Below, piece by piece: positions 1 to 64,000 of a stretch of 64,000 nt of DNA. The DNA comes from Micromussa lordhowensis (Eukaryota > Cnidaria > Anthozoa > Scleractinia > Lobophylliidae). The stretch is from assembly GCA_964020085.1 (NCBI GenBank), contig OZ026598.1:16168551-16232550 (forward strand), written 5' to 3'. The stretch's first letter is position 1. Every line of letters starts with the position of its first letter. Under the pieces are notes generated by a model, which made no database searches, had not been told where the DNA came from, and saw only the letters and a program-made list of their open reading frames with translations. A program made the position numbers and the translations under genes.

Positions 1-262
1 TCGCGAAAAAATTGAAGTGCGTGTTGACTGTCTTTAACGTATGACGGCAAAGACCTGACAATAGGTGCCATAATTTTGTCTAAATAGCTAGAAATGAGTT
101 CGGTAGGGCAACTACACGCAGAGACGATAGGTCGGCCTGGGTTGTGAGGTTTGTGAGTTTTAGGTAACAAGTAATTACATGAAGTGCTAGGAGTGGTGAT
201 GATGAGATTAGTAGCAGTAGCCGGCAATTCTTGTTTTACTATAAGTGTTTCGCACCACGGGT
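1..262 (-). pseudogene. Penelope-like element reverse transcriptase fragment
   Basis: The minus strand has an open reading frame running off the left edge. It contains the stretch [19 protein letters not shown] followed by [18 protein letters not shown]. The 'LPK-x-HKP-x-x-PGRPIVS' block is the signature of the reverse transcriptase finger region in Penelope-like elements, which usually read [16 protein letters not shown]. Only this part is in the window, so completeness cannot be judged. Upstream of the block the frame stays open for about 28 codons ([16 protein letters not shown] is visible) and then similarity fades. No host function is expected. Confidence 0.7.
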
Positions 263-1699
263 TAGGGCACTACTGATTTTGAAGACACACCAGAAAAAAT
301 AGAGTCCTCAGGATCTACCAATATTTTGAACTAGTTTATTCAGCAAGTTTTCCTTGCACACGCTAGCTAGTCAACTGAAAGCGAAAAATACACGTGTGGG
401 CCTCCTATATAACGACTTAAAAATCGAATAAGACGAAAACAGAAACAAAACTTTAGAATATAATATTGATATACTCACAATTCTGTACGGCGTTATCCCG
501 CTTAAGACTAACAATTTTCCAGTTTTGCTCAAAGGCGTAAAACACACTTTTCCGATAAAGCTGTTCTTTGACTCTGATCTTCGATTCCCAACTCGTGCTT
601 ACTTTAACCTTAGTCACGAACGTGATCTAATCTGATTGGCTAATGGTGATTAGCCTGAAATAATAGGAATCTCGCGTGATCGGTCAAATCACGCAGCAAA
701 AGCCCACGTTATCTTAAATAAGCGAAAATCGCTTTATATAAAAACATCTGTTAGCGAAGTGCAAAACAATAAGTTCGTTAATAGTGCTCTTGACAATTTG
801 TTGGTTAGTGGAAGTGAGATCTTTATCAACTTGAGCATAAAAAGAGGTGTCGGAAAGTTGCCGTAAAGCTTCTTTTTGGTAGAGGTCGGCCCGCCAAACA
901 ACCAAAGCGCCGAGTGTTGTAAATTAAACCAAGAAAAATATTGTCTGTAACTCGTGAAGGTTTTGGGTTTTTTTAGCAATGGAAGGGTCTGAAAACGCGT
1001 TTTATAACGACATTTAATTATCAAGCTTTGACACCTAAATTTTCTCTTATTTACCCAGTAACCATTAGCAGTAAAATTCGTGCTCACTTTGGCTGACGTC
1101 AAAGAGACTTCTATTATAACTAGGAGGTCCCATTAGAGGTTTCAATCACCACTTATTCTTAAATATTCCGTTTCGCTTCAATTGTGTCAGTTGTTATGAG
1201 AATAAATTATCTTATATTAGTTCCAAAGTTTTCTGGTGTCTTTTCTCTGCATCGACAAAGCTTGTTATGAATGGAAGTAGGAGATTTAAAGAAGTGAAAT
1301 AAATTTAAACCTCTCCAGCCAGAAGATAACGCCAGTTTACTTGTTTTGGAAAGGAAGGAAGCAAGGGGAAATACAAATGGAAAATATAATATTTTAGAGA
1401 TGCTCAGTTTAACTGTACTCGGCACTTTTTTCCCGAAAAGCTTGTCATATTGGGCGTGGCCTCGTCATTTCGTGGTATAGCGTTTTGATAAGGTCATAGA
1501 CCGAATGAATGGAATGACTGATTCGATGTATTAATGGTACAACTAAAAGCCAACCACACCTGCCGCCCAGCGCCTGCCTACAAATGTAACTGGTTGTCTG
1601 TTTTTCGTTTACAATTCAATACGATACATACGAAGATATGATTGATCATCGCAGTTATGCACACAACTGAAGCAGTTTTGAAATAAAAGCCTGAAAAAG
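263..1699. other. Intergenic stretch, no gene recognised
   Basis: Short open frames exist on both strands, but none has a recognisable domain or a convincing start. From about 1635 the sequence becomes the flank of the tRNA-like repeat family: TGATCATCGCAGTTATGCAC followed by an 'AAGCCTGAAAAA' arm, which recurs several times up to 4.2 kb. Confidence 0.5.
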
Positions 1700-1759
1700 A
1701 TTCGAACCCATGACCTCTGCAATACCGGTGCAGTGCTCTACAAACTGAGCTATCAAGCC
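1700..1759 (-). repeat. tRNA-Thr-like repeat, copy 1
   Basis: Read on the minus strand this has tRNA features: a D-arm box (TAGCTCAGTTTGTAGAGCAC) and a T-arm box (GGGTTCGAATC). The anticodon loop would read GGT (Thr), with C instead of the usual U at position 33. Flanking sequence is shared with copies 2-4, so this is a dispersed tRNA-derived repeat rather than a single functional tRNA gene. Confidence 0.6.
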
Positions 1760-1818
1760 ATCTGGGAGCTGGTCATTTAGTGAGTTCGTATATACCCGTA
1801 GAAGGTAAAGTATACTTA

Positions 1819-1930
1819 ACAATTATCCTGCGAAATCGCGCGGAATATCGTCCGATACTTAGCCGACGAGGCCGTAGGCCGAGTCGGCTAAAATCAGACG
1901 ATATTCCGCGAAATTGAGCAGGATAATTGT
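1819..1930. mobile_element. Palindromic MITE
   Basis: Long inverted repeat: the left end ACAATTATCCTGC is mirrored by GCAGGATAATTGT at the right end. Inner arms CGGAATATCGTC and GACGATATTCCG also pair, around a centre containing TTAGCCGACGAGG and its mirror. There is no coding capacity. The structure is that of a short non-autonomous DNA transposon able to form a hairpin. Confidence 0.65.
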
Positions 1931-2242
1931 TTTATTATTCAACAAATTGATAACAAAACAGCCTAACATTTTAAATCTCTCTGTCGACATTTTCTCGCTT
2001 CAGTTTTTCTTCCCAGGTACGAAGCTACGTATACCGCCGTATATCTGTTACCTACGGATGACAGATATCGAGAGCATCATGACCATATTTGGATAGTGTT
2101 ACAATTTGTTGAATAATAAAAGTGGATATATGAAATTTCATATATTTGAACTGCGGAGGATTACACGAAGACATGACTGATCATCGCAGTTTTGCAAACA
2201 ACTTAAGCAGTTGTGAAATTAAAGCCTGAAAAAAAATTCAAG

Positions 2243-2299
2243 CCTGAACGGGATTTGAACCGTTAACCTCTGCGATGCCGTCTACCAACTGAGCCATCT
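2243..2299 (-). repeat. tRNA-Thr-like repeat, copy 2 (deleted)
   Basis: Same family as 1700-1759 but missing about 12 bases of the anticodon arm: after TGCGATGCCG it jumps to TCTACCAACTGAG. A second T-arm-like remnant (GGGTTCGAACCCCGTTCAGGC) lies at 2350-2372. Inverted flanking arms lie at about 2160-2230 and 2380-2450. Confidence 0.55.
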
Positions 2300-2675
2300 G
2301 GGAGCTGATCAATTTGTGAGTTCGTAATATACCCGTAGAAGGCCATGGCCGGGTTCGAACCCCGTTCAGGCTTAAATTTCTTACAGGCTTTAATTTCACA
2401 ACTGCTTAAGTTGTGTGCATAACTGCGATGATCAATCATACCTTCGTATTATTCATATGAAATTTCAAATATCCACTTGCATACAATATATGTTTAACGT
2501 ATTTGTTTCAAGCGAACGTTTTCAACTCATGATCAGAAAAAGAAAAGCTACTAACATCAAAATTTGGCATCTTGTTATATTGTTAAGTTTGTCTAAAACC
2601 AAGAACTGCATTCAGGAGCCCATGCTCTATTCCTTTGTTTATTACGATTTCCTGTTTCAAGAGATTAATCTCTGA

Positions 2676-3360
2676 GCCTATTTCTATGAGCCCATTGGCG
2701 GAAAATTACAAAATCCCGCGATAAAACGATTTACTCGTCAAAGGGTTATCATCTGATAGATACATTTCGTAGATGACAGGAATTGAGTTAATTTGTTCTT
2801 AGCAAGAGGAACAACTTCTATCGATTTTTACTTTTATGTAATTTGTACACCACTCCCAAGACAGTGTCCAGAATATGCGCAAGAGTTAATTTCGAAAAAT
2901 AAAAAGAAAAATTGAGTGAAAATAAATTGATAAATAAACAAAAGATGCATTGGAATATCACCCCATCATTTTATTTCACAACATGAGGGGTACGGAGCTA
3001 CTTGCCAGGTAAGCCGAACCATATCCATGTTACCCCACAGACATGTTCGCGCCATCGCTTAATAGTTTCCAATCGCAATTAATTATAGTTATACTGTTTT
3101 ACTCAGTGTTAGGTGCATGTAAGCTTCGATCCTAACCCTAAAGTACAGGGAATCGAAATTTACTGACAATTCAAACGAGCTGCGTGGAAACTGAAGAATT
3201 GAAGCCCGTGAAAGTAAGAAAGACAGAAAGAAAGATTGTTTTTAATTTGTGTCCATTTTCGTAATTTGTAATAGCGCTTTTCGCCATTTACTTACATTTT
3301 CAAAGAAAATATCTGTCTCTTTATGAAGACATGATTGATCATCGCAGTTATACACACAAT
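2676..3360. other. Intergenic stretch, no feature recognised
   Basis: No coding region, RNA gene or repeat boundary is recognised here. The sequence is AT-rich. Confidence 0.4.
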
Positions 3361-3426
3361 TTCAGGGATTCGAACCCATGACCTCTGCGATACCGGTGCA
3401 GTGCTCTACCAACTGAGCTGTCAAGC
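3361..3426 (-). repeat. tRNA-Thr-like repeat, copy 3
   Basis: The best preserved copy. On the minus strand it has a TAGAGCAC D-arm end, an anticodon-loop reading of GGT and a GGGTTCGAATCCCTG T-arm. The flanks again carry the TGATCATCGCAGTTATACAC arm, which ties it to copies 1, 2 and 4. Confidence 0.6.
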
Positions 3427-3479
3427 CAACTGGGAGCTGATCACTTTGTGACATACCCGTAGATGGTGAAGAATACAAC

Positions 3480-3482
3480 TGA

Positions 3483-3516
<34 letters not shown>

Positions 3517-3676
3517 GAGAGTTTTCACTGGCTCAGCCATCATGGGCTATGAGCCATTATACCATGCTCTTCGAATATGGTAAGCGTACGCGTGATTTTT
3601 TGGGGGCGTTTTTATTTTTTTAAAGTTTAGTTTCCTATATTTTGGGGCGTTTAATAAAACAATTAATCCACTCGCC

Positions 3677-3715
<39 letters not shown>

Positions 3716-3776
3716 TGCTCCGAGTTGGCTATCTACTATCTCATATCCAACGCGCGCTTGTGGAATAATTTTTAAA
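3480..3776 (-). mobile_element. Non-autonomous element with palindromic core (copy a)
   Basis: One end reads TTATTAAAAACTGG and the other GGAATAATTTTTAA. Near the latter is a palindrome, TTGGATATGAGATGATCATA mirrored by TATCTCATATCCAA. The same layout, including CCATGCTC(T/C)..AATATGGTAAG, is found in opposite orientation at 14284-14705, so the two are copies of one element family. Confidence 0.6.
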
Positions 3777-3878
3777 TATATGAAATATCATATATTTTGA
3801 ACTTCGGACATGACTGATCATCGCAGTTATACACACAACTTAAGCAGCTGTGAATTTAAAACCTGAAAAAAAATTCAG

Positions 3879-3949
3879 GCCTGAACGGGAATCGAACCCA
3901 TGACCTCTGCGATACCACTGCAGTGCTCTACCAGCTGAGCCATCAAGCC
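3879..3949 (-). repeat. tRNA-Thr-like repeat, copy 4
   Basis: Full-length copy of the same tRNA-derived repeat: CGGGAATCGAACCCATGACC, then CTACCAGCTGAGCCATCAAG. The anticodon loop differs slightly from copy 3. It is flanked by the same AAGCCTGAAAAA-type arms. Confidence 0.55.
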
Positions 3950-4050
3950 AACTGGGAACTGGTCAGGTTATGGGGTTCGTAATATACCCGTAGATGGTGA
4001 AGAATACAAGTGGATATATGAAATATCATATCATATATTTGGACTTCGGA

Positions 4051-4167
4051 CATGATTGATCGTCGCAATTATACACACAACTTAAGAAGCTGTGAAATTA
4101 AAGCCTGAAAAAAATTTAATTTCACAACTGCTTAAGTTGTGTGTATAACTGCGATGATCAATCATGT
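4051..4167. repeat. Inverted repeat formed by two flanking arms of the tRNA-like family
   Basis: The arm CATGATTGATCGTCGCAATT is mirrored about 100 bases later by GCGATGATCAATCATG. The inner ACACAACTTAAGAAGC is mirrored by GCTTAAGTTGTGTG. Two arms of the repeat are fused head to head without the tRNA part. Confidence 0.55.
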
Positions 4168-5199
4168 CTTCACATCTTTCTCCGCAGTTCAAATATATGA
4201 TTTTTCACATATTCACTTGTATTCAACTGGATATAATTTATACTCATTTATATCAACTTCTTGTTTCCATTTTTATTCTTATTGAAAGTCTTCCTCCTTG
4301 CACTTATCACAAATTTATCCCAGCTAATCAAAAAATACGTATGTCATAAAGATGTCAGAACGGTGATAAATGATCTTTGGCTTATATGGTTTATTAACTC
4401 TGGAAGAATACTTCTACAAGTAGAGCAGTAAAGTTCCCCTCAGGTTTCCGTTATTGCTCTAGGACAAACTGTTTTGAATCCCAAATCATGTGTAGCATCT
4501 AAATCTTATATCAAGTGAAAGCGACGAGGTTTTGACAATAATTTGCCTTTCCGATAAAACACCTGCCATTGGTCCCGAAATGCAAAGTGCCTAGAAATTG
4601 TGTAGGCAAAGTTTAGTAAGCAAGCAGCAAACTTTTTTCACCTTAAAATCATATGATTTGATTCTTCGCTGTTCTTCCCTTTATATGTACAAAAAGGAAC
4701 GCTGGATTACAATACTGAACGCCTGCAAGGGCGGTGGTAGTACAACGGGATAAAAAGAGAATAACTTAACAACGCACGCATTAATTACTAAAGTTAGCAC
4801 AGGTATCGAATGTCACGGTTGAGCAAAAAAAGTACGTGATGACCTAAGCGAACTCGAGTTTGAACAAACTAATGTGAATTGGCGCTGGGGGCACGCTCAG
4901 AGAGTTGAGACCATTTTGAAATCTTAAGTAGTAAATCGAAAATGACTTGACCATAGTAATCATGAATTTTACAGTAGCTCTACTCACACAACCTATTTTG
5001 CTTCCATGTATCTTTCATTTTTATAGGCATGAATGACTGATTAGGGAAGATTCCGTGCAAGCTTCTTTCTCGCATGAAAACAATGTATAGCGAACCACTC
5101 TCCACTCCATGAAAACAAGCATGTTGCATGCAATGATCTATGTCTTAACAGCACGTAAATTCGCAATGCCAATCAGAAGCCTTCAAATATCCTACGATA

Positions 5200-5330
5200 T
5201 CAAGTCACTACCATGATGGACAGATTTATGGTATCGCCATGGGTATTCTGGCTCTACTGCAAACCATGACTCGGAAAGCTCGTTGGATTCGCCGAAGCTT
5301 ACTGAAAGCTTCCCTCAGCTATAGGCCACT
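5200..5330 (+). pseudogene. Possible degenerate Penelope-like reverse transcriptase relic
   Basis: The plus strand reads DGQIYGIAMGILALLQTM, which resembles the catalytic-region block 'Q-x-x-G-x-A-MGSP' of Penelope-like reverse transcriptases. The usual S-P after AMG is replaced, and the following sequence is degraded. The call rests on one motif only. Confidence 0.28.
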
Positions 5331-7977
5331 TCTAAGTCAGAGGTTTACGTAACAATGTAGAATATGACCAGTCCCAATCTAACTTGATAAGATACATTAA
5401 CACAAGCAATTGTTACAGCTAGTTAGAGCTCAGAATAACATGCCGTTTAAAAATATGTCTTGAAGGGCAACCGGGAAATACTTTTTTAAACCTGAAAAAG
5501 TGAAAAAATAGAGAGTCCGTAGAAACTTCAATGCTGGAAAATCTCCTTTTTCTAAAGATGACATATTCTATCACCTTTCCCACTTGAAACGCTCTTTGTA
5601 TAAATGTCGACTAGTTCATAAACAAAATAAATACGCACAAAAGGTCGGAACTGCTCCCTGTTAAATCAACTTTAAAACTCATAGAGCTAGTACATCACAT
5701 AAAGGAAATTGTGCCAAGAGTGACAGAAGTAACAGTCTTCTACAGCAAGTTCAGAGCGAAATAACTTAAGAACGGGCAATGAATTCTTCCTGGAGGAAAA
5801 TTTCGCAAAACTCCCTTCACTTTTGTCATCTGCTGGACTTGAACCTAATACTGATCGATCTCTTGTGTTTTGTTTAATTTAACTAAAAGAACTGGTTGCC
5901 TCGTTACTTTCCCAATAACCTAGGAAGCAATAAGCACTGTCTGTTTTTATCTGACTGTAACTATTAAAAACTAGACATTAAGAAATGGATTTTCTGGGCA
6001 TTACGGTTTCTTATTTATCTACGCAAACTGCGGATTCAGTCGCCGGTTACCCCCATACATCTGGCAGAATAAATATATAATATATATGGATGTGTTTAAA
6101 ATTTAACTGAGTAGCAGCTTTTTGTGCACGACGTATCACAGAAGTAAAAATACAATAATTTTGTCTTACTTACCAGAATCGATTTGGCGTAGAATCCGCA
6201 GGTACAATGCGTTGACTATTGACCATGAATGAATAGCCTTTTTAGGGCCTTCTTGGAATAAAGCTGAGAGGCCAACTTGTGCAACAGCAACACGGATGAA
6301 AGACGTTTGCGAAATGCACCCGAAATATATTTGATGATAAAAGTTTACCTCACTAACCGATTCCCTTGTATTTACTTAATATCACCATCAGCGATGGTTT
6401 GCCACTTGTTTTCCTGTCAAATAACGCGACTTCTAGTCATATGAATTTACTCAGCTTCGTCTTTGTAATTATACTGTCGATTTTTCCAATAAATTTGAAC
6501 TGTCCGTGTATTTAAACTTCCGCATTTAAAATAAAATTACGTGAAAGCGTAAACACAGGCGCTTTCAAAACATAAAAGAAGCCTGAGTCGACGCTGAATC
6601 GATTATTTCCGCCTGATACGACCACTTTCATCTCGTCCGGCTATTCCTATGACAAACCGGGATACTGATATGAGGAATAAACCATTGTATTTTAGTTTTT
6701 TTTTTTAATTTCTAGTTTGCATGTTTGCACTGAAAAAGACAATGCGAGGAGGACACCTGTCCAAACAAAGCTAGTTAAAGCTAATTTCAGAGGTAAGCCT
6801 TTATCATATTTGTTCCTAAAAAGAATGGTTATGATCGCATGTTACATGGTAAAATTTTGGAGAGGTAGACCTTATTTTCTTTGTTCATGAGTAGTGTAGA
6901 TGAACAAGAGATGGTAATGTGTTAGGTCTTTCGGATCCTTAAATGATCAGTGGAGTGAAAGTAGTAGAATAATAAATGCAGACTATGAAAAAAGAATATG
7001 AACAAACAAACAAACAATATCATGAACATAGAACATGAACTGCATTTCTGGATGTATTGTCATGTATTGTGCGGCCCACTTCCCAAAACCCCTACTCTAC
7101 TTATGATTTTCCCTACCCTTTTTATAACCCGACCGAAAATGTGATACCCTATTTATGACCTGACCTTGTTTCAGACCTACCTTATAATTAGTTATCTAGT
7201 TCAGACCGATGTTAAAGGTATTAAGGGACTTTTTGGTGGTCATATCGATAATGATGAAAACTGAGTAGCTTATCTAAAAATTTACGCAATTCAAGACTAG
7301 AGTGCAAATAATATACCCTATTCAAGACCAAATGACCAAAATCGATACCCTATTTATTCCCAAAACGGTTGGAAAACATACCCTTCGGTGCCGTACATAG
7401 CTATAAAGCCCATCTAGGTATGTGCGAGCTCAATCAAGTTAAACAAGTAATCAGGGCCTTCTACTTCGGAGGCCGGTTAAGGGCAACCGGCCAGAATTAA
7501 AAGTTAACCGAAGTATAAACATTTCACTGATTATGTTTTGTGTAATTTTAGGTAATTCAAACTCAAAGGGGAAGGCCAAATAGGTTACAAAACTCAAATC
7601 AAAATTCTCCCTTATCTTGGTTAGCTTAATTTAATGTCTTTGAACAACTGGTCCCAGGAGCTCAGGCTATATATTACTACTACTCGTGCGTTCATTCGAA
7701 TATCCATTCCTAAATTTCTCGTTCTTTTGTTAATCGATTCATTATCCGTCCATCCTTTTGTCTGAGTATCCTTTATTCTTAAGACTATTGTAGACAATTC
7801 AGGGACCATGCTTGCCTCTTCAGATCATGAAAACGCAGTGAGTGTCGTATCTAGATCCTACATCCGGCCTTAAATTAGGGTTTTCATTATGATCAATCAA
7901 AAAGACATCTAGGAACAGAGGTCTCAGTGATGGTTAGTGCGCTGATCGAGCATTCCGTGATATGAAGCCCTGGTCAG

Positions 7978-8073
7978 AGTCTTTTGGTTGAGTTCTTGGT
8001 CAAGACACTGGTGTAAACCTCTCGGAGTCTTTTGGTTGAGTTGTTCGTCAAGACACTGGTGTATACCTCTCGG
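7978..8073. repeat. Tandem duplication, two 48-bp units
   Basis: Two adjacent units begin AGTCTTTTGGTTGAGTT and end ACCTCTCGG. They differ at three positions and are otherwise identical. Recent local duplication with no coding consequence visible. Confidence 0.8.
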
Positions 8074-9467
8074 CAGCTTAAAGTCTGGTTTCTGCAACAT
8101 GTAGCGGCTAACTAGGAGTATTGCTTCCCCCCTCCCCCTAAATGAGATGTAAACTTCCCAGATGATTCTGCCCGGATTGCCTCAACAATTCACTGGTATA
8201 CCCATTTGTGCTCCTGGGTGGAGAGAGACAATGTAAGACTTCAGTTAGTTGAAGGCATTACTTTAAGCAATGTTATGGTCAGTGAAAATTATTTCACGAT
8301 CACTGAAGGACACGAATAGTCGTAGATTTTAAGTATGGTAACCATGGGAAGGTACAAACTGGTTTTTAAATCGCCGCACCGCTGATCTAAATAATTGTTT
8401 AAAACTTGGAAAGCCACAATTCGAGAAACTGTATTTACACAACAAAATGTTTAGAAATCACTTACTCCAAGAGGCAAGATCATGGTCTCTTATCTTCTTT
8501 TAGCTCAGTGAAGCAAATAAACGTTTGATTATTGTGCGATTGACCGTTAAAATAACTTCCTATTGATATTTCGATAAATTTATTCATTATCGTTATTATT
8601 ATTTTTTAATCTAGCGTTTTCATTTTTGTTTCGTTTCATTTTACAAACAATGTTGGTGAATCTAATTAATTAGGATAAATTAGGCTAATTAATCTTACAA
8701 ACTATACCAGCTTCTATAACGGGCACCACTTTTGAAAAAAAAGATACGGCGGTTGGAGCTATCTGCATCCTACCCGCTAGTTTCAAACTCGTCTGGTAAA
8801 GAATTACCAGCTAGCATTAGCCTGACCTCTTAGCAGATATGTTTCAAATATATTAGTTATCAGAAATCCCAGGCGAGAGTAATTTACTCTAGAACTATCT
8901 CCGTGATTTATAATGTCATCTGGCAGTCATTTATGAGATAAGAGGGAAATTATTCACGCTTTTGTGGACGAATATATAACTTTGCCAGCAGTACATATCT
9001 GATATGGAAAGCATAGGCACCACTTTACTTCCATAATCCGCCAAAAAATTCCAATTTTGTCAGTGGTAAATAAGTGCTTTTGATAACAGCGAAATACAGC
9101 AACCGTATTGTTTACGTCCTTGGAATCTACAACCTTGAACTTTTGTAGGACAGATCATCTCTTTCAGACAATTAAGGTTTTGTGTCAATGGAGGAGACAT
9201 CTTTCTTGATCACGTATTAAATGCGACAAAAAACAAAAGGCAAAATCATTTGATTAGTATTTGATTGTTCAAATTACTAAAAAAAACGTGACCAATGTTA
9301 CGTCTGCAGTTTGGGTGGCAGAGCACAAGTCGTCTTGTTTCTGTCACTTATATGTCAAATTCGAATTATCGAGCAGGAAATCTAGAAAATATTTCAGCCA
9401 GTTCTACACTGATATTTACTGACAAGAACGATTGACTTTACACAGGCTGCAGTGGTATAAACTTAAA

Positions 9468-9782
9468 ATGAAGCTTTCTGTTAAAAGGAACTCCCAGGCT
9501 AATCGGCTAAGTGCCTTTTTTAAAGGCAGAAAAACTTCTTCAAGCGGTAAACATCATACAGATGGCGATGAGCAAGGCGAATTGTGCAACACATCTAAAG
9601 ATAGTGAACATTTCAAGAAAGAAGAACAGAGACACAGCTCTGAATCAGATAGGTCAAGCCAGCCTGAATATCTTATCATTCTTCATCGTATTCTTCAGGA
9701 ACAAATAATTAACACCAAAGAAGTATACAGCCTAGCAGGACATACAATAACAGTAGAAGTACTCGAAGATACAGAGTTGTAG
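9468..9782 (+). CDS. Small protein with PDZ-ligand-like C-terminus (family member A)
   Basis: Intronless frame of 104 residues starting at the ATG of MKLSVKRNSQ; an upstream TTG in the same frame was not used. The N-terminal two thirds are hydrophilic and rich in S, K, H and E, with no signal peptide. The last 35 residues form the shared module: a hydrophobic helix-like stretch (YLIILHRILQEQ), then EVYSL-x6-ITVEVLEDTEL and stop. This is the most divergent of four copies in the window (others at 23826, 46958 and 50862). The last residues T-E-L fit a class I PDZ ligand (S/T-x-hydrophobic-COOH). An AATAAA lies at 10165-10170, about 385 bases past the stop. Function unknown. Confidence 0.6.
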   Translation: MKLSVKRNSQANRLSAFFKGRKTSSSGKHHTDGDEQGELCNTSKDSEHFKKEEQRHSSESDRSSQPEYLIILHRILQEQIINTKEVYSLAGHTITVEVLEDTEL

Positions 9783-10597
9783 AGTCTATGGATTCCTTCA
9801 TGAAGAAAGAAACATTGCGATTGTTCGAAAGCAAATGTTCGAGTGGTCGTCCCTGTCACGGAGAACAGAGATCTTGAAATTCTTCACAGGGACGTTTCGA
9901 AACTAAATACTCACGGCAAAAGCTTAGCCTATATCATTCTTAAGAGGACAGCAAAGATGACATCATCCACACAACAGATCCTTTCGAAAAATACGAGTTT
10001 AACAGCTTTCTGGTAATTGGAAAGATAGCCCTGTTTGGTATTATAAAAGTAAACTGCGTGTCAGGTCTGTCAGAAAAAGAATGCTGTCGTTACTTTGCGG
10101 GACATAAGTTATATGCTCATGTAATTTTCAAAACAAACCTACTATTTTATATACTATGGGACTTAATAAATCTAAACGTGTTGAATTAGTGAACCGTGAT
10201 TGCAGTCGGAAATATAGCTCTTGCAAACACCGACCAGCACGTGACTTTATGCATATGCCTTAATTTACTTGCAGAACAGTTGTGATTTGACAACAGTCGC
10301 CGCATTGTATGTCTTTTGTAGTTTTTCAGTACATTGCAAAAATGGATACCCCAAGGTCCCCAAAAGGCGATCGGTGACTCTTCGAGTGTAAGGGCCACAA
10401 AGAGAGACAAGAGGAGACTGTAGCTGTCCCGTAAATAAGTAAGTGGCAGTCCCGCTAAGAGCTGTACGGTCAATTTCGGGTCACTCATCCAACTCATCCA
10501 GCTTGGTTGTCATGTGACTGTTCGTACGTACGTCCGTCCGTCCGCAGTCCTTACGCCAAGACCCATACCTTGCAAAATAATAGAGCACCATTATCAT

Positions 10598-11797
10598 TAG
10601 CCTGCGAAAATAGCCGTCCTTCTTCGCTCCCGGCCCGAGTGGCGTTTCGCGAGAAGGACGTCTGCGATTTACTGCCGAAAATTCCATACTGATGACGTAA
10701 GTGTGAACTTTGTAATCTTGCCTCAATCTGCAAAATAGGCATAAATTAACATTTGCGGTTTTTTCCCGAGGAGATGAATATTCATGATCAGGAAGAAACT
10801 TGCATTCTTTGCAGAAAAGGGAGACAGATACTATTTGAGGACTCAGTGACATTAAGATCACTGAGCTCCTGCAAAAGATACCGCGATATCTCGAACGTTT
10901 GTTCGACTTTCTCCCGTCGAACTCGACAAATTCACTTCTTTACACGTTTCCGTTTTGCTGTCTGTCATGTAAAAAGCAAATCGAGAAGTGACAGAGGTTA
11001 GTGGTTAACATTATTACCGTGGAAAATGACTTGCGTGGTCGACAATTTCTTGATGAAAACTTTTTTCGGATAGCTGCAAGAAGCGTAATATCTCTAGACA
11101 AACGTATAGCTTTCTCCAAGTAAAGGTACGGCCTCTCCGAAAATATGATATTCGTGATAAGAATCTACCTACTGTGCTTGCAAACAGTTCTAATCACAGC
11201 CGCGCCCGGTGTCACAATATAGAATGCAAGTAAACATGTTCATGGTACATTTCATTTTTTGTCCCTCGAAAGCGAATACTTCGAGACTTTAAAACACATC
11301 TCTTCTTGCAATAGAAATGAGCCTGAACAATGCATTAACACAGGGCAAATTACAGAGGTGTCAGACTCGACGAAGCCACAGGGAGATAATGCAGACCTGT
11401 GACCTCTAAAAATTTACCATAGCACGGTCTAACGGCTCAACTCTACTGGAAAATCCTCCTTATAACACAAGATGTGTCCATCATAAACAAGAGTGAAGCA
11501 ACAAAAACGGTCGAGCGACCGAAAAGAGAACGGCAAATGTACAAATGCCACGAACCGTAGGAGTCGTGCAGGTCAGTTTAATAACACGTATTTGTTTTGG
11601 TGAGAATATTTAATGGCCCGCATATTTATGGTCTTAGTTAAGCATAATTATCGATCGAACCAATTAGCGTTCATGACCAGATTCGGGACAGATTTGCGTC
11701 ATCAGTATGGAATTTTCGGCAGTAAATCGCAGACGTCCATCTCGCGAAACGCCACTCGAGCCGGGAGCGAAGAAGGACGGCTGTTTTCGCAGGCTAC
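10598..11797. mobile_element. Non-autonomous DNA transposon, ~95-bp inverted repeats, 8-bp duplication
   Basis: The left end AGCCTGCGAAAATAGCCGTCC is mirrored at the right end by GGACGGCTGTTTTCGCAGGCT. The arms stay paired for about 95 bases, ending near GATGACG on the left and CGTCATC on the right. Both ends are flanked by ATTATCAT (10590-10597 and 11798-11805), consistent with an 8-bp target duplication as in hAT or P-type elements. The interior has no transposase. The open frames crossing the arms are artefacts of the repeat. Confidence 0.7.
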
Positions 11798-11927
11798 ATT
11801 ATCATAGGTACATCTTTGATGTTGAATATGCATGTTGATTAATTGACAGCTGTCAAAACAAGGCATCCACTGACTATTATTGTGTTACCATATCACGGGC
11901 TCAGGTTAAGAGCTCGCCAAGGTGCCT

Positions 11928-13048
11928 AGTGAATGATTTACCAGTAATCGGATACCCGTGTTTGTGCAAAGAACTCTGGGATCGTCAGGGGGCAAACATT
12001 GCTAGTCGCTAGAAGGGATTGTATGGCGAAAAGCTGTTTTGTGGTACAAAAAACGATTTTGGAGAAAAATCAACGCTTTTTCGTCGTCGTTTTATCGCAA
12101 ATAAATTTCGTCAGTGTTGATATGTGGAAAATGTAACTTTTTGTGTGAATAACCCTGAAATATGTGATAAAACTCCCCTGCTTGCGTGAGGTTTATTTTG
12201 AAATTTACATCGCGTAATGGCCTGAAAATATCACAAACTTAGGTATACATCAAGAGGAAATAACCCAGAAAAGCCTTTCAAGTTGTGTACTGGCTACTTT
12301 TGGTTTATTTTGAAGCTCACTTGTAGAGATATTATTGGAAATAATCCCGGTGGCGATCATTGTGCTGTGTGAGGTTGATTCAAATGAGTAGATAGACCTC
12401 ACGACTCATGCAGTATAACCACTGGTTCAGAGCTGTTGTTTTTCTTTTACAAGCACGTCTTTCGACGATTGTCCTTTTGCAGATGGTTCCTTGAATATCT
12501 ATCTCTCTGAGTATTTACGTTTAATATGCCATTCTTCCTTGATTATGCTTTTCAAATTTGGGTAGTGCTATTGCCAAATTGCGTGACGAAAGGGGTAGAA
12601 GTTTCTTGTGTGTTCTCGTTTTCTGTTTTAGAGCTTCTTGTCTGTCTTTATTTCTAACTTCTCATAGAGTCTTTTCTACCATTTGCTCCGGGTAGCCTCT
12701 CGAAACAAGGAGAGTTTAAAAAAATTTAATATTCTATTCAATGTAATTTTCACAGTAAGCCTCACGCATGCAAGGGAGTTGATCGGTAGCTCAGTTTTTA
12801 GACTTTTTAATCACACACATATTTCGCGGTTAATCAAACTTACATTTTCCATGTATCATCATCGCCCAAATCCATTTTCAATAAAAAAAAAAACGGCGGA
12901 AAGGCGCAAAATCGTTTCTTTGGACGTCAAACAACTTTTCGCTATACATTTCTTTCTAGCGACTTGCAATGTTTGTCCCCTGGCGATCCCAGAGTTCTTT
13001 GCGCAAAACATGGGTATCCGATTACTGGCAAATCATTCATTGTAGCCT
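11928..13048. mobile_element. Non-autonomous element with long imperfect inverted repeats
   Basis: The left arm begins CTAGTGAATGATTTACCAGT and is mirrored at the right by ACTGGCAAATCATTCATTGTA. Similarity between the arms continues, with small indels, for roughly 250-280 bases (for example TGCGTGAGGTTTA against its mirror near 12750). There is no coding capacity. The exact ends and any target duplication are not clear. Confidence 0.6.
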
Positions 13049-14283
13049 GTTTTTTACGAAGTTGACCGCTTGCCAGGTACTGGTTTTTCGATTGAATCGC
13101 GTGCTCAAGCCAGGTTATCACCCAGGGGGAGAAGGAAGGAGTACGTGCAAGGGCAAAATTTAGCCGCAAATTAACCCCTGGCGCGTTGTTGAGTTTTCTT
13201 CTTGTTGTCTCTTGGAAAGTCCCTGATGTATTGTGTACGTATCAATCAATCGGTCATTCAATTAATCAATCAATCAATAAATCAGTCAGTCAGGCAAACA
13301 ATCAATCAATCAATCAATCAATCAATTTTTTTATTGTGCACTATTTACAGAATTTTAAAAATTTTACGTACTTTCTACAATCTTGGGTACACTTATTGGG
13401 TATAGTTTGTTAAAATGTACCTGGAAATAAATAGTGAAACCACACACTGAACAATTACATGCTCACAATTGATCATTTTTTGAGTGTCTTATCCAAGAAA
13501 ATCAAATTCTCTTTTACCTTTATGTTTAGTTATTGTAATCAGGAGTTCCGCTTTTAGACTTGACTAAATCTATATATTTTTTGTGGAATTAAAGAACTTG
13601 GTGAGTATATAATAACCCGGGTTGTTTTGTTAAATTAGTTGCTTTTCGTTTTTACTACACGCCAAACTGACTTCAGCCATCCGAGGGGAGATTTAAGGCC
13701 GATTTTGCGAGTTTTTTGGGTCGCGCCCCTTCAACACAAATACGTATGACAGTTTGTGGAGTCCGAGAAAGCCAAAGAACGATCACCTCAATTGTACATT
13801 GTAAATCAATTGTACCCGTAGTAGCAGAAATTTAAAATTTTTCTTCCTCACATCCTTTGGTGGCCGGCCAAAAGACCAGGGACAATTTTCTCGAAAGCAA
13901 AAATAACTTTTGAATGCTCTAATTTTAGATTACAGCTCGAATACTAGCTTATGATTCGAATACAACTTGACTAGAACTCACCGTAACACTTGCGGTAATT
14001 CCTCACATTACCCCAAATTGTTCCCGTTTTTTTCCTTTGTCCGTCATTTTGAATTTTTAGGCGGGCTACCGCTGTACACTCATTTCCCGGTTCCTGGTTC
14101 CCCAACCGTTAATTTTATAAGTTTCCGAAACGTAAACAATGTCTTCTGCACGCAATGGTCAAGCGTTAATTCTTAAGCAACGTTTTCCGACAGTTCCGAA
14201 CACGTTGGGTTCTTTTTGTTGTTGTCGTCTTTGCTGTTGTTGCCAGGCGGATGGCGTTAATGGGCTGAAATATAACACCGAAA
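13049..14283. other. Intergenic stretch with a microsatellite
   Basis: Apart from the AATC tetranucleotide tract at 13241-13326 nothing is recognised here. Open frames across the tract are low-complexity artefacts (INQSINQS-type peptides). Confidence 0.45.
13241..13326. repeat. AATC tetranucleotide microsatellite
   Basis: Imperfect run of ATCA/ATTA/GTCA units, the last part being perfect ATCA repeats. Confidence 0.9.
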
Positions 14284-14378
14284 TATTTAACAATTATTCC
14301 ACGAGCGCGCGTTGGATATGAGATGATAGCCGGGGATGATAGATAGCCAACGAGGCGCGTAGCGTCCAGTTGGCTATA

Positions 14379-14415
<37 letters not shown>

Positions 14416-14705
14416 TTTTATTAAAAACAAGCACTGCATTTCGCTAAAATCTTGCCACGTTTTATTTCGCAAAATCCCCTCTTGGACCGGAAAAAGAGGT
14501 ATCATGTAAGTAACGAAACGATTTTCTTCGGCCGCCATTGTTTCTCTCCGCGGAAAAAAGTTTCAGAATTTCAGCTGTTGTGCTGACGCGTACACTTACC
14601 ATATTTGTAGGGCATGGTACAATGGCTCATATACCATGGCCACTAAGCCAATCAAATTCTTTGAATTGCATTATACAATGACCCAGTTTTTAATAACAAT
14701 GTTTA
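14284..14705 (+). mobile_element. Non-autonomous element with palindromic core (copy b)
   Basis: Starts ACAATTATTCCACGAGCGCG with the palindrome GTTGGATATGAGATGAT mirrored by ATCATCTCATATCCAAC, and ends ACCCAGTTTTTAATAACAAT. Relative to 3480-3776 it lies in the opposite orientation. Shared internal stretches include CTTACCATATTTG and GGCATGGTACAATGGCTCAT. Confidence 0.6.
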
Positions 14706-17700
14706 GCTAAAGGGTATGAGTAGAGTTTGTTGCCGGTAGTCAAAAAGAATTCGGGTTACGACTTAAATATTACAAAGAAAATTCCAAGTCCGTTTTTGAT
14801 GATTGAGTGGTGCAATTCATTGCATCGAAGTAACATCGAAGTAATTCAATCGAAAGTTAGGGAAAGCAGCTAGTTGCACGTAAGCCATGATTTAAGACGG
14901 CTTTGATAAAATTAATCGCCATTCGCCCTAATTCCCTATTCACACCATTCCAACATCCATGCCATTCCTTAGTTTTTTGGTCGAGATCATTTGCGGTCCG
15001 GAATCATTTGCGAAAACGCTTTTCAAACCGTGGGAATTTGAGAACGTCGGCTTTGCGTTTCAGTGTGGACGGAAAACCTTTTTTTAAAAAGAGCTTTTCG
15101 AAAATGATGGCGTCATAATAATGCTGTGATTTCCTTGCACGAATCTTCCTCGAATCCAAATCCCGAATGACCGCAAGAATGATCCCGAGGCGAAGCCGAG
15201 GGGAAACAAAACTCAGTGTTTCCCGTGGAGCCAGTCATTAATTGTTTTGTTATACCTTCCAACTCAAATATAGGAAAAACGACGAAACAATTATTTGTTT
15301 AAAGTCGGCAGGCACGACAAATTTAATTTTCCGCGCCTTGTCAAGGTGCTTGACTTCATGATGGCGTGCGAGTCGAAAGTTCAAGTTGTTATTTTGTTTT
15401 GTTCCTTTTGAGGGCCTCGGAGAAACAAAACTCACATTTTCGTCAGGGCTGGGTCATCAAGTGTGAAACGAGCAAGTCATAGTCATAGCAAATTTTCTTG
15501 GACAATTCTGGCCAAGGGGGAAAGGCGCAATTATTATGAGGTTAACCCTATGTTAATTTCGCACCGGCAACCAGTGAGACAAGGCCAGACCACAGCATTG
15601 GCTTTGTAAGTGAGCAAGTGAGGCTTTGTAAACAAACTTGACGAAACTCACAAACTTAGGAAAAGCTTTTACAGAGAGGCTTACCCCAGGTAAGATAGGC
15701 CTTACCCCAGGTAAGGAAAAATTATTTGCTATCATGTGAAATATATTTGAAGAAAGCAGTTTAATGTGGTATTCGGTCGCCCCATCGCAACACAAACTCA
15801 CCCGGCTACAGTAATATTCATCGTTTATACTATTAAAAATGCCGAACGAACGTAGATTTTTTCTGAAACAACGGCTAAACCAAGAAAAATATTATTTAAA
15901 ATCTACAATTTGACCTGAAGCGGTGGTTATTTTATTTCCAAGCGTTTACAGTTCATCATATATTGGCTTTTGGTGCGACCGCCGTTATCCTTTTTTACCA
16001 TCAAAATGGCGAATATTTGGTACATTCGCAGGGCTCCGTACGGCGCGCATTGGAAAGTGGCCACAAATTTTACTCCATCAGCTTTTACATTGATGTTAGT
16101 ACTTTTGATTTATCCTAGATTCGATCCTAGATCAGGTCCCACATATCGAAGAAAGGTGAAACTTTTGCATGTAAAACACTCAGCTTGTTGTATACGACAT
16201 TTACAGCTAAATTTCAGTCTCGCAAGGCAAATTAGCCAGTTTTGAGGTCATCTTGAAAACTATCTCTCGAGAAATGAAAAACAAATTGAATTGATCGAAA
16301 TAAATTTGTTATTTGTACATTGTATATAATGGTTGACTTTCACTTAAAAAATGAGGCCAATCGGTGAAGGTCCGAAATTTACCTCATCGGTTCTTACGCG
16401 GACAACCTCTTAATGCTTGCATTTAATCAATTTTCGGTTGTTGATTCTCTTTCTGATTATATACAGTTCTTGCAATAATTACAACCCTGCTGAGCACGAA
16501 AACTATAAATAACAGTTGTGCCCATGCGATCCCAAACAACACAAATGCAAAGAGTCGCTGAACACAATATATATAAAGCCTGGAGACTCGCTCTGAAACT
16601 ACACAAGTAATATTGATGTACAAGACATAATAACTTTTTTGAGAGTGCTATCAATAGTTTGCAAAATAAATTATATTGAATACGTTTCTAACCATGTAAT
16701 CGCTCGATATTAGTACTGACCGTCTCACAAAACACAGGAAAGAATTGTATGCCCTAAAACACGGTTCAAGTTTCTTTACATTTCTACTATCTTGTCACGA
16801 AGTCTAAATTCACTGCTGCTGGAACTTAAGCGCACGCAGCAAATATATCCTTGCATCAGTTTGAGAATTTTGGAACGTTAGGTCGGATCAAGAAGCATAC
16901 AGCGAGCGGTCCATTGTACATCTGCGAGTTATTGCATGCTATCCGATCATCAACTTGTTTTTATTTCTCAGTCGATTCACGTTAACTTTCGCTGGGAGCC
17001 TATTCGCAGGCTACGTAAATCCGAACAGACGATGTGACTGTCAAGTTTAACTGCACAGAAAAAGGCAAGATTCTATCTCGCATATTCCTCTTTTGGACAT
17101 GAAAACGGCACGTTTTGGAGCTACTCGTTAGAAACGGAACTGGTTACGGAAAGCCGCAACGACCACTTGGAAGTCAAGATGTAGTATATCAAACACGAGT
17201 GACAGTGTTTCATCGGGATATCCAGACACCGAAAACAGAGTTGAAAATACGACGCGCAGGGGAGAATTTTCTGAACGAAATTCAACGCGTCTGGATAAAC
17301 ACTGTTTCGAGCGTTTGATATATTTTCTCAATCAAAACAAAACCTAAGGAGTAAACGGAAAAGTAAAATCGTCAAAATCCAGCTAATTAAGACTGGGTAT
17401 CCAAACCTCCTTCACGGTTGTGATTTTCTTTGTTTTCACTTGATGAATTATTAAAGAGTTTGAGTAGGCTGGATGTTGTTCAAGATTTTTTTGCGTGTGT
17501 TTATCGATCGAACCAATATCCAGCCATCTTGACTGAACAATCTCGGCCAATAAAAAAATTATTTCATGGCATAAAGATTACCATTTTATTGCGGCATACA
17601 GCAGTTAGTCCTAGCCGGGCAAGATAGCTCCATCTCCCTCACTGGGGTAACCAATCACAGCGGGAAATTTGGTTTATCTAGCGCGTTCACGAAGCTGGCC

Positions 17701-18414
17701 GGACATATAATGATGGCAATTACTGACCGTTAATAAATTACAAACTCACAATATCAGTATGTCTGCGGATAACATCTAATGACGTCTGCAATTGCAAGAA
17801 GAAATCAAGTTTTTAGAGAGTAGAAATTGCTGCACAACCTAATGATATCAAAACATAAAAAGAGAGAAACACAACCTTAGAGTAATTCCATCCTCTTTGA
17901 ATGGTAAGTAGGCTCGATTTTCTCCGCTATTTTTCTCGAACAGCGGCTAGTAGGGTGTTTTAAGCGGATAGTTTTATAGAGGATATTACATGGCCGCGCG
18001 GAGATACGAAATTTATCTTCGGGTGTTGAAACACGAGAAGAGAAATTTCGTATCTCCAAGCGACCATAGAATTTTCTTTTTGTTATATAAAATTCTTTGG
18101 CGATTTTCCGAAGATTTCCGACCACAATACGAAGCAAGTTTCTCCAAAAGTTTGCAAAGATTGCTTAAGATTGCTTAAGATTGCCGAAGACCTCCGAAGA
18201 AGATCCAAAGATATCAAAAATGATATATATCACACATGTATGTGGATTTGCTACCACTCGGTATATCACGAACTATTTAAATTCTAATGTAGCAAAACGA
18301 ATAGATGATACATGTCGATTCTAAAGATATATTTATTCCAATACTAGATACTGACGAATCAGCTCTCGGACGTACACACCGACTCAAAACCCCGCCGTGG
18401 GCAAGGTGGAAAGA
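14706..18414. other. Intergenic stretch, repeat fragments only
   Basis: No gene is recognised. The stretch includes a CCGAGGCGAAGCCGAGGGGA fragment at about 15185, which looks like part of a dispersed repeat, and the hairpin at 17990-18060. A 12-bp unit TTGCTTAAGATT is tandemly repeated near 18158-18185. Open frames of 60-90 residues show no domain signal. Confidence 0.4.
17990..18060. repeat. Hairpin-forming repeat
   Basis: GGAGATACGAAATTTATCTTC is mirrored by GAGAAGAGAAATTTCGTATC with only a short loop between. The left flank ATTACATGGCCGCGC lacks its expected mirror on the right, so this looks like a truncated palindromic MITE. Confidence 0.6.
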
Positions 18415-19776
18415 ATGGAACCCTCTTTGGATACAAATAGAAAGACATCACTATCCTGGCTAGTCTTTAATAAATCGTTTCTGAAACCATTTGTCCTTTT
18501 CTGCGGAATTACACTCATCTACGCCTTCTTTCTACGAAGAACCAGTATCCTAGCCAACGGAAACATACACATCTACGATCGATCACTTTCTTGGCAAAGG
18601 GCAACGATAAACCAGTCCAGTAGTTCAGTTCCCAAAAAGAAGGAAAAAGAAAGTGCGCGGCGGCCCGGGAGAAAGATTTTCATCGCTTTTGATTACTGGG
18701 AACAACTGACAATGGCAACAAATAACTTCCTTGCTCTCACAGCCCTTGCTGCGTATGGTGGACGACAAGTTGTCCTTCCATTTGTAAAAGACTCGTTCTT
18801 TTACGGTGCACCCACAGAGAAGGGTTGTGAAACACTCGCACTGTACTATAACGTGTCTGCGCTCAATCGTACGCTTCGTTCGCGCGGTCATGGCACGCTT
18901 ATAAGCTGGAAAGAGTTTCAAGACGTCTGCCAAGGGAGACTGGACGTCCTGGTGTATTTAGATTACACAAAATTAAGTACAAGTAAGAAATATGATCGAA
19001 CCACACAGGCATTTTTTCCTTGCAACGATCGCCGCGAAAAAACATTTGGGGATTTGAAAGCTGAAAGAACAATTTGCATGAATGTGTTTGCAGTTGATTC
19101 AGTTGGAAAATTCGAGAATGAAGTTGTAGAGAGGTTACCATGCATTGGCTTGGCTGAATGGAGAGGAAGTAATAACGAAAAATCATATCGAGCGCAATTT
19201 GATTTGTCACCATTTGTAACAAATCGTTTGCATTTTCGCGACGCTGCCATTTTCTTTAGTTCAAGACTCCTTCAAGTTGCGAGAGATTTCATCGCAAAAA
19301 GACTTAGCAAATTCTTTGTCTCTGCGCACATTCGGGCAGAAAAGATGCTAAAGTTTGGAACTACTTTTAGTAATAGCGCAGCGGTCAAGAATTGTATATC
19401 AAATTTGACGACGCTAGTTCAAAGGTACAAGAATAACAGTATAGTTCCCACACCTCTTTTCTTAGCCACCGATTTCGCAGACTATGGAAGTTCGTCTTAT
19501 CGTGCAATGGTTGCCCGGAAAAACGCTAAATCACTGATGAAGATTTTAGCTCCTCTAAAACCAATTCAGATTTTTCAGCCTTCAACTTACAATCTAACGG
19601 ACAGAGGTGCCGTGGCCATTGTGGAATTGAATATTCTGTTGTCTTCAAAGCGTTTGTTTGTAGTTGGAGGCGGTTCGTTTCAAACGTGGCTAGCACACAA
19701 ATTCCTTAATTCCACTGACCACAAATCCAGAGCTAAATGCCAACATGAATTGTGCAACAATTTGTGTTGTTTATAA
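18415..19776 (+). CDS. Type II membrane protein, O-fucosyltransferase-superfamily-like
   Basis: Intronless frame of 453 residues from the ATG of MEPSLDTNRK; a GTG six codons upstream was not used. Residues about 20-42 form one hydrophobic segment after a short basic tail, as in Golgi type II glycosyltransferases. A basic stem (KKKEKESARRPGRK) leads into a luminal domain beginning IFIAFDYWEQLTMATNNFLA. Around residue 305 is FFVSAHIRAEKM, matching the H-x-R motif of the O-fucosyltransferase/NodZ fold. A later block, IVELNILLSSKRLFVVGGGS, fits the C-terminal nucleotide-sugar-binding region. Several N-x-S/T sites (NVSALNRT, NLTT, NST) agree with a luminal location. The donor sugar and acceptor cannot be read from the sequence. 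It is the largest probable host gene in the window, with no close neighbour. Confidence 0.65.
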   Translation: MEPSLDTNRKTSLSWLVFNKSFLKPFVLFCGITLIYAFFLRRTSILANGNIHIYDRSLSWQRATINQSSSSVPKKKEKESARRPGRKIFIAFDYWEQLTMATNNFLALTALAAYGGRQVVLPFVKDSFFYGAPTEKGCETLALYYNVSALNRTLRSRGHGTLISWKEFQDVCQGRLDVLVYLDYTKLSTSKKYDRTTQAFFPCNDRREKTFGDLKAERTICMNVFAVDSVGKFENEVVERLPCIGLAEWRGSNNEKSYRAQFDLSPFVTNRLHFRDAAIFFSSRLLQVARDFIAKRLSKFFVSAHIRAEKMLKFGTTFSNSAAVKNCISNLTTLVQRYKNNSIVPTPLFLATDFADYGSSSYRAMVARKNAKSLMKILAPLKPIQIFQPSTYNLTDRGAVAIVELNILLSSKRLFVVGGGSFQTWLAHKFLNSTDHKSRAKCQHELCNNLCCL

Positions 19777-20035
19777 CTTATCCGTCCATAAAGGAATATA
19801 ATGACTTTTTAGACGCACCATTATCATTTTTTTAATTAAACGTATTAATTTTATTGTTTTCCCCCAAAGCACCTAGTGTTATCAAGGGGGATTGCAATAT
19901 TAAAATTTATTCAGGCTCATACATAAACAGCACACAAAAATTTACTGAAAACTATGTTATTTTAACAGTTAAACAGTGGCCATCAAAAAGCGATGAGTAT
20001 TAATTATAAAACTTTGTACTCGCGGTATTTAACAG

Positions 20036-20215
20036 ATAAAGAAGCCTCGACTGTGCTCTGTTCTGTTGTAAAGCACACAGGAAGCGGAAGAGCACGAAAG
20101 AAGTGTAGGGGAAAACACGAGACATATAGTCTAGTGTTTTTCCCTACTTCTTGAGTGCTCTACCGCTTCCTAAGTGCTTTACAACAGAACAGAGCACAGT
20201 CGAGGCTTATTTATT
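20036..20215. mobile_element. Palindromic MITE
   Basis: GCCTCGACTGTGCTCTGTTC near the left end is mirrored by GAACAGAGCACAGTCGAGGC at the right. Pairing continues through TGTTGTAAAGCAC and GAAGCGG-AGAGCAC to a centre where GTAGGGGAAAACAC faces GTGTTTTTCCCTAC. Almost perfect palindrome, no coding. Confidence 0.75.
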
Positions 20216-21431
20216 TGTTTTATGATAAAGAATCTAATAATTTCCCCACGCATTCGGCTGAATTTTCAAGCCAAACTTTATTTTCCAAACGAGGAAAAGT
20301 GGCGTCAGCCGTTCTCTGTTCTCTGATAAAGCAAACTAAAATAAGCCAATCACAATCCTTGTTAGAGCTGCTCAAAAAATTTGATTGGCTAACGAGGCGA
20401 CAGCTGTCAATTACAAACTGAGCTTCTGCTGAGCTTCCAGTATCGAGTTGCTTTCCAGGAGAAGAGCGATGCCTTCAAAGTTCGCTTTTTAATTGAACTT
20501 TCAAATAAGGATCTACAAGTTTCTACTCCAAAAGAATCTGGCCGCATTGTGGCTCGTAAAAACGTGACCGTTTCAAATGAAAATGAAGAAACAAGGAGCT
20601 CAAAGCTAGCGAATGAAAATGCGAAATGCTGAGTTGTATTTGAAAGGAGCAGCCAAGGAATTACAGTTATTTACGGCGACTTGCAGCAAGATTACCCGAA
20701 CTAGCGTCAAAGTTGGAAAGACTAGACTGCTTCCACTGGTTCTACTCCAAGTAAAGGAGAAGATTAGAGCAAGTTTTCAACTGATCACTCGTCAAGTGAG
20801 CGATGATACGAAATTATTGAGGTTCACTTCGCTGATATGACCGGAGATCGCTAGTAAGCAAACGAGCGTTACTACACTACATGTAAGTGTTCTTTGAACA
20901 TTTTCACAAAAGTAAAGCTCAATTGGTGTTTTATGTCGTTGTTTTACTTCTTAAGTTTATTTTCTGCCTTCCTAACAAATTTGATGTCTCTTATAGAAGC
21001 ATTCGCTAGGTTGACAATTTGTTTATTCGCTGCGTGTTTCCATTGCGTTTGTCTGAGCCACAGGGGATGTTAATTTGGGTTAAATTTGTCAACTGATTCC
21101 GAAGCAAGAATTTGAAAGCCAGCCCCTCGTCTAAATTCCCTGGTCAAGTTGAACCCGTGCGCAAAAAAAGAAAATAAATGAAACAAACACATACACACGA
21201 AAATTTGCGATCGTGCGCTCACTGGAGGCCGCACAGTTTATTAATTGGCTGACTGACTGACAATAGGTGTTTCGACAATAAGAATAACAAGGCCTAGAAA
21301 AAACGAAAAAACTACACAAGGACAGTACCAACGAGCATCCACAGGTTGAAAAAACCTCACCGCGCTCGTTGGAACAGCACAGCCCCATGGATGGTGCTGT
21401 CCGACCTGCTGGGCTCGGTCTTATCAATTTC
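20216..21431. other. Intergenic stretch, no feature recognised
   Basis: Short open frames only; none carries a recognisable motif. It separates the palindromic MITE from the retroelement fragments. Confidence 0.4.
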
Positions 21432-21806
21432 TTAAGATTGCGTGACGGACAGTAAAGATTGAAAATTGTCTTTAACATAACCATCTTTGGCATTCTCACT
21501 CAACCAACGACCATGTCTTTTAAAAAGTCTATCATTGATGCCCGCATTGACGGCAGCGGTGGCTCCTCCGGCCCTGAGGCTGTGAAGACTTATACCGGAA
21601 ACGTCTGTTATGTCCTTAAAAGCGTCCTTAACGATCTCCCGGGCTCTGCTGTAGCTCAAGCCTTGGCGCTGGACCTTGGAGGTGGATCTAGAAGACGATA
21701 AAGCTCTAAACAACGGCAAATCTTCACCAAGATCAATTTTCGCGGCAGCAATGTATTGCTCCAACGTCTTAACGGGGCAAGGCGATTGACTTGCGTCATG
21801 GCCCAA
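21432..21806 (-). pseudogene. Tyrosine recombinase C-terminal fragment (DIRS/Ngaro or Crypton type)
   Basis: About 124 codons on the minus strand with no ATG of their own. The fragment holds the C-terminal catalytic half of a tyrosine recombinase: GISLHSLRAGGATAA supplies the H-x-x-R box, RLFKRHGRW the second H/W position, and KDGYVKD the nucleophilic tyrosine. The first arginine box and the N-terminal half are missing. This spacing is typical of eukaryotic DIRS/Ngaro retroelement and Crypton recombinases, but reverse transcriptase is absent here, so the class is unresolved. A LINE fragment abuts its 5' side. Confidence 0.7.
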
Positions 21807-21835
21807 AAAGCTGTTAAAGCCGAAACTTTAAACCT

Positions 21836-22187
21836 CGTGCCGAAGATGGCGGGTATGTTTAATCAAAGAAATACACGAAATACACGAAATAAAAAAGATC
21901 TGAATCTACCGAGATGCCGGTTAACAACTGGGCAGCGATCGTTCGCCTACAGAGGCGCTGCATGTTGGAACAGTCTCCCCAAAGACCTTAAGGAGGTAGC
22001 GGACGTTAGAATCTTTAAGAGGAGACTTGTCAATATGCTTTTAGCCTGAATTTTGTTTTGTTTTGGTATTATTTTAATTAGCTAATAATTAAGTTCCATT
22101 CTTTTTGTATATTAGTTAGTCTTAGTTAGTATATTGTGGCTGAAAAGCCCTGGGAAGGGAGCTTCAATAAATTGTATGTATGTATGG
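21836..22187 (+). pseudogene. LINE 3' end with short tandem tail
   Basis: The plus frame ends LNLPRCRLTTGQRSFAYRGA, then CWNSLPKDLKEV and stop at 22049. This is the C-terminus found after the reverse transcriptase in many animal non-LTR retrotransposons (TxxQRSFxYRGAxxWNSLP). The 3' UTR follows and ends in AATAAATTGTATGTATGTATG, a short tandem tail as in CR1/L2/RTE-like LINEs. The element is 5'-truncated. Confidence 0.75.
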
Positions 22188-23825
22188 TCGAAGATTACGT
22201 TTTTTGAGGCAGTGGTTCATCTTTGATCTTCAGCCAAAAAATTTTAAAGTAGATATGAACAAGAAGTACTCAAAGAGAGGCTAAGTGCCACCTGATGGTC
22301 ATTAACTGTGCAGCGGAAGGAATCACTGTACAGACAGCGCGTTAGTTATCGATATCCACCGCGGACGGAAAAACAGGGAAAACCCCCGAAGTATGCTTGT
22401 ATGTTGGAGTGTTCGAAAAGCAAAGAAATCGCTGAAAGCTATTTTTTTACTAAGAAGCAGTAATGGCTCAAAAGTTAACGAAGCATTTTTCACTTTAGAG
22501 TCGAATTTACTAAGGCCAGTTTGACTAGATAATTTTTCCACCTTTAGACTGATAGGACATGTTACAGGTAGTTAGCTAGTTCTGTTAATTTGTACGTATT
22601 CACATAATCTCTGTCAGCCGGGGAACTGAAAAATCATATATGGCTGATAAGCTCTGATACTTGAACTTTCTCTGGGGAAAAGTGATATATCACTGCACTG
22701 CAATTAAGTTGGTAAGCTACAAATAAGATTAACTACTTGTACTTATAATTATCCCATCTGATATGAACCTGCCGAATCGATTAATTCGCTTTGAAAGGTT
22801 GACTTTATTACCTTTTATCGAGCTTTAACGTTAGATATTAGAATTTCAAAATTGAATTATTTTTTTCTCAAAAAAAGCTATAGCATTTTGGCTCACTCCT
22901 CTGTCACCTTTACGCATTCCAGTTCGGCTGAGAGAAACCACAAAGTGGTCAAAAAGCAGATTAAGAACTAGAATATTCCAAGCAAATATTTCAAAGAATC
23001 TCAGTATAATGGTAAGTGGTTCGGATTAACGTATTATCTGTTATATCTAGCAGCTTTTATTCGAGACATGTAAAGATGTGCGTATGAGATACACACACAT
23101 CTGCAGTATCATTCAGAAAGGTAGAAACCCATAAATGACCATAAATTGCCCTGAGGCTTGCAAATAATTAATTGTCTGTTCTGGAAACATTCCAGCAAGA
23201 TTCCTTTCACCTTCTGCGTGTTTCATAATGATAACTTTGACAATTTTCACAAGTACAAAATGACTTGGCAACAGACGTCTTCTTTTTTGACCGGCCTCAG
23301 ATTTGAAAAGAGATAAATTGATTTGAAAACGCCACGCCGGTAAACCCCAGTTTTCAAACATAAACCGTTTACAGCTACTTAGCCTTGGCATCTGATAAAT
23401 TGTAACATCTCAAGGGCTTAATAGCATCCAGTGTGACAAAGCCGGCGTAACTTGAAATACGCGAATTATTCCGCCATTCAAGTGTCCATTTTAAGCTTGA
23501 CAATTTCAAACGTTGGGCCCCTTAGTTCTCCAAGAGTAATATTTACACATCCGTCTTTGTTGGGGGTCTATTGATGGAGGATAAAATGCTTTTCTAATAG
23601 CACAGGCTTTATTTACATGTCTATAATCGTCTCTGTCTTTTTGTTATTAATTAGCCGGCAGGCCCTGATGCGATCTTTGTCTTTCTTACTCTGAATTTCT
23701 TAAGAACCGGGTTGATAGGAGTGATGACCAGTTTTTAGAGTCTTGCCAGCAGCTCCATATAATCCTGATAGTCAGTAGTACCACCATTTATTAATGGCCT
23801 TGACTTGCACAAAGAACGACGAGAG
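22188..23825. other. Intergenic stretch, no gene recognised
   Basis: No supported coding region. The last 90 bases (from about 23733, CAGTTTTTAGAGTCTTGCC) are the 3' flank of the gene at 23826-24128 and are duplicated at 36985. Confidence 0.45.
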
Positions 23826-24128
23826 TTAAAATTCAGTATCTTCAATAACCAAGACTTTGATCTTGCTATCGTTGATGGTGTACTCTTTTAGAGTCAACTC
23901 GTCTTGATGTAGTAGAATCTGTAAGAGTACATCGATGGCTTCAAACTTGCATTTCAACCTGTTGTCTTCCACTGGAGGAGAAAGACTTTCACCAGGCGTT
24001 CTCTCGACAAAGAGCTTTTCTTGAGGACTTGCACGGGGTCCTGTTTGCGTAAGTTCATTCTCAGACGTTACAGCTTCGACTTCTCGTTTTGCGAAAGAAG
24101 AAGAGCGACGACGAAATGATTTCATCAT
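23826..24128 (-). CDS. Small protein with PDZ-ligand-like C-terminus (family member B)
   Basis: Intronless frame of 100 residues; the start is either of two adjacent ATGs (MMKSFRRRSS). The N-terminus is basic and serine-rich, and the middle is acidic and proline-containing without membrane segments. The C-terminal module is IDVLLQILLHQDELT, then LKEYTINDSKIKVLVIEDTEF and stop. It is closest to the member at 50862 in the module but unrelated to it in the first 60 residues. T-E-F at the end fits a class I PDZ ligand. Its 3' third plus 3' flank was copied to 36985-37171 and decayed there. Function unknown. Confidence 0.65.
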   Translation of the reverse strand: MMKSFRRRSSSFAKREVEAVTSENELTQTGPRASPQEKLFVERTPGESLSPPVEDNRLKCKFEAIDVLLQILLHQDELTLKEYTINDSKIKVLVIEDTEF

Positions 24129-26939
24129 GAATTAAAGGCTCTGATATGGCGGCACTAATGATCCTTAAAATGGTAAGACGACCGTGGTACTCGTTGCAGC
24201 TATGTCGAAGATGAAGATGACCGTTTGTAATTGCTTAGCTGGGGTCGTCCGGTCAAATAATCTCTGTTATTGCTCTACGTAGTAAAACTTTTTTATCGAA
24301 GTAAAACTGTCGAGACTACTGCGGAATTTATCCAAATTGCCCGCAGTTGCAGTCTGTTTCTTGCACTAATCTTTTCTTTGCCACCAACTTCGCAAGCAAG
24401 CAAACACCGCGTTTGTGAATACGAGGGTAACTGTACGTGTGATCTATAATTTACGATCAATTTTTTTTCTGGTTATCGCGATAATCTGATATCGTTGAAC
24501 TATTTTCCGGTCTTAAGAGCCTTATTTTGTAACTGGTTGAATTGAAATGACAATAAACATGACAGAGGGCAGAAAATGCTAGGTACATTCGTAGGAGGTC
24601 CAAAACATGTTTATTTTCAACACTCCAAAAAAATACCCAGCAGATCATGTGACTTAAAATAAAAGACGTGGTTTTCTCTGCGAGCACGTTTTCTGTTTAA
24701 TGATGAATGTGGTTTCATTTCCGGGCTCACACACTAGGCCAAAGCTTGTCAATGGCATATAAAATTATGAAAAGGGCTGCAGTGTAAGCTTATCTCATCA
24801 ATCCATCCGTTAGAAGATGATAGTGGGTTTTAACATGACTACAGTAAGTCCTTTGTTTTTAGTCAGCAATCACTTGACGTCACGCAGGCCTGGTTTCTTG
24901 GATTGAGATCAAATTCGTTCTTTCTAGTGCACGTCAAGTGATACTGTGATGAAAGCACGGTTCTGTGCCAGATATTTCAGTGGCATCACGAAACGGCGTC
25001 GGGCGGATGTGTGAAAAAATCAATACTTTCTTATCTGTTTCTTTACATGTGCTTTTACTATTAAAATTTGTGATGGGGAATTGCTCAGCCCAGAAGGGAA
25101 CTTAAGTTGAAATTCAGAAATCAGCTAGGTGGTCATACAACTAAATATAGGAAATAGGAGAAATAAAAGTGAGCTGTAAAATTAACGATGTTCTTAAGAA
25201 AAGAAATGGACGGTCGAGTATTTTAATGACAGCGATTTTCCAGCCTTGAGATAGTGTAAGGTTTAAGGGCAACATATAATTATCACGCATGGAATAGAAA
25301 GTCGACTCTGTGACTTCTCTGGGGAGAAAAACGTCTACACACTACGTTTTACGTTTCAAGTACAATGATGTTTCTCTTTCTTTAATCAGCTTAAAGGTTT
25401 CCAAACAACAGAACATTTGCCTTCGCGTGACTGTGATAATTACCTGTTGATTACAATCACCTGGATTAGAGGTCACCTAACAAAAAAGAAAAGTTCCATT
25501 ACAGCACGTACATACAGAATCGAACTTGTATAAATAAACCCCCAGCATAGCAATAGGGGTACTTAAATCGTTGGTTATCATTTTGCAGTGGGTGAAGTTT
25601 ACCTCAAAAATACGTCGCAACCTAACGTTTTCCCATCACATTTTCTCTTCATACTTCTTCCAAAGTTATTTACACATACAGTAAATTCAAGTATTGACAT
25701 GTTTATATTTAGCACGTCATTCTTCAGTTTAAAACGTGTGTTATGTCTATCACGCAACCTTATTTTGAACGTTCTCCGTTGAGGAAAGTCTCCATAAGAC
25801 CCCAACTTTCTCGTCGTCCTTAACTTTTAAATTCCCACACTCGGTTACTTATCACCACTAAATGGAATTAGTGTACGTTCCGTGGATAGGTTCCGTGATT
25901 TTCCTAATCAGACTTTAACCAGGCGTTGTTGACCCTCCGCTAATATTTGATCTTAACCGAATCGGGTTGGTATACGCATCAAACATTTCTACAGTGGGCA
26001 GTTGGACTTTGTTTGTATTTAAAGTAGGGCTTTGTTTAACGTTGACTATATGAACAGAAATTGAACGAGAAAAGTTAAAAAGCCTGAAAAGTTAAGCTCT
26101 ATTATATTAGGGGTTTTTAAAAGAATTGGCTGCACGGCTAAGACACTTGTAAAAATACGCCCTCGGGCTGTCGGTAGTTCGAAGAAACAAATTATCTTGA
26201 ACACTATCAGCTTCATTTGTACTTCGGACAACTTCAGACCGAGTGTTTAACATATTTGACGAAGATAAGTGTGTATTTAACATAATAATGTCCGCTTCTG
26301 GAAACATCCGTAGACAAATAGGAGGTTCTTGTTTTTCATTACAGGGCAAGAGATTGTTAAGATACAACGTTAAAACGCGGGGGCTCCGTATAAATAGGGC
26401 TCCCCCCGGTTTTCCCCCCGTTCGATTATTTTCAACATGGCGGACACTAGGCCGTTGGCAGGCGAGGATAGAATTTGCTCCTTTCCTTTAAGAATAAACG
26501 ATCTTTGCCAATAAGAAATAAAGTATACCTCAAAACTATGGGTGTTCTTGTGTAATTCCTGCTTTACGTGCGGAAAATTCGGTGTATTTCACCCAAACAC
26601 TTCAAGACGTTTTCGATCGCGCGCCACTTTTTTGAATATCTGCCCTAGTACTAGCTTTCCCCGGTTTTTCCTTTGTTCTGAATATTGCTAGCTTTACGTC
26701 AAAGCGTAAATGTAGCGTAAAGCTCAACCTTACGTAATGTAAATGTGGCGTAAAGTTGTGTAAATATAAATTTTACACCAGCTTTATACTGACATTATGC
26801 TATCTTCATGCTGTGTTTTAAGACTAACCATTGGTCTTTGTGTATTGTGATATATAAGGAGCTCTATCATTGGTGCTAGCGATGGCGCAAAGTTCGAATA
26901 AAAATGAAATAAACAAAACCATTTTCGCGATCGCGAAAT
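24129..26939. other. Intergenic stretch with a possible element end
   Basis: No gene is recognised. Around 26371-26400 the sequence TAAAACGCGGGGGCTCCGTA leads into a TATAAATAGG box. A similar GC-rich block followed by TATATAAGG occurs inverted near 34905-34930, which may mark the ends of one element (see findings). A second TATA-like box, GATATATAAGG, lies at about 26847, upstream of the gene at 26940. Confidence 0.4.
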
Positions 26940-29900
26940 ATGTTGGGTTTAGGCGAGCCTTGTGCAAAGAAAGCTAAGTGCGATCAGCAGCGAATCTACA
27001 ATGAGAGACGAAAGGAAAAGACTCGAAAACCGCAATTCAGTTTGAATTTTCAGTTCGGTTTCGGTGAAGAAGAAGAGATGAGAGCCACCAACGAGAGGTT
27101 CGTGCGGCTTCGCAATATGGGGTGTCTCGAAAACTCAGACCTCGAAAACTCAGACCCCAGACCCAAAAAACTCAGACCCTCGGGTGTCTCGAAAACTCAG
27201 ACCCAAAAAACTCAGACCCTCGGGTGTCTCGAAAACTCAGACCCGAAAAATAAAACAAATTTACACCGCGTGACGAGCCGACTTGTTTACTGTTCGTCGA
27301 TACAGTGGCATCCCTGCCGAGAAAAGAAAAACAGCTCATAGTGTTGGATACGTGCAATGTTCATGAAAATTATCTGCCGAGAAAAGAAAAAAAAGCTTGC
27401 AATGTGAGATACGTGCAACGATCATGAAAATTATACTCAACATTCGTATAGATTTTTCTTTTCGTTATCCTATCCACGTGTCGTGTCATTAGAAGCCATT
27501 CGCGAGGTGTGTTGCGTGATGTTTTCCTGTACAAATACAAGACCGGCGTCACGCTACAGTAGCGGCGGATATTTTAAACCGGATACAACCTTTCGGGGTC
27601 CTTATAGTTCCCTCATTTGAAATAATAACTGTGTATAAACACTGTGTATAAACGGTTCTTTGCCTATGGTTTCTTTAATATATATTGTATAACAATAACC
27701 GTTAATCAATATTCGTGGTCAATTACGATAACACATTATCCGCGGTTCGTGGTTGCATTTTCCAAGCCACAAGAGTTATTCTCTTTCCTTTAAATAAAAA
27801 CGCTTGAATGTACTTACTGTATGATTCACTAAATTTTTCTTTTTGGAAACGACACTGCAACAAAACTGAATACTGAAATAACATCGTAACTGTTTGTTTT
27901 GAAATAAAAAGTACTTATCAAAACGATTGGTTATAAATCGATTGCTGGTAAAACCACACTTGCTCAACCAAATGACAGCAATCTCAATCCTTTTACAGAC
28001 AGACATATCATTTAGTTTACAGGTTTAACAAGAACGATAATAAACAAAGTCACTGATGTGGTGCATTTCTGTATATACAACCTCTTCAACGCATCACTTG
28101 TGTTTACTTTGAAGAGCATACTTCTTGGTAGTCCAGCTCCACTTCGAGCAGGTTGAGATGCGACTGTCGCAAACGGCTGAGAACGTCGGATGGAATGTTA
28201 ATAAAGCTTGAATGGAAATAAGGAAAGCGCGATGTAATACAGTCTCGCTTTACACAGTTGTACTTTGTAGTGAACTTTGCAGAGGGGAGTTTGGTTTTTG
28301 GATCCGTGGGAGAAGGGTACATCCACTTTTCTTGATGGGTTTTTCTTGATGTTTTTTGGGGTCTGAGTTTTCGAGACACCCGAGGGTCTGAGTTTTTTTG
28401 GGTCTGAGTTTTCGAGACACCCGAGGGTCTGAGGTTTTTTTGGGTCTGAGTTTTCGACACACCCGAGGGTCTGAGTTTTTTGGGTCTGAATTTTCGAGAC
28501 ACCCGAGGGTCTGAGTTTTTTGGGTCTGAGTTTTCGAGACACCCGAGGGTCTGAGTTTTTTGGGTCTGGGGTCCGAGTTTTCGAGGTCTGAGTTTTCGAG
28601 ACACCCTCGCAATATGGCGGATCTGAAATCTGGTCGAACCAATGCCGATTTCCTGATCGCTCTCATGGATCGTTATGAGGGGAAAAACGGCCCAAATAAT
28701 AAGGAAATGCACTCGGTTGAAGTGCAGGCGAATGCCACTGAATCTGTCTTTGAGCTCTATGCTCAAAGAGAAGCCAAAAAGAGCGACTTCCAGTGTCAGT
28801 GGCCGTGTGGGGAAGCTCCACCGTGTAAACAGATTTTGTCCCCAGCTCGCGAAGAAGAAAATTTTTTTGTCTGTGGACAGGATAGTCTTGCTGTTCTGCT
28901 ACAGGAAACTGCCAGAGGTTGTGCATGTGGCTTGCAGTACGATTTTGATGGGACTATAACAATACATGCCCATGTTCTGAGAACAGAGTTGTGCTGCATG
29001 AACGGGCACAGAGTCAAGTGGGCTAGCTCGTCCATACTTGGCAGCAAGTACACTGCAAATTGCAGGTGAAATAAATTATATTGTTACCATAGTCTCCGTC
29101 AGTACTGCTCTTTCATTAGCAAATAAGGTTATTACTAACCTAGTCATGTTACAGTTTAGTACTCATTGTTTATTTCTTGAGTCAGTTGTGTTGTTGTTGT
29201 TGTCACACATCAATCCCATGCAGGGATGCAGGAATGAGTATGAGGTCTGATACCAACAAATCAGAGTTCTGATTGACTATGCTGCTTCAATCGAGAACTA
29301 ATAAAACTTATTGTACTTCAAAAAGGCTTCAAGGCTGTGAAACCTGAATAGCTATCAGTGATTTACCTGTATTTTTTTCCCATGCACCTGTGGCACTCTA
29401 CTTCTAATTCAGTAGTGCGTTTAAACATTTTGTGTTTTGCCTTCATAACCACAACACTTCACTTACTGTTGCACAGCATTTAGGGAAAGAATGTTAATAT
29501 CTTGTCCTTTCCTTTCTCTAGGGTGGTTCATGGCTTTACAAGCTCTGGTATGCTGGAAAGCCAGTACCAAGGCTTTGCCGAGGCTGCAAAACTTGGCAAT
29601 GTTGGAGACAAGTATATAGATTATGGTGAGCTCTTGATATAGTCAATGTTTCTTGGTTTAATACTATAACTATGATGGGAAAACATTTTTTATTATTGAA
29701 CTAACCACATCTTAATTTGCCTGTGATCAAAACTATAAACTAGCACACTGTGTACAGATGCATTTGCCTTCATAGGGTTTTTCCTACAATGGGTACAGCA
29801 TGTGGCATTACAATTGCATACATAGTGCTGAATTAGTACTTGTACAGAAACATAATTATTATTCCTGTTATCATTGTAGTTCACTTTATAACATACCATT

Positions 29901-32473
29901 ATTACCAACATTATAATTGTTATCGTTTTCTTGTAGTGAGGAGTTACTGATTTGTTACTGTTGTCTGTTGGTGTTCTTTTTGGAATATATGTTAGTACCT
30001 GTAATATATGTACCTGTGGCATTGTTTTGATAGTGTATGACACCATGGGTATATAAACACGGTGAATCAAACTGCAGAGGCATCAATAGCAAGCAGTATA
30101 CGCAACGTCCAAAACACTGATTCATACAAGGACAGGAATGGAGCGGTAAGTCCATGTAACCCGAGCATTGTAATAAGTCAGGTATCAATGTATACAGCCT
30201 AACCCTCTGAAAGTGATACTTGTACCACATCTGCATAATAAATACACATAAACATGTCAAAGTGCTGTGCTCTTCTTTATTAGACTGTCATAACTGATTG
30301 CCGCCATGACTCGACAGCAAATGCCTACCATTCAACAGTAGCAATGATATCTTATGAGTAAGTACATATCAATGATGATCAGCTATTGATATCTCCTTGT
30401 AACATGTTTATTTCCTGATACAATGTAACTGATGTACATTTGCAAACAAACAGAAAAGAACACCAGATAAAAATAATTCTGATGTTGTGATGCAGCACAG
30501 TTCACGACTTGCAGCATACAAAATTATTGAAGCCACATGTGGATAACATGTTTATTGATTTGGGGTTTTAAATAGATAATAGCAGTGCAATAAGACCTTA
30601 TTGTACCTGGACCTTGTCTCCAGTGGTTACTTATATTAAAGCATTATTATTTGATAGGACTCAACATGTGCTGGCTGCGCAAACAGTGACAAAAGCAGAG
30701 TTTAGGAGCTCCCAAACACATGAGTTTGAAGCTATCAAAAAATTATACCTGTTGTTCAAGCTAAAGGTATTTACAGTTGCACCATTTGTCGTGGGTCTTT
30801 ATGTACCAGTAGTTTATTAACATATACTGTTATATCTTTTAGGACTCAATGTGGTAGAAGTGGCACACGACTTTGTGCCAAAAATAAAAAAACTGGCTTT
30901 TACAGCAGAACATACAAAATTCTTTTGACACTTGGCATGGTAAGAAATTAATTATCTGATAATTTCAGTCATATTGCCACATTAATAACAAGTACCAGTA
31001 CATATTATTAGTGACATCAGCAACATATTATGAGTGGTACTAAAAACAAGACTGTATGGTCTTATTGGAATTTCAATGCAATTAGAATGAAAACTATAAG
31101 CCATGCCTTCCAGTCAATCAGAAATCTTAATTTATTTCATATGTGAAATTTCTTTCTGCTTTTCAGGAACAAAGGGAGTGGCAAAGGCCATGAAAGAAAT
31201 CAGTAGTGGTGCACAGAAATGGGAGGGTGAAAAGTGGTATTCAGAGCTCTCAGACAAGCGTATGTAACAATCTTTTTTTTTTCTTTTGCAAGGAAGTTAA
31301 CCAACTTGTATATGTAGGTGTAGCCCCAGGAGGTAGTCAGGTGTACATGTATCAGGTTACATCACTGCTTTTTAAATTTGCCAATTTTTCTAGAGGCCAG
31401 TGTTAAAAGGCACTTCTACTACTCCATGAAAAATTGCACAAGTCCAGACGATCTGAGGAGGAGGCTGTTGACAATAGTTGATCACTATCAGGTATGACAC
31501 TGTCAAGTACATGGTGAAGATGTATGAAAAGGTCAAGAAAATTGATTGATATCGATTATTGTAATGGAATCAAGGAATCTTGTCAGTAACTAGTAATACT
31601 AGTGAAGCTAGGAAGCTGAAATGTTACCACTCATCCTTGTAGGGCAACCATGTTAGATGTGATCCTGAGTCAAAGTGCAAGAAGCCTGGATACCAGTGCA
31701 GCAAGACCAAACTAACCAATGCAAGAGCAGTGGCTGCTCTCCACAAATTTATTTTAGAATCTAAGGTGTACAAGCTTGCTGAGGACTACTATCTGGTATA
31801 TTAGCAGCCATTGGTACATTGTATTTCTTCTGTGTTTGGTAGTAAGCCTTTAGGCCACTACGTCTAAACAATGAGCAAAGCAATGAGCAAATTAAGACTA
31901 AAAACGTTTGGACATATTACCACAATGTCAAAGCTGGTTTAAGTTGACGCTATCCCATTTCTTAATTGCTTTCTAATTGCAGTGTCGTGACACTTACTGG
32001 GTGGAGTCCTTCAACAATTGTATTCTCATCTACTGTCCAAAGAGAATTCACTTTGCTGACCGCACTTTCAACATGCGCATTTCTCTGGCAGTAATGGATT
32101 GGGTAAGTCACAAACAGGTGGATTGGGAAAGTGGTTGCCTTTAATAATCTGCATACATAGCTGGCGAGAGTTACCACTCAACTGCCCCCTCCCAGCCAGT
32201 ACACTTTATATACTCACTTTGCAGATGCATTGGCTTTTTGATATTGTATGCCAATGGTAATATCAAATCCCACATATCAGTTAATCTAATGTAACATCTA
32301 TGGCTGGTATTGTATCATTGCAGAATGAAAATGTTAACAGAGAAGCAACCTCAGTCAGTTTGTTGCAGGATGTGCGCCGACCAACTCGCAGAACAGGTCA
32401 CAAAAATCTCCCCCCTAAAACATTTCGATTCAGGGAGGCTGTCTGGAATAGATTTTTCCAGTTGAATTACTGA
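26940..32473 (+). pseudogene. Decayed multi-exon DDE-type transposase-like gene
   Basis: Eleven exons can be traced: 26940-27119 joined to 28617-29065 (split by an inserted element), 29522-29625, 30078-30145, 30284-30357, 30658-30766, an exon from about 30847, then 31167-31259, 31394-31491, 31643-31795, 31983-32102 and 32324-32473. Nearly all have GT-AG borders with matching phases. Motifs suggest an RNase-H-like fold: TVITDCRHDSTANAY (first acidic box), VVEVAHD, DTWHGTKG and YWVESFNNCILIYCPKRIHF. Decay is clear. The first exon is interrupted; the 30766/30847 junction is off by one base; and near 30927 an extra T breaks the frame just before DTWH. Similar proteins are common in cnidarian genomes as repeat-borne genes; I cannot name the superfamily. 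Confidence 0.65.
27120..28606. mobile_element. Foldback-type element with minisatellite inverted repeats and 10-bp duplication
   Basis: Both ends begin GGGTGTCTCGAAAACTCAGA and run inward as tandem arrays of a unit of about 40 bases: three units at the left (27120-27246) and about six, inverted, at the right (28351-28606). The insertion is flanked by TCGCAATATG at 27110-27119 and again at 28607-28616. The interior has a two-copy direct repeat of about 60 bases (27314-27434, CTGCCGAGAAAAGAAAAA) and no transposase. Tandem-repeat termini recall foldback elements; a 9-10-bp duplication is usual for MULE- or foldback-type elements. The open frames of 114-220 codons over the arrays are repeat artefacts. 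Confidence 0.85.
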
Positions 32474-33309
32474 GCATTGCGGATCAACATGGATGACTGA
32501 CAAGCTCCCTGCATTGCACTTCGCAGGGAAAAGTCCTGTAGGGTGATACTTGCTTGGCAAGGCATTGGATTCTATGGGTCAAAAACCAACGGCTCCTCTA
32601 GGAGCCACCAAATTAACTAAAAGTCATGATCAACAGAATGGCATAAAGACTTACTCTGCTTGTTTCTTACATATTTGAGCCATCGCACTGAAATTTGAAT
32701 GACTCGTATATCCCTATATAGATCCTTTATTTACAGGATACAGCAAACCAACTTAGTTTGCTTTACAGTATGACATATTTTCATCTGATCTAGATTGCAT
32801 TGTCATTCAGTTACATATGAAAGGTAGTCAACACAAAGCCCAGAAACACATGGCTTGCATAATTTTTTTGGTAGAATTTTGTGTAGTACATGGTCTACAA
32901 ACCATTCAAAGTGCAACAAAGTCTAATTAAAAATATCATACAAGGCAGGGGGAGCAAACGGGTTTGAAATATGGAGGGGACCTCATCATTAAGCCAGGCA
33001 CATACAAATATCTTTTGCACCGTTCACTTTCTTTTGCTCCCCCTGCTCCACCACCTATGAAAGGGATCAATGTAACATTCAAAATTATGCTGATTTGCAA
33101 AGGTGAAACACAGTTACACAGAATATGTCCCCCCTCCATCCCCCTACACTGCACTAAAATATATCACTTTTTAATATATACTGAAACAGTGGACAGCATT
33201 GAAGGCCTCTGAGCATCTAGGGAAAAAATGGGGTACCGGTTTCCATCCGCGAAAGGGGAAGAAATTATCCAAATTAATTTTTGGTGGTGTATGTTATCTC
33301 ACTGTTTTA

Positions 33310-33440
33310 GTATATACTAAAACAACTATCCACCCCAGTGTCAGTGGCTAGCGGTGGATATTTATTTACCTTGCTGCTTCGTCGCTCGGTAAATATGGAC
33401 CCACTGCTAGCCACCTCCACTTCGATGAACAGTTGTTAAA
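33310..33440. mobile_element. Palindromic MITE
   Basis: ACTAAAACAACTATCCACC at the left faces the ATGAACAGTTGTTAAAT end. The inner GGCTAGCGGTGGATATTTAT is mirrored by GTAAATATGGACCCACTGC followed by TAGCC. The element lies just past the stop of the gene at 33451-34464. Confidence 0.6.
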
Positions 33441-33450
33441 TAACCTCACT

Positions 33451-34464
33451 TTATGTCCTTTTGTGTCCCATGTATGGCACACCCGGTGGGTTGGGATAAC
33501 GCTTCCTTGTGTCGTCAAGGACACATTGGGGCATTAATTCCCGTAGCTCAACCTCGCTAAGGCCAGCTGAGGTCTTCCTGTGAATGTAAAGCTCATGCTG
33601 CCACAAACCCCTATCCTTCAAGCTTTTCCAAAACTGACGATAGTTTTTGTGACGCTTTGAATGGTTTGTGATGTCAGGAGCACATGATCCCTGTATCCTG
33701 GTGACCTCACTGACAGTAATACAGGGACCCATCAGACAGTGTTGGCAAGGTGGATGGTCTTCCAAGCCACCTAGCACACTGTCTGTCCATGCATCAACAG
33801 CACTGGTTTGAGGTTGCTGATGGGCTCCAGCAGGATCTGCTGGCAATGGGTGTGCTTGTGCACCCGTGTTTTCTGGTTGTCTCGTTTCAGTTCCTGAAAC
33901 AAGACAATTAATTTCAATGACAATCATGCTCATAAAGAATAAAGTTACACATATATACATACAACAAACCATTGGTGGTCTCCACAAATTGTAAGAACCT
34001 TAGGGACACTGCCCAAAATACTATGCCAAAACACAGCTAATGACTATACATTCAATGGTAAATGGTAATACAGTCAAGCTTAAAAATGTTTCGAAACACC
34101 AAACGTAATGACGTTTCAACACGGATAGTAGATACTATATGTAGGAATTCTACATCATATGCCAACTATAACAACACAGGGGTGCCTGGTAAACGTTTTA
34201 AGAAGCGATTGGAACTATGTATCGGTCAATACAAGTGATCTGTAACTCGTGCGCTTCGTTTCTCCGATAATTCGAAAACAAAGAACGAAACATCGGACAT
34301 TTGCATTATAACAATACTAAGGGCGTACTGCACAGCAAATAAGAGTTGCTATAAATATACATTTATTAAAATTATGTCATAAAATAGAACTCACTTGAAT
34401 GCGAAGACCGGGAAACGCGTCTATGGCTAACATATCGCCATTCCTGGGGTAATCGCGCCGACAT
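33451..34464 (-). CDS. Two-exon protein with Cys-rich C-terminal domain, repeat-associated
   Basis: Exon 1 is 34395-34464 and exon 2 is 33451-33893, joined in phase 1 across GTGAGT and TTGTTTCAG to give 170 residues. The N-terminus (MSARLPQEWRYVS) is basic and the middle is rich in P, A and Q. The C-terminal half contains CQHCLMGPC and later RELMPQCVLDDTRKRYPNP, a pattern resembling the intracellular C-terminal domain of P2X7-type receptors, which also occurs in many repeat-borne cnidarian proteins. There are no receptor transmembrane segments, so this is not a channel. It converges on the transposase-like gene ending at 32473 and may be its partner in one element. Role unknown. Confidence 0.5.
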
Positions 34465-35617
34465 CACAGGTTCAACCCTCGCCAATTCGCTTTCGGGCAC
34501 CTCGATCAAAACCTGACATTGCCACCAATTAACTTTATACAGCGGCCGACAGGTTTACAAAACGAAACGCAATGAATACACTTACTGGGACACGAATCAT
34601 TTTCAGTCGAAGAAGATATTCAGAGAAACTAAATACGCACAGTCCTTTGATCCACAAACGATCGAAGCCAACTACAATCTACACGTGTGTACACGCAGTA
34701 TTTCGTGCTTAGTTACGCATTACCTTCATTAAGGACCAATAGAAACAGTTTTTCTATCTGTATTCTTTATTTTAACCAATAATACAGTACAATATATACC
34801 ACCACGTCAACTTAGTCTCGCGCCGCGCGGGCTACTTCAAAAATCTAGTCCGCCATGTTTCTCGGTTAATCGTCAACTAATAAAAATCTTCCTTAGGAAG
34901 GTTTCCTTATATAGTGACCCCCCGCGTTATTTTTTTTTAAAGGTTATAACATACCCCAGAACAACCCTCGCGCCCGGGTGTGATAATGTGAAGTATTGAA
35001 GTGAAGTATTGAAGTATTGTTCAAGTTTGTTACGTGCGAGATGCAGTTCTTGTTATTAGGGACCGGTCATTATTTACTGGGGGAGGGTCACTATTTTTTG
35101 AGCTCCTCTTTGGGGAGGGCCATTTTTAAAAAAATTTCATTGACTTGAGGGCTACGATTTTTTGAGATTATATAAGAGTTCTCTTGATTTGGGCCACTCT
35201 ACCCCGTGGATTTTAATTTGTCGCTGATTACAGCATGAAAAGCGAAATACAGGCCTATAATAAAAGTACATGTATTATGAATACAAAAGTTCTTTATTGA
35301 AGGCATAACTGTTCAATGAAACACTTTATATTTGAGTCGGTCTCTTACATGATTCATTTGTTGTGCGAAGTTTGTACAAATGTAAAAATACAAAACATAA
35401 TGGTCATCTGAAGTATTCTCCTGCACTGGACGGATCCGGCTGGCCGCTTCAAGACTGCAGTCATCATCACCGTCATCATCATATCCGTCGTCGTCACCAT
35501 CATCATCATGATCATCAACATCATAATTCAGATCATCATAAGCTTCATTGTCGTTGCCGTGGTAACTACTGGTATTGACTGCAGCATTGCCTACACTTTT
35601 TGTCCCTTGCGTCACTG

Positions 35618-36113
35618 CTAAGCCAAGCCGTTATCATGTTGGCATACCAATAACTCCAACCATTTCTTCTCTCTTTTGTTCAATTTGAAAACAAGCTCTT
35701 TTACTATATGACTTTTTTCACAGCGAGAGTCCTCGTCTAATCCAGGGGCGATCTTTTTAATAACTTCTGACGTCCTCTGAGAGGTACGCTTAGCCTTACG
35801 TTTAACCGCACGGTGTTTGTTCTGTTTTTTTGGATCGCGATTTTCTTTGGAAGGCTCCAAAATCTACCTGAAAGAGATTCGAGGCTTTCCTTCCAAGATT
35901 AGTTAACTTTGATCTTGTGGAAACCAGCTTGGTTTTTAACTGGCGCAGCTCAGAAATTACGTCCTCGTCAAACTTGTATGACGTTCTTCGGCCAGCTTTA
36001 ATTTTTCCGCTTGCAAGAATTGAGGACTATAAATCACTCTTCACTTTGTCTTCAATTTCTTGTACAAAGTTTTCTACCTTTTCCATTTGATTTAAGTTCT
36101 TTGTTATAATGCT
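35618..36113 (-). pseudogene. Broken coiled-coil/basic protein remnant
   Basis: On the minus strand a frame reads NLNQMEKVENFVQEIEDKVK, hits one in-frame TAG, then continues as IKAGRRTSYKFDEDVISELR and KTKLVSTRSKLTNLG. A frame change near 35860 leads into KRKAKRTSQRTSEVIKKIAP and ends KREKKWLELLVCQHDNGLA. Charge-rich helical composition with heptad-like leucines. One nonsense and one frameshift mark it as a relic of a gene carried by the surrounding element. Family not recognised. Confidence 0.5.
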
Positions 36114-36218
36114 GGAATCATTGGGCTTTAATGTATGGTTCAAGGAGCACATTAAAACAGGACAAAGTAGACATTGTTGCTGCCCACATCAGCGAGATCA
36201 ATAGTTTATAACGATGAA

Positions 36219-36593
36219 ATGAACGATGAAGAAGATGATGTTGAGGATGAAGAATCAGATGAAGAATACCGAGATGATGTAGTACTGAAGGAAATTGGAG
36301 ACGACAGTGATGAAGATGAAACAACAGATACTGCACAACAAAGTAAAAAAGATGAAGATGACAGTGAGGGTGACGATGACAGCGAAGAGAACGACAACAG
36401 GGATTACGACGACGACGATAGAGATGACGACGACGACGACGCAGACGGCGACAGCGGTGGCGGCGTTAGCGATGACGTCAATGAAGGCAACAATGATGAC
36501 AACAGTAAAGAAGTGCAAATAAGTGACATTCTGTGTACTACCAAATCTGGTAGAACATGCAGGACATGGAAAGGACGATATCTGTATTATTAA
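36219..36593 (+). CDS. Asp/Glu-rich protein tail, probably an element remnant
   Basis: 124 codons from an in-frame ATG (MNDEEDDVEDEE) through a long Asp/Glu/Ser run, with a short ordered end ISDILCTTKSGRTCRTWKGR before the stop. The upstream frame stays open only to an alternative start, so this is likely the last part of a larger decayed protein. The low-complexity section could also be a GATGAC-rich simple repeat. Its strand is opposite to the remnant at 35618-36113. Confidence 0.35.
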   Translation: MNDEEDDVEDEESDEEYRDDVVLKEIGDDSDEDETTDTAQQSKKDEDDSEGDDDSEENDNRDYDDDDRDDDDDDADGDSGGGVSDDVNEGNNDDNSKEVQISDILCTTKSGRTCRTWKGRYLYY

Positions 36594-36930
36594 ACAAGTT
36601 TGATATCTGACTATATGAAAAGCTGAGAGTTATTTATAAACCACTGGTTTACTGTTTTGCCGTTGGGGAGGGTCACAATTTTTTTATTTGAGTTTTTGGA
36701 GGGTCAATTTTTTTTTAAATTCTTTATGGGGGAGAGCCACAACTTTTTGGCAAAACGTTTTCTCAGTTTAGTGGCCCTCCCCCCCCCCCGGAGGGCGGGG
36801 AGGTCCCTTAAAGATGGCGTCCTGAGGCAAACACGTGTACTTCACTGAAGATTACTTTAAACTCAGATTACTGGACTCAAACTGCAATCAATTATGCCAG
36901 TCTTGAATTCACTGTTATAGACCGCTAAAA

Positions 36931-36977
36931 ATGGCGATAAGTGTATCATCTTGGTATAAACTGCTGTGGGGAGTTTT
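36931..36977 (+). pseudogene. Truncated third copy of a repeated first exon
   Basis: ATGGCGATAAGTGTATCATC, followed by TTGGTATAAACTGCTGTGGG, matches the start of the exons at 37196 and 43324. It breaks off before the splice donor, where a fragment of the gene family at 23826 begins. Confidence 0.5.
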
Positions 36978-36984
36978 AACGGTG

Positions 36985-37171
36985 CAGTTTTTAGAGTCTT
37001 GCCAGCAGTTCATAATAATCCTGATAAAAACAGCAAGTCAGTAGTATCACCATTAAACTTAATGGCTTCGACTTGCACAAAAAGCAATTAGAGTTAAAAT
37101 TCAATATCTTCAATAACCAATACTTTGATCCTGCTATCGTTGATAGTATACTCTTTTAGAGTCAACTCGTC
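36985..37171 (-). pseudogene. Fragment of small PDZ-tail gene (copy E of B)
   Basis: A copy of the last 26 codons and about 110 bases of 3' flank of the gene at 23826-24128. On the minus strand it reads DELTLKEYTINDSRIKVLVI, then EDIEF and stop at 37094-37096. The conserved threonine two residues before the end has become isoleucine, destroying the PDZ-ligand pattern. Similarity stops abruptly at 37172, next to the tandem duplication. Confidence 0.75.
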
Positions 37172-37186
37172 AAGTTGAGCAATTAT

Positions 37187-37686
37187 GCCGCTTCAATGGC
37201 GGGAGATGTATCATCTTGGTATGAACTGCTGTGGGGAAATTCCAGTCGTTGGCTTCAATTGCAAGGAGAAACGACAGGTAAGTTACTCGTAAATTAGTTT
37301 GTGCCCCAAATGTTGCAAACCAGCACTGATCATGTCCGAAGTCAGCCTTCGAGACTTAAAATAAATTGTCAAGTTTCAATCACGTTTACCTTAGATAGTT
37401 ATATTTTCAAACAGGTAGTTTGTCCTACATAAGTTAAAGTTTACAGCTCTCTTTTTTCGATAAAATGCTTCAAGAAATAATAATGAAGCGGAGAATGGTG
37501 AAAAAGCCGAATAAGTTGATTTGAAATAATCTCTTTGTATTTCTGTGAAGTTAGATAACTTGAAATGTGAAAACCGGACCGATGATTGGATCTTTTAAGG
37601 GTGCTTTATAACATCATCGTTCCGGTTGCTTGCGTTTGAAACGCTTTATAACTGATCGCAGACCATCGACGGAGGAGTTATTGGGT
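37187..37686 (+). repeat. Tandem duplication unit 1, left part
   Basis: About 500 bases nearly identical to 43316-43820, from CCGCTTCAATGGCGGGAGAT to GACGGAGGAGTTA. The rest of unit 1 resumes at 42331 after the inserted transposon. It includes an exon-like start at 37196-37277 (27 codons, MAGDVSSWYELLWGNSS) ending in an intact GTAAGT donor. Confidence 0.9.
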
Positions 37687-37793
37687 CATGGGCAGAAATT
37701 TTGGACAGTCAGCGGTTTATGACGCGGGCTCTGTTCCATACGCTTCGACCCTACTGAGTCTGCGCAGTTTGATTATGAAACAACGGGAAAGAA

Positions 37794-38711
37794 ATGACGA
37801 AAATTTCGTTTTATAAATCGCTGAATGATCTCAGTACCGCGGATTTTTACACGGAGAGAAAGAAAAAAGCATCTAGATTCTACGAGATCGAAAGAGTCGT
37901 TTCAAAAAGAGTCCATAAAGGAAAGGTAAGTGAATCTGCTTTGTTCTGAGTGTTTGATTGAAATGAATCTCTCTTTAATAAACGAATGCTCGTTTAATCC
38001 TGCTCAATCGTTGTTTTAGAATGAATACTTCATTAAATGGAAGGGCTACTCTAGCCTACAAAACTCCTGGGAGCCAGAGGAGAATTTAAACGCCTTTGCT
38101 TTGGGGTAAGTTCTTAGGTGTGATTAAGAGCTTTATAATAAAAAAAAAACAGCAACTAACAAACAAATAAAAAACAGGAGAAATCTCTTACATTGATTTT
38201 CTCTGTTGATATTTTTTTACCTGTATGTAATCATTTCTTATTTCATTTAAAAATTAAATTACTTTTTTTAAGATGAATATTTTTTCCTACCCTTAGGTCA
38301 TTCAACAACCCAAGACTCACACAGCAGGAGATTGCTGATGCCAGTGAGGGCCTTCACATTGGCATTTTAGAGCACTTAAAATCCAAGTCTCAATTACCCA
38401 CTGTCATTGCTTTTAAACACACTCATTTTAACTTTTTGTTCAAAGGCAAGGGACGGAAAAGCAATGACAGGGGGTACATCCTCCTTGAAAAACAGGATTT
38501 TTTAAGATGCCAATTTCCTAATGGGTGGTACAGGCTAATTGATAGTATAGGGGATGGGGTGCAAATTGACTTTCCTGTCAAGGTCAGAATGTTTTTGTCA
38601 TGGAGTCCAAAGTCTCATACCTTGACAGGGGAGTCAATGACGCCATGCCCACGATATAGGCCAGAAAAGTTGAGTATTTCTTTTTGCAAAGCAGCTTGTA
38701 GCCTGACATGA
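37794..38711 (+). CDS. Chromodomain protein of the transposon
   Basis: Three exons, 37794-37925, 38020-38105 and 38297-38711, with GTAAGT/GTAAG donors and TTTTAG/CCTTAG acceptors, give 210 residues. Residues about 29-72 are a chromodomain: FYEIERVVSKRVHKGKNEYF continues into IKWKGYSSLQNSWEPEENL. The aromatic positions expected for methyl-lysine binding (Y near the start, W of IKW, W of SWEPE) are present. The rest (GLHIGILEHLKSKSQLPTVI and onward) has no recognised domain. It starts 107 bases inside the left inverted repeat and faces the transposase-like gene, with 318 bases between the stops. Inference: it may tether the element's integration machinery to marked chromatin, as chromodomains do in some retroelement integrases. 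Confidence 0.75.
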
Positions 38712-39029
38712 GACAAGTGAAAGAAACCAAGACTTTATTTGATTCTGTTTGGTATTGTGTATTTCTTACAAAATAGAAAAAAATCTATATTTTTTTTAGT
38801 AGTTCATTACATATTGCCATATTGATATAAATTTTTTTATATTTACAACCTAGAAATGCATGCAGTATGCAGGCTGTTTTACAAATTGTTAAGTTAGCAT
38901 AAAGGACACAAGAGTATACCTCCTTTTTGACATCAAATGCCTGCTTTAATTTTCAGTGAAGCGATCGTCTACTGAAACCACCCTAAGTATATACATGTAT
39001 GTTACAACTCACTTAAGGTAAACTAAGTT

Positions 39030-41510
39030 TTACTCGAGTTCTTCAGGATCAAATGTTGTTTTTCTTTTCTTGCTCCTTGCCTCAAGGAGATCTTTTTCCC
39101 AGTATTCTGTATTAGATTTATGATAGGGTCTTTTCTCCCGATCTGATTTACGTAGTGCCCATTGTCTGGCTTCAACTTTTAGGACATCTGAGGCAGCATC
39201 CCATTTATTTGATTTACGCAGTACAATGTTTCTTGCATAATCATTATTTTTTTCTACACCTTGCCCTGTGAAAATTTTTACAGACTTGTGAGCCCTCAAG
39301 AACTTGGGGATATGAAACACCATGGCATGGATATAAGGTGTTATTCGTGCACGTTCATAGCCCTTTCTTTTGTTTCTTAGAGAAATAAAAAGGTTTACCC
39401 AGCTTTTAGCCTTTTCAAAAAAATCTGTAATTTGCCCATCTGAATTTTGACCACTTCCAATAAATGTATATAGTTCCCTAAAGTCTTCCCATATTTTCTT
39501 GACTGTATTTGAAGTTGGAGTCTGAACAACATTTAAAATTTTGCTTGGAAGTTCTCTTAAGAGTTGCTTTTTGTCATTACCAAGCAAACTTGTAAAATCA
39601 TAGGTACCTGATCCCTTTCCATCAGCATTGGTTTTCTCCCAGATATCAAAACTAACCCCACATGAGCGTACTGCAGCCTGCAACCTCTCTCGATGAACAC
39701 CTTTCTTTTCTCCCTTTTTCTTATTTATATCATCTCTCATGTCCCACTGTATTACATCCTCCAGTAAATTGTTTAGCAATACATCAACTACTCTAAGTAA
39801 AAGATGCAATTCATCCAGAATTACATGGTCTAACTCAATATTCAATAAAGGCTCATGTTCACAGCAATAATTTTCTTTGCTCTTTTTTGAGAATGCCTTT
39901 AGTTCTCTTAAGGTTCTTTGTAATGGTGGCTTATTGTAATAGTCTTCCTCATAGTTCATATCCCATCTCTTATCTTTATGAACTTTGCACCAGGCACAAG
40001 CATAGAATGAGGTGGCACCTTTAAGACCCAACATGATTAAAATGAATTTATAATCTCCCCCCAAAAAGAATTCAAGTGCTATTTCTTTCCCATTAATTGT
40101 GATTTTGTTCCCTGAATTTAGATCATTTATATCTGAAAAAACATTCGCAAATGACTCTTTGAGTGTTTCATATTTCTCTGAACCCTTGACAATGGCAATT
40201 GTATGATTTCCCCTCGCAGACATTAAATCACTGTTATTTTGCAACAGAGCAAAAGAAAGAATGATAAAACTAGTATTGCGAGTCATCCTCGCCCCATCCC
40301 CTGATATTTTGACTTTTACACTTTCATTTTCAAAATCAAATTCTGGATTTTGGTTAATGAAATCTTGCACTCTTTCATTGAGAAGTTCCTTGAATGAAAC
40401 TTCTGCACCCTCAGCTTTCCCAGGTGTGGATATAATATGGCACATGTCATTTAGCTGTGTTCGCCGTTGCTTGATAAGATAAGATTTTGGAAGATCATCA
40501 TTAAGCATGGAGAGCTCATGATAAAATGAGTCTCCTACACAAAATTTATCTAAAAGAAATAAAATTTGTTCCACTTTTTCCTTTTCCTCTTCTGAAAGGG
40601 AGCCAAGCCCTGTAGCAGTGTTCTCTTGTTGCTCAGCACTGGCCATTGTTGCATTGTGTTTGCTTCCAGTCTTGATTTCTTTCATGGCAATAGACTCGAC
40701 TTCCAGTCCAAAGGACTTAGCAAACCACAGTGCTGTCTGAGCTCTTGTCATGAAAGTCTTCAAAGTTCTTGACTTTTTCTTTGCCTCAGAAATGTCCTTT
40801 CCCTTGTAGTCTTGCTGAGCTCTCTGTATGAGTTCAATGTAATCGAGTAACTCTTTATTTGTGGTCTCAGCTTTTTCTACATCATTTTGAAGTGTTCTTA
40901 TCTCAGCTTGCATTTCCTGAAACATCACTCTCTTTTCTTCCTCCAAATTTGCATAGTTTGATTTCCACTCTTCTATTTCTTCATGCAGGGAAGTGTTCAA
41001 CTCCCTTAGCTGTTCATTTTCCCTCTCCAGCTCTGCCACTGATTGAACATGCCTCTCAAACACATGGAACTTTTTTATTTTCGAGTTCAGGGCTTGGCCC
41101 TTTCTCCCCCTGATCTGCCTGTATTGAGAATTCACAGAGGAAGCTAATTTTCGCAGGGATTCATTCAACTCTTTTCTCACTTCATCCGATTTTTTGATAG
41201 AAAACAGATTGTCAGGGATAATAAGCTCAAACAAGTCAGTGTAAGTCTTGTACTTTTTTCTCATACGTTGCTGAAATAGTTCCCATCTGATCGGACCTTC
41301 CGTTAACTCACCATCTACGTGTTCTTCTTCCTCTGCCTCTTCATTTTTGGGTTTATCAAGGAATTCATTCCAAGCTTTAAGCATGGGGAAAGGTATGTCA
41401 AAAGTAAATGCAACATTTTCTGCCATTGACTGTGAGACATATTTCAGCGAAGGAGGTTGTGGTGCCAATTTAGTATTAAATATATAGTCGGGAGGACGTA
41501 CGTCCGACAT
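39030..41510 (-). CDS. 826-residue transposase-like protein
   Basis: One uninterrupted exon. Residues about 30-170 are charged; 165-250 are a strong coiled coil (ELERENEQLRELNTSLHEEI). From about 395 follows a conserved catalytic-looking domain: VKISGDGARM (residue ~404), ALEFFLGGDYKFILIMLG (~486), a CAWC knuckle (~508), ELDHVILDELHLLLR, and near the C-terminus FTGQGVEKNNDYARN (~753). The D, D and E in these blocks are candidates for a DDE triad. The tail is basic (SKKRKTTFDPEELE). The motif set is familiar from repeat-borne proteins of cnidarians, but I cannot assign a named superfamily. Its integrity and its place between matched termini suggest a recently active element. Confidence 0.7.
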   Translation of the reverse strand: MSDVRPPDYIFNTKLAPQPPSLKYVSQSMAENVAFTFDIPFPMLKAWNEFLDKPKNEEAEEEEHVDGELTEGPIRWELFQQRMRKKYKTYTDLFELIIPDNLFSIKKSDEVRKELNESLRKLASSVNSQYRQIRGRKGQALNSKIKKFHVFERHVQSVAELERENEQLRELNTSLHEEIEEWKSNYANLEEEKRVMFQEMQAEIRTLQNDVEKAETTNKELLDYIELIQRAQQDYKGKDISEAKKKSRTLKTFMTRAQTALWFAKSFGLEVESIAMKEIKTGSKHNATMASAEQQENTATGLGSLSEEEKEKVEQILFLLDKFCVGDSFYHELSMLNDDLPKSYLIKQRRTQLNDMCHIISTPGKAEGAEVSFKELLNERVQDFINQNPEFDFENESVKVKISGDGARMTRNTSFIILSFALLQNNSDLMSARGNHTIAIVKGSEKYETLKESFANVFSDINDLNSGNKITINGKEIALEFFLGGDYKFILIMLGLKGATSFYACAWCKVHKDKRWDMNYEEDYYNKPPLQRTLRELKAFSKKSKENYCCEHEPLLNIELDHVILDELHLLLRVVDVLLNNLLEDVIQWDMRDDINKKKGEKKGVHRERLQAAVRSCGVSFDIWEKTNADGKGSGTYDFTSLLGNDKKQLLRELPSKILNVVQTPTSNTVKKIWEDFRELYTFIGSGQNSDGQITDFFEKAKSWVNLFISLRNKRKGYERARITPYIHAMVFHIPKFLRAHKSVKIFTGQGVEKNNDYARNIVLRKSNKWDAASDVLKVEARQWALRKSDREKRPYHKSNTEYWEKDLLEARSKKRKTTFDPEELE

Positions 41511-41841
41511 TGTAAATGCTTTAAATGATTACGAAACTGGAGAGTTAAGGTGTTTCATTTTTTTATTGCAAAATAGCAGATTAAGACCGGAAAGAAATGA
41601 GAAACTTGCATCACGTTCCTCAAATCGGAAGTCACGCAACTATGTCACGGAAAGGATGGCGTCACGGCAAACACAGTTATTGTTTAACATCACCCTTCAA
41701 CCAATCAGTTTTCTCTATTTCTATCATCTGACCGATGTAAACAAGCTAAGATACCAAGCCTCTGAAAGTAAAATGGCGTCGGAAACGACTTGTACGGGAA
41801 GAACCTTCGATCCAACTTCTACGATATCCTTTCTGCGTGAC

Positions 41842-42262
41842 TTACGGCAAAAATTCTTTTGGCGATGAATACCACAAATCTTCAACTTTTCGAGGATCAA
41901 AGAGAATGCCACATTCATTCCAAAAAGTGACACAAAATGAGAGATACGAGACCCCTGTTCGTAGCACGATGCTCGCAACTTACCAGCAGCGTCTTCTTTC
42001 TCGGATGTGCCGGGTCGAAGTTTGGCTATTTCAGCCAATTTACTGTGTTTGTATGGAAGAGCAATATGACTCTTATATGAGATTTGCGTAATTTGCTCGG
42101 GATCAAAGACGAAACGTGTGTGAACCTAGAAATTTCGTCCAAAGCAACAACTCGCAAACACGATAACACACCGATGCTCGCAGGTACGAAAATTATTTTC
42201 ATTTGGTTTAATTTTTTTAGTTTTAGTTTTTTCCCATACAAATCCTTAGAAGCTTCGGACAT
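41842..42262 (-). CDS. Small three-exon protein of the transposon, unknown
   Basis: Exons 42188-42262, 41984-42125 and 41842-41954 join in matching phases (0, then 1) to 109 residues. Exon 1 is basic (KKLKLKKLNQMK); exon 2 reads FVFDPEQITQISYKSHIALP and KLAEIAKLRPG; exon 3 has WNECGILFDPRKVEDLWYSS and ends at TAA. A GTAAGT donor overlaps that stop, so exons could alternatively continue towards the 826-residue frame, though I found no in-frame acceptor before its ATG. It lies just inside the right inverted repeat on the same strand as the transposase-like gene. No family recognised. Confidence 0.4.
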
Positions 42263-42330
42263 TTTTAAAGGGAATTAGAAAAAGCTCTGCGCATGCTTGG
42301 CCGCCATGATGTCCTAAATTTCTGCCCATG

Positions 42331-43315
42331 TAACAATTGTCATGTGACTTCGTCAAGTCTTGAGAGCTTCAACTTTCAGATTACTAATCATATTAATTAA
42401 ATTGCTTTTTCTCGTATAAAAAGGAGCCTCTTTCTTTTCATTAGAAAAATTATATCAATATTTTGGCATTTGCTACATGTTACTGCACCAGTATGGAGTC
42501 TTACCGCTAGTGAACTTATGGAATATTATGAATCAGTAACGGATCAATTTTAATATTGGAGATTTTGTCCCACTTTTATTGGAAGTATTAATTTTTTTTT
42601 TAGTGGAGTCGGTTCGTCATTTACTACAACTTCAGTGAATACAACAATGGATGCACTTTTTTTGTCGGAGTCTTTTTGTCGAGAGGACATTACAGTCTGC
42701 CTAGCTTAGCGATGGTAGAAACGCTAAAAATATATCTAACGTTACGTTCGTCGACTACTCAGTGAATCGATAACCAATCAACGGCAAAGAAATACGCGGA
42801 CTGCTAGTTCCATTACTGGAAGTAGTTTAATTAACCACCTGTTTTCTGTTTTAGGGTGAAGACTCTGCTGTTCAGTATGTGACATGTTGCGTGACATGCC
42901 CTTATTTGTCAAACCCTTATTTAGAGATTCCCGGATGTTTGAGAAGTGTAGTTCCCGCCATTAAAAAGAAAGATGACTTGTTTATCACAAGGTTTTTCCT
43001 TTTCTTCTGTATGTTAAGCGTCTCTGGCTTATTGGTACACAGTAGTTTTATGAAAATTATTCATGACATTTATCTGACGAAACGCTGTTCAAACTGAGCG
43101 ATATTTCTATCGAATCAAATAATTTTAAATAATCTAATTTGCAGTTGAATTTTATTCTGGAAAGATGCTCTTTTGACTGATACGGTAATGTGTATTTCTC
43201 AAGCACGATTTTTGATGACAGTCATCAAGAAAGTGTATTTCATCTTTCCAGCCAACATGCCCCGGTAAAAACAGTCACCTTCAATTGACCTCAAGTCTTG
43301 AGGTCACTGTCTAGA
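42331..43315 (+). repeat. Tandem duplication unit 1, right part
   Basis: Continuation of unit 1 after the transposon, matching 43821-44815 of unit 2. It carries a TATA box and a frame broken by substitutions and an extra T. It also keeps a 77-codon open stretch after TGTTTTAG at about 42855, ending TGA near 43097 (includes PYLSNPYLEIPGCLRSVVPA and a hydrophobic segment); most of that stretch is deleted in unit 2. Confidence 0.85.
42415..42422 (+). promoter_or_regulatory. TATA box, duplication unit 1
   Basis: CTCGTATAAAAAGGAGCC, identical in unit 2 (43913-43920). It lies about 80 bases before the ATG of a small frame that is broken in this unit. Confidence 0.5.
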
Positions 43316-43912
43316 CCGCTTCAATGGCGGGAGATGTATCATCTTGGTTTGAACTGCTGTGGGGAAAGTCCAGTCGTTGGCTTCAATTGCAAGGAGAAAC
43401 GACAGGAAAGTTACTCCGCGTAAATTAGTTTGTGTCCCAAATGCTGCAAACCAGCACTGATCATGTCAGTGCAAAGTCAGCCGTCGAGACTTGAAATAAA
43501 TTGTCAAGTTACGATCACGTTCACCTTAGATAGTTAAATTTTCAAACAGGTAGTTTGTCCTACATAAGTTAAAGTTTACAGCTCTCTTTTTTCGATAAAA
43601 TGCTTCAAGAAATAATTATGAAGCGGAGAATGGTGAAAAAGCCGAATAAGTTGATTTGAAATAATCTCTTTGTATTTCTGTGAAGTTAGATAACTTGAAA
43701 TGTGAAAACCGGACCGATGATTTGATCTTTTAAGGGTGCTATATAACATCATCGTTCCGGTTGCTTGCTTTTGAAACGCTTTATAACAGATCGCAGACCA
43801 TCGACGGAGGAGTTAGTAGGTTAACAATTGTCACGTGATTTCCTCAAATCTTGAGAGCCTCGCTTCAAAACTTTCAGATTACGAATCACATTAATTAAAT
43901 TGCTTTTTCTCG

Positions 43913-43920
43913 TATAAAAA
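43913..43920 (+). promoter_or_regulatory. TATA box, duplication unit 2
   Basis: TATAAAAA in CTCGTATAAAAAGGAGCC, about 75 bases upstream of ATG 43991. A minimal ATG-TAA occurs between them (GCTACATGTAAC), which could act as a one-codon upstream frame. Confidence 0.5.
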
Positions 43921-43990
43921 GGAGCCTCTTTCTTTTCATTAGAAAAATTATATCAATATTTTAGCATTTGCTACATGTAACTGCACCAGT

Positions 43991-44205
43991 ATGGAATTTA
44001 GCGCTAGTGAACTTATGGAATATTATGAATCAGTAACGGGATCAATTCTAATATTGGATATTTTGTCCCACTTTTATTGGAAGTATTAATTTGTTTTTAG
44101 TGGAGTCGATTCGTCATTTATTACAACTTTAGTGAATACAACAATGGATGCACTTTTTTTGTCGGAGTCTTTTGTCGAGAGGACATTACAGTCTGCCCAG
44201 CTTAG
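43991..44205 (+). CDS. Possible small two-exon gene, unknown
   Basis: Exon 1, 43991-44032, encodes MEFSASELMEYYES and stops at a GTAACG donor. Exon 2, 44101-44205, after TTTTTAG, encodes WSRFVIYYNFSEYNNGC and VGVFCREDITVCPA to a TAG, giving 48 residues. In unit 1 the same stretch differs at three sites before a frameshift, and in this frame all three are synonymous (Arg, Tyr, Phe). The donor is weak and the product short, so this remains a candidate. No family recognised. Confidence 0.25.
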
Positions 44206-44415
44206 CGATGGTAAAAACGCTAAAAATATATCTAACGTTACGTTTGTCGACTACTCAGTGAATCGATAACCAATCAACGGCAAAGAAATACGCTGACTGC
44301 TAGTTACATTACTGGAAGTAGTTTGTTCTCCCTTGGAAATTAATCCACCTGTTTTCTGTTTTAGGGTGAAGACTCGATCCGCTGTTCAGTAGTTTTATGA
44401 AAATTATTCATGACA

Positions 44416-44604
44416 GCGCGGCTCCAGGGGAGGTGAAATGGGTGAATTTTCACCCTCCCCCCTTTTTCTGAGCCCCCTTCTAATTATTCACCGGAAATCA
44501 ATTATGGCTGATGCACAGACCTCAAACACCTCAACCAGGCTTTGGTTCTATTACATTATGACAAAAATTCACCCCCCATTTCAAAATCCTGGATCCGCGT
44601 CTGG
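44416..44604. mobile_element. Short insertion, probable MITE
   Basis: Present only in duplication unit 2. The left end AGCGCGGCTCCAGG and the inverted right end CCAGACGCGGATCCAGG share CGG-x-TCCAGG. The insertion replaces about 28 bases of the parent sequence rather than simply adding to it. Includes CACCCTCCCCCCTTTTTCTG. Confidence 0.5.
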
Positions 44605-44815
44605 AGCGATATTTCTATCGAATCAAATAATTTTAAATGATCTAATTTGCAGTTGAATTTTATTCTGGAAAGGTGCTTATTTGAATACGGTAATGTGCAC
44701 GTGTATTTCTCAATCACGAATTTGATGGCAGTCATCAAGAAAATGTATTTCACCTTTCCAGCCAACATGCCCCGGTGAAAACAATCACCTTCAATTGGCC
44801 ACAGACATTCCATAG

Positions 44816-46957
44816 ACGATGAATTCCAATCATAACATCGATGATCATAACATCGATGATCTATCGAGTAGTCGAGGGATAAAAAAATTGCAGTTTATCA
44901 GATCAATAATATTTTACGAATCGAAGTGATATTGTGGGATAATCAACAGCTATTGAAATGACACTCCTATGTACTCCTAAACAATCCTCCATTCATTTCA
45001 TTTATTGATTTGTTTAGCATGTCTGAGTTATTTTGGATCTACACCGTGCAAGATGAGTAATGTTTTGGCAAACAACGTTGAGATACGCAGTTGCCACAAA
45101 AATGTTGCTCACTGCAAATGAGAGACAATCTGGGTGTAGCTGGAGCCTTATTTGACCCCAAAATAATCCACGCGAGATAACATTCCGTGATTTACAATCC
45201 TCGATTTGTTGGTTTGCAGTATGTCTAAAACAGAATTAATTCCCAGACAATAGCCTGGGTACTTTTCATAACCCAAACCGGAGAGTCATTTTTACGTCAG
45301 ACGGAACCCACAAAATGTGGCTTCTTGAATCTTCTTGAGGTTGCATTCGGTTGATCCACTTTTCCGCAAAGTAGTTCAATAATCTATGACGGATGAATAC
45401 CTTCCATCTTCTTCCTGACCATTATAAGCTTTTGACTACCCAGCTTAATAGCAGGCAATGTCTTCTTTATCTTAGGACCAATGACCGACAATTTTCAGAC
45501 TTAAAAGTAAAGCTAAGTATTCCGATAGAAATAATTCTTATTCCTTCTCGACAGCGTCTCTACGTTGGATGCACCAGCTCTATCTGGAACTATAGTGAAC
45601 AAACAAGATAATTAAAAACTGTATGGGACGGAAATGGGTTGACGATGACAGAATGGCAATAATCCTCTTTTTGACAGACTGAAAGTCATTCGAGCCACGC
45701 AAGGGAGAGTTTTAATAACCCTAAGCTCTAAGCTGGATTGTTTTTACTCAGTGTGTCTAGAGTACTACATGTACTCGGAATATTGTTAGTCCGCTTTCCT
45801 TTTCGGGAAGCATCGCTGGTTCCGTTTCAGAGTGGCAAAATGTCGTGAGGCGTCTTGACAATGTTTTTGTGGGAGAAAAGGAAGAGACAACACAGTGTTT
45901 TTTTGTCAATTGTTTGAATTTTCCCTTATGCAGTTATGGTCTACAGAACTGCAAACAGAAACAGGCCTATAGCGGAAACAGTATTATTACTGAAATGAAA
46001 TTTATATACAGACTGGCAAGTCCTGTGAATGTGTTTCTATGTGTAGTTTGTTTATTTACTTATTTGTTTTAAAAGTATTGTTGTTATTCTTTCAAGTTTG
46101 ACCTTCTGCCTTTTTTGAATCACCAACCTCGCAGTTACAACTAAACAATCTACAAAATGCATACTGACTGCGAAGACTTTCATCCAGCTGAAACTGTTAA
46201 AAAACTTTTCTTCAATAGCGATCCATGTTCTGGAAAAGGACAGAAACGTGTTCACCTTATAATATGATATGGGATTAATCGAGGAGTTACATAACGGACG
46301 TCTTATTATGATGATCAGATGATCAGGCCAATAAATTATAACTGAAAACCTGTTTAATTATCTGAGTGCTGCTTTAAGTTTCGCTTCAATTTGCTCTTTT
46401 CATCAGCTGCACTAGGCACCTTTAAAGATAAACGATCGGTTGTTGCTTGTGTTTAGACTCTGCGAAACGCTGTGTGCTTTAGAAGCAGAACGAAGCCATT
46501 TGTGCTATGAAGGGTCTGCTCTATCTGAGGGTTCTGCTCTGAACAAATATTTGTTCATCAAATATGCGCCAGATTTGTATCTTCATGTTCCAAGGTCGGC
46601 AACAAAATTACCTAATTAACTGCTTTTCAAACGTTAATTAATACGTTTTCTGAGAGAATTATGGTTTCTATTCAAGATGTTTATCATGGGCTACTATCCC
46701 TCATAACTTATTACTCCCCCAGGCTGTGTAAATTGTCGTGAGATGATAAGAAGTTACGAGTTTGGCCCAATGAAACGGCTAAAGACACATTACACAAACG
46801 TCAATACAAGGGTCTGTGACAATGCACTATAGCAACGAAGAAAGTTGTACCAATTTCGATTAGTTTTCTATATCTAATAAAATTTCCAATACATGTACAT
46901 GTATTTTTTTCTAGTTTTCTCAAATTTAGCCGTCTCGGTAATAGATCACGCCATAGT
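44816..46957. other. Intergenic stretch
   Basis: A 16-base tandem repeat (CATAACATCGATGATC twice) lies at about 44832-44863. Otherwise nothing is recognised. Open frames up to 75 codons lack domain signals. Confidence 0.45.
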
Positions 46958-47293
46958 TTACAGTTCCGTATCTTCGATTACATGCACCTTAAAAGTGTTT
47001 CCGTTAACAGTGTACTCTTGAACGGATTCTACCTCCTGGATCTGCAGTATCTGTACCAGTACATTTGTGAGTTTCGGTTTGTTAGACCGTTGAACGTGTT
47101 CGTAATAGAGCTCTTCAAGTTGGGTATATCTTGAACTCTCCACTAAGTTATCAAACTCCTCCTGTCGATTTAGCGGTCTAGCTCCCACGAGCCTTGATAA
47201 TCCAAAGCATCCCGATGTTTCTGGGCAAGGCTTCATTTTTGGTGCTTTCGATGTGCTCTTGTTATCCTGTTTAGAATCATGATGATCAGTCAT
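46958..47293 (-). CDS. Small protein with PDZ-ligand-like C-terminus (family member C)
   Basis: Intronless frame of 111 residues from ATG at 47293. The N-terminus is hydrophilic and lysine-rich (MTDHHDSKQDNKSTSKAPKM), and the middle contains FDNLVESSRYTQLEELYYEH. The C-terminal module is LTNVLVQILQIQEVESV, then QEYTVNGNTFKVHVIEDTEL and stop. The NG in the centre fits a beta-turn between two short strands. T-E-L at the end fits a class I PDZ ligand. It sits 3.6 kb from, and divergent to, the member at 50862. A TATATATA run lies at about 47572-47579, roughly 280 bases upstream. Function unknown. Confidence 0.65.
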   Translation of the reverse strand: MTDHHDSKQDNKSTSKAPKMKPCPETSGCFGLSRLVGARPLNRQEEFDNLVESSRYTQLEELYYEHVQRSNKPKLTNVLVQILQIQEVESVQEYTVNGNTFKVHVIEDTEL

Positions 47294-48738
47294 GACGCAA
47301 GAGGCCTAACTTCGATGCACCCTCACGCGGATTGAAGGTCAGTTGTGCCACACAAAAATCGCTCGTCGGTCATTCACTGATCGACGAAAGCTTCACAAAT
47401 ACAAAGGATGAAGGATGAGGATGAAGTCTTCTTGTATGGCGGGGAACAGTTCTCGATTTTAACTGGGTGTTAGTGCAACTTCCTAGACAACTGATACCAA
47501 TTTGTAGTGACGTTAAGGATCCTGGTTTAGTAATCGATTGACGTGTTTCTGAGACGTCAAAGATAAAGTGCTATATATAGCAATCCTGAAGAGCTAAGCT
47601 TACTGCATATTGCTATCAGCCAACCAAAGCCGATTAGAAACAAACTGTTAGTCATTGACCGGATTAAGAACCTTCAAGCATTTATTTTTATGAGAAACGA
47701 AGTCGTGTGACAAGCAAATGACTTATCACGAGACTTTAAAGTACGTATTACACGTACACTTATTGACCTTTCCTCTATGGGTGATGTTTACATTTGAAGC
47801 TCTGTATCGGAATACTTTCTTTGATGTGCTTTTTTAGTGCTAGTGTCTGCCATGTCAAAAAATGTGTTTCCCCCAGACACGGAAAAAAAAACCGATCATA
47901 TGGTGGCTTGTCTTCAATAGTTGGATTATCTTCGAACGGAGAAAATTCTCTCAGTTATATAAAAGAACAGCAATAAAAGAACAACTAGTACACGTTGATT
48001 GTGGCATTTGCTGTTAAAGGCTAACCAGCCCTCGAGCAGAAATTAGAATGTGCGCCTTCTGATATTTTAAAACTTCTAGCACTTTCGCCCTCCCGAGATA
48101 ATCAACACACAGAAAAGATCAAAGAGTACGAAGAGAACAAAGCGATAAGATAAACATCAAATCATCACAAGCCAATGTATTAGAGCCGTTCAATTTGAAT
48201 TTTTTCACGTGCGCCTGCCTTACGAAGTTCTTGTTATGATTACGTATAGACCCAGCAAGTGAGACGCGATTTTGACTGCGACTGATGTTTTGACTGAACA
48301 TTGAACTCGCGCTGCAATAATGAGCATTTTAAAAGGGAGACTACTTTGTAAAAGCCCGCGAGGGTTTCTTTAGTCTTCCTCCCAAGTGTAGATTGTAACA
48401 ACCTAATATGCTGACTTACTGTATTATTTCAACACTGGAAATAAAGTCAATGCAACTACCGTTAACGATGTTGCCCAACATGATATCATAGACAAATCAT
48501 TTCTCTACGATTGTATGATAGACTGCATAGTCCTCTATTTTCTCGTATTGAACGCGCGGATAGAATCGCGAGAGAACTGGACGCCAGCGCAAAACCGAAA
48601 GACTTGACTGGGTTGAAGACATCTGTGGAAAAAGTGAATTCACCCGTTTCTCCAGAAACGGAAAATTCCCATTGGTTGAAAGACAAAGTGTCATTGCCTT
48701 GACAACGGTGCGTGCGTCCAGGCGTGCCGTGATTCGTA
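47294..48738. other. Intergenic stretch
   Basis: Probably contains the upstream region of the gene at 46958-47293. A signal-peptide-like frame at 47794 (LCIGILSLMCFFSASVCHV) lacks an ATG and continues into low-information sequence, so it is not called. Confidence 0.4.
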
Positions 48739-49110
48739 ATGGAGCGGTTGTTTTTAGAAATTTCAACGTTTCTTCGCTCAAAGATGAACAGAGAGAAGCT
48801 TGCTGTTCATCTTCTACGGTCTAAAGAAGTTGCTGCAATTTTGCCGACCGGCTTTGAGGACTGCCTGTTATATCAACTCTACGCATCGGCAAAAGAAATG
48901 CAAATGGTGCGAATGTTGTTGTTCTCATTGTTTTGCCACTCAAAAACATCATGAAAGAACAAACAGAAGAGATACAAGAGCTTGGGATTCCCTCCATCGT
49001 TTTTTCAACAAAAAACGACCTCCTTCTCCTGATTGGAGAAGCGAAATACAGAATTGTTTTCGGGAGACAGTGTGCCTGTGTCGTGGTTAATGCGCCGATA
49101 AATGTGTAAT
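48739..49110 (+). pseudogene. RecQ-family helicase relic
   Basis: The plus frame from ATG 48739 reads LAVHLLRSKEVAAILPTGFE, where RecQ helicases have the Walker A motif (LPTG-x-GKS). Here GKS is replaced by E-D-C, so ATP binding is lost. After a frame change near 48925 a second frame continues VVVLIVLPLKNIMKEQTEEI, QELGIPSIVFSTKND and IGEAKYRIVFG, matching the following RecQ segment (V-P-L-x-x-L-x-x-E-Q, then LG). It stops at 49110. Only this roughly 120-codon segment of a helicase is present. Confidence 0.65.
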
Positions 49111-49370
49111 CCAGGCAACCGATCAAAGCAGCTGAAATTAAACAATCATTGAAAAACACGTTACTAGGTTTGACTCATTCACATTATAGCGACTTATTGC
49201 TTTTTTTAATTAATAATTACATTACAATTTCAGAAAACATATGTTTCAAAACTTACAATTTACAACACAATATTGAATCGACTTTCACTTTGCTGATAAT
49301 AAGGATGCATTCCTATTACTGTGGGGTCCAGAATGCTCCAAACTCGATTTTTTAGTCAGATAATTTACTG

Positions 49371-49481
49371 TAGGCTCGATTTCCAGCCGCTGTTCGGGAA
49401 ACGAGCCCGCGCTCCTCCCCCGAACTCTTTTCGGGGAGGAACGTAGATCGGACACGAGAGGAGCGGCGGAAATCGAGCCTA
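49371..49481. mobile_element. Palindromic MITE with 9-bp target duplication
   Basis: TAGGCTCGATTTCC at the left is mirrored by GGAAATCGAGCCTA at the right, and AGCCGCT faces AGCGGC further in. AATTTACTG flanks it on both sides (49362-49370 and 49482-49490). A 9-bp duplication suggests a MULE-type source. Confidence 0.8.
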
Positions 49482-49513
49482 AATTTACTGCTGCTCTCAA
49501 TTTTGTTTTAATA

Positions 49514-49703
49514 GGCCACGTTCGATATATCAATATTTTAACATGGCTCCGAGGCTTTCGGGTAAAAATTGTAAATTTTTTAAGTTTCTTTTGCGTCACA
49601 ATTCCCAAAAGAGACTTGGATACAAATAAAACACCACCAAATATAGGAGTTTGTCCTGAAAGCCTCAGAGCCATGTTAGAACATTGATATCTCGAACGTG
49701 GCC
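49514..49703. mobile_element. MITE with ~50-bp inverted repeats
   Basis: GGCCACGTTCGATATATCAA at the left is mirrored by TTGATATCTCGAACGTGGCC at the right. ACATGGCTCCGAGGCTTTC and its mirror extend the arms. The 196-codon minus-strand frame across this and the preceding MITE is a passenger, not a gene. Confidence 0.75.
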
Positions 49704-50861
49704 CAATGCGCATTACAATGGAAGTCATTTCCGGACTAACTTTCAAACTTCCAGGTTTTAACAAACAAATTTCAGCGGATTTCATACTTTCTATGCATGT
49801 TTCATGTATTCTGAAGCTGTTTAGGAGTCGGACATTCCGGCCAAACGAAACTCGTTTTCGTTTTATCGTGACCAAGCACTGTACGTGCGTACCGAAACCC
49901 AGGCACCGACGGAACGCAGCGCGCCAAATTACAAGAAACTTTTAAAAGTGAACGATAGCCTTGGGAGCGGTTTGTGGTGATTGGTTTTCACTTCCTTAGT
50001 GTATTACGGGAATGTATATCCATCATCACTGCATCATTGAAATTTTGAAGGTTTAACTTACGAACAAATTTAACTGACGAGTTCGCCTATATTCCGTTTT
50101 CGTGATGTCTGGTTTATCCGGATAAACTGTTTGGAATTAGATCTGACAAAGATGTTTTCACTTCGATGAACAAATTACCCAATCATTGCCGCATTCGATT
50201 TTTGTATGAAAGCGATAACTTCTTTTGAGATTTGTCTGTCATCGCCGAACATGAAGGTGATTGAATTTTTGAGCGCATCGGCGAACATTGCCCTCTTATT
50301 TTATCCTCTCACTCTAAGGCCATGTCCAAATTTGTTTAACTCAGACCTGAAATGAAGCATCTTTCTTTTGATTTAAGACTAGTTTCCAAGCATGCAGCTG
50401 GAAAGAAAAGGTCACTTAAAAGACAAAGACGTCAAAGACCAATTGCGTGTGGCACTGTGGAATTCCACTTATGTCAAAGAAAGCTCAGAAATGTACTTAT
50501 TGGGGGTCCATGCTTTTGATTTCAACAATACCACGCATATAATTCCACTGCTTTTGTTACATGCCCCAGTTAACAAAAGGTACAATAGTTAAACGTGCTC
50601 AAGAAACAAAGAGCTCGACTTTCTCGAAGCTTTGCCAAATGCCTTGTTTTAATCTAGAGTGCTAGATAATTTCCAGTATTTGCTATTCATGATCTGCAGA
50701 GAGGACTGACTGGACTACAAGGATCAGTATTGTTATCCGAGAAGGTGAATATCAACTACTCGTCTACAAGTTGGAGCTAAACAGTTTGAGGTTGATGCAT
50801 ATATTTTATCATATTAAGCTTATACAAAATATTTAATTCAAACAAGTTCTCAGTAACGACC
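49704..50861. other. Intergenic stretch
   Basis: A 66-codon frame from ATG 50392 (MQLERKGHLKDKDVKDQLRV) is open but has no recognised motif or splice support. Otherwise nothing is identified. Confidence 0.35.
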
Positions 50862-51158
50862 ATGAAGAAGTTGTCGCCGACTCGTTCACCTGCCCTAAGT
50901 GATCTTCTCAAAGAAACTGTGGGGTCAAAGCTAAGCGACCGTAAAGGAGATTACGCTGATTTCGAATTCAAAGCAGTCCCGAAAGTGGCATCATCGAGGA
51001 GAAGGCGAGTGGCTGAAGTCCCGTGTAGAAACAACCTGACGGAGACGACAAGGGTCCTCCTGCAGATACTGCAAGAACAAGAACGATTAACAGTACAAGA
51101 ATATACTTTGAACAGTGTCACCTTTAAAGTACTCGTGGTTGAAGATACGGATCTTTAA
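50862..51158 (+). CDS. Small protein with PDZ-ligand-like C-terminus (family member D)
   Basis: Intronless frame of 98 residues starting MKKLSPTRSPALSDLL. A basic patch, SSRRRRVAEVPCR, lies in the middle. The C-terminal module is TRVLLQILQEQERL followed by TVQEYTLNSVTFKVLVVE and the end D-T-D-L. Compared with A, B and C the order is constant: hydrophobic helix with ILxxQ, EYT/S, a hydrophobic N turn, then KV-x-V-hydrophobic-ED-T-acidic-hydrophobic. T-D-L fits a class I PDZ ligand. No signal peptide or membrane segment. Function unknown. Confidence 0.65.
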   Translation: MKKLSPTRSPALSDLLKETVGSKLSDRKGDYADFEFKAVPKVASSRRRRVAEVPCRNNLTETTRVLLQILQEQERLTVQEYTLNSVTFKVLVVEDTDL

Positions 51159-54113
51159 CACAATGACCTGAGCGACAAAGATTCTCAACATCCATATATG
51201 CCAAAATGTCTCTTTGGAAGACGAATTTAAATTGTTTAAACTTATTAACTGTGTGGCAAAAGTACTTCAAGTCAAGCTTACTGACTAGATCGAGGTAACT
51301 GATCAGATTTGTCAGTCGGTAAACAGAAACCGTCTTCCTATGTATATGATATGGCTTGAGGCAGATGAAATGTAATCCTCATTACTCTTGTCCGTTAGTC
51401 GAATGACAAAACATGCATGTATTTGGAAATGCCGTTACATCACGACATTGAAGTTGTATTTACCTTTTTAAGCTTTTATTTCAGTTAGAGTCTGTGCGGC
51501 GCATCGCAGTTTAACAAAGTGTTAGAAGGAAAACTTTCGAGAGAAGAAAGATCAATGGACTAACAGCTTCGGCGAACACAAAACCAGCTATCCCATTAAA
51601 GAAATATGTAAAATAAATTGTTGAATACAACGCAAATAAATTAAGTTAAATTGTTTAAGAAAAACAAAGCCATCGCCGAGTTATTGTTAGTGTAATGAAT
51701 AAGGGTGTGAAGCGGATCAAATGGTTTAAGCTGCACTTACAGTACAGAAACTCTATTCTCAACAATCTCAATTTCATGAAATGTCGACTGGAGTTGGGAT
51801 CTTATCACGTCTGGTGTTGTCGTTTATTGTAAATTGGCTTAGCTAATGGTATCACAATCCTTGAGTAAAAACGATAAAAAATGTCTACTTAACGATAAGG
51901 ATTATTGTACTACTTAACAATTAAAGAGAGATCACAAAAATTAACTCAGGTCAAAGTCGTGAAAACTGCAGAGAATACAAAGAAATGGCAAACTAGACGA
52001 AGGATGGATTAAGGCCGGAATTAAACATATTCCTACAGAGTTTCGGAAAGAGTTTCGATCACACGAATCATGTAACGAATGAAGAAGGTTTTATAAATGT
52101 ACCGAGTGATGCGTCAGTACCGGCGTGACGTAAGCAGAGTCGATGCGCCTTATCCGGTCACGTATCGGAAACGCAAGGCTCATATTTCGTACGCATGTCA
52201 TGACCTTCATTTCTCTTTTCCTGAAATGCTCTTATAGAACTTCTACTCGAGACACTGATTAGATTCTCAAAGTACATCTACCCCGTAGTAACCTTCAATT
52301 ATATCTTTTTTAATTTCATTTTCAGATAGGTTGCGGAAGTCTTTAAATATACGTAGCTGTGGGCTGCTATTCTGTGGAGCAAAAATTGCGGCGTATAACT
52401 TAGTGTTTTCTAATTTCCTACTCTCCTCTCTCCTAGGCAGATATCTAGGTTCGGTGGGGAAGAGGGGGAGACTGAGGAAGGGAGTTGGAACTAGTACCCC
52501 TACTAGCTCCGTCAACTCGATTGGACCGCTGACCTTTTCTTTGGCGTATTCCTGTAGGTGAATGTCATGCACCGAGTCTTACATCAGCAATTATTTTATT
52601 TTTCTCATCCACTTGGAACAGAAGAAAGCTGCTAGCATACTTTATACTGAATTTAATCATTGTAAACCACTGATGTAAATATACATTGGTCTAGGGGACT
52701 GGGGCAAGCTCTAATCCAAGTTTTGAATCTCTAGGCATTTTTATATACAATCTAATAAAAAAAATGATAGATCCGTGAATAGAAAAATTGTAAGCTTTAT
52801 CCCATGCAGGATATACAGGATTTATGTCACATTCACCGAGTCGTTACCAAGATTTATGAATAGCGCTGAAGTCGAAACTTACGCATGAGTAAAAAAAGTG
52901 CAAGAGAAAATCAAGTTCGCAACAACACTTTCATGGCGTCAAAATGAAACTTTATGACACACTTTGGTATTGAGTTCAAATTATTTCATCAAAATAGTGT
53001 TTATCTGTGAGTCCATCTACTGTTACAGTCTGGATGCAAAACTACAAAAAAAAATATGGATGGAATAAGTTGTTGATGAAAACTTAATTGTATCCTTATA
53101 AACTGTTATAGCAAATTTTTTTTAGTCAAAAATTGGTTACGGTTTCTATTTTTTTTGTCTATTTTTTGGGGAGGTTTAGAAATGAAAGTTCCTAAAATAA
53201 TATATTATTCGAAACTACAATCCAATTTCAAATACATGTCTTACTTTTGCCATCGTTAAGCTACTTAAAAATGTTAGGTATGGTGCAACTGTATGGAGCT
53301 TAGACACCTTAAAGCGTGTTTACAATTAAGCATTCAATGGTTTATCACAATGGCTGCCGCCTTTAATAGAGTTGAGATAATTTTCAGAAAAGCAGCGTCA
53401 AGTTAAAAAAATCCCCCTGATTGTTTCCTGGGATTTACAGCAGATCCGTCACATTTCGCTAATGCATCTCAGGAAACAAAGATACTAATACATTGCCTTA
53501 ATGAACTGCATTTAATCTTTCCTCAGCAAACCAAAGTAGAGGTAGTTAACTTGTCAAACTATTCAAATAAGAGGGGAACATGACAACTAAACAAATGCAA
53601 TTTAGATAAAGGTGCCATGAAAACGCCGCAATAATGAACTCGGCAGGTGTACAGCTAACCCAATAGTCCTGAAGAAAGAAGCCCAAATGGAATTGTTAAT
53701 GTCCATCTCCACTGACACAAGCCGCCGTGTTGATCTGTCGTAAGTTCAATTCGAGGTAAGGACGTTTTCCTTTTTCATTGAGTCGCTTTGAAATAATAAA
53801 TATGTTTTTACTATTATACGATTCAAATGCTATCATGTGAAAATAACCATGTTGTTTTCCCTCTTTGTGAGCTTCTCCTTTTCAAAGAACTTTCCAAAGC
53901 CAAAACTCCATGTTAGGTTTACGTTTGTTTAAGATAGTGTTTATGCTTGAGATTTACATTTTTACAGCAGTGAGGAATGTATTCTGCTTTTCAAAGTTAA
54001 GAGCATAGAGTATATATGTTTTCTCAGGAAAGGCACTCAAGAAGAATAACTTGAGATCTTTTGTCAAAACGAATAAAATAGACGAATATTAATCTTTGAG
54101 GGGAGTTGGAACA
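51159..54113. other. Intergenic stretch
   Basis: No gene is recognised. A minus-strand open stretch at 52267-52554, preceded by CACCTACAG and reading LYAAIFAPQNSSPQLRIFKD, could be a terminal exon of an unrecognised gene, but nothing else supports it. Confidence 0.35.
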
Positions 54114-54120
54114 TATAAAT
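54114..54120 (+). promoter_or_regulatory. TATA box of the first ShKT-type peptide gene
   Basis: TATAAAT in GGAACATATAAATAACACC, 118 bases before the chosen ATG at 54238. The distance fits a short 5' leader. Confidence 0.5.
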
Positions 54121-54237
54121 AACACCAATAAAAAAATCGTAGCTGTCGATTTGCCAAGTCTCTTATTTTGTTTTGAATTGACTTCCTTGACTTTATTGAA
54201 ACAGCTGTCCAGAGTGGTTGATGAAAAGCGCCTGACA

Positions 54238-56177
54238 ATGTTGCCAAGCACATTTCTCGTTGTTTTATTCGTTTCATCGGTGCTTGGTACTAGCGGCCTT
54301 CCATTTCACCTCACAGTTTTATCACGAGATACAGCAAACAAGAGATCATTGATAGAAGGTAGGTCATACTGTCATCATAAACTCCAGTCTTTATTAAGAG
54401 AGTAGCGTAAAAAAGGTTTCCTTAGTGAGAAAAATCTTGATATACGCATGCTTGATGAAACGCATGTAGATATAAATTATACTTTACGATAAAATAAATG
54501 TTAACTTACGCGAAGTGGACCTTTTCTGGTTTAAATTAAAATCGTAAACCATTAGTAACGAATATAAATCAAACAAATGATTTACACCGAAACCAGGCTT
54601 CTGCGATGAAAAACACAAAATTTTGAAGTGACAAATAACTAAATAAGAACGGACATGGAAATTAATGGAGTTTGCTTAAATAGATGCAAAATAGACTTGA
54701 TATGATGTTAAAAAGAAATGTTTCCCAATAACGTCTAGACCGAAAGTAGTTCAAATGAACTTCCTATAAGAAAAAAAACGAAGCGGCTCATTAATCAGAA
54801 AAGTTTTCATATACTAGACATAATCTACGTCCTGGAGTAATGAAATATTCACAAGAATTCTGACGACCTGCTTTGGGGAGCTTTTAATATTAATGACATC
54901 TTAGAAGCCCCGCCATGACTGGGCAGCGTATCAGTTGTCTTATAATTAGTTCTTTATTTGCAACAATTTTGGTTGCTGGATTCATAATGATCCTGTTTTT
55001 TGTTTTGTTGTGTTTTTTTTTAAAAAAAAAAACGATTATTATAGAACAATCGTGGACTAAGAGAGTCTAGCAACTGTTTCTAACTTTTATTGACTTCACT
55101 GCGTCACGGATTTTGGTCGAATGGAGGTGGTGCTTTTCAAATGGACTGGCTACACTATATCGATGTTTTTTCAGTTTGCGCTCTACAGTTGAGACAACTT
55201 TCAGATGCGAGTGTTTTTAGCTTACTTTCACTCTGCAGTTCCTGATCCAAAAAATAAAAAGAGGAAGAGGAAGCGGCGTTTAATGTAGCGGGGGTAAATC
55301 TTTAACTTTTCTATTTTTTTTCTTCCACCTGCTGTGCGTCGTTTTAAGTGTAAATATTTGAGTGTTTTTGCTTCTTTGTTTAGCTTCGACAAACATCATT
55401 GCCTTCTCGTTGTGAATGTCTGTCGCCGGTCATTTTTCGTCAATGCCTCCTTTTAAGAGTATTATTTGCAGCCATATTGAAATGGTTTTAATTTGAGGTT
55501 CGAGAAGCACAGTATACGTAAAAACCAGCGGGTAACTAACGACAGGACAAAGAAAGCGTCTCACTCTTTTGTCACATATATAATATTAAATTGACGCAAA
55601 ATAAAGCGAGTCACTAGCCAGCAGCTGGCGATATCAAACCCCGTTTTTTAAAATCAACAGAAAGAATTGTAAATAACTTGTGCTCACATATCTATAATAA
55701 AATACATATCTATAAAACAACTCACGAGCAGCTTTGACCAGTAACCAACAGATCTGGAGCGATTTACAATTACACTTACGTGTTTTTCGTGTAGGGGGAG
55801 GTTGACATGGGGGAGTAGAGGGCAAGAAGCATGCAATTAACCAGCGTCTCATCCAGAAGGCGCAGGTGGCGATTCTACTACATTCGTGAGTTAAGCTTCA
55901 GCATAGAAGCCGCCATGCAACGAAACTTGAAAACAGCTCATGATTAAATAACCCAGTTCAAACCTTACTTATTTACATCCACTGATTTACAATAAATGTA
56001 CATATATCCAATTTTGGCATCGTTATTGTTTTATTGTTTTCAGATTCTGAACTATCCGGCTGTCCTGACCCAAGGGATCTTTATCACTGCCTATTTGAGG
56101 CTCTCTATAATGACGGATGTCAAAGACCAGAAGAGATGAAAATTATATGCAACGAATTCTGTAGTAGACCTTGCTGA
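54238..56177 (+). CDS. Secreted cysteine-rich peptide precursor, ShKT-like (gene 1)
   Basis: Two exons, 54238-54358 and 56044-56177, joined in phase 1 across GTAGGT and TTTTCAG, encode 84 residues. Exon 1 gives a signal peptide (STFLVVLFVSSVLG core) and a propeptide with a Lys-Arg site just before the intron. Exon 2 encodes six cysteines spaced C-x8-C-x9-C-x9-C-x3-C-x3-C, close to the ShKT pattern with its tight C-terminal cluster. The mature part is acidic rather than basic and lacks a Lys-Tyr-type pair at the usual channel-contacting place. The ATG was chosen because it begins the signal peptide. AATAAA follows at 56206-56211. Known ShKT domains serve as channel-blocking peptides or protease-associated modules; the role here is not determined. 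Confidence 0.7.
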
Positions 56178-56211
56178 ATTTGTTAGATTACTGCAATGAA
56201 AAGACAATAAA

Positions 56212-59200
56212 TGATATCTGATAGGATAAACGCTTTCCATTTGCAACCTCCTAATGGCTGTTCTTTTGCGGTGTAACTGAAATGGTCGCCATGTTCGATA
56301 AAACAAGTATAATTTCAAAGCACAAAGAAGAGGATTTTACATAAAAATTCACTAGCGGACTAAAAGTTGAATTAACGCTAAAAGCTTATTTCGCACGAGC
56401 AGCTTGACTGTTGAAGCTCGACAAAAGAGAGATCGAGAGTCGAAATTGTTATGACCCGGCATGCCTTTCGTAGGAATTGTTTGAGCGTCAGAGCTGCGTG
56501 AAAAAGTTTTAGTTGATCCAATTCTGTCCGTTAAGTAATCTGACTTGATCTGCCAGCTGGAAGTGCTCTTAAAACATATATGTATACATATAACTATTAT
56601 TACTTGTTTAGTTTTTCGACATGACCGAATTAAACTGAGCCATAGTTAGGTTGAATAAGGAAAGTAACGTAAGAATCCAAGAAAAAACACGATATGGGGG
56701 AGGGGAGAGGAGGGGGCAACCCAACTGTTGAAAGATTATTTGGATGTAATTAATCTTTGTCAGTGGCAATGAGTTTGGAGTAAAAAAAGCAACGCGGGGT
56801 TAATATCAGAAAATGGATCACGATAGGAAGAAGAAGCGATGAGAATCGTCAACAAAAGCGTCGGTGGTGAAAAATGAGGAAAGTGGTGATCTATTTATAG
56901 AAAAAACCTTCCTCACAAAGGCGTTAATTGTCCACACTACTCAGTGTTCCATGTTTTAAAAAAATAATCTTGGTAAACCCTCTATCCACACTATCGAAAC
57001 GTTTTTTTTTTCCTGTACACGCTAAACAAAAGCAAGAAAACGGTGCACAAACGCGAAATGTCGTTGATTAAACATGCAAAGAGTACTTGACGCCGTAATT
57101 GACTGGATCAAAGATTACACGATCTTCGTGACAATATTCTCGCCGTCCTCCCTCATGGTGTTTTCCAAAGTATTCAAACTGCACCTGTTAAGCGAGCGGA
57201 GGAAGGCGAAACGCATCATAAAAAAATATGTTTTCAAACGAGGCGCATAAGTACATTTGATCGAATTCCATTATTCGATGCGAAAAGCTTTCAGGTGTTC
57301 TCTAGTCTCGGCAAGATATCTGTGCAGCAAACTTTATTGAAATTAAAGTAGCGGTATACCAAAACTGAATTCCAACTTTTCCGCCCGACATTTCGTGCTC
57401 TTTCGGCTGTATTCTACTGTACTGCTCTGCCCTGTCCAGCGCTTCCTAATGAAAATGACATAGTGGCCAATGTAGAAGATTTAGTGATACTGCAGGTAAT
57501 TTTGGATGCCATGATGAACGCTGAAAAAAATACGCCACCACGTTGTCGTCGTAAATTCAAACTACAATAGTTATCTGATGGAAAGCGCCCTACATCTTTT
57601 TCAAAGTTTTTCTTTTGGTACATGCTTCAAACGAAGCATTTGAAACTTGCCTCGGAGGAGAGGGAATCAGTGCTAATCTTACATGTTTACATGCGGTTTT
57701 CGAGATTTTGACCACAATTTCTCCAGTCTAGATCTCCAGTTGACGACCAGAAATGGGCTTCTTTATCATTTAATGGCGTCTTTTGTGGACAACTCCTGTC
57801 AGTCAAGTTGTTCAGATTAATCAGTGCTTCCTCATCGTCTTTACCAACTTTCTCTTCTAGAACGAAGACAACCGATCAAAAATTGAATCCACTTTAATAA
57901 TTAAGACCAAGTTATCAATGTTTAGTAAGCGTTAATTTATTTATACCTGTACGTGCCGTTCACAGACAAGGTGCACATTGCGAGTTTTCTAAAAGATTCC
58001 TGTTTAAGGTTGCAAAGCTGCGGTATCGAATACTTTTAACTACACCTACCTGTGTGATGGACTGCTTTTTAAAAGCTAATAAAACGTTCGTTTATCACTG
58101 TCTTCTAATTGCTTAAATAAAACTAGCGAAAATGAATTAAAGTTCTATTTTTAACTGTCCTCCTACGGTACGATAAAGAGAATTTTCCACTGCTCATTAA
58201 TCGAGCTCACGATTTATCCATGTGATTCGTAGGCGGGCAACGATTGTACAGCGATAGTACGCCCACAATTAGTTTAGCGAAAGCTGCGTCGCACATACTT
58301 TGTCCTCTGTATTTCCTGTTTGGTTAAAAGTGGAAGGCGAGCTGATGAAAAAATGTTAAAGCTGTACCCAATCGTTGAGGAGAATTTGATTCTGAAGATA
58401 AAAACATCATGCTTTCATCCTTAACCTTACGCCTTGAAGGTGTTGACAGTGTTCCCCTTGCAAACCATGAAAACGCAACACAACCGTGTCGCTGTGTTTT
58501 AATTCATTTCATTTTGATATCTAGATATTCCCGTGTGATGTTCAGACCTCCAACCAATTAAAATGCAGAACCTTACTTATTACGTGGTTCATTTTAACTT
58601 CTTGGGCCCCGCTTCCTAAATTCTTTATTACTGTCGTTATTATCAGTAACCGGCAAGATTTTTATTTCAACAGGGAACCAAACAGTAGTTCGGGCTTTAC
58701 AAAGAAACACGAAACACGCTGGTGTTTGAGTGAAACAATTTTAACCAACTGAATTCAGTTGTACCCTACTAGCGATTGCATGATTTCTAATATCGTTTAA
58801 AAGTAACATGATTGTAATTTTGCCACTAACTGTGCATTATTTTAATTTGGCACAATCACATTTTGCTCAGTCAAATAGCGGCCACAACATACATATTTAT
58901 TAAGCGTGAAATGCTTCAAGTGGCCATAAGGAACATATGATAGTTAGTCTCAATAAGAATTTCGACGCAGATTCACGATATTGCTGTTTCTTAGTTCCTG
59001 CTTTCACAGTCCTGGTGTTATTGACTTCTCGACAAAAATACAGAGCGACAATTTTAACATATTTTTCGTGCTATCTCTGAAATCAAATAAAACGCGCAAT
59101 CGCGACTTGGTTATAATTCATTAACAAGTTTATTTTCTCCACGAGACGAAATTATCACCCGGAAAGGCGGGTTTGATTGAATGTCAACGTGATGTTTACT

Positions 59201-59963
59201 TTAGCTATTTTCTTTCGGTTGCAATACGTTATTTTGGATTGGATGCCGCAGTGGTGATGAGATCACTGTTATTCGTACGATCACAGAGCACAAGATCTCG
59301 CCATTCTTGGCCACTGAAGAAGAGGAATTCCAATTAGGTATTTTCATTGTAAGCTACGTTATTCGCTCTTATTCGCTCTTATTTAATATCCCATTGGCGT
59401 AGTATTGGGTTTTCTTCTGAAGACTGTTTAATGAGAGTTTAGAGTTTACAATATCATTCAGTATTAAGTTATTCAGTGACGTGGACTAAGAGGTTTCCTT
59501 CAGCTTATTTACCTCGTATCTTGCCCCCATCATTTCTGACTGACTAATATCTTTATTTCTTCCTTTCTCTGTCTTTATGCTGTTCTCCAGAGCAGACTTT
59601 GCAAATGTAACCGATCAAAAACTATTTGTAGTATAACAGTTTACTGAACAGGGTAAAATTCTACATAATACTATTATATGTGGTTTACTGACAAGGCTCA
59701 AAATTAAACTGGCTCGCAAACTCTCAATGCAAGACACTGGAAATAAAAATGGAAACTTTTTCAATGAACTATTCTGAAGTTGCTTCCTATTCAGGAATAC
59801 ACAAATCTCTGTTAAATTTCTGGTAATAAAAATTAGCTAATTTTCTGATCGAGTTTAAAAGGGCTCATATTAACCGAGAACCGGTGATTGAAAGCAAACT
59901 TGGATTGTTATGAATTATGTTATACGTTTGTTTCCTCAGCAACCCTAACTGAAATAACTGAAC
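56212..59963. other. Intergenic stretch between the two ShKT-type genes
   Basis: No coding region is recognised. A TTTCCTCAG acceptor at about 59931-59939 lies shortly before ATG 59964, suggesting that the second peptide gene has an upstream non-coding exon somewhere in this stretch. Confidence 0.4.
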
Positions 59964-60989
59964 ATGGTTCACTCCAGAGTAGTTATTCTTCTGGTCATAT
60001 TTATTTGTATTGGAATTGCCGCCACAACGTTTCACAATGACAAACTTACTCAAGAAGACGGGGATCTCACAAAAAGAGAGTTTCTGGAAGGTAAGCAATC
60101 CATAAAAATAACAATAGACTGAGATTCTTTTAAACTTTAAATTCAAATCAGGATTGTAAACCAGAATGGCAACATAGAAAGCACAGCTCAGTTGTTGACA
60201 CGCAGTACATAGATTTGCAGTATGTAGATTTGCAGTATATAGATTTCAACTTGAAATGTCATAACAACACTTGATAAACATCTCAAGTCAATGATAAAAT
60301 ATTGCTTAAACAATTTCATATCATGAGAAAGACTTTAAAAGGAGTCATTAATTTAACGTTACTCCACTTATAAAATTACATTTCCTGCTTTTTTTTTGTG
60401 TGCATGCTGTCGATACGTACCAGGCCAGTGAGTTATTTTTTCAAAGACTTTAAAAATTCCCCGAGTGAGTAGGGCGAGTGCAATTTGTAGTCTTACGAGT
60501 GCTTACTTATTACAAATTGCACGTGAAAAATCATTTGACTACTTCTTAATAAAATAAATGCAATTTATTATTTTCAACTTTCCGCCCTCAATTTTAACTT
60601 TTTGCACTCAATTTCAACCTTCTGCACCATTTGAGACGTGTTCTCAGCCAATCAGCATGCTGAAATATTTGCATGTGTATTATTAGGTATATTACAAGAA
60701 TACAGCCATGTCAGGTATCGTGTACATTTGACAGATCTGGTGATATCCAAAAAGAAACAGAATACTCATTCTGACCAACTCTTTTTTAAATTTCCCAGAT
60801 GTCTTAGGAGTTAGGAGCGACAGCAGGGAGAAGCGTAGACGATGCATGGATCGCAAGAGTCGAAGGCAGTGTAGAAACTATGAGCTGTTCTTTTATAGCT
60901 GCAAACACAAAATGATGAAAAAGTACTGCCGAGCAACCTGCAGAAGATGTAAGATGTTGTTAATAGAAAAAAAGCAGAAAAACCGGTAG
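59964..60989 (+). CDS. Secreted cysteine-rich peptide precursor, ShKT-like (gene 2)
   Basis: Exons 59964-60090 and 60799-60989, joined in phase 1 across GTAAGC and TTTCCCAG, encode 105 residues. Exon 1 gives a signal peptide (VVILLVIFICIGIAA core), an acidic propeptide and a Lys-Arg just before the intron. Exon 2 opens with a further Lys-Arg-rich cleavage site immediately before the first cysteine. The six cysteines are spaced C-x8-C-x9-C-x8-C-x3-C-x2-C; the last three match the canonical ShKT spacing C-x3-C-x2-C. The mature part is very basic and carries a Lys-rich, Tyr-containing stretch before the fourth cysteine. A basic tail follows the last cysteine. It shares intron phase and position with gene 1 and is a diverged paralogue. 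Activity undetermined. Confidence 0.75.
60462..60527. repeat. Hairpin in the second ShKT gene intron
   Basis: GAGTGCAATTTGTAGTCTTA is mirrored by TTACTTATTACAAATTGCAC with a short loop. A small palindromic element inside the intron. Confidence 0.5.
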
Positions 60990-61031
60990 CTGTCATTTGG
61001 TTTTTTAATGGAGGTGGAGGTTTTTCGTGGA

Positions 61032-61258
61032 GGTGGCGTGACCGAGTGGTTTAGGGCGCTGGATTTGAAATCTGGAGGTCCCTGGTTCAAATCCTTCACC
61101 CTACCACTATCTGGATTTGGCCTCGATAGTCCCAAGTTTAACTCCTCGACTGCGTTGTGTAAATAGCCAACTGGTCAGCCTCCCACCAGTTGGGATTCTT
61201 AAGGCGGGGGTAAACATGAATAGGTGTGAAATTTGAAGCGATATAAAAAAGGAAATTG
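61032..61258 (+). repeat. tRNA-Ser-derived SINE
   Basis: The head is tRNA-like: GTGGCGTGACCGAGTGGTTT (A box), an anticodon arm reading TGA (Ser) in CTGGATTTGAAATC, and GGTTCAAATCC (B box) to about 61108. A non-tRNA body follows with AGCCAACTGGTCAGCCTCCC and ACCAGTTGGG, itself a small hairpin. Both RNA polymerase III boxes look intact. It starts only 42 bases past the stop of the second ShKT gene, so it may lie in that gene's 3' UTR. Confidence 0.7.
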
Positions 61259-62522
61259 TTAGGATTAAGATGGGTTGGAAACACTACCAGACAGTTGACC
61301 CCCGCAAAAGAGAGCCCCAGGTATCCGTCTACTAATTCTTCACTTCAAATTTCAATTTTCCAAATCCATCAAATCTTCAACATTTCATATTTTCCTCAAT
61401 TTAACCTATCCTTTGAGACAAAATATCTCTTTCCCAAAATGCCCAAAAATCACCCAAAAATTTACACAAAACTGCCAAACAGTGGTTAATGTGATAAACA
61501 GAGAGATTTAGTGTCGCTTGAAACGTGACTGAGATATTGGCAGAAAGGCCGTGTTAAGGTGGCTCAATAGGGTTATGCAAGATCACGAAGCGCGCGCCAG
61601 TGACCTCAATCGAAAGTTGATATTCTCGTTCTTTTTGCTATTTTCCTATTCAAAGCTACTGAAACATAACAAACAAGGGCCAAAAGTTGCTGTTCAACAG
61701 TCACCAGTCTAATATCAGCTTTTAGTCTCAAATTAAAACTACTCAAACATCGCCATTTTTTGACGTTTGTTTGGCTTTGATTTCAATTTCCTTCAATTTC
61801 CTTCGGTAAAATTTTCTGATATGCTCAAACCGGGTAGAGTCTGGCAAGAAGAAACTTTTAAAATCGCAAAAAGTAAAGGTTGTCAAGGTAGTTTTTTCGT
61901 TTTTAGCATTTTTGTGTTTTTTTGGCTGAGCGAAAACCTTGTCTTACAAATTTTTCTGATAAATTGACAGCAAGGAAAGCGAATAAGGAATAACTTCTCT
62001 GCCAAATCTTAAGGAATTTCACCGAAGGAAATTCGAGAAATCTGATAAGGATTTTTCTATTTTTTCACCTCAATGGGGATTACGTCATCAGAATAGGAAC
62101 TCGCCAAGATCGCTATGTGAGCATGCGCGAGTTTTCGAACCACGCGTTTTTTTCGATGAGCGACTCGACAATGGCGGTGTCATTAAAATACACACAAGAC
62201 CTTTCCGTCCAAATCGTTTCCTTTACGTTTTCTTCTAAATGGTTTCTCTGTTTCTTCTTCTGGGCTGTAATTTGAACTATATTGTTGACTTGTTTGCTGC
62301 TTTGCATGAGCTTGCGTCAGCTAGCGCGCCCACATTACTAAAGCTCGCATCATCGGTGCGCTCGCTCTTAAAACCCTATGGAGACACCTTAAGCAACCTC
62401 AAAACCGCCTTCACGTTTACCCCCGCCTTCACAGTTTATTTCTATTTGAAATATTTGTTTTATTTATTTATAGTGTCCCCAATTAGCACAACAGTGCTGA
62501 ATAAATACGACCCTTAAGTAAA

Positions 62523-62523
<1 letters not shown>
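61259..62523. other. Intergenic stretch
   Basis: Open frames of up to 92 codons occur without recognisable motifs. Nothing else is identified. Confidence 0.4.

Positions 62524-62572
<49 letters not shown>
62524..62572. repeat. (TTA)n microsatellite
   Basis: Uninterrupted TTA/ATT repeat of about 16 units. Confidence 0.95.
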
Positions 62573-64000
62573 TAAAGAGCTTAAGCAATGACGACAGCGA
62601 TCACGAGTGAGCGCAGCGAAAATTTCTGAAGATACCCGAAGAATGCCGAAGACTTTCGAGGAAGACCCGAAGATGTTTCGATCATACACCAACGAATTGA
62701 AGTACTATTTAAAGGGCATTTGACACCCTTCTGCGCAAGTGCGGCAGTTTGATTTCTTATCCAACGGAACACTTTTCAAAGTTGACATTTGTGAGAAAAA
62801 TCCTTCTCCACCGGCCTTGCGAGGCGTGAGAAAATAGTAATACGGTCAAAAGGTCAAAAGCCAGCGGATAAAGAGATTTTCGAAAGGCACGTGAAACTGC
62901 AAGCTGACTCGCGGCGAATTCGTGGCGCGCGTGATAGTATTAGGATATTTTTATTGGTTAAAAAAGATGGTGTCAATCAAGACCAAATGGCCCTTTAAGA
63001 GACAAACTTGATATAAGTGAAATCATCGATATCTTCACTAGTGAGGATATGAGGATATCGAGTCCCGGATATGGTTCCGTATGAATTTTACGGGTGGTGC
63101 ATATTCCAGTAAAACACTCGTGTCTATATAATAAATACAGTTACCTTCGAATTTCGCAATTGTCTAGATCTGTTTATTGCGCCTGTCAGTCTTAGAACTT
63201 GCACAAGCTAAATATGTAACGCCAGCGTTTAACTCCAACTGAAAAGACGAAAAATTAGCGGCCGTCGTTCGCGTTCCCCAAAATACGCATTTCACGTTGT
63301 TGTTGTTGTGCAGAGGATGGCAAAGAAATGTACAAAGGTATATAATTCACGTGCACAGCTATTGTTCTGCTCATTAAACCTTTTGGTTACTCGGACGTTC
63401 TAGCTGCCGTTGTCGTGGTGGTTTGCTTAAGCTCTATAATAATAACTTTCATTAGTGGCAGACGTTCTATTAGCATACGAGTATACACTCTCATCAGACG
63501 ATAATCGTGGATTAAAAGTTAAAAAAAGCGACAAAAAATAAAAAAAGCTATATTACAAAAAAGGCTCAATATGTGCTGTCCTTTCATAGGAAATTCCTCA
63601 TCACTCCAGTATTGAGCGCCTTATGTAATTATGATATGACTTCGTGACTGCATACGTACCAAATTACATTTTGTCTCATAGAATCCTAGAGTGATTTCTT
63701 TGGAAACTCTGCATGCGCCTTGTATAAATATTGAAAATACCACAACAAAGAGCATCCCAACTAAAAATCAAACCTGCAGGGTAAATATGAAGTGTCTAAA
63801 AGATTATGCTTTATATTACTAATTGTGTTTTTGTGCACGTTTCTGTTTTCAGGTTAAGCTACATGAAGTACTCAGCTCGCATTACCATTAGGATGAAGAA
63901 AGCTCGAATTTATTTGTTACATGTACTGAATATAGGCTGAAAAATAAATACATACTGAATATACTGAGAGAGAATTCAGCGTGGCTTTACTGCTGTTGGT
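62573..64000. other. Intergenic stretch to the right edge
   Basis: At 63028-63060 a short palindromic motif, CGATATCTTCACTAGTGAGG with a repeated GATATG and ATCG, looks like a MITE fragment. No gene is recognised up to the edge. Confidence 0.4.

What the first reader, a model, noticed from the sequence alone, without database searches (positions are those of the whole stretch)
37687..42330. A three-gene DNA transposon with an internal empty-site control
The element has 21-base inverted termini (CATGGGCAGAAATTT...) and carries a chromodomain gene, an 826-residue transposase-like gene and a third small spliced gene. The tandem copy of the target at 43815-43829 lacks it, so the ends are known to the base: GGGT before and TAACAATTG after, against GGTTAACAATTG uninterrupted. 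No flanking duplication is seen, unlike most cut-and-paste families; either the element inserts without one or CATG belongs to the target. I cannot match this layout to a named superfamily.
Basis: partly seen in the sequence, partly recalled or inferred. Interest (0 to 1): 0.85.

Follow-up and report, generated by a model that had tools for sequence, protein, structure and literature searches.

The report
RAG1-like transposon with chromodomain partner gene
A jumping gene from a coral-like animal uses an enzyme predicted to be built like RAG1, the enzyme that rearranges our antibody genes, travels with a second gene that probably reads chromatin marks, and seems to insert without the short target duplication that most such elements leave.

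The parts
37687..42330 (.). whole transposon, 4,644 bp
   Evidence: empty paralogue; same ends in other copies
37687..37707 (+). inverted terminal repeat, chromo side: CATGGGCAGAAATTTTGGACA, followed by the inner block GTCAGCGG that families 2 and 4 share
42310..42330 (-). inverted terminal repeat, transposase side: CATGGGCAGAAATTTAGGACA, followed inward by TCATGGCGGCC, a block shared in form with families 2 and 4
37794..38711 (+). chromodomain partner gene, three exons 37794-37925, 38020-38105, 38297-38711 (210 aa)
39030..41510 (-). transposase, 826 aa, RAG1-type core at residues ~306-795
40296..40298 (-). codon of first catalytic Asp, D405
   Evidence: 137 of 137 non-gap rows
40053..40055 (-). 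codon of second catalytic Asp, D486
   Evidence: 137 of 139; aligned to RAG1 in a weak stretch
39987..39998 (-). zinc CxxC, C505 and C508
   Evidence: 140 of 140 each
39312..39329 (-). zinc HxxxxH, H728 and H733
   Evidence: 132 of 132; 130 of 131
39252..39254 (-). codon of catalytic Glu, E753
   Evidence: 126 of 127
43815..43829 (+). empty site in the tandem paralogue (43316-44803)

Best explanation
A two-gene cut-and-paste DNA transposon of a new lineage in the RAG1/Transib group. Gene 1 encodes a RAG1-core DDE transposase with an N-terminal coiled-coil region. Gene 2, tail to tail with it, encodes a chromodomain protein. Shown: the ends, the gene pair, the catalytic and zinc residues, a predicted RAG1 fold, and junctions without a direct repeat longer than 1 bp outside the CAT..ATG ends. 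Inferred: a transposase dimer pairs the two ends, which share an outer ~20-bp repeat but carry different inner blocks, as RAG pairs two unlike signals; it cuts by nicking and hairpin formation as RAG and Transib do; it joins to both target strands without stagger, so no duplication forms; and the chromodomain partner steers the complex to methylated histone H3, a role like that of the PHD finger of RAG2.
Confidence: 0.7

Rival explanations
1. CATG is a palindromic 4-bp target that is duplicated on insertion, as TTAA is for piggyBac. The terminal repeat would begin GGCAGAAATTT, and the window paralogue lost CATG by chance or by imprecise excision.
For: All six two-ended insertions of families 1, 2 and 4 show CATG on both sides. 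At the C4 copy CATG continues the palindromic target.
Against: The window paralogue has no CATG, and an indel exactly there is unlikely (14 indels in 1,447 aligned bases). At the family-2 C2 insertion adding CATG breaks the RT frame. Family 3 has CATT at the matching place, inverted at both ends, which cannot be a duplicated target.
Confidence: 0.17
2. It is a member of a known CMCT lineage (Chapaev, EnSpm, Plavaka, ESTA or Lanisha) rather than a new one; the fold search ranks RAG1 first because those lineages have no solved structures in the list.
For: The CMCT lineages share C(2)C and H(3-4)H motifs and mostly CA..TG termini (passages of PMC12730594), as this element does.
Against: CMCT lineages make 2-5-bp duplications and Chapaev has invariable CAC ends (passages of PMC4079192); here CAT and no duplication.
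Confidence: 0.2
3. It is an ordinary Transib or RAGL element with changed ends.
For: RAG1, RAG1L and Transib are the closest folds, and the gene pair is convergent as in RAGL (for RAGL; here).
Against: Ends begin CAT, not CAC; no 5-bp duplication; the partner is a chromodomain protein, and no kelch or PHD gene was found in the element.
Confidence: 0.03

Closest known systems
RAGL / ProtoRAG transposons (RAG1L + RAG2L)
   Same: RAG1-type core; two genes in convergent orientation; the partner of RAG2 type and this partner both carry a putative histone reader; two ends that differ inside
   Different: RAGL has CAC ends, almost always 5-bp duplications and a kelch-PHD RAG2L partner (passages of PMC7204232); here CAT ends, no duplication, chromodomain partner
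Transib transposons
   Same: same core fold at lower Z (22.6 at best); zinc CxxC and HxxxxH
   Different: single gene, CAC ends, 5-bp duplications (passages of PMC7204232)
CMCT clade (EnSpm/CACTA, Mirage, Chapaev, Transib, Plavaka, ESTA, Lanisha)
   Same: C(2)C and H(3-4)H motifs; 5'-CA..TG-3' termini
   Different: 2-5-bp duplications in that clade (passages of PMC12730594); none here
Spy (PHIS group)
   Same: reported without target duplications (title seen in reference lists)
   Different: PIF/Harbinger-like transposase (passing statement in the abstract listing of PMC4482050), whereas this one has a RAG1-type core

Membership tests
RAG1/Transib-type transposase core | RAG1 core fold | tested here: met
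RAG1/Transib-type transposase core | DDE triad with CxxC and HxxxxH between second D and E | tested here: met
   141 sequences; alignments (first D by fold and pattern only)
Transib / RAGL | terminal repeats beginning 5'-CAC | tested here: not met
   CATG in families 1, 2, 4; CATT (or GCCATT) in family 3
Transib / RAGL | 5-bp target duplication | tested here: not met
   no direct repeat over 1 bp outside the CAT..ATG ends in 6 of 6 two-ended insertions; no 5-bp repeat with CATG counted as target either
RAGL | RAG2-like partner (kelch and PHD) | tested here: not met
   partner is a chromodomain protein by Pfam; the other ORFs of the element of 80 aa or more were listed but not all scanned
RAGL | convergent gene pair | tested here: met
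   window and 7 of 7 further copies
CMCT clade | 5'-CA..TG-3' termini and C(2)C, H(3-4)H motifs | tested here: met
CMCT clade | 2-5-bp target duplication | tested here: inconclusive
   none in families 1 and 2 by empty-site evidence; the CATG rival is not fully excluded; family 3 may have a 2-bp GC
CMCT clade | position in the transposase tree | not tested
   no RAG1, Transib or other CMCT sequences were at hand; the tree holds this family only
piggyBac | TTAA duplication | tested here: not met
   junctions
Spy / PHIS | PIF/Harbinger-type DDE domain | tested here: inconclusive
   no such Pfam family among the matches listed; absence from lists does not exclude

The most novel reading that the evidence does not exclude
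A new superfamily of animal DNA transposons, sister to RAG/Transib, with relatives of its transposase in Cnidaria, Porifera, Mollusca and Hemichordata. It inserts without stagger and so without target duplication, and it independently teamed a RAG1-type transposase with a histone-mark reader (chromodomain): a second evolution of the RAG1-RAG2 plan.
Probability: 0.5. Interest if true: 0.88.

Novelty: new variant of a known kind. Interest (0 to 1): 0.8.

Why it matters
RAG2 reads methylated histone H3 with its PHD finger (recalled), and how a RAG1-type transposase came to have such a partner is open. A related transposase paired tail to tail with a chromodomain gene in five families of one genome would suggest that such pairing arose more than once, perhaps for targeting. 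A RAG1-fold enzyme that joins ends without stagger would also be a test case for what sets the length of target duplications. The claims can be tested with public cnidarian genomes and a cell-based transposition assay.

Tried and rejected
Third gene: rejected; no ORF in the right-hand region is conserved beyond the terminal DNA in the three families compared. Relatives in viral contigs, prokaryote genome contigs and phage records: none found at the sensitivity used. The 15-mer hit on C10 was set aside because it does not extend. The right end of the C7 copy was not found in the 40 kb fetched downstream nor as an exact 15-mer on C7. Coral MITEs of PMC2872659 (passages) are TTAA elements, unrelated. 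The partner's C-terminal ~135 aa had no clear match, which does not show a new fold. Ends of family 5 (C8:4.92 Mb) were not found; only the inner block GACAGTCAGCGG was seen. Literature: ten searches of open-licence papers; among the papers listed I saw none that describes a RAG1-type transposon with a chromodomain partner, but I judged by titles and abstract starts, most subscription papers and Repbase Reports are not held, so earlier description is not excluded. A first tree failed on column handling and was redone; it holds no RAG1 or Transib outgroup and so does not place the family.

Full report
What is there. The window is part of contig C4 of a 581-Mb genome. The best named homologues are anthozoan cnidarians, so the host is probably a coral or close kin; this is inferred. 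At 37687-42330 lies a 4,644-bp element with 21-bp inverted ends (20 of 21 identical), inserted in the left copy of a tandem duplication whose right copy is uninterrupted. The joined window flanks read GGAGTTATTGGGTTAACAATTG; the empty copy reads GGAGTTAGTAGGTTAACAATTG: same length, two substitutions.

Copies. The left 514 bp has five matches in the genome, one only 55 bp long; the right 501 bp has six, two of which are parts of one copy split by a nested insertion. Together they make five copies: four with both ends (window, C5:32.03 Mb, C6:15.50 Mb, C4:3.56 Mb) and one (C7:20.70 Mb) with only the left end found. All nine ends read exactly CATGGGCAGAAATTT. The exact 15-mer occurs ten times in the genome; nine are these ends and the tenth does not extend. 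Of the five copies only the window's has an uninterrupted transposase frame; the other four carry frameshifts, stops or gaps.

The partner. The plus-strand gene of three exons encodes a chromodomain and a C-terminal domain of about 135 aa. The predicted proteins P0123 (Dendronephthya) and P0126 (Pocillopora) have the same layout. Of 60 hits the first 31 (E 2.1e-26 or better) stand apart from 29 general chromobox proteins (E 1.7e-8 or worse). P0123 and transposase P0017 (LOC114518939, LOC114518936) have the same longest-contig length, 3,293,897, as have P0126 and P0009, 36,597,280, so each pair probably shares a contig; distances are unknown. Residues Y30, W51 and Y54 lie where HP1 has its methyl-lysine cage (recalled). 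In this genome all seven stretches that I fetched downstream of other transposases (family 2: three copies; family 3: two; families 4 and 5: one each) encode the partner on the opposite strand, so the pair is convergent; the C-terminal domain was found in 7 of 7 and the chromodomain part in 6 of 7; the seven upstream stretches had no match. The protein search of the genome lists 61 matches (55 of 605 candidates scored); I examined flanks of seven copies only. Family 2 is C2/C15/C326 (49% identical transposase), 3 is C1:34.55/C4:23.05 Mb (44%), 4 is C8:30.19 Mb (52%), 5 is C8:4.92 Mb (54%).

The ends. Chromo side: family 1 CATGGGCAGAAATTTTGGACAGTCAGCGG, family 2 CATGGGGAGAAATCCGTGACAGTCAGCGG, family 4 CATGGCCAACAATTCCATACAGTCAGCGG. 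Transposase side: CATGGGCAGAAATTTAGGACATCATGGCGGCC, CATGGGGAGAAATCCGATACAACATGGCCGCC, CATGGCCAACAATTTCATACATCATGGCCGAC. So the outer part is shared by both ends of one element while the inner blocks are end-specific and conserved between families. Family 3 has GCCATTACCAGAAATCCGAG at both ends. The family-2 ends are supported by three copies (each end seen in two); those of families 3 and 4 by the inverted repeat of one copy each.

Target duplication. Outside CAT..ATG none of six two-ended insertions (four of family 1, one each of families 2 and 4) has a direct repeat longer than 1 bp. Whether CATG is itself a duplicated target was examined four ways. (a) The window paralogue has no CATG; an indel exactly there is unlikely, with 14 indels in 1,447 aligned bases. 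(b) The family-2 C2 insertion interrupts an RT gene: joined without CATG the flanks give one open frame of 181 codons through ...MYADDTN|VTFAASDMLGLETQINTEL...; with CATG a stop follows at the eighth codon. Pfam RVT_1 covers the join (E 8.7e-12), and the RT fragment in P0149 aligns through the join without a gap. No actual empty copy of this RT site was seen, since that search did not complete. (c) Family 3 has CATT at the same distance from the shared CAGAAAT, inverted at both ends and not palindromic, so CAT there is terminal repeat; whether its outer GC is repeat or a 2-bp duplication is open. (d) Against: the C4 copy sits between inverted arms of about 960-1,000 bp, 96% alike, and CATG would extend the palindrome by four bases. 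I take no duplication as the better reading, at about 0.8.

How it likely works. Shown: gene pair, ends, conserved residues, fold by prediction, junctions. Inferred from what is known of RAG and Transib: pairing of two unlike ends by a dimer, nicking, hairpin formation, strand transfer. Inferred here: strand transfer without stagger, and guidance by the chromodomain protein. The parallel with RAG2 would be functional, not ancestral.

What is known. RAGL elements have convergent RAG1L-RAG2L genes, CAC ends and almost always 5-bp duplications (passages of PMC7204232). PMC9435367 (whole main text) reports complete RAGL in corals, Fungia costulata and F. tenuis. TransibSU and Chapaev as Transib-superfamily clades: passages of PMC4411706; Chapaev ends and duplications: passages of PMC4079192. 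The CMCT group: passages of PMC12730594. This element meets the transposase and termini criteria of the broad group and fails the CAC, 5-bp and RAG2 criteria of RAGL/Transib. Hence new variant of a known kind, possibly a new superfamily.

Noticed in passing
L035 and L036 (C4:3594400-3600400 and 3556200-3562200): The C4 copy lies at the centre of an inverted repeat with arms of about 960-1,000 bp, 96% alike; the element is also split by about 29 kb of other sequence.
   Followed up: partly
P0149 (Paramuricea clavata): Predicted protein that runs from a reverse-transcriptase fragment straight into this element's chromo partner; perhaps a gene model merged across an insertion.
   Followed up: no
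relatives in alignment A1: 12 of 55 relatives match a SAP domain; in the three shown (P0105, P0104, P0113) it lies at the C-terminus. 6 of 55 match DUF1280 (best E 4.3e-5), which may hint that this family of unknown function is related to the transposase core.
   Followed up: no
36930-36972: A short partial third copy (43 nt, 86-88%) of the start of the tandem unit that holds the insertion.
   Followed up: no
36985-37171 and 23729-23903: A ~180-bp dispersed repeat, 85% identical between the two places.
   Followed up: no
P0007 (653 aa): A public protein listed as 100% identical to the query over 62% of the searched region; probably the same or a very near species, unnamed in the listing.
   Followed up: no
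G000:C2:35315557-35330204: Three identical-scoring transposase fragments at even spacing of about 6.9 kb, which look like a tandem array.
   Followed up: no
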